Origin: a virus
Virus record (IMG/VR): IMGVR_UViG_3300046507_000193
Span: 1 to 24,506 of that record
Direction: 5' to 3' (one strand)
Length of the DNA stretch: 24,506 nucleotides
Shown one piece after another: positions 1-24,506 of the stretch (position 1 is the first letter of the stretch; every line of letters begins with the position of its first letter). The notes under the pieces are model-generated. The model had not been told where the DNA came from, did no database searches, and worked only from the letters and a program-made list of their open reading frames with translations. The translations under genes were made by a program, and so were the position numbers.

Positions 1-687
1 CAATTGATATTGATAGGTCGGTGGGGTAGTTCTGAAAATGATGCGACCAAGAACCTTTAGCTTGTTTTCCGCTTCACCTGGGGCAAAGTCGAACGGAGGC
101 TCTTCCGTATTCAGTTCAATCAGCCGGACGCCACCGTCCGGTAGTCGACGAACCCTGGTTACATAGCACTCACCATTAGGTCGGATGAATGCCGTCATCT
201 TATTGGTGAGATCGGTAATCGTGAGATCTACCACGTACCAGTCACCAAAGTTTAGGTAGGGCTGCATCGTATCCCCATCTGCCACTAGCACTCTACAGTC
301 CTCGGGCTTCGATGAGATGCTCCTGAAAAAAGACCTGTGAATGCGTAGAGCCTGAGGCTCTAATACGACCCATTCAAGTTGGTCGTTGCCGGGGGTGACT
401 TTGGGAGCGACGAGATCAAGAAAAAGCCACTCATCCGCGTCCATGGCTCTGCGCTTAGGATGTGCTGTAGAGAGGTCCGTTGGTTTTAGACCTTGACCAG
501 TAAGCAGCCAGTCAACGGACACATTTAGCGCCTCTGCGAGCTTGTCGGCGAACCGGGTTCCAGAGTTTCTTCCGGATTCGATTTGAGCGATAGTCGACTG
601 TGATAGGCCCGATCTAGATGCAACTTCGCCCTGTGTAAGCTGAGCTTCCTTGCGTGCATGACGCAAGCGATCTTGTAAGGTAGTCAT
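1..687 (-). CDS. S24/LexA-type phage repressor, C-terminus cut by window edge
   Basis: Reads leftward from ATG at 687-685 and stays open for 229 codons to the window edge, so the last residues are missing. An N-terminal XRE helix-turn-helix (about residues 5-60, with LTQGEVASRSGLSQSTIAQI) is followed by a linker and an S24 peptidase-fold domain (about 125-229) ending near VLGRI. This family represses lytic promoters and normally self-cleaves when RecA is activated. Here the GDSM-type motif reads GDTM, with Thr140 (codon 270-268) in place of the catalytic Ser, and the VKRL-type motif reads VRRL, with Arg180 in place of the catalytic Lys. The fold is recognisable but the Ser/Lys dyad is absent. 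No Shine-Dalgarno is visible. It diverges from a Cro-like gene. Identity as the phage repressor is strong; loss of cleavage is inferred. Confidence 0.9.
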   Translation of the reverse strand, partial: MTTLQDRLRHARKEAQLTQGEVASRSGLSQSTIAQIESGRNSGTRFADKLAEALNVSVDWLLTGQGLKPTDLSTAHPKRRAMDADEWLFLDLVAPKVTPGNDQLEWVVLEPQALRIHRSFFRSISSKPEDCRVLVADGDTMQPYLNFGDWYVVDLTITDLTNKMTAFIRPNGECYVTRVRRLPDGGVRLIELNTEEPPFDFAPGEAENKLKVLGRIIFRTTPPTYQYQL

Positions 688-765
688 GAGTGCAATTGTA
701 ATATTTTCTTTGAGTGCTTGGCTACTTGATTCTTAAGTGTTTGTGCAATATCATGGCACTCATGA
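684..765. promoter_or_regulatory. Divergent repressor/Cro control region with operator-like repeats
   Basis: A perfect 10-bp inverted repeat, TCATGAGTGC (684-693) and GCACTCATGA (756-765), covers both divergent start codons. The half-site TGAGTGC occurs at 687-693 and 711-717, a variant TAAGTGT at 734-740, and the inverted GCACTCA at 756-762, so sites recur every 22-24 bp, about two helical turns. This is the layout expected of cooperative repressor/Cro operators. Possible promoter elements (TTGAGT 710-715 with TTAAGT 733-738) are weak, so I do not assign exact promoters. Neither flanking gene has a clear ribosome binding site. Confidence 0.55.
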
Positions 766-980
766 ATGCAAATACTATCGTCCGTCAGCTCATCAGCTTT
801 GGCCTAACCCAACGTGAGATCGAACGACGCTCAGGCGTAAAACAATGCGTTATTTCGGCCTTGAACACCGGACGGTATGGACGCCGCACGCCCTATGACA
901 CAGTCATGTCGTTGCAACGTGTTCTTAACGAAGTTGAGCAATCGCGTCACGACCCGCCTAGCCAACCCACGGCGCTCTAA
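762..980 (+). CDS. Cro-like helix-turn-helix regulator
   Basis: A 72-residue protein divergent from the repressor. I take ATG at 762, the codon inside the inverted repeat, over in-frame upstream codons at 714 and 753. Residues about 12-35 (LTQREIERRSGVKQCVIS) form a helix-turn-helix of the XRE/Cro type, followed by a short helical region (VMSLQRVLNEVE) and a disordered tail. By size, fold and position it is the likely Cro or CII-type partner that competes with the repressor for the 688-761 operators. No good ribosome binding site is seen, so translation may start close to the mRNA 5' end. The exact role is inferred from position. Confidence 0.7.
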   Translation: MNANTIVRQLISFGLTQREIERRSGVKQCVISALNTGRYGRRTPYDTVMSLQRVLNEVEQSRHDPPSQPTAL

Positions 981-1063
981 CTAAAAAATACTTAAGACAC
1001 TTCCACCGAACGGTTCGCCGCTCGGCGCAGGGCCTCCTTTTGCCTAAATTTCGCGAGCACGAC

Positions 1064-1171
1064 ATGAAAACGCTCATCAAACGCATCGTCATCCATCTGT
1101 ATTGCCATGGCTGGCTCAGCGCGACCACCACGGAACGTCTGTTCTCGCGCTTGAACCTGCGGAGGGCGTGA
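1064..1171 (+). CDS. Small basic phage protein, 35 aa
   Basis: A short reading frame starting MKTLIKRIVIHLYCHGWLS and ending in an Arg-rich tail. It has an amphipathic, basic, aromatic character, and I have the impression that very similar tiny proteins recur at this place in Burkholderiales prophages; blastp would settle this. Function unknown. Its last codons carry the GGAGG ribosome binding site (1161-1165) of the next gene, and its TGA lies 2 nt before that gene's ATG, which suggests translational coupling. Confidence 0.55.
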   Translation: MKTLIKRIVIHLYCHGWLSATTTERLFSRLNLRRA

Positions 1172-1173
1172 GC

Positions 1174-1521
1174 ATGGAATTTCCTCTCATCGACATCTAC
1201 GACGTCAAAGAGCGTGCCATCCACACAACACTGATAGTCCCAGATGAGGACGGCAGTACCAACGTGCTCGTTCGCTTCGACGTGCCATTCGGCGCCGGCG
1301 GCTCGCACTACCTCGCCACTGTCTTGAATGCCTCCGCAACGTACGCCAACGAATCGGAGTTTGTTCTGACTGATGGGTTCGACGGCACGCAGGATACCTA
1401 TATTCCTGCTCACTGGATTCGCACCTTGGCGGCCTCCGCAATAAGCGCACTGCCTCGACTGGTTGGCACTTTTGAGGTGCTCGTGCAGTTCGTCCGCGAC
1501 GATCCCCGCATCCCGTTCTAG
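1174..1521 (+). CDS. Conserved-looking phage protein of unknown function, 115 aa
   Basis: The start at 1174 is chosen because GGAGG lies 8 nt upstream; an in-frame ATG at 1102 lacks such a site and would cover the small gene before it. The protein begins MEFPLIDIYDVKERAIHT and continues as an apparent beta-rich domain, with a C-terminal helix (about residues 82-105). There is no signal peptide, membrane segment or catalytic motif that I recognise. It sits in the early operon between a tiny basic protein and a coiled-coil protein, with only 3 nt to the next ATG. An accessory early function is all that can be inferred. Confidence 0.7.
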   Translation: MEFPLIDIYDVKERAIHTTLIVPDEDGSTNVLVRFDVPFGAGGSHYLATVLNASATYANESEFVLTDGFDGTQDTYIPAHWIRTLAASAISALPRLVGTFEVLVQFVRDDPRIPF

Positions 1522-1524
1522 ATC

Positions 1525-2406
1525 ATGAGCGCCCTCATCAAATACGACCAGGCCCGCCAGGCGCTTGCCGCTTGCCGCAGCGTCGACGAGATCAAGGATA
1601 TCCGCGACAAGTCGGAAGCAATGCGCTTGTACGCGAAGCAGGCCCAGGACACTGAGCTGGAGCAGTGGGCGGCCGAGATCAAGTTCCGCGCTCAACGTGC
1701 TCTCGGTGAGCTGAGCGCCACGCTGCCGACGCAGAAGGGTGGTTTCGGCATAGTTCCCACCGGTGGGAAGCATAAGGCCGAAGTGCTGGCCGAGGCGGGA
1801 ATCTCGACGTCGACCGCGAATCGTTACGAGAAGTTGGCGTCTATCCCAGAGCCCGTGATCGAAGAAATCATCGCCAAGAGCAAGGAGGACGGCAAGCCGG
1901 TTTCGGCAAAAGCTGTTCTGGCGAAGGCTGCGCCGCCGACGCCGCGCGCGCAACCGCGAGCACCCACCGGTGCTGCTACTTCGCCGACAAGCATCGCAAC
2001 CTCGCGCGATGACATGTCCGCGCCCGGCCCGGTCGAGATCATCAGTCCAGGTGTCAAGGATGACGCGACCATCGACGACGAGCATGACGATTTCGTTGAC
2101 AGGCTCGTCGAGGAGAACAAAGCACTTGCGGCCGACAATAAAGACCTGATTGACGAGGTAGCGCGGCTCAAAGAACGCATCAAGTTGCTGACGCAAGACG
2201 ACCTGGCCGCGCAGATAGACACCCTATCCGAGAAGTGCGCACGCTTCGATAGCTTGGCTTCGACACGTTACAGCACGATCAGCGACCTTGAGAAAACGAT
2301 CAAGGTCCAGCGCGGCTTCATCGACGGCCTGCGCCGAAGCGCTGGCCTTCCGAAAGGCGGCGACCTGGACGCATGGATTAAGCAAGCAGCGCAGAGGGCG
2401 GCATGA
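1525..2406 (+). CDS. Early phage protein with HTH-like segment and C-terminal coiled coil
   Basis: A 293-residue soluble protein. Residues 1-65 are helical with the pattern VDEIKDIRDKSEAMRLYAKQ, often seen at the start of phage DNA-associated proteins. Around residues 85-125 a segment containing GISTSTANRYEKLASIP resembles a ParB/KorB-like helix-turn-helix. A Pro/Ala-rich linker (about 130-175) follows, then a strong heptad coiled coil (about 190-245). Its stop overlaps the ATG of the downstream helicase by ATGA (2403-2406), so it is probably co-translated with it. A DNA-binding or replication-accessory role fits the context but is not proven; no enzymatic motif is seen. Confidence 0.75.
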   Translation: MSALIKYDQARQALAACRSVDEIKDIRDKSEAMRLYAKQAQDTELEQWAAEIKFRAQRALGELSATLPTQKGGFGIVPTGGKHKAEVLAEAGISTSTANRYEKLASIPEPVIEEIIAKSKEDGKPVSAKAVLAKAAPPTPRAQPRAPTGAATSPTSIATSRDDMSAPGPVEIISPGVKDDATIDDEHDDFVDRLVEENKALAADNKDLIDEVARLKERIKLLTQDDLAAQIDTLSEKCARFDSLASTRYSTISDLEKTIKVQRGFIDGLRRSAGLPKGGDLDAWIKQAAQRAA

Positions 2407-3920
2407 GCATCAATGTGAAACTCCGCCCATACCAGGTGCTGGCGCTGAAGAAGCTGTTTGCTGTGATGGCCGAAGGCGTTTTCAACACCGTATTCTCGCT
2501 GCCCACGGGCGCCGGCAAGACGATCTTGGCATGCTACCTAGTCGAGAAATGCGTCGAGCAAGACAAGCGCGTGATCTTCGTCGTCGACCGCATCCCGCTC
2601 ATTGAGCAGACCAGCGATACGTTCGACCGCCTCGGCATCAAGCACGGCATCATCCAAGGCGGCAATAAGCGCTGGGCGCCGGATCTACCCGTTCAAATTG
2701 GCAGCATCCAGACCCTACGGCATCGCGGATGGCCCGACGCGGACCTGATCATCGTCGACGAGTGCCACACCATGCATGCTGCGGTGATCAACCATATCAG
2801 CCAGCGCAAGGTGAAAGTGGTCGGGCTCACCGCCACTCCCATGACAGTTGGCATGGGCAAGGTTTATGACCGCCTCGTCACCTCCGTCACGACCAAGGAA
2901 CTCACCGACGGCCCGATGCTGCCGAACGGCGAGCGCGACCAATCGTATCTCGTCCCGTTTCGGCTCTTTGCGCCCAGCGAACCGGACATGGAAGGCGCGC
3001 CAACTAAGGCTGGCGAGTGGACGAGGGACGAGGCTGCACGGCGCTCGATGCCGATCATCGGCGATTGCGTCGGCGAATACGTGCGTCGCGCGATGGGCAA
3101 GAAGTTCATTGCGTTTGGCTGCAACGTCGCGCATTGCGAAGAGATGCAGCGCCAGTTCATGGAAGCAGGCGTCGTCACCGAGCTGTACACCTACCGAACC
3201 GATGATGACGCGCGCACTGCGTTAGTCGAGGAGTTCCGCAAGTCGGATAGCACGATTCGCGGCTTGATCAGCGTGGCCACCCTCAGCAAGGGCTTCGACG
3301 TCACCGACGTTGAGTGCGTCATCATGGCCCGTCCACTCAAGAAAAGCCTGGCTGAGCACATCCAGATTCTCGGCCGCGGCCTGCGCGGACATCAGGGCAA
3401 AACCGAGTGCATCGTCCTGGACCATAGTGGCAACTGCTATCGCTTTTGGGACGCCATGCATGACTTTATCGAGAACGGCGTCCACCAACTGGATGACGGC
3501 ACCCGCAAAGAGCGGCTGGCAGCAAAAGCAACTGCCGAGAAAAAGCCGATGAAGTGCCCGGACTGCGCGTGCTTGCATGACCCGTTGCCGGCATGTCCGT
3601 CCTGCGGGTTCATATACAAGCGTGCCACCGTAATCGAGAAAGTCGCCGGCACTCTGCACGAGGTCAAAGGCAAGTCAAAGAAAGCGGCACTGACACCAGA
3701 GTCGAAGCGTAAGTTCTATACCGAGCTTCGTCAGTACGCGCTTGATCACCAGAAGGGTGACAGCTGGGTGCTGGCCAACTACCGTGAAAAGTTCAACGAG
3801 TGGCCAGCGCCTGGAACGAAAGGACTGCCTCCGTCGTCGCCGTCCCCTGAAACACTGGGCTGGCTGCAGTACAAGCTCATCGCCTTCAAACGGTCCAAGG
3901 CGAAGGCAGCGCGAGCATGA
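2403..3920 (+). CDS. Superfamily 2 DNA/RNA helicase (DECH box)
   Basis: A 505-residue helicase with the full SF2 motif set in order: RPYQ (8-11), Walker A PTGAGKT (34-40), motif Ia region (58-69), Walker B DECH (119-122), motif III TATP (143-146) and motif VI QILGRGLR (321-328). Two CxxC pairs (Cys385/388 and Cys398/401) form a likely C-terminal zinc ribbon, followed by a basic tail. The family couples ATP hydrolysis to strand separation or remodelling of nucleic acid. Overlap by ATGA with both neighbours places it in one translational unit with the coiled-coil protein before it and the Toprim protein after it, so it is probably the phage replication helicase. No DnaB-type helicase is present in the window. 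Confidence 0.93.
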   Translation: MSINVKLRPYQVLALKKLFAVMAEGVFNTVFSLPTGAGKTILACYLVEKCVEQDKRVIFVVDRIPLIEQTSDTFDRLGIKHGIIQGGNKRWAPDLPVQIGSIQTLRHRGWPDADLIIVDECHTMHAAVINHISQRKVKVVGLTATPMTVGMGKVYDRLVTSVTTKELTDGPMLPNGERDQSYLVPFRLFAPSEPDMEGAPTKAGEWTRDEAARRSMPIIGDCVGEYVRRAMGKKFIAFGCNVAHCEEMQRQFMEAGVVTELYTYRTDDDARTALVEEFRKSDSTIRGLISVATLSKGFDVTDVECVIMARPLKKSLAEHIQILGRGLRGHQGKTECIVLDHSGNCYRFWDAMHDFIENGVHQLDDGTRKERLAAKATAEKKPMKCPDCACLHDPLPACPSCGFIYKRATVIEKVAGTLHEVKGKSKKAALTPESKRKFYTELRQYALDHQKGDSWVLANYREKFNEWPAPGTKGLPPSSPSPETLGWLQYKLIAFKRSKAKAARA

Positions 3921-4873
3921 GCACCTTCCAGCAATTCGTCGAGGCCAACGGCATCCTCGTGCCCGACACGTTCACGCCGGGCCGCTGGATCCGCTGCAGG
4001 ACCACCAACCACCCGCGCAAAAAGAACGGCAGCATCAAGCTCGCCGACGACGGCCAGGTCGGCTGGTGCCAGGACTACGCCGCGCACACCGAGCCGCTGA
4101 TGTGGCGCGCCGGCGATAACGCCGTGGCGGCCGCGCCGATCAGCCGTGAGGAGATCGCCCGGCGTCACGCCGAGCGCCGCGCCGCGCTTATCCAAGCAAC
4201 GCACGAGGCCCGCGCCTATTACGGGAAATGTACGCCGCTGCTCGACGGGCATCCGTACCTGACTCACAAGCTGCTCGGCATGGAGGGCTGTCTCGGCCTA
4301 CGCGTCGACGCGGCCGGCTGGCTCGTGATCCCGATGCTCTACAACGGCAAGGTGCTGAGCCTGCAACGCATTTCGCCCGAGGGCGAGAAGAAATTCCACG
4401 CCGGCGCCACGACCAAATACGCGTACTACGCCATCGAGCGGCCGCGCGCCGCCATCACGGTGCTCGTCGAGGGTTTCGCCACCGGCCTGACTCTGTTTCA
4501 GGCCGTCCCGAACTGCCGCGTCATTGTCGCATTCAACGCCGGCAACCTGTCGCTCGTCGCCGAACGCATGGAGCGTCGCGGCATGGCTGTCGTGTGCGCC
4601 GACAACGACCACGAGACGGAAAAGCGCATTGGCCGCAATCCCGGCCTGGATGCTGCCCACGCGGCCGCCGAGCTGCTGGGCGTGGGCGTCGCTTTCCCGA
4701 CGTGCGAAGGCACCGACTGGAACGACTACGTGACCGAACAGATGGAACTGGCCTACGAGGGCCAGCAGTTCAGCTTCAGTCGCAAGCGTACGGCCCTGCA
4801 GATTCAGGCTGCCGTGTTCGCCGACGTGAAGCTGAAGGTGATGCGCCAAGCGCGGCTGATGCGCGCGAAGTAG
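3917..4873 (+). CDS. Toprim-domain primase-like protein
   Basis: A 318-residue protein. The Toprim fold shows the catalytic Glu in VEGFATG (Glu185) and the metal-binding DND motif (229-231), followed by GLDAAHAAAELL and a closing TDWNDY segment. The N-terminal 60 residues contain Cys27, His32, Cys51 and His57, possibly a reduced zinc-binding region as in phage primases, but the classic CHC2 spacing is not seen. The likely role is making RNA primers, or a related phosphotransfer step, for phage DNA replication with the helicase encoded just upstream (ATGA overlap). A basic helix closes the protein. It is the last gene of the replication block and is followed by a strong hairpin. Confidence 0.88.
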   Translation: MSTFQQFVEANGILVPDTFTPGRWIRCRTTNHPRKKNGSIKLADDGQVGWCQDYAAHTEPLMWRAGDNAVAAAPISREEIARRHAERRAALIQATHEARAYYGKCTPLLDGHPYLTHKLLGMEGCLGLRVDAAGWLVIPMLYNGKVLSLQRISPEGEKKFHAGATTKYAYYAIERPRAAITVLVEGFATGLTLFQAVPNCRVIVAFNAGNLSLVAERMERRGMAVVCADNDHETEKRIGRNPGLDAAHAAAELLGVGVAFPTCEGTDWNDYVTEQMELAYEGQQFSFSRKRTALQIQAAVFADVKLKVMRQARLMRAK

Positions 4874-4879
4874 GGCGAC

Positions 4880-4900
4880 GGGGTGCAGTCCTTGCACCCC
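4880..4900 (+). terminator. Perfect stem-loop after the primase gene, no U-tract
   Basis: GGGGTGCA (4880-4887) pairs perfectly with TGCACCCC (4893-4900) around a 5-nt loop, 7 nt after the primase stop. No T-run follows, so it is a poor intrinsic terminator. It may protect the mRNA 3' end, be an RNase site or aid Rho-dependent termination. Confidence 0.45.
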
Positions 4901-4904
4901 TCAG

Positions 4905-5153
4905 GTGGAGCGGACGACACCAGAAAAAACGTGCAAGGGCTTGAGTTCGGCCCACACCGCGAAAAGACCGGCCGCACCGCCGAACATCAGGGCACAGCAA
5001 GAACACGGCGCAGAGGGGGCCGTGGCGAGGCCTGAGAGCACAGGCCGGACCGAACAGAGGTACAGAGTTGGAATAGCTTGGCTCACGTGGCCGGCGCATT
5101 CAAGCGAGTGCGCCGCCCAGGTGGGCAGAGGGGGCGGTTTGGGCGCGCCGTAG
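4905..5153 (+). CDS. Doubtful 82-aa reading frame
   Basis: GTG start, no Shine-Dalgarno, Arg/Gly/Ala/Pro-rich sequence with segments such as SSAHTAKRPAAPPN and HGAEGAVARPEST. Codon choice (AGG, AGA, ATA, GGG, TTG) is unlike the flanking phage genes. I have an unverified impression of having seen similar short frames in other proteobacterial prophages, which would favour a conserved element, but the conservation could be at the DNA or RNA level. Listed so that it can be tested, not as a firm gene. Confidence 0.22.
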   Translation: MERTTPEKTCKGLSSAHTAKRPAAPPNIRAQQEHGAEGAVARPESTGRTEQRYRVGIAWLTWPAHSSECAAQVGRGGGLGAP

Positions 5154-5250
5154 CGGAAATGACCAGCCGCGAATGCGTCACTTTCGATAGCAGTTTTTGC
5201 TGATTTTGCTCAGGGGGCCAGGAACATCAACCCCTACCTACACCAAGGCT

Positions 5251-5271
5251 GAGGGGTCCAACCAACCCCTC
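5251..5271 (+). repeat. Stem-loop directly before the 5275 gene
   Basis: GAGGGGT (5251-5257) pairs with ACCCCTC (5265-5271) around a 7-nt loop, ending 3 nt before ATG 5275. ACCCCT also occurs at 5230-5235, so the same GAGGGGT could pair upstream instead. No U-tract. It may control access to the next start codon. Confidence 0.4.
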
Positions 5272-5274
5272 TAA

Positions 5275-5487
5275 ATGACGACTATGGCCGAACGAAACAT
5301 GAAAGAGAAACCGCGCGCACTGCCCCACAAGATCGAGCTTCGCCTCGTCGAGTTGGTGCAGCTGGGCGACTTCGATCAGGACGATGTGGCGCACTGTCGC
5401 TGCACGTACTGGAGCGCGCGTGATGACTGGCACCAGATCCTGATCGATTGCTTCGAGCGGGCATCGCAGCGACAGGCGACCCGGTAA
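5275..5487 (+). CDS. Small hypothetical phage protein, 70 aa
   Basis: Three in-frame ATG codons are possible (5275, 5284, 5299); none has a clear ribosome binding site, and I give the longest form. The protein is charged and soluble, with a helical middle (KIELRLVELVQLGDFDQDDV), a Cys pair (CRC) followed by TYWSARDDWHQILIDCFERA, and a basic C-terminus. The Trp/Cys-containing helix looks like a folded mini-domain. The third codon positions are G/C-rich like its neighbours, which supports a real gene. Function unknown; early or middle accessory gene by position. Confidence 0.6.
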   Translation: MTTMAERNMKEKPRALPHKIELRLVELVQLGDFDQDDVAHCRCTYWSARDDWHQILIDCFERASQRQATR

Positions 5488-5498
5488 TGAAACGGCAA

Positions 5499-5520
5499 GC
5501 CGCGCGCCGAACTGCGCGGC
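5499..5520 (+). repeat. Intercistronic GC hairpin
   Basis: GCCGCGC (5499-5505) pairs perfectly with GCGCGGC (5514-5520) around an 8-nt loop, 11 nt after the preceding stop codon. No U-tract. Confidence 0.45.
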
Positions 5521-5566
5521 AACCGCTCTCGCATTGACGGGCGCGGACTTCATTTGAAAGGCAGAC

Positions 5567-5926
5567 ATGAACTACCCGAACCAAGAGCAGCAGAAGATGT
5601 TCTCCGCGTCGACACACACCGGCCAGGTTCTCGGTACCTGCGCGCTACCCAAGAACGAGGCGGTTCTGTCGAATCGTCCAAGCACCGAGATCGAAGAGTG
5701 CTTGAGCCGCGCAAACAACGCGCTGGAGCGCCTGCACAACCGGATCAGCGCCGTCGAGGACCGGTTGCGCCCCGTGATGCGCGCAACCGGCTCGGGCCAG
5801 AAAGGCAGTGCCGGCGCACCGACGGAAGCGCTGTCTCCGCTCGGCGATGCGATCACCGGCATCGAGGGCCGCATCGAGAGCGCCTGCGACCGCCTGGAAT
5901 CGCTGCTGCTCGGCCTGGCCCTGTAA
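5567..5926 (+). CDS. Hypothetical phage protein with coiled-coil segments, 119 aa
   Basis: The start at 5567 follows GAAAGG with a 5-nt gap. The N-terminus (MNYPNQEQQKMFSASTH) is polar. Residues about 43-68 (EIEECLSRANNALERLHNRI) and 95-118 form two amphipathic helices with heptad character, joined by a Gly/Ser-rich linker. There is no membrane segment or enzyme motif. Such helical hairpins usually oligomerise or act as adaptors, but I recognise no family. The gene stands alone between two hairpins (5499-5520 and 5949-5962), with its own ribosome binding site, in the block of small genes before the Q-like gene. Confidence 0.68.
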   Translation: MNYPNQEQQKMFSASTHTGQVLGTCALPKNEAVLSNRPSTEIEECLSRANNALERLHNRISAVEDRLRPVMRATGSGQKGSAGAPTEALSPLGDAITGIEGRIESACDRLESLLLGLAL

Positions 5927-5948
5927 CCACACCCACCCACCGACCGTC

Positions 5949-5962
5949 CCCGCTGTGGCGGG
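5949..5962 (+). repeat. Short intercistronic hairpin
   Basis: CCCGC (5949-5953), loop TGTG, GCGGG (5958-5962), just upstream of the AAGGAG site for the next gene. A smaller member of the same intercistronic pattern. Confidence 0.35.
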
Positions 5963-5983
5963 AACGACAACAAGGAGAGCAAC

Positions 5984-6376
5984 GTGACCCCGCAACAGAA
6001 AATCAAAGCCGTGATCCTCGCCAAAGCCGCCGCCTGGGCTGAGGTCGAATTGCCGCCGTTGAGCGCCGAGAACATCGACGACGAATACGACGCCGCGTTC
6101 GATGGTGACCTCGAGGACTACATGCAGGACGCACGCAACGAAGTGCGCAGCGGCGACGTCGAAACGGGCCTGCCGTGCGAATCCTCACGCCACTACGAAT
6201 CCAAGGCTGTCGCCGCGCAAACGCCCGATGGCGCATGGGTCGGCTGGACGTACTGGTACGGCGGCGGCAAGCATGGCGAACCTGCCGCCATCGACTGGAT
6301 CGACGACGCCTACGACCTGTCGTGCGTCGAGGAACAGAAGCTCGTCACCGTCCGAACGTTTACCAAGCCAGCCTGA
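5984..6376 (+). CDS. Hypothetical acidic phage protein, 130 aa
   Basis: A GTG start is chosen because AAGGAG (5972-5977) lies 6 nt upstream. The protein is acidic in its first half (NIDDEYDAAFDGDLEDYMQ) and has a distinctive aromatic block, GWTYWYGGGKHGEPAAIDW, near residues 87-105, then ends with a beta-like segment (KLVTVRTF). That block looks like a conserved signature of small phage proteins, but I know no activity for it. No signal peptide or membrane helix. Position between early genes and the late-control gene suggests a middle-stage accessory protein. Confidence 0.75.
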   Translation: MTPQQKIKAVILAKAAAWAEVELPPLSAENIDDEYDAAFDGDLEDYMQDARNEVRSGDVETGLPCESSRHYESKAVAAQTPDGAWVGWTYWYGGGKHGEPAAIDWIDDAYDLSCVEEQKLVTVRTFTKPA

Positions 6377-6384
6377 CCACCACG

Positions 6385-6403
6385 CCGCCCGGCCGCCGGG
6401 CGG
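6385..6403 (+). repeat. Strong intercistronic hairpin
   Basis: CCGCCCGG (6385-6392), 3-nt loop, CCGGGCGG (6396-6403): a perfect 8-bp all-GC stem 8 nt after the previous stop. AAAAC, not a T-run, follows, so simple intrinsic termination on the plus strand is unlikely. Confidence 0.5.
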
Positions 6404-6428
6404 TAAAACAACGCATAGGAGAATCCAG

Positions 6429-6617
6429 ATGAAAGTACGAATCAAGTTCAAAGATCCGGACGTGGCATGGCAGATCATCAAGGGTGCATACCCACGATCC
6501 GAGAGCAAGCGGGAAGCGTTCAGCAATGAGTACTTCGAGCACGGGGAGTACGGGCGAATCGAGATCGACACCAAAACCCTTGTCGCAAGATTACTGCCGA
6601 GGAGGGAGTGGAAGTAA
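6429..6617 (+). CDS. Small hypothetical phage protein, 62 aa
   Basis: ATG at 6429 is preceded by AGGAG with a suitable gap. The protein begins MKVRIKFKDPDVAWQIIK, then has a helical charged middle and a beta-like end (YGRIEIDTKTLVARLLP). The mixed alpha/beta pattern suggests a compact domain of the sort found in small conserved phage proteins, but I recognise no function. In-frame codons upstream back to 6102 belong to a different frame of the preceding gene, so the short form is the correct one. It is the last small gene before the Q-like control gene. Confidence 0.68.
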   Translation: MKVRIKFKDPDVAWQIIKGAYPRSESKREAFSNEYFEHGEYGRIEIDTKTLVARLLPRREWK

Positions 6618-6683
6618 AACGAGACTCCACGTATAGGCGCGATAGTTTTCGTGTGATAACGAGATAAACCGTTTACATGATTC

Positions 6684-6714
6684 TTGGAAATTTCCAGTCG
6701 GCACGTGTTAACAT
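6684..6714 (+). promoter_or_regulatory. Palindromes and possible promoter upstream of the Q-like gene
   Basis: The 124-bp leader before the Q-like gene contains two perfect palindromes, TGGAAATTTCCA (6685-6696) and TGTTAACA (6706-6713). TTGGAA (6684-6689) with TTAACA (6708-6713, 18-bp spacer) or TAACAT (6709-6714, 19-bp spacer) is a possible but imperfect sigma70 promoter overlapping both. A regulator-controlled start for the Q-like gene is plausible. Confidence 0.35.
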
Positions 6715-6741
6715 GGCGGTGTTGCTCAACAGGAGATTTCC

Positions 6742-7173
6742 ATGAACGCTATCGCGACGGCCGGCACCTTGAATGCACCCGCTCTGCGCCGCGTGCGCCG
6801 CGAAGAAATTCGCAATACCGCGTTCACGAGGCCCGACGGTCTGGAACTGTGTTTGGCGTGCTGGAAAGACTGGATGACTGGCGACCAGGATAACGACCTG
6901 GGCGTGAAAACGATGCGCGGCCTGACCGGTGAAGGCGAGGGCGGGCCGGACATCTACGAGGCGCAGCAGGTGGCCGACCAGCGTATTGGCGCCGCGACCG
7001 ACGCCATGATCAACGGTCTCAGCCGGATCCACGTCTGGGCCATCTACCGTTCGTGCAGCATCGCCACTGTGTGGAAATTCCCGAATGCCGATCTGCTGGC
7101 GATCGTCGCCGAGGCCAAGGAACAACTGGCCGAGAAGCTCAAGCAGAATGTTTGCACGGCAACGCTTTTCTGA
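6742..7173 (+). CDS. Candidate late antiterminator (Q-like), 143 aa
   Basis: ATG at 6742 follows AGGAG with a 6-nt gap. Apart from an Arg-rich N-terminal patch (RRVRREEIRNTAF, about residues 16-28) and a Cys/Trp-containing segment (LCLACWKDWM), the protein ends in a long helical region with the conserved-looking core AIYRSCSIATVWKFPNAD and a charged C-terminal helix. I cannot assign a Pfam family by eye. The case for Q function is positional: it is the last rightward gene before the late region, and a strong promoter, short leader and intrinsic terminator begin at its stop codon, as in the lambda Q-pR'-tR' unit. Alternatives are a transcription activator or an unrelated phage protein. Confidence 0.6.
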   Translation: MNAIATAGTLNAPALRRVRREEIRNTAFTRPDGLELCLACWKDWMTGDQDNDLGVKTMRGLTGEGEGGPDIYEAQQVADQRIGAATDAMINGLSRIHVWAIYRSCSIATVWKFPNADLLAIVAEAKEQLAEKLKQNVCTATLF

Positions 7174-7179
7174 TATAGT
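7152..7179 (+). promoter_or_regulatory. Strong extended -10 promoter (pR'-like late promoter)
   Basis: TTGCAC (7152-7157), a 16-bp spacer and TATAGT (7174-7179) with an extended -10 TG at 7171-7172. The TGA stop codon of the upstream gene supplies that TG, so the whole promoter lies in the 3' end of that gene. Start of transcription is expected near 7184-7188. It drives the short leader ending at 7242 and, if antiterminated, the late operon. Confidence 0.72.
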
Positions 7180-7185
7180 CAAGGC

Positions 7186-7242
7186 TCAGGCGGACTTCGT
7201 TCGTCCAGAGAAAAGCCCGGATCGTAAACGTCCGGGCTTTTT
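7186..7242 (+). ncRNA. Short leader RNA between late promoter and terminator
   Basis: The predicted transcript of about 55-60 nt starts just after the extended -10 promoter and ends at an intrinsic terminator. It has a small hairpin GGAC/GTCC (7192-7195 with 7203-7206) and then the terminator stem. By analogy with lambda 6S RNA, this is the default product when the antiterminator is absent. Start position is estimated. Confidence 0.5.
7211..7242 (+). terminator. Intrinsic terminator (tR'-like)
   Basis: GCCCGGA (7215-7221) pairs perfectly with TCCGGGC (7231-7237) around a 9-nt loop, with an A4 run before the stem and a T5 run after it. It is a strong canonical terminator 50-60 bp downstream of the late promoter. 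Confidence 0.9.
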
Positions 7243-7521
7243 GCGTTTACGTCCCTTCGCATGAGGTGCCCCATGAAGCACTAACCCGACTTGAGTCTGG
7301 TCATCACGTAGAAGCGCGACGAGACGCGCACGGGATCACAGTTGCCCGATGAGTGCCGGAGCGCCCGCCCGGCGACACTCAAGAGACGGCGCCACAAGCA
7401 CACAGAACACGAGCTGGCATCGGCCAGAACAGGCGAGCGTCTACCCGGGCGCGCTAACGCCGCCGGACGCTGTACCCGGCAACGAATGTCCCTCCAGGTA
7501 AGCGCCGGCCCGTCGCTGACG
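7243..7521. other. Non-coding gap between leader terminator and hicB
   Basis: No convincing gene on either strand. A GAGGTG-preceded ATG at 7273 opens a frame that stops after three codons (TAA) and again at a TAG nine codons later, which could be a decayed gene start. The plus-strand frame continuing from 7342 is Arg-rich, has only a TTG start, and overlaps hicB; I read it as chance. No terminator for hicB with a T-run is visible. Confidence 0.5.
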
Positions 7522-7935
7522 TCAGGTCACGGCCAGGTCGAGATCTCGGCCGAGCGCCTTGAATGCCGCCGCCAGCGTGTCGATCTTGGTCGCGTGATCG
7601 AGATTCACGATGCGGTTCACCTCCTGCGGTTTCAAGTCCATCAGTCGCGCCAGGTCGGCGGGCCGCACTTTCTGGGCAAGCATCTCGTTCAGAAGCATCA
7701 CCTTTGCCGATGCGCTCAGCGGAAGTTCGATAAGCCGTTCGCCCTCGACCGCTTCAGACGGCAGTGGGACCGGGCGCCGGTCTTCGAAGTAGAAGTCCAT
7801 CGCTGTAAGTAGGGCGCTCGCGCCCTCGATAAGCGCATCGGCCTCATCGTCACCTTGGGCGATCGCTTCGGGGATATCGCGGAACGTAACGATGACGGCG
7901 CCTTCTGCGAAGTCAAATTTAGCAGGGTATTTCAT
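7522..7935 (-). CDS. hicB: HicB-family antitoxin with C-terminal HTH
   Basis: A 137-residue protein. ATG at 7935 is chosen because GGAG lies 6 nt upstream; a TTG twelve bases earlier is less likely. Residues 1-60 form the degenerate RNase H-like HicB domain (MKYPAKFDFAEGAVIVTFRD, then IPEAIAQGDDEADALIEG), and residues about 88-137 contain an XRE-type helix-turn-helix (ADLARLMDLKPQEVNRIV). HicB binds and inhibits the HicA RNase and represses the hicAB promoter. It follows hicA by 66 nt, with a hairpin between the two. The HTH-type DNA-binding end is one of the two known HicB classes. It points against the surrounding late operon. Confidence 0.93.
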   Translation of the reverse strand: MKYPAKFDFAEGAVIVTFRDIPEAIAQGDDEADALIEGASALLTAMDFYFEDRRPVPLPSEAVEGERLIELPLSASAKVMLLNEMLAQKVRPADLARLMDLKPQEVNRIVNLDHATKIDTLAAAFKALGRDLDLAVT

Positions 7936-7973
7936 AGTGCACTCCAATGCGATGTTAGGTCTGGTGCAGTAGA

Positions 7974-7999
7974 GGGCAAACCCCTTTCGGGGTCTGCCT
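7974..7999 (-). promoter_or_regulatory. Hairpin between hicA and hicB
   Basis: GGCA (7975-7978) and ACCCC (7980-7984) pair with GGGGT (7989-7993) and TGCC (7995-7998) around a TTTC loop with a single mismatch. It starts 2 nt after the hicA stop and lacks a U-tract. Since HicB must usually exceed HicA, an mRNA-processing or stabilising role is a reasonable inference. Confidence 0.5.
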
Positions 8000-8001
8000 C
8001 C

Positions 8002-8178
8002 TTATTTCATTCCGAGTTGTTTTTTGACTACCTCGACATACTGGTTCGTAAGTTCTTTACCGGGATGTCGATCCACTGAGGTTTGTTTCCCGTTGTAGTA
8101 GGCTTTCAAGTGACCTTTTCCGTTCTTGAGAACCACACCTTGGGACTTCAACCACCGTACAAACTCAGTCTGTTTCAC
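8002..8178 (-). CDS. hicA: HicA toxin, mRNA interferase
   Basis: A 58-residue double-stranded-RNA-binding-fold protein. GTG at 8178 is chosen because a strong AAGGAGG lies 6 nt upstream. The family hallmark is present: a Gly-rich loop before the catalytic His in GKGHLKAYY (His23), then TSVDRHPGKEL and a C-terminal helix ending VVKKQLGMK. HicA cleaves mRNA and tmRNA and is held in check by HicB. The order hicA-hicB is the usual one. A promoter and inverted repeat lie directly upstream. The cassette would act in plasmid-style maintenance of the prophage or in exclusion of other phages; which one cannot be told from sequence. Confidence 0.94.
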   Translation of the reverse strand: MKQTEFVRWLKSQGVVLKNGKGHLKAYYNGKQTSVDRHPGKELTNQYVEVVKKQLGMK

Positions 8179-8209
8179 TGCACCTCCTTGTTGTGTTGTC
8201 GATGTAGAG

Positions 8210-8252
8210 ATAATAAACAAAAACGTTTATACATGCAAGCATTTTTGTTTAT
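8210..8252 (-). promoter_or_regulatory. hicAB promoter with flanking operator arms
   Basis: Reading leftward, TTGCAT (8238-8233), a 17-bp spacer and TATTAT (8215-8210) form a near-consensus sigma70 promoter. A perfect 11-bp inverted repeat, ATAAACAAAAA (8213-8223) and TTTTTGTTTAT (8242-8252), brackets it, with one arm on the -10 and the other just upstream of the -35. This fits autorepression by the HTH domain of HicB. Confidence 0.75.
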
Positions 8253-8280
8253 ATTCTCCGAATATTTTTGATGTCTCCAC

Positions 8281-8336
8281 CCTGACCCTCGTCAGGACTT
8301 CGCCGCCTGTCGCAGCAATGCGCCGGCGGCTTTTTT
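8281..8336 (+). terminator. Double hairpin with U-run before the structural operon
   Basis: CCTGAC/GTCAGG (8281-8286 with 8291-8296, 4-nt loop) is followed by GCCGCC (8302-8307) and GGCGGC (8325-8330), with an inner CGC/GCG, then T6 (8331-8336). The second element is a good intrinsic terminator for rightward transcription, 16 bp before the first structural gene. Confidence 0.75.
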
Positions 8337-8351
8337 ATTTCCGGGTGAACC

Positions 8352-8822
8352 ATGGCCGCAGGTCCGATCGTCATGCCGAACAAGGCACGGCTGAACTTCT
8401 TCAACGCTACCGACCTGCTGGGCGCGAATACGGCGAACTTCAAACTTGCCCTCGTAACCTCGGCGTGGACGCCGGATAACAGCGACACCGGCAACGAGTT
8501 GTGGGGCGACGTCTCCGCGAACGAGATCGCGGCCGGCAACGGCTACAGCGCGGGCGGCATCGCCCTGACGGGCGTGGCCCTGTCGCAGGCCGGCGGCGCC
8601 GTGAAGTTCACCAGTTCGGCCGCGCAGTGGACGGCAACCGGCGGCAACATCCCGGCCTGGCGCCGTGGCGTCATCTACTACCTCGGCACGTTGAACGGCA
8701 AGGTGAACCCGCTCGTCGGCCACTTCCTGGGCGACAGCACGCCGGCCGACATCCCGGCCACCACGACCGGCAACACCCTGACCATGACGCCGAACGCGTC
8801 CGGCCTCATCGCTGCGAGCTGA
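8352..8822 (+). CDS. Virion structural protein, decoration or fibre type, 156 aa
   Basis: A Gly/Ala/Thr-rich beta protein: NFFNATDLL, FKLALVTSAWTPD, ELWGDVSANEIAAGNGY, then GNIPAWRRGVIYYLGTLNG. I recognise this series of segments from structural proteins of many siphoviruses and podoviruses of Proteobacteria, although the exact virion place (head decoration or fibre) is unclear. No signal peptide or enzyme motif. It opens the structural operon directly after a terminator and is joined to the next gene by a TGACCATG junction, so translation is probably coupled. Confidence 0.75.
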   Translation: MAAGPIVMPNKARLNFFNATDLLGANTANFKLALVTSAWTPDNSDTGNELWGDVSANEIAAGNGYSAGGIALTGVALSQAGGAVKFTSSAAQWTATGGNIPAWRRGVIYYLGTLNGKVNPLVGHFLGDSTPADIPATTTGNTLTMTPNASGLIAAS

Positions 8823-8824
8823 CC

Positions 8825-9124
8825 ATGAGCTATTCCGACATCTTCACCGCCGCGAACGACGCGACGTTCCAGGGGCGCTGCCTCGTGGCCATGTGGAAGG
8901 CCGCGCAGGACGTGGCGAACGAATCCCCGGCGACCGACAACCACGAGGCCCGCGCCGACTGGGCGACTCGCGTTCTGCAGGACCGCTCGAACATCACGCC
9001 GCGCCAGGTCGCCATGCAGGTGCTCGCGAACGCCGTCATCGCCAGTGCGCCAGCCAGCGCTGCTGACGCAGACATCCAGTACCAGGTGAACTCCGGCCTG
9101 GCCGCCATCATCGCCATCGGCTGA
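8825..9124 (+). CDS. Virion-associated hypothetical protein, 99 aa
   Basis: ATG at 8825 is 2 nt after the preceding stop. The protein is mostly helical: MSYSDIFTAANDATFQGRCL, then MWKAAQDVANE and a DHEARADWATRV-like stretch, and an Ala-rich C-terminus (NSGLAAIIAIG). Helical segments of this kind occur in small head or connector-associated proteins; I know no function. It sits between two beta-rich structural proteins and is coupled to both by identical TGACCATG junctions, which supports co-expression in the same assembly step. Confidence 0.7.
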   Translation: MSYSDIFTAANDATFQGRCLVAMWKAAQDVANESPATDNHEARADWATRVLQDRSNITPRQVAMQVLANAVIASAPASAADADIQYQVNSGLAAIIAIG

Positions 9125-9126
9125 CC

Positions 9127-9606
9127 ATGACCACAGCGAAAATCTCTCAGGGCGCGCGCACGCAGCTGTCCGGCGCCGCTGCTGCGTTGAACAGCGCAGG
9201 CAGCGCGACGGCCACGTACATCACCGTCGGCACGATCACGCACAACGCCAGCGGCAAGGTGCCCCTCGACTGCATCGTCGAGCTGGCGATTACCGCGCCG
9301 GCGACGGTGGGCGGCAACAAGCAGGCCGTGCTGTACGCACAGGCCTCGCTCGACGGCACGAACTTCGGTACCGGCCCGACCTCGGGCACGACGACGACCG
9401 ACGAACCGAATTTGCGCCTCGTGGGCATCCTGCCGCTGAACACGAACAGCGGGCTGCAGCGCGATGTGTTCTCGCTGGCGGCCGCGCACCGTGGCAGCGT
9501 GCTGCCCTACGCCACGAAACTGATCGTGAAGCTCGACGTCGGTGCCGCGCTGCCGTCGTCCGGCCACGACGTCTACACCCAAGACTGCAACGGCGACCTG
9601 ACCTGA
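9127..9606 (+). CDS. Putative virion structural protein, 159 aa
   Basis: A beta-rich, Thr/Ala/Gly-rich protein without charged clusters, typical of virion surface proteins. Landmarks: SGAAAALNSAGSATATYITVG (about residues 15-35), the segment GNKQAVLYAQASLDGTNFG, and a C-terminal jelly-roll-like region (KLIVKLDVGAALPSSGHD). The pattern suggests a carbohydrate-binding-like or decoration fold, but no family can be named. It is coupled to the gene before it by TGACCATG and is 4 nt from the large repeat-containing protein after it. Confidence 0.68.
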   Translation: MTTAKISQGARTQLSGAAAALNSAGSATATYITVGTITHNASGKVPLDCIVELAITAPATVGGNKQAVLYAQASLDGTNFGTGPTSGTTTTDEPNLRLVGILPLNTNSGLQRDVFSLAAAHRGSVLPYATKLIVKLDVGAALPSSGHDVYTQDCNGDLT

Positions 9607-9610
9607 TCCT

Positions 9611-10861
9611 ATGGCCTCCTCGATCCTCCTGCCCGCGCGTTGCACGCAGCAGCCTACGCAGGCGCCGCAGATCGACTGGAGCAACCCGATCACGCAGGGC
9701 CTGGCGTTTGCCTACGTGCACGGCGCGGCCGCTATGGGCTTTTGCGTCGGCGGGCAGAACCTCGCGAACTACGTCGCCGCGTCGCTGGTTCCGACACCAA
9801 TCGGCACGGGCGCGCGGTCGGCATCGCTGACCAGCCGGGCCTACACGATCCCGCAGCACGGGCTGACGACCACGAACTACAGCCTGTTCGCGGTCGGTAC
9901 GGCGACGTCGACGACCAGCACGCAGAGCGCGATCGACGCCGACAACAGCAGCCCGCGCTACTTCCAGTTCCGCATCAACGCGGCGAAGGTCGAGTTCATC
10001 CCGTTCAGCACGAGCGTGACCGTCACCGGCCAGCCGTCGTTCCCCATCGCGATGACGGCCGCCGAGCTGGCGCGCGGCTTCACGATGGGGGCCACGGCCA
10101 GCCCGACGCGCACGGCGGCATTCCAGAACGGGCAGATCGCCACCGCGACGCCGACGAATCTGATCGCGCCGACGCAGTCGCTGCCGCTGTCGATTGGTGC
10201 GCGCTCCGGTGGATCCGGGACGCTGGGATGGAACACGGGCGGCCTCGCGATGGTCGCGGGCTGGAGCCGCACGCTGTCCGACGCCGAGATGCTGTCGCTG
10301 GCGGCGAACCCCTGGCAGATCTTCAAGGCGCCGAATCGTCGTCTGCTGGTCGCACTGGCCACGACGACGGACACGAACGTGAGTCCGGCGCCGGGCGCGC
10401 TGGCCCTGACGGGTTACGCGCCCACGATTGCACAGTCGGCGAACCGAAGCGTGTCGCCCGCTGTCGGGGCCCTGACGCTAACCGGCTACGCCCCGACGAT
10501 CACTCGTACAGCGAATGTGAGCGTCACCCCTGGCGCAGGATCGTTGACGCTCACGGGCTACGCGCCCACGGTGACGCGCACTGCGAATCAGTCCGTGCAG
10601 CCTGGCGCCGGCGGCCTGACGCTGACCGGATACGCGCCGCTGATCACGCAGGGCGCCGACAACGCGCCACGCGTGAACGTGGCCACGATCATGCGGATCA
10701 CGACGACGAACAGCACGGCCAATCTCGGAGCCGTGGCCAATGCGGTGGCGCCGATCAGGTCAAAGGGGCCGAACCTCGGGACGATCCTCGACGCTGGCGC
10801 CGTGAACCGCGCGGCCGACCTGGGGCCTGCAACCATTAACCGGACAGTGAGTTTTCCATGA
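9611..10861 (+). CDS. Large structural protein with LamG-like domain and four 24-aa repeats
   Basis: A 416-residue protein. Residues about 20-245 look like a concanavalin/LamG fold: WSNPITQGLAFAYVHG near the start, a Ser/Thr-rich beta middle, and WSRTLSDAEMLSLAANPWQI at the end, a motif common in phage LamG domains. Then come four tandem repeats (residues 256-349; DNA 10376-10657), each holding GALTLTGYAPT-type cores, with the first of 22 and the rest of 24 residues. The last 65 residues are Ala/Asn-rich. LamG domains bind sugars, so a head-fibre or adsorption role is plausible. The short repeats probably form a stalk or platform. Terminal overlap of ATGA with the next gene indicates coupling. 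Confidence 0.75.
   Translation: MASSILLPARCTQQPTQAPQIDWSNPITQGLAFAYVHGAAAMGFCVGGQNLANYVAASLVPTPIGTGARSASLTSRAYTIPQHGLTTTNYSLFAVGTATSTTSTQSAIDADNSSPRYFQFRINAAKVEFIPFSTSVTVTGQPSFPIAMTAAELARGFTMGATASPTRTAAFQNGQIATATPTNLIAPTQSLPLSIGARSGGSGTLGWNTGGLAMVAGWSRTLSDAEMLSLAANPWQIFKAPNRRLLVALATTTDTNVSPAPGALALTGYAPTIAQSANRSVSPAVGALTLTGYAPTITRTANVSVTPGAGSLTLTGYAPTVTRTANQSVQPGAGGLTLTGYAPLITQGADNAPRVNVATIMRITTTNSTANLGAVANAVAPIRSKGPNLGTILDAGAVNRAADLGPATINRTVSFP
10376..10657 (+). repeat. Coding tandem repeat, four units
   Basis: Units begin at 10376 (66 bp), 10442, 10514 and 10586 (72 bp each) and encode a PGAG-x-LTLTGYAP-x-x-x pattern. The protein sequence is better conserved than the DNA, which points to selection on the repeated peptide and not to recent copying. 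Confidence 0.85.
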
Positions 10862-11166
10862 CCATGAACGTCGGCGAGTACGGGCTCGTACTCAACCTGA
10901 ACGTCAACTTCGACATATCGGCCGCGACGTCGCTGCAGCTGGCGATCACGCGGCCGGACAACACGACCATCAACGGCGTGCCGATCGTAGGCGGCACCCC
11001 GTTGGTTACGCCAGACCAGGGCACGTTCGCGGCGAACCAGTACTGCACCTACACGTTCATCGCCGGCGACCTGAACCAGGCTGGCGACTACCGCGCGCGC
11101 CTGACGTACACCGACAGTACGAAGCGGCTGATCTCCGACCAAACCACATTCACAGTGAGCACCTGA
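10858..11166 (+). CDS. Putative Ig-like or baseplate-type structural protein, 102 aa
   Basis: Starts at 10858 (ATGACC) or 10864 (ATGAAC), overlapping the previous stop. A single beta-sandwich-like domain: GLVLNLNVNFDISAATSLQL, TRPDN, TTINGVPIVGGTP, YTFIAGDLNQAGDYRARLTY, ending TTFTVST. The alternating strands and the GDYRARLTYTD segment resemble Ig-like or BppU-type domains of phage surface proteins. No catalytic residues. It is joined to the following GroES-like gene by a TGACCATG junction. I infer a virion decoration or fibre-attachment role. Confidence 0.65.
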   Translation: MTMNVGEYGLVLNLNVNFDISAATSLQLAITRPDNTTINGVPIVGGTPLVTPDQGTFAANQYCTYTFIAGDLNQAGDYRARLTYTDSTKRLISDQTTFTVST

Positions 11167-11168
11167 CC

Positions 11169-11507
11169 ATGCTGAAACCCACCGGCAACCGCATCGTCGT
11201 CCGCATGGACGAGAACATCCAGACCGGCATCGACGGCTTCATCCTGCCGGCCAAGACCGACGCCTGGCGCGCGAAAGACGGCGCCATCACCGGCGAGGGC
11301 CGCGGCGTGGTCGTCGCGGTGGGCCCCGGCGCCCGCCACCCGAAGACGGACAAGCTGATCCCGATGGCCACGCTGATTGGCGACGTCGTGCGTTTCTCCG
11401 ACCTGCAGTACCACAGCTGGACCGAAGAGGGCCACAAGTACGCCCTGATCAGCGAGATGGACGTGCTGGGCGTGGAGATGCCGCACCCGGTGGAGGCTGC
11501 AGCGTGA
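11169..11507 (+). CDS. GroES/Cpn10-like co-chaperonin
   Basis: A 112-residue protein with the order of Cpn10 features: N-terminal LKPTGNRIVVRMDE (as in the LRPLHDRVIVK start of GroES), a mobile-loop region (TGIDGFILPAKTDAW), GEGRGVVVAVGPG, then GDVVRFSD, a roof-like insertion, and YALISEMDVLGV, which matches the ending ILIMSESDILAI of GroES. GroES caps GroEL so that proteins fold inside the cage. Phage versions (gp31 of T4 is the known case) adapt the host GroEL to fold the coat protein. Here the gene sits in the structural operon, shortly before terminase and coat. Divergence from host GroES in the loop is expected; the similarity is read by eye. Confidence 0.8.
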   Translation: MLKPTGNRIVVRMDENIQTGIDGFILPAKTDAWRAKDGAITGEGRGVVVAVGPGARHPKTDKLIPMATLIGDVVRFSDLQYHSWTEEGHKYALISEMDVLGVEMPHPVEAAA

Positions 11508-11734
11508 ATATCCCGTTCATCAATCGAGGCGAAGTTGTCCCGCTGGGCTTGAGCAAGCATGCGGCCGGCCATTGCCTGCAATTCCCTGTCTGGGCGCGCC
11601 GCCGTCGCGGCTACGACCCGGTCCGGGATGAGTTTGTGTCTGGCCGATGGGTATTCGAAGTCGCCATTCGTACTGAGCTGAGCGGCATTTCCCTGCGTTG
11701 GGGATGGACGCGTCGAGCGCAAGCCGCAGCCTGA
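11504..11734 (+). CDS. Small hypothetical protein, 76 aa
   Basis: A GTG start overlaps the TGA of the GroES-like gene (GTGA, 11504-11507), so translation is probably coupled. The protein is basic, with a central WARRRRGYDPVRDEFVSG segment and an Arg/Trp-rich tail (SLRWGWTRRAQAAA). There is no membrane segment. It may bind nucleic acid or a partner protein, but nothing identifies it. Position between a co-chaperonin and small terminase could mean a packaging or assembly accessory factor. Confidence 0.6.
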   Translation: MNIPFINRGEVVPLGLSKHAAGHCLQFPVWARRRRGYDPVRDEFVSGRWVFEVAIRTELSGISLRWGWTRRAQAAA

Positions 11735-11756
11735 CGTAACCAGTTGGAGTAGACCC

Positions 11757-12311
11757 ATGCCGCGCCCGTCCAAACTGACAGACGCGCAGTGGGAGAAGAT
11801 CGGTAAGCGCCTGCTCGCCGGTGAATCCCCATCTGCGCTCGCCCGTGAGTTCGGCGTGAGCAAGTCGACGATCTCCGGGCGTTTTTCCGAACGCGTAAAA
11901 AACGTAAAAGATGCAGCAAATCAAATAGTTGCGGCAGAGAACGCGCTGTCGAAGCTAAACGTTTCCGAACAAATAGCCGCACGTTCGCTTGCCGACGACC
12001 TAAAGGCGATCAGCCAGCACCTGGCCGGCGCAGCGCGCTTCGGTGCCGCGACCGCACACCGACTGTCCGGCATCGCACACAGCAAGGTTGCCGAGATCGA
12101 CGACGCCGCGCCGCTCGATGCCGAAAGCCGTGATGCCCTGACCGACGTCGCCGCACTGACCAAGATGGCGAACGAGGCCAGTGAGATCGGCATGAACCTG
12201 CTGAAGGCGAACAAGGACACCATCGACGATCTGAATAAGCGCGCCACGGAGAAGGCCAGCCCGGCCAATCCGGAGCGCAAGACCGTCTTCAAGATCGTGA
12301 GGTCAGAATGA
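11757..12311 (+). CDS. terS: Small terminase subunit
   Basis: A 184-residue protein. GGAG (11746-11749) lies 7 nt before ATG. The N-terminus is a helix-turn-helix (LTDAQWEKIGKRLLAGES, then ALAREFGVSKSTISGRFSE, residues about 6-44) that would bind the packaging site. The rest is a long helical oligomerisation region (LADDLKAISQHLAGAARFG and ALTKMANEASEIGMNLL), ending in a basic tail. The overlap of four bases with the large terminase gene (ATGA, 12308-12311) and the HTH type fit the small subunit of a headful packaging enzyme. No other candidate is present. Confidence 0.87.
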   Translation: MPRPSKLTDAQWEKIGKRLLAGESPSALAREFGVSKSTISGRFSERVKNVKDAANQIVAAENALSKLNVSEQIAARSLADDLKAISQHLAGAARFGAATAHRLSGIAHSKVAEIDDAAPLDAESRDALTDVAALTKMANEASEIGMNLLKANKDTIDDLNKRATEKASPANPERKTVFKIVRSE

Positions 12312-13762
12312 GCGCCGCGCTCGACGAGCTGGAGCCGCTTGAAATCGAGCTGTTCGAAGCGTTCGAGTTCCTGTTGTACCCAAAGCGTATCAAGGTCCCG
12401 TTCGGCGGCCGTGGTGGCGCCAAGACGGAGGAAATCGCCGAGATCCTCGTCTGGATGATGTGGCAGTACGGCATCAAGGTACTGTGCGCGCGCGAGTTCC
12501 AGAACTCGATTGAGGAATCGAGCAAGGCCGTGCTCGAGGCGAAGATTGAAAAGCTGGGCTTGAGCGACTTCTTCGAGATCCAGAATGACGGCATCTACGG
12601 CCGCAATGGATCGAAGGCGAAGTTCGTTGGCCTGGCGCGGAACATCGCATCGATCAAGTCGAAGTTCGGCTACAACGTCGTGTGGGTGGAGGAGGCCGAA
12701 AACGTCAGCGAGGACAGCTGGAAGGTGCTCGTGCCCACCGTCCGCGAGAACAACTCGGAAATCTGGGTGAGCTTCAACCCGAACGAACCTGACGCGCCGA
12801 CCTACACGCGCTTCGTGCTGCCGTATATCGAGCACATCAACAAGGAGATCGCAGCGGGCCGGCCGGGCGTGTACGAGGACGACTACACGTACGTGCGCAA
12901 GGTCTCGTACCGGGACAACCCGCGCTTCCCCGAGGTGCTCCGCATCGAGATGGAGCGCGACAAGAAGGCCAACTACAAGAAGTACCTGCACGTGTGGGAA
13001 GGCGAGTGCAACGCCGACTACGAGGATTCGGTGATCGAACCCGAGTGGATCGACGCGGCCATCGATGCTCACACGAAGCTGAACTACAAGCCGCGCGGCG
13101 ACCGTGTCGTGGGCTTCGACCCTGCCGACAGTGGGACCGACGCGAAGGCGATCACGAAGCGCTACGGCATGCTCGTCGAGGACGTGAAGCGCTGGAGCGA
13201 CGGCGACATCGACGACGCTGTAACGCGCACGTTCGACGATGCATTCGACTACCGGGCCGACATCATCGTGTACGACAGCATCGGCGTCGGCGCCGGCGTG
13301 AAGGTCGGGCTGAAGGAACGCATCGCGGGCCGGAACATCGATGTCCAGGGCTTCGGCGCTGCCGACTCGCCGTGGCCTGGCGTCTACGAGAAGGACCGCA
13401 AGAACGAAGACGTCTTCAGGAACCTGCGTGCGATGGGCTGGTGGCTGCTGCGTGACCGCTTCAAGCGCACGTACGAAGCCATCGTGAAGGGTGAGTATCA
13501 CGATCCGGCAACGATGATCAGCCTGTCGAGCGACATCAAGGACCTGCAGCAGCTCAAGACGGAATTGGTCCGCCAGCAGCGCAAGCGCACCGCGGGTTCG
13601 AAGATGATCCAGCTGGTGAGCAAGGACGAGATGAGGGCGAAGAAGATCCCATCGCCGAACATGGCTGACAGCCTGATGATGGCCTTCATGGTCAAGGACA
13701 AGCGCAAGCCGCGCGAAAACAAACACGACATGCCGTCCGATGTGGGCGACTGGATGGGCTAA
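12308..13762 (+). CDS. terL: Large terminase subunit, ATPase and nuclease
   Basis: A 484-residue packaging motor. The N-terminal ATPase has Walker A GGRGGAKT (33-40) and Walker B VVWVEE (124-129). The C-terminal RNase H-like nuclease shows three spaced acidic residues: Asp271 in VGFDPAD, Asp323 in IIVYDSIGVG and Asp454 in NMADSLMMAF. It cuts concatemeric DNA and pumps it through the portal. Length and motif order match PBSX/P22-type large terminases. It overlaps the small subunit gene by ATGA and is followed by the portal after 3 nt. Confidence 0.96.
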   Translation: MSAALDELEPLEIELFEAFEFLLYPKRIKVPFGGRGGAKTEEIAEILVWMMWQYGIKVLCAREFQNSIEESSKAVLEAKIEKLGLSDFFEIQNDGIYGRNGSKAKFVGLARNIASIKSKFGYNVVWVEEAENVSEDSWKVLVPTVRENNSEIWVSFNPNEPDAPTYTRFVLPYIEHINKEIAAGRPGVYEDDYTYVRKVSYRDNPRFPEVLRIEMERDKKANYKKYLHVWEGECNADYEDSVIEPEWIDAAIDAHTKLNYKPRGDRVVGFDPADSGTDAKAITKRYGMLVEDVKRWSDGDIDDAVTRTFDDAFDYRADIIVYDSIGVGAGVKVGLKERIAGRNIDVQGFGAADSPWPGVYEKDRKNEDVFRNLRAMGWWLLRDRFKRTYEAIVKGEYHDPATMISLSSDIKDLQQLKTELVRQQRKRTAGSKMIQLVSKDEMRAKKIPSPNMADSLMMAFMVKDKRKPRENKHDMPSDVGDWMG

Positions 13763-13765
13763 TAC

Positions 13766-15886
13766 ATGGCACGCAAGCAGACACAGACCGACGAGCCCAG
13801 CGCGATCGTCAAGGAAGCGCTCAAGCGGTTCCAGCGGAGTGAGGAGGCCGAGTCGGAATTCCGTACGCGCTTCGTCAATGACGTGAAATTCGCAAACGGA
13901 GACTCGGACAACGGGTGGCAGTGGGAAGACGACAACAGCCGAACCCGCAAGGCCAGCGGCCGGCCGTGTCTGACGATCAACAAGGCCCGTCAGCACTGCC
14001 TGCAGATCATCAACGATGCGAAGCAGAACAAGCCGAACATCAAGACGCTACCCATCGACGGCAAGGCCGATGTCCAGATCGCGAAGATCCTGGATGGCGT
14101 CGTGCGCCACATCGAGTACAACTCGCACGCGGAGATCGCCTACGACACGGCGACCGAATTCGCGGTGCAGGGCGGTATCGGTTACTGGCGCGTCGTCACG
14201 GAGTACGCCCACGACGGCTCGTTCGATCAGGAGATCTTCATCCGGCGCGTGAAGAACCCGCTGACGGTGTACCTCGATCCGGACATCCAGTCTGGCGACG
14301 GCTCGGACGCGAAATATGCGTTCGTGTTCGAGGATATGAGCAAGGAAGAGTTCGAGGCCACGTATCGCGGCGTCGACGGCGCCGACATCGTGTTCCCGAG
14401 CGCGGGGCAGGGTAGCGGGTGGCTCAGCAAGGACCGCATTCGCATCTGCGAGTACTTCTACAAGACCGTGCGCAAGGACGTGCTCATCGCGCATCCGGAG
14501 AAGGGCCCGGTGCTGCTCTCCCAGCTGGACGACGACGAGCGCAAGGCTGTCGAGGCCAACAAGGACATCAAGCGCCGCACGGTGGAACAGCCCATCATCA
14601 AGTGGTGCAAGATCGCCGGCAACCGCGTGATCGAGGAGAGCGACTGGCTGGGCCGCTACATCCCGATCGTGCGCGTGGTGGGCGAGGAAATCGACATCGA
14701 CGGCAAGATCGAGCGGAAGGGCCACGTGCGCCCGCTCAAGGATCCGCAGCGCATGTACAACTTCATGACGTCCGCGCAGACCGAGTTCATCGCGCTGCAG
14801 ACCAAGACGCCATTCGTCGCGGCCGTGGAAGCGATCGAGGGCTACGAGGACATCTGGAAGAACGCGAACCAGCAGAACCGCCCATACCTGCCGTACAACG
14901 CATGGGACGACCAGGGGCACGAGATCCCGCGCCCGCAGCGCGAGCAACCGCCGGTTGGTGCTCAAGCCTACCTGACGGCGATGCAGACCGCGCAGCAAGA
15001 GTTGATGATGGCGTCGGGCCAGTACCAGGAGAACTTCGGCCAGCAGAGCAATGCCAATGCCGGCGTAGCGATCCAGGCACGGCAGCGGCAGGGCGATAAG
15101 GCCACGTACCACTTTATCGACGGCCTGGCGCGCGCGATCCGCTTCACTGGCCGGATCCTGATCGACCTGATCCCGAAGGTCTACGACACGGCGCGCGTGC
15201 TGCGCATCGTGGGCGAGGACGGATCGGAACAGTTCGCGCAGATCGATCCGAACAGCCCGCATCCTGTGATGGATCCGGCCACTGGCGAACCTGTCCAGGC
15301 AAACCCGGACGCGCCGATGTCGATCGAGGACGCCGCGAAGCTGATCTACAACCCGGGCATCGGGCGCTATGACGTGACCGTGGAGGTGGGCCCGAACTTC
15401 GAGACGCGCCGCCAGGAAGCATTCAACGCGTTGACACAGATCATGGGCCAGGACAAGGACCTGATGAAGGTGGCCGGCGATCTGCTGTTCAAGGCCGCGG
15501 ACTTCCCAATGGCGCAGGACGTGGCCGAGCGGATCCGGCGCACGATCCCGCCGGCCGTGTTGGGCAGGGGACCGAGCCCGCAAGAGCAGGACATGCAACA
15601 GAAGATGTCGCACATGGGCGAGATGATCGAACACCTGTCGCAACAGCTGCAGGCGGCGCAGCAAAGCCGCGAGCAGCAGGAAACGAACATCAAGGCGTAC
15701 GACGCTGAGACGAAGCGTTTCACGGCGCTGGGCCAGCCGGTCGATCCGCAGCTTGTCGCGCACCTGGCGACGCAAGTCGTGATGCAGATGATGCAAAGCG
15801 GACCGCCCGAAGGACAACCGCAACCCGAGCAGCCGGCGCAAGCCGGTTTTTTTTCGCCTGAACAGACACAAGGACAACCGCAATGA
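13766..15886 (+). CDS. P22-type portal protein
   Basis: A 706-residue protein matching the size and start of P22 gp1-like portals: charged N-terminal helix, FANGDSDNGWQWEDDNSRTR, RPCLTINKARQHCLQIINDA, then AVQGGIGYWRVVTEYA, NPLTVYLDPDIQSGDG and a long helical barrel region near 400-600. The C-terminal 120 residues are Gln/Glu-rich (EMIEHLSQQLQAAQQSREQQ), consistent with the barrel. It forms the dodecameric ring through which DNA enters and leaves. The gene's last 60 bp are unusual: they hold an intrinsic-terminator-like hairpin and a direct repeat that duplicates the ribosome binding site of the next gene. Confidence 0.94.
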   Translation: MARKQTQTDEPSAIVKEALKRFQRSEEAESEFRTRFVNDVKFANGDSDNGWQWEDDNSRTRKASGRPCLTINKARQHCLQIINDAKQNKPNIKTLPIDGKADVQIAKILDGVVRHIEYNSHAEIAYDTATEFAVQGGIGYWRVVTEYAHDGSFDQEIFIRRVKNPLTVYLDPDIQSGDGSDAKYAFVFEDMSKEEFEATYRGVDGADIVFPSAGQGSGWLSKDRIRICEYFYKTVRKDVLIAHPEKGPVLLSQLDDDERKAVEANKDIKRRTVEQPIIKWCKIAGNRVIEESDWLGRYIPIVRVVGEEIDIDGKIERKGHVRPLKDPQRMYNFMTSAQTEFIALQTKTPFVAAVEAIEGYEDIWKNANQQNRPYLPYNAWDDQGHEIPRPQREQPPVGAQAYLTAMQTAQQELMMASGQYQENFGQQSNANAGVAIQARQRQGDKATYHFIDGLARAIRFTGRILIDLIPKVYDTARVLRIVGEDGSEQFAQIDPNSPHPVMDPATGEPVQANPDAPMSIEDAAKLIYNPGIGRYDVTVEVGPNFETRRQEAFNALTQIMGQDKDLMKVAGDLLFKAADFPMAQDVAERIRRTIPPAVLGRGPSPQEQDMQQKMSHMGEMIEHLSQQLQAAQQSREQQETNIKAYDAETKRFTALGQPVDPQLVAHLATQVVMQMMQSGPPEGQPQPEQPAQAGFFSPEQTQGQPQ
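15810..15883 (+). repeat. 14-bp direct repeat offset by 60 bp at the end of the portal gene
   Basis: AAGGACAACCGCAA occurs at 15810-15823 and again at 15870-15883. The second copy supplies the ribosome binding site and the first base of ATG for the next gene. The copies are 60 bp apart, so 20 codons lie in the repeat unit and the portal frame is kept (both copies encode GQPQ). Confidence 0.85.
15831..15854 (+). terminator. Intrinsic terminator inside the portal coding region
   Basis: CCGGC (15833-15837), GNRA-type loop GCAA, GCCGG (15842-15846), extendable by a G-U and an A-U pair, followed by eight T (15847-15854). It lies 32 bp before the portal stop and is read through in frame as AGFFS. 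Confidence 0.75.
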
Positions 15887-16191
15887 GCTATCCCGGCACC
15901 CTGCAAGACCTGGGCTCCAGCCCGACGCAAATCACCGGCTTCTACCGCATCGTGCAGACCCTGACGCCGGCGGCGGTGGGTGCCAATACCACCAGCGAAC
16001 AGACGTTCACCGTACCCGGCGTGCTGCCGGGTGACTCGGTCGACATCAACAAGGCATCGCACCAGGTCGGCCTCGGCATCCTGAACGTCGTCGTCAAGGC
16101 CGCGAACCAGCTGGCGATCACCTACGGGAACACGACGGGCGGCAGCATCACGCCGACCAGTGAGCAATACATCATCGGCGGCATGCGCTAA
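15883..16191 (+). CDS. Small structural protein, 102 aa
   Basis: ATG 15883 overlaps the portal stop (ATGA); AAGGA lies 8 nt upstream. The protein is Gly/Thr/Ser-rich and beta-like: MSYPGTLQDLGSSPTQITGF, TLTPAAVGANTTSEQTFTVPG, VLPGDSVDINK, LNVVVKAANQLAITYGNTTGG. The VPGVLPGDSV segment occurs in many small phage virion proteins. It lies between portal and scaffold, where P22 has no gene, so it is probably a lineage-specific decoration or neck-associated protein. A terminator follows. Confidence 0.7.
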   Translation: MSYPGTLQDLGSSPTQITGFYRIVQTLTPAAVGANTTSEQTFTVPGVLPGDSVDINKASHQVGLGILNVVVKAANQLAITYGNTTGGSITPTSEQYIIGGMR

Positions 16192-16207
16192 CCCGCACCG
16201 CAAATCC

Positions 16208-16238
16208 GGGCCGCTTCCAGCGATGGGGCGGCCCTTTT
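16208..16238 (+). terminator. Terminator-like hairpin before the scaffold gene
   Basis: GGGCCGC (16208-16214) pairs with GCGGCCC (16228-16234) around a 13-nt loop, followed by T4. A 7-bp GC stem with a short T-run: a moderately strong terminator. Confidence 0.65.
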
Positions 16239-16286
16239 CATTTCACCGTACCGGCGCGAATCACCGGGCCCTTACTTGGCTAGACC

Positions 16287-17021
16287 ATGCAAACCGAAGA
16301 CCAAAACCCGCTTCAATCCGGATCGCCTACGGAAACCGACCAGGCGCAAACGCTCGCACAGGACCCATCGGAATCGAGCACCGAGCCATCCGAGCACGCC
16401 AACGAACCGCCGCAAGAGCAGCAAAAGCCCAAGACCGATTGGGCACAACGGCGCATCGATCGGCTGACCTGGGAAAAAAACGAGGAAAAGCGACAGCGCG
16501 AAGCCCTCGCCGCCGAACTGGCTCAGTACCGGCAGCCGACCGAGCAGCAGCAACAGCAGCAGCACGGCCAGCCGCAGGACATCGACCAGCTCGTCGAGCA
16601 GCGCGCCGCCGCGAAGATCGCCGACCAGAACTTCAACCAGGCTTGCAACCGCGTGTTCGATGCTGGCGTGAAGGCTGATCCGAACTTCAAGGCCAATTTG
16701 GCCACGCTGCAAAGCGTTGGCGAGATCACGCGCGACTTCCTGGAGCTCGTGACCGACATGGACGAGGGCCACAAGGTCCTGAACCACCTCGGCGCGAACC
16801 CGGATGAGGCCGATCGCATCCTGGCGCTTCCTCCGCTCAAGCAGGCGCGCGAACTGGCCAAGCTCGAGGCATCCCTCGGCAAAGCCGCGCCGCCGCCCCC
16901 TGTATCGAAAGCCCCCGCCCCGATCACCCCTGTCGGCAGCAAGGCCGCTCCGGTCGAACCGGAAAGCTTCGCATCGACCGCGGACTACATCGCGTGGCAC
17001 AAACAAAACCGTAAGCGATAA
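16287..17021 (+). CDS. Scaffolding protein
   Basis: A 244-residue, highly charged, helical protein directly before the coat gene, as in P22 (gp8). The first 50 residues are polar and disordered (Glu/Gln/Ser/Thr/Pro). A coiled coil follows (WEKNEEKRQREALAAELAQY, about 62-82), then a polyglutamine run (six Gln) and a helical middle. A Pro/Ala linker (about 200-220) precedes a C-terminal helical tip with TADYIAWHKQNRKR; scaffold proteins use a basic helix-turn-helix at their C-terminus to bind coat. It would direct coat assembly into procapsids and then leave or be degraded. Confidence 0.85.
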   Translation: MQTEDQNPLQSGSPTETDQAQTLAQDPSESSTEPSEHANEPPQEQQKPKTDWAQRRIDRLTWEKNEEKRQREALAAELAQYRQPTEQQQQQQHGQPQDIDQLVEQRAAAKIADQNFNQACNRVFDAGVKADPNFKANLATLQSVGEITRDFLELVTDMDEGHKVLNHLGANPDEADRILALPPLKQARELAKLEASLGKAAPPPPVSKAPAPITPVGSKAAPVEPESFASTADYIAWHKQNRKR

Positions 17022-17033
17022 GGAAGTAACACC

Positions 17034-18236
17034 ATGGCAAATACTTTGCTCAACACCTCCAAGATCCTCGACCACTCGCTGATGATCCTGGATAACAATC
17101 TGGTCATGAGCTCGCGCATCAACCGCGAGTACTCGGACGAATTCGCCCAGTCGGGCGCCAAGGTCGGCAGCACCGTCAACGTGCGCAAGCCGGTCCGCTT
17201 CGTCGGTCGTAACGGCGCCAACCTGGCGGTCGAGAACGTGGCGGAAACCGTCGTTCCGGTCGTCCTGGATACGCAGTTCGGCGTCGACTTCCAGTTCAGC
17301 TCGACCGAGCTGACCCTGAATATCGACGAGTTCTCGGAGCGTTACTGCGACCCGGCGATGGAGACGATCGCCAACCGTCTGGACCTGTCGTGCACCTCGC
17401 TGTACACGACCGTCCCGAACCAGGTCGGCGTCGCTGGCACCACGCCCAATGACATCAGCGTCCTGCTGGATGCGGGCGTGCGCCTCGATAACGAAGCGGC
17501 ACCGCGCGGCAAGCAGCGTTGTGTCGTGTGGGATCCGGCAGCGAACGGCAAGATGGTCAAGTCGACGGCCGGCCTGCTCAACCCGTCCAGCAAGGTCGGC
17601 GAGCAGTACGAATCGGGCATGTTCGTCCCTGCGCTGGGCTTCGACATCGGCATGGACCAGAACATCGTCGTGGCCACGACCGGCACGCGCACCAACGGCG
17701 CCGTCGCAGGTGCAGGCCAGACCGGCTCGACCCTGAACGTTTCCAGCCTTGGCGCTGGCGCGACCGTAGAGGCTGGCGCAACGTTCATCCTGCAGAACGT
17801 GTTCGGCGTGAACCCGCAGTCGCGCCAGTCGACCCGCGTGGCCCGCCAGTTCACCGTGCTGACCGCAGCAACCGCTGACGGCGCGGGTAATGCGGCGCTG
17901 TCGATCTTCCCGCCGATCAACACCGTGGCTTCGAACCAGCAGTATCAGACCGTCACCGCCGGCCCGGCCAACGCCGCAACGCTGACCTGGGACGTCGCTG
18001 CGAACACGCAGTACACCGTGAACCTGGCATTCCACAAGAACGCCTTCACGATGGCCACCGCCGACCTGATCGTGCCGAACGGCGTGGACATGTCGGGCGC
18101 CCGTAACCACAAGGGCATCCGGATGCGTTTCATCCGCCAGTACACGATCAACTCCGACCAGCTGCCGGCGCGTTTCGACGTGCTGTACGGCGTGCGTCCG
18201 ATCTACAACGAACTGGCCTGCCGCATCGCTGGCTGA
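17034..18236 (+). CDS. Major capsid protein, P22 coat family
   Basis: A 400-residue protein beginning MANTLLNTSKILDHSLMILD with AAGGA upstream. Recognisable stretches of the P22 gp5-type coat family: SRINREYSDEFAQSGAKVGS, TVNVRKPVRFVGRNGANLAV, VPVVLDTQFGVDFQFSS and the C-terminal DQLPARFDVLYGVRPIYNEL. It forms the icosahedral shell with the HK97-like fold. It is a little shorter than P22 gp5 (430 residues). Codon use is the most strongly G/C-ending in the window, as expected for an abundant protein. It follows scaffold by 12 nt and is followed by a terminator. Confidence 0.95.
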   Translation: MANTLLNTSKILDHSLMILDNNLVMSSRINREYSDEFAQSGAKVGSTVNVRKPVRFVGRNGANLAVENVAETVVPVVLDTQFGVDFQFSSTELTLNIDEFSERYCDPAMETIANRLDLSCTSLYTTVPNQVGVAGTTPNDISVLLDAGVRLDNEAAPRGKQRCVVWDPAANGKMVKSTAGLLNPSSKVGEQYESGMFVPALGFDIGMDQNIVVATTGTRTNGAVAGAGQTGSTLNVSSLGAGATVEAGATFILQNVFGVNPQSRQSTRVARQFTVLTAATADGAGNAALSIFPPINTVASNQQYQTVTAGPANAATLTWDVAANTQYTVNLAFHKNAFTMATADLIVPNGVDMSGARNHKGIRMRFIRQYTINSDQLPARFDVLYGVRPIYNELACRIAG

Positions 18237-18242
18237 TCGACT

Positions 18243-18272
18243 GAGCCCCCGGGCATCCCCGCCTGGGGGCTC
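18243..18272 (+). terminator. Terminator-like hairpin after the coat gene
   Basis: GAGCCCCC (18243-18250) pairs perfectly with GGGGGCTC (18265-18272) around a 14-nt loop, followed by only TTC. Strong stem and a weak T-run. This is the usual place for a partial terminator that lowers expression of genes after coat. Confidence 0.65.
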
Positions 18273-18287
18273 TTCACGGAGAACCCC

Positions 18288-18518
18288 ATGTACAACTATT
18301 CGAACAAGCCGGCCGAAGTCCCGTACGTCTATCAGGAGTACCCCAAGTGGGTGCGCGACCAGCTCGTGCAGAACGAGGAAGAGGAAGAGGCGGCGCTGCG
18401 CGGTACCGACACCGCTGACGAACGCGCCGCGCTGCTCCAGGCTGCTGCCGACAAGGGTATCAAGGTCGACAAGCGCTGGTCCGACGACAAGATTCGCGCC
18501 GCCATCGAGGCCGCCTGA
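18288..18518 (+). CDS. Small phage protein with C-terminal HeH-like motif, 76 aa
   Basis: GGAG lies 6 nt before ATG. The N-terminus is aromatic and polar (MYNYSNKPAEVPYVYQEYPK), followed by a run of acidic residues (EEEEEA) and a helical C-terminus (ALLQAAADKGIKVDKRWSDD) that resembles the HeH/LEM-type helical hairpin, found in short phage head-completion proteins. It sits between coat and the gp4-like gene and shares TGATG with it. A head-completion or connector role is inferred from position. Confidence 0.65.
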   Translation: MYNYSNKPAEVPYVYQEYPKWVRDQLVQNEEEEEAALRGTDTADERAALLQAAADKGIKVDKRWSDDKIRAAIEAA

Positions 18519-19234
18519 TGACCACCGCTCTGGACCTGATGAAACTGGCGCTCAAGGACCTCGGCGCGCTCGGGATCGGCCAGCCGATCAGTCCAATCGA
18601 TACGCAGGACGCCTTCGACACGCTGAACCAGTTGCTGTCGCTGTGGCAGGGCGAGCGCCTGTCGGTGTACCACATGATCAACGTCGCGGAGCAGGCAACC
18701 GGCGTGAGCACGTACAGCATCGGCCCGGGCGGAGACTTCGACTGTCCGCGACCGACCGACATCAAGTCGGCTTTCGTGCGTCTGAGCGGAGGTTCCCTGT
18801 CGGTGGATTACCCGGTCGAGGTCATCCGCTCGCGCGAGGACTACGACCGCATCGTGGTCAAGAACCTGTCGACCCTGCCGAGCGCCGTGTTTTACGACGC
18901 GACGTACCCGCTGGGCCAGCTTATCTGGTATCCGGTACCGCCCGCGCAATACGAGCTGCACGTTTCGGTACTGGACGCGCTGCCGCAGTTCGAGACGCCG
19001 GCCGACGACGTCAGCCTACCGCCCGAATACCTGCTCGCGATCCGCTACAACCTCGCGATCTGCCTTGCGCCGTCGTACCAAATCGAGCCGACGCCGACGC
19101 TGCAGCGGCTCGCCGCGAACGCCAAACGTGTCATCAAGCGCATGAATGCGCAGCTGCAGACCATGACGATGCCCGCCGGCCTGGCCGGGATGGGTGGCGT
19201 CTACAACGTATTTTCCGACAGCTTCACGAGGTAA
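18518..19234 (+). CDS. Packaged-DNA stabilisation protein, P22 gp4-like
   Basis: A 238-residue protein with the family's typical N-terminus (LMKLALKDLGALGIGQPISP, then DAFDTLNQLLSLWQGERLSV) and the middle FDCPRPTDIKSAFVRLSGG, followed by REDYDRI and a beta segment. P22 gp4 assembles below the portal as the first tail protein and closes the channel after packaging. The start shares an A with the previous stop (TGATG), indicating coupling. It follows coat and the small gene as in P22. A C-terminal Met/Gly-rich tail (QTMTMPAGLAGMGG) is present. Confidence 0.9.
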   Translation: MTTALDLMKLALKDLGALGIGQPISPIDTQDAFDTLNQLLSLWQGERLSVYHMINVAEQATGVSTYSIGPGGDFDCPRPTDIKSAFVRLSGGSLSVDYPVEVIRSREDYDRIVVKNLSTLPSAVFYDATYPLGQLIWYPVPPAQYELHVSVLDALPQFETPADDVSLPPEYLLAIRYNLAICLAPSYQIEPTPTLQRLAANAKRVIKRMNAQLQTMTMPAGLAGMGGVYNVFSDSFTR

Positions 19235-19237
19235 CGA

Positions 19238-20659
19238 ATGCGAGTACCACTCATCGGCGGCGCCTACTCGGCACGCAGCCTGATCGCGAATGCGCAGCGC
19301 TGCGTGAACCTGTACGTTGAGCCGAACCCGCCGGGCTCGAACACGCCGGCCACGCACTACCCGACGCCGGGATTGACGCTGCTGTCGTCGCCGCCGTCGG
19401 CGCAGGTCGGCCGCGGCGTCTATCGCTCGACCACGGGCAAGCTGTTCGTCGCCATCGGCCCGTCTCTGTACTACGTCGACCCGTCGTGGAACTGGGTTTT
19501 CGTGGCCGGCCTGGGCACGAACGCGGGTCCAGTCTCCATGGTGGACAACGGCACGAGCCTGTTTATGGTCGACGGCTCGACGGCCGGTTACATCGTCGAT
19601 CTCGCGACCCTCGCCCTGACCATTTGCCACGATGAGGCGTTTTATGGCGCTACGCGGGTCGATTTCGTCGACGGCTATTTCGTCTTCAACCGGCCCGGTT
19701 CGCCGCAGTTCTACATCAGCCTGTACAACGACGTGGCGTTCGATCCGCTCGACATCGCATCGAAGAACACCTACCCGGACAACCTCGTGGCGCACGCGGT
19801 CATGCACCGCGAAATCTGGCTGTTCGGTGAGCTGACGACGGAAGTGTGGTTTAACGCCGGCTCGCCCGACTTCACGTTTCAGCGCATGCCGGGCGTGTTC
19901 ATCGAACATGGCTGCGCGGCTGCGCACAGCATCGCCAAGATCGACCTGGCGCTATTCTGGGTCGGGCGGGACCTGCAGGGGCAGGGCGTCGTGTTCATCG
20001 GCCGGAACTACACAGCGGACCGTGTCAGCACGCCAGCGCTGGAGTCCGAGATTGCGACCTACCCGCGCATCGATGACGCGGTCGGGTTCAGCTACCTGCA
20101 GGCCGGCCACGCGTTCTATGTGCTCACGTTCCCGTCTGCGAACAAGACGTGGGCGTTTGATGTGACGTCACAACAATGGGCCGAACGCGGCTACTTGGCG
20201 CCCGACGGCAGCCTGGCGCGGCATCGCATGGTCGCGCACGCGGTGCACAACGGGCAGAACGTCGTGCTCGACTGGGAGAACGGCAACCTGTACGCGCTGG
20301 ACCTGAACGCCTACACGGACAACGGCAACCCGATCAAGCGGATCCGCAGCTTCCCGCACATCGCGGGGAGCGACGGCAATCGCATCCTGTTCCGCCAGTT
20401 CATCGCGGATATGGAAGTCGGCCAGGGCATGCCCGACGGCTCGGCGCCGCAGATATTCCTGCGCTGGAGCGACACGCGCGGCGCCACCTGGGGCGAGCCC
20501 GTAGCGAACGACTTCGGCGCGATCGGCGAGTTCTACACCTCGATCCAGTGGCAGCGACTCGGATACGCGCGTGATCGCGTCTTCGAACTGTCCTGGACGG
20601 CGCCAGTCCGGACCGCGCTCAACGGCGCATGGATCGACGTATCGAGGGCTAGAACGTGA
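19238..20659 (+). CDS. Packaged-DNA stabilisation protein, P22 gp10-like
   Basis: A 473-residue protein; GAGG lies 6 nt before ATG. It starts MRVPLIGGAYSARSLIANAQ followed by RCVNLYVEPNP, a characteristic opening of P22 gp10-like proteins, and continues as a beta-propeller-like sequence with repeated strands (SMVDNGTSLFMVDGSTAGYI, VDFVDGYFVFN, AFYVLTFPSANKTWAFD). Gp10 forms the lower hexameric ring of the short tail that holds the tailspikes and needle. It lies directly after the gp4-like gene, 3 nt apart. Identification is good; the fine structure is inferred. Confidence 0.92.
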   Translation: MRVPLIGGAYSARSLIANAQRCVNLYVEPNPPGSNTPATHYPTPGLTLLSSPPSAQVGRGVYRSTTGKLFVAIGPSLYYVDPSWNWVFVAGLGTNAGPVSMVDNGTSLFMVDGSTAGYIVDLATLALTICHDEAFYGATRVDFVDGYFVFNRPGSPQFYISLYNDVAFDPLDIASKNTYPDNLVAHAVMHREIWLFGELTTEVWFNAGSPDFTFQRMPGVFIEHGCAAAHSIAKIDLALFWVGRDLQGQGVVFIGRNYTADRVSTPALESEIATYPRIDDAVGFSYLQAGHAFYVLTFPSANKTWAFDVTSQQWAERGYLAPDGSLARHRMVAHAVHNGQNVVLDWENGNLYALDLNAYTDNGNPIKRIRSFPHIAGSDGNRILFRQFIADMEVGQGMPDGSAPQIFLRWSDTRGATWGEPVANDFGAIGEFYTSIQWQRLGYARDRVFELSWTAPVRTALNGAWIDVSRART

Positions 20660-21333
20660 ACATCGCGAACAACGTCCCATCAGCCGGCCTGCCGGTGCTC
20701 GGGCCGGACGGGCGCATGGTGCCGGTCTGGTTTCAGTTCTTCGTGACGCTGCTCACCCGCACGGGCGGCACGCAAGGCCTGTTAGTGACCGACATGCAGT
20801 CGGAGGTTTCGTCAGGCGTACCGGCCGTCGACGTGGACGGCATCTACAGCATGATTTACGCGATCGAGGCGATGGCCGCACAGGCGATGGCAACGGGCCC
20901 GCTGCTGGACCGGATCGCGGAACTCGAGGCGCAGCTTGCCGCCGGCGCCGCAATGCCGGCCGCGGTGCTGACTGAAGGTTCGCCCATCGGCGATATCCAG
21001 CGCAGCACGGGCAAGTTCACGTCGTTGAACGCGAGCGGGCCTGTCCTACTCGATGGCGCTGGGCCGCAGATCACGTTCAACACCGGCGGCCCGGTCGTCA
21101 GTTCGCCGAACGCCGCGACGCTGGCGATCAGTGCCGACGTTCAGGCAACCGGCGCGCTTTCGGGGGCGAGCGTGTCGACGACTGGCGGCCTCTCTGGCGG
21201 CGCCCTGTCGATCGCTCCCACGACAACGACCACCGCACCAGGCGCGGGCGGCGCCGGCGCGCTGCCGGCAACACCAGCTGGCTACATGACCGTCACGGTC
21301 AATGGCACGGCCAGAAAAGTTCCTTACTACTGA
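20656..21333 (+). CDS. Tail fibre or needle candidate, 225 aa
   Basis: A GTG start overlaps the previous TGA (GTGA). The N-terminal part has GPDGRMVPVWFQFFVTLLTR then TGG, a module I recognise at the start of many phage virion proteins. A coiled coil of about residues 75-100 (ATGPLLDRIAELEAQLAAGA) is followed by a Ser/Gly/Thr-rich beta region and a C-terminal strand (YMTVTVNGTARKVPYY). It occupies the place of P22 gp26, the tail needle, directly after gp10, but it is not clearly homologous. It is a plausible trimeric plug, needle or fibre. Confidence 0.65.
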   Translation: MNIANNVPSAGLPVLGPDGRMVPVWFQFFVTLLTRTGGTQGLLVTDMQSEVSSGVPAVDVDGIYSMIYAIEAMAAQAMATGPLLDRIAELEAQLAAGAAMPAAVLTEGSPIGDIQRSTGKFTSLNASGPVLLDGAGPQITFNTGGPVVSSPNAATLAISADVQATGALSGASVSTTGGLSGGALSIAPTTTTTAPGAGGAGALPATPAGYMTVTVNGTARKVPYY

Positions 21334-21341
21334 GGTATCAA

Positions 21342-21653
21342 ATGATCAATTGGAAGCAGCTCGCGCAGGCGGTGCTTGCAGGGACGGCCACGCCCATCTA
21401 TACCGCGCCCGCGCAGACCACTGCAGCAATCCACCAGGTGACCGCGTGGAACCCCACGGGCGCCGTGGTGACGGTCAAGGTGTTCATCGGGACCAGCGCC
21501 GCGGACGCAACGACCGTGTGGAGCGTCAACGTGCCGGCCGGCCTGCCCGTGCAGATCCCGCAGCTGATCGGCCACAAGATCCCACCTGGCCAACAGTTGT
21601 ACGCCTTGGGCGCGGGCGTCACCCTCACTGTCTCGGGTGCCGAGAATGTCTGA
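21342..21653 (+). CDS. Small beta-rich virion protein, 103 aa
   Basis: GAGG lies 6 nt before ATG. MINWKQLAQAVLAGTATPIY is followed by AIHQVTAWNPTGAVVTVKVF, IGTSAADATTVWSVNVPAG and QLIGHKIPPGQQLYALG: an eight-strand beta pattern of the kind found in small phage decoration or fibre-tip proteins. No membrane segment is present. Its end overlaps the start of the next gene (ATG 21646 lies before the TGA at 21651-21653). Function inferred only from the beta-rich composition and the tail-gene context. Confidence 0.7.
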   Translation: MINWKQLAQAVLAGTATPIYTAPAQTTAAIHQVTAWNPTGAVVTVKVFIGTSAADATTVWSVNVPAGLPVQIPQLIGHKIPPGQQLYALGAGVTLTVSGAENV

Positions 21654-22182
21654 CGATGATTACGGCAGCGCGCTTTGTCAGCCTGGAGCGCCGATCGTGC
21701 TGGTGCACGAGAACGGCGAGATCACGCTACAGCACACGGGCGAACGCCCGCTCGCCGTGCGCGCGAAGATTCAGCAGCTCGTGCGTGCGCTGGAGACGAC
21801 AGCCGGATATTTCACCGAGCTGCCGCTCGATCACCAGTTTGCAAACGGCATGTACATCCGTCGGCTGTTCATCCCGAAAGGGAGCCTGATTGTGGGCCGA
21901 ATCCACAAGGACGAATGCATCAACGTCGTCGAGAAGGGCGACATCTCCGTGCTGACGGAGACCGGGATGAAGCGCGTGCAGGCCGGCTTCACGGTCGTCA
22001 CGCCGCCCGGCATCCAGAAGGTCGGCTATGCCCACGAAGACACGATCTTCACGAACATTTTCCGCACGGACGAAACCGACGTCGACAAGATAGAGGACGT
22101 CCTGACCTGGGCGAGCTACGAGGCCATGGAAGGCTTCGCGCGCGTCGCGCATGACACCGAACGGGAGCAACTATGTCAGTAA
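21646..22182 (+). CDS. Cupin-like phage protein, 178 aa
   Basis: I take ATG at 21646, within the end of the preceding gene; a GTG at 21637 is in frame but is less likely. Residues about 80-140 have the small-barrel pattern of cupins: GSLIVGRIHKDECINVVEKG, DISVLTETGMKRVQAGFTVV and TPPGIQKVGYAHEDTIFTNI. One likely metal-ligand His is present in each motif (His in RIHK and in AHED), but the canonical second His and Glu set is incomplete, so enzymatic activity is uncertain. Cupin-fold proteins are sometimes encoded in tail modules. It overlaps the ejection-protein gene by 10 nt, which strongly suggests joint expression. Confidence 0.72.
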   Translation: MSDDDYGSALCQPGAPIVLVHENGEITLQHTGERPLAVRAKIQQLVRALETTAGYFTELPLDHQFANGMYIRRLFIPKGSLIVGRIHKDECINVVEKGDISVLTETGMKRVQAGFTVVTPPGIQKVGYAHEDTIFTNIFRTDETDVDKIEDVLTWASYEAMEGFARVAHDTEREQLCQ

Positions 22183-23045
22183 TCATCGGCGGGACCACGG
22201 GCGCGATCCTTGGTAGCACCGCGATCGCGACAATCGGCGGCGCTGCGATCTCCGCCTACGGCGCGAACAAGGCAGCCGGCAAGCAGGCCGACGCCGCAAA
22301 CCGCGCGACCGACATCCAGAACGACCAGTGGAACCAGACGCAGACGAACATGAAGCCGTACCTGAACCTGGGTACGTCTTCGATTTCGCCGCTGCTCAAG
22401 GCCATGGGCTACAACGCCACGCAGAATGACGATGGCTCGTACACGTACGGCGGCGCCGACGCGAGCAACCCGCTCATGCAGACGTTCTCGGCGCCGTCGG
22501 CCGAGCAAGCGGCAGCGACGCCGGGCTACCAGTTCACGCTGCAGCAAGGCCTGAAGGCGACGCAGAACAGCGCCGCAGCGCGCGGCTTGGGCACGTCTGG
22601 TGCCGCGCTCAAGGGGGCAGCGACGTACGCCACGGGCCTGGCAGACTCGACCTACAACGACGTGTACAACCGTGCACTCCAGACGTTCAACACGAACTAC
22701 AGCAGCGCGGCGAACAACGTCAACCGGCTGTCGAATCTCGTGGGCAATGGCCAGAACGCCGCGGCATCGCAGGGCGCGCTCGGTGCACAGACCACGGCGA
22801 ACATCGGCAACACGATCACCAGCGGCGCGAATGCATCGGCCGCCGGCATTGTCGGCGGTACGAATGCGCTGACCAGCGCGCTTGGCGGCATCGGCAACAA
22901 CGCGATGATTTACGGCCTGACGCAGAACAACGCCGCTGGCTCGGCGGGCGGATCCCGGGTGCCTCAGGCCGATATAAATCGAGCGAACCAATCGCAAGAC
23001 CCGATTTACTCCCTCTCATCCCAAGAGGGATGGTTCAACACGTAA
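22173..23045 (+). CDS. DNA ejection (injection) protein candidate, 290 aa
   Basis: GGGAG precedes ATG by 6 nt, inside the end of the cupin-like gene. The first 30 residues are a Gly/Ala-rich hydrophobic segment (SVIIGGTTGAILGSTAIATI, then GGAAISAYGANKAAG) with GxxxG-type spacing, able to enter a membrane. A polar helical middle (NDQWNQTQTNMKPYLNLGTS), PGYQFTLQQGLKATQNSAAAR and a long Asn/Ala-rich tail follow. The PGYQF-LQQG-SAAARG string is typical of phage ejected proteins. In P22 the equivalent gp7, gp20 and gp16 are released into the cell envelope to make a DNA channel. Confidence 0.8.
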   Translation: MSVIIGGTTGAILGSTAIATIGGAAISAYGANKAAGKQADAANRATDIQNDQWNQTQTNMKPYLNLGTSSISPLLKAMGYNATQNDDGSYTYGGADASNPLMQTFSAPSAEQAAATPGYQFTLQQGLKATQNSAAARGLGTSGAALKGAATYATGLADSTYNDVYNRALQTFNTNYSSAANNVNRLSNLVGNGQNAAASQGALGAQTTANIGNTITSGANASAAGIVGGTNALTSALGGIGNNAMIYGLTQNNAAGSAGGSRVPQADINRANQSQDPIYSLSSQEGWFNT

Positions 23046-23056
23046 TTGGAGTAATA

Positions 23057-24506
23057 ATGGCACTCGATACGAGCATCCCCCTCCAGGCCAAGGCGCCCGA
23101 CATCAACCCGCTGGCAACCATGCTGCAGGTCGGGCAATACAAATACCTCCAGCAGAACAGCAACAAGCTGCAGAAGGACATGGATGCCAACGAGGCTGTT
23201 GGCCAGGCGATCCAGCGCAATACCGGCCCGGATGGCACCGTCAATCTCCAGGGCGTGCAAAAGGACTTGGCCGGCAACCCGGCCGCCGCGTTCAATCTGC
23301 AGGGCGCCACCGGTACCAACCTGGCGCAGCAGGGCCAGCAGACGCTGAATGGATCGAACCAGCTCAAGCTGACCGACGATCAGCAGGCGCACATGGTGCA
23401 GCAACTCGGCACCCTGCTGGGCAAGAAGGATCTGACGTACGCCGATGCGGTGCAGACGGCGGCTGCGGCCGGCCAGATGTACGGCCTGCCGGCCGGAGTG
23501 ATTCAACGGTCGATCGCGAACATGCCAATCGAGCCTGAGAAGCTGAAACCCTACATTCAGGCTCGCCTGGCGGCGCTTCAAGCCCCGGGCGCCCAGCTGG
23601 GAACCATGACGCCGAACCCGACGCTGACAACGGATGGCTCCACGAACACGTACCGCGACGTCAACCCGGTGACCAATCCGGGCATCGTTGGCACTTCGTT
23701 CGACAGCAGGCTCACCCCGGGCCAGGCTACCGGCCGCATGCCGACCGTCGGGCCGAATGGACAGCCCGGCTCGATCCCGTTCAGCGATACCGTGCCGCCG
23801 GCACTGCTGCCGCCGGCGATGCAGGGCAGCGCGCAACCGCCGGCGCCCGGGCGCTATCCGCAGCCACAGGCCGCACAGGGCGGCTTCATCCCGTCCGGCC
23901 AGGCGCCGGGCGTGGCCGAGGCGGCAACGGCGGCCGGGCAGGGCGCCGGGCAGGAGTTGCTTACCGACCAGCGCGCGAACGCGGATTCCGGCAAACGGAT
24001 CAACATCCTGCAGAGCGCGTCGGCGGCACTCCAGAACGCGAAATCGGGCCAGGGCTCGCAGGGCCTCCAGACGATCAAGGGAACGCTCGTGACGCTGGGG
24101 CTCGCATCGCAGAGCCAGGCCGACGCGGTCAAGGACTATGACGAGGCGAACAAGTACCTCACGCAGTACGCACAGCAGCGCGCCGCGTCGTTTGGCCACG
24201 CCACCGATGCGCAGCTTTCTGCCGCGCTCACTGGCAACGGCAGCACGCACATCTCGAACTTGGCCGCGCAGGACGTCGTGAAGGTCAACATGGCGCTGGA
24301 GCGCATGGATCAGGCGCGTATGCAGCAGTGGTCGCAGACGGGCCTCGCGCCCGACCAGTACTCGAAATGGAAATCGCAGTTCGGCGCCGTGATGGATCCG
24401 CGCGTGTTCGTGGCTGACCAGATGGACATTAAGAAGGTCGGGGCGATGATCCAGAAGATGAACCCGAAAGAACGCGAGACCTTCAAGACGCAATACAACT
24501 GGGCCG
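23057..24506 (+). CDS. Internal virion/ejection-type protein, 3' end outside window
   Basis: GGAG lies 7 nt before ATG at 23057, and the frame stays open to the window edge (483 codons). It begins MALDTSIPLQAKAPDINPLA followed by TMLQVGQYKYLQQNS. The rest is Gln/Ala/Gly-rich: a helical N-terminal half, a Pro-rich disordered linker (about residues 220-285), and a second helical region (SASAALQNAKSGQGSQGLQT, later YDEANKYLTQYAQQ). Low-complexity, Ala/Gln-rich, long and non-globular is the style of P22 gp20/gp16-like ejected proteins, and it directly follows the likely gp7-type gene. No lytic transglycosylase motif is visible in the part seen. Confidence 0.75.
   Translation, partial: MALDTSIPLQAKAPDINPLATMLQVGQYKYLQQNSNKLQKDMDANEAVGQAIQRNTGPDGTVNLQGVQKDLAGNPAAAFNLQGATGTNLAQQGQQTLNGSNQLKLTDDQQAHMVQQLGTLLGKKDLTYADAVQTAAAAGQMYGLPAGVIQRSIANMPIEPEKLKPYIQARLAALQAPGAQLGTMTPNPTLTTDGSTNTYRDVNPVTNPGIVGTSFDSRLTPGQATGRMPTVGPNGQPGSIPFSDTVPPALLPPAMQGSAQPPAPGRYPQPQAAQGGFIPSGQAPGVAEAATAAGQGAGQELLTDQRANADSGKRINILQSASAALQNAKSGQGSQGLQTIKGTLVTLGLASQSQADAVKDYDEANKYLTQYAQQRAASFGHATDAQLSAALTGNGSTHISNLAAQDVVKVNMALERMDQARMQQWSQTGLAPDQYSKWKSQFGAVMDPRVFVADQMDIKKVGAMIQKMNPKERETFKTQYNWA

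Follow-up and report, generated by a model that had tools for sequence, protein, structure and literature searches.

Probable late promoter on the stop codon of a phage gene

What does a phage protein do when its gene ends in a promoter that is followed by a short leader and a terminator? The gene in question (positions 6742 to 7173, plus strand) lies in a 24.5-kb virus record, IMGVR_UViG_3300046507_000193 (positions 1 to 24,506; 24,506 nt), the whole of which is called the window here. It is an open reading frame for a protein of 143 aa with a TGA stop at 7171 to 7173, and it is the final gene 5' of a putative late promoter. Replication genes for a ResIII-type helicase and a Toprim protein (2403 to 4873, plus strand; Pfam) lie upstream. 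The late genes (11757 to 18236, plus strand) comprise a predicted TerS, a terminase large subunit (Pfam match, 8.9e-40), a predicted portal, and a predicted capsid. In relatives, homologues of the helicase and Toprim genes are found upstream and those of TerS, TerL, and portal downstream, as expected. We conclude, with a probability of about 0.84, that this protein acts in late transcription as a Q-like processive antiterminator, with a target promoter that lies across the 3' end of its own gene; the start site, DNA binding, loading, and antitermination are what we infer. Two other features of the neighborhood were seen: a pair of HicB-like and HicA-like toxin-antitoxin genes on the minus strand (7522 to 8220), inserted after the leader terminator and ahead of the late genes, and an open reading frame that by eye resembles a GroES-type co-chaperonin (11169 to 11507).

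The promoter region comprises the last eight codons and the stop codon of the Q-like gene. The extended -10 (7171 to 7179, plus strand) consists of the TG of the stop codon (7171 and 7172), an A shared with that codon, and TATAGT (7174 to 7179). An earlier note on this DNA, made from the sequence alone, had already placed the TG of the extended -10 within the TGA stop, and this was borne out by the sequence and by conservation in relatives. The same note had set the -35 one base off, at TTGCAC (7152 to 7157) with a 16-bp spacer. Codon alignment with the TTGCAA or TTGCCA of diverged members puts the homologous -35 at TTTGCA (7151 to 7156, plus strand), within Val-Cys-Thr codons and with a 17-bp spacer. 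A promoter scan of the window alone gave 3 hits in 3 kb, compared to 1.0 ± 1.1 expected. The window by itself is thus weak evidence, and relatives were therefore gathered. The promoter on the stop codon was confirmed, the comparative evidence being decisive.

The Q-like gene may also have its own promoter. A palindrome, GGAAATTTCC (6686 to 6695), followed by an extended -10-like TGTTAACAT, lies 5' of the gene (6686 to 6714) and is retained in several close relatives. The putative promoter (TG-T-TAACAT; 6706 to 6714, plus strand) lies 3' of the palindrome and was recognized by eye in the close relatives. Together, these elements possibly form the promoter and operator of the gene.

Family of related proteins

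Relatives were gathered stepwise (6, 16, 25, and then 67 viral loci), and five bacterial contigs were added (Massilia aquatica, M. rubra, Duganella flavida, Rugamonas aquatica, and a Burkholderiaceae metagenome-assembled genome). Of 294 genomes sampled from the host family, 30 gave further matches. The collection comprised 101 family members, some of them near-identical. The family has diverged to about 40% identity with the promoter and the protein gene still together. A search of 50,697 GenBank phage records returned no relative, and a literature search of incomplete coverage found no paper describing the protein family or the stop codon overlap. The proteins are likely an undescribed, widespread family of Q-like antiterminators that act as late-gene switches in phages of Massilia-type bacteria. 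One contig (IMGVR 3300048929_000326) carries two family members (L084 and L099), one of which was matched over residues 74 to 143 only.

Selection on the overlap between gene and promoter

We scored a -10 when at least four of six positions matched, including A2 and T6. By this measure, a -10 lies directly after or on the stop codon in 60 of 101 members, compared to 35 of 1,303 control open reading frame ends in the same loci (2.7%). In some other members the -10 is shifted by one or two bases, and L037, L057, and L098 are among those that have no such promoter at the stop. Among 53 dereplicated members, the -35 keeps a constant place in the codon alignment, 17 bp ahead of the -10. The Val/Ile codon at the -35 ends in T in 31 of 35 cases (background, 20%; P = 3e-16) and the Ala codon is GCA in 15 of 20 cases (background, 16%; P = 2e-8), both P values being nominal because the sequences share ancestry. 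The biased codons spell TTTGCA or TTGCAA. The choice of stop codon tracks the promoter: TGA is used by 30 of the 32 members whose -10 comes after the stop, and TAG or TAA by all 21 members in which the stop starts the -10 (TAGAAT or TAAACT). This choice of codons shows that the promoter within the gene is kept by selection.

Where the promoter lies at the stop or close to it, codon identity among close relatives is 0.71 in the last seven codons and 0.58 in the rest of the gene. The corresponding values are 0.34 and 0.52 in six relatives, a small number of sequences, that have the promoter elsewhere. The apparent relaxation of the codon constraint in the latter supports selection on the DNA. 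In L038, L051, L052, L054, L056, and L066, another gene is inserted after the Q-like gene, and a sigma-70-like promoter is still found directly ahead of the same leader and terminator. The promoter, leader, and terminator are therefore a kept unit, and the overlap is usual but not obligatory. The inserted small genes differ between phages, making this a possible moron site; that of L054 has, by eye, a membrane-associated look.

Leader, terminator, and late genes

The promoter is predicted, from the spacing to the -10, to start transcription at 7186 ± 2 and thereby to yield a leader RNA of about 57 nt (7186 to 7242, plus strand). Sequence and fold identify an intrinsic tR'-like terminator at its end (7211 to 7242, plus strand), with a G+C-rich 7-bp stem (GCCCGGA and TCCGGGC), a 9-nt loop, and T5. 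The RNA from 7186 to 7245 has a predicted folding energy of -27.9 kcal/mol (z = -3.9). A simple scan for terminators missed 7211 to 7242, presumably because the loop exceeds the 8-nt limit of the scan. Most promoter-bearing relatives have a terminator at the same place, and one about 25 to 60 nt 3' of the promoter is kept ahead of the late genes in phages in which those genes differ. The short leader (55 to 60 nt) and intrinsic terminator described in the earlier note are thus supported. In L103, reading of the sequence after position 4342 suggests that a tRNA gene-like sequence adjoins the leader hairpin and replaces the usual terminator.

A 5'-proximal hairpin (GGCGG..TTCG..CGTCC; 7189 to 7206, plus strand) is predicted with moderate support in the window leader and in almost all of the 43 leaders folded (mean z = -1.3). 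The motif G-N6-TTYG occurs in 23 of 46 leaders, compared to 2.3 ± 1.4 in shuffled sequences, an enrichment for which the TTCG loop of this hairpin may be the whole reason. Beyond the terminator, the late leader contains, to judge from DNA identity and compensatory changes, an untranslated element that is conserved (7405 to 7490, plus strand). Its DNA identity reaches 95.9% over 73 nt, in relatives whose Q-like proteins are about 70% identical, and its consensus fold has three stems with compensatory changes at four pairs. A search of the window against Rfam matched no family.

The downstream same-strand open reading frame encodes a terminase large subunit in 9 of 10 diverse members tested and a tail protein in the tenth. 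These terminases span several unrelated PHROGs, meaning that the module sits ahead of the late genes in otherwise different phages. In the closest cases, TerS begins 126 to 473 nt past the stop. These parts, from the Q-like gene and the promoter on its stop through the short leader and terminator to the late operon, form a conserved module.

Relationship of the protein to known antiterminators

None of 61 members gave a convincing match to a Pfam, PHROG, or NCBIfam family, and a sequence search of the PDB with the family found no match. None of the 61 matched the lambda-type Q profiles (PF03589 and phrog_127), which lambda Q itself, as a control, matches at 6e-58 and 7.6e-83, respectively. Direct searches with PF06530 and phrog_79 were likewise negative (0 of 61 members; for PF06530, also 0 of 15 records). 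The protein is not assigned to PF03589 or PF06530, since no member matched these profiles directly, in agreement with the earlier view that it is not obviously a lambda, 21, or 82 Q. Direct alignment of the family profile to those of QuuD/21Q and lambda Q, both very thin target profiles, was insignificant, as was that to the profile of an ECF sigma factor. PF06530 hits in 300 genomes of the order were also considered as candidates and rejected; those inspected were mostly ECF-type sigma factors.

Two diverged homologues provided a bridge. Both L229 and L231 align to the profile of the family over nearly their full length (E = 7e-9 and 6.5e-8, respectively) and also hit phrog_79, "anti-termination protein Q-like" (1.1e-3 and 3e-5). 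QuuD of the Escherichia coli prophage DLP12 belongs to phrog_79 (1e-52) and matches 21Q in the PDB (7.6e-7). Through these intermediates, the family is linked to phrog_79 (QuuD/82-type Q) as a remote relation. This sequence bridge and the fold described next are independent of each other.

An AlphaFold model built from 61 sequences had a pLDDT of 79 (41.5 with a seven-sequence input). Its eight best structural matches were to sigma region 4, AlpA, and 21Q only (Z = 4.8 to 5.5; the next was 2.9), with 21Q aligned over 84 residues at 3.9 Å (Z = 5.1) and AlpA at a Z score of 5.3. Foldseek with the model found no significant match in the PDB. A Z score of about 5 indicates a possibly common arrangement, and with the Foldseek result this makes the fold likeness of the model to sigma region 4, AlpA, and 21Q suggestive only, also with respect to the N-terminal ring-forming segment and C-terminal helix-turn-helix fold of Q-like antiterminators. 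The comparison with known Q proteins that the earlier note had proposed therefore placed 21Q and AlpA among the best structural matches, at weak Z scores, and gave nothing significant with Foldseek. That note had also suggested a distinct processive antitermination system. The Q kind is supported by the phrog_79 bridge, the module, and the weak fold likeness; instead of "distinct", the family is better termed undescribed but of a known kind, Q, with remote QuuD/82 kin.

Alternative explanations

Helix-turn-helix activators are common at phage late promoters, and the protein could be one of them (RinA/ArpU-like or sigma-like), recruiting RNA polymerase to the promoter on its stop codon, with a terminator that does no more than separate early and late transcription. 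The presence of sigma region 4 among the fold matches and the lack of a conserved -10-like pause element (see below) would fit such an activator. However, a good extended -10 leaves the promoter in no obvious need of help, the terminator about 25 to 60 nt downstream is kept in phages with different late genes, and the sequence bridge leads to phrog_79, an annotated antiterminator. We consider an activator unlikely. A still weaker case can be made for a promoter that produces a regulatory short RNA (6S- or antisense-like), of which the terminator is the 3' end and to which the 143-aa protein is unrelated. A discrete RNA of about 57 nt with a conserved 5' hairpin is indeed predicted, but the promoter and the protein gene stay together at about 40% identity, the stop codon and the -10 change together, and the late genes begin immediately afterwards in several phages (the TerS distances given above), all of which makes this explanation very improbable. 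That TATAGT at the stop is a chance or compositional artifact, and no promoter, might be argued from the scan of the window, which was barely above expectation; given the excess of promoters over control gene ends, the codon bias, and the loss of constraint where the promoter is elsewhere, we give this hardly any credence.

Proposed mechanism of late-gene control

As a Q-like antiterminator, the protein would be a product of the early operon. The sigma-70 RNA polymerase of the host would initiate at the promoter across the 3' end of the antiterminator's gene, and transcription in the absence of the protein would end after about 57 nt at the terminator (7211 to 7242). The protein may bind promoter DNA through its sigma region 4-like C-terminal helices, at a site within the last codons of its own gene, and then load onto RNA polymerase that has just begun transcription. 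By analogy to 21Q and AlpA (PMC6606751 and PMC9371919), the RNA exit channel would then be narrowed so that terminator hairpins cannot form, and the polymerase would read through 7211 to 7242 and later terminators into the late genes.

The DNA signals for these steps were sought in the relatives. A -10-like pause element (NANNNT) is not conserved: in no register do more than 7 of the 46 leaders carry it, a count with which a degenerate pause signal is possible. A 21Q-like direct-repeat binding site was rejected (best matches, 6.02 compared to 5.89 in shuffled sequences), as was a repeat at 30-bp spacing, for which the slight excess (0.349 compared to 0.316 expected) was unconvincing. The -35 sequence (TTGCAA or TTGCAC) is conserved, yet it lies inside coding sequence, with no supported direct repeat beside it. 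A more specific scheme is tentative and, in our judgment, rather doubtful: the binding site and the target promoter would both lie inside the gene's own last codons and stop, and loading would occur without a -10-like sigma-dependent pause, perhaps helped by the 5' RNA hairpin. Under this scheme, the protein and its target would be inherited as one piece.

The results add an unannotated antiterminator family to a group of which few examples are known, and such a family would account for the control of late genes in phages of the Massilia/Duganella type. A target promoter in the coding end of its regulator would be a compact self-targeting module, movable between phages whose late genes are unrelated. 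As the family apparently lacks a -10-like pause element, a diverged member allows a direct test of a core requirement of the Q mechanism.

Comparison with known systems

Targets of lambda Q, 21Q, and AlpA contain a -10-like pause element, which has been called required for 21Q and AlpA (PMC6606751 and PMC9371919), whereas none is conserved in the family leaders. The target site of 21Q is a direct repeat between the -35 and the -10 (PMC6606751), which was not found in the family. AlpA of Pseudomonas aeruginosa (alpBCDE; PDB 7xyb) is the founding member of a class of antiterminators that have no sequence similarity to lambda Q (PMC7969949). An ABE at -25 to -14 and the -10-like CACGAT are features of its promoter (PMC9371919), and a terminator lies shortly downstream, as here. 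AlpA is a host programmed-death regulator, and the text on AlpA that was consulted describes no overlap of the promoter with its own gene. The family shares a W..W N-terminal helix and a helical layout with QuuD of DLP12 and the phage 82-type Q (PF06530 and phrog_79) and with 21Q (PDB 6jny and 6p1a). The link to QuuD/82-type Q runs through L229 and L231, with no direct profile match, and no promoter was seen at the stop of quuD.

Lambda Q belongs to PF03589, which the present family does not match. Counted on the sequence, the -35 of lambda pR' lies 42 nt and its -10 about 65 nt past the Q stop, whereas the promoter here is on the stop; the lambda leader is 194 nt, compared to about 57 nt. The initial region in lambda, GGTTAATTCG, is similar to the G-N6-TTYG of half the family leaders. 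The likeness to lambda Q/pR'/6S RNA/tR' that the earlier note had recognized extends to the relatives: gene, promoter, short leader, terminator, and late genes follow in the same order.
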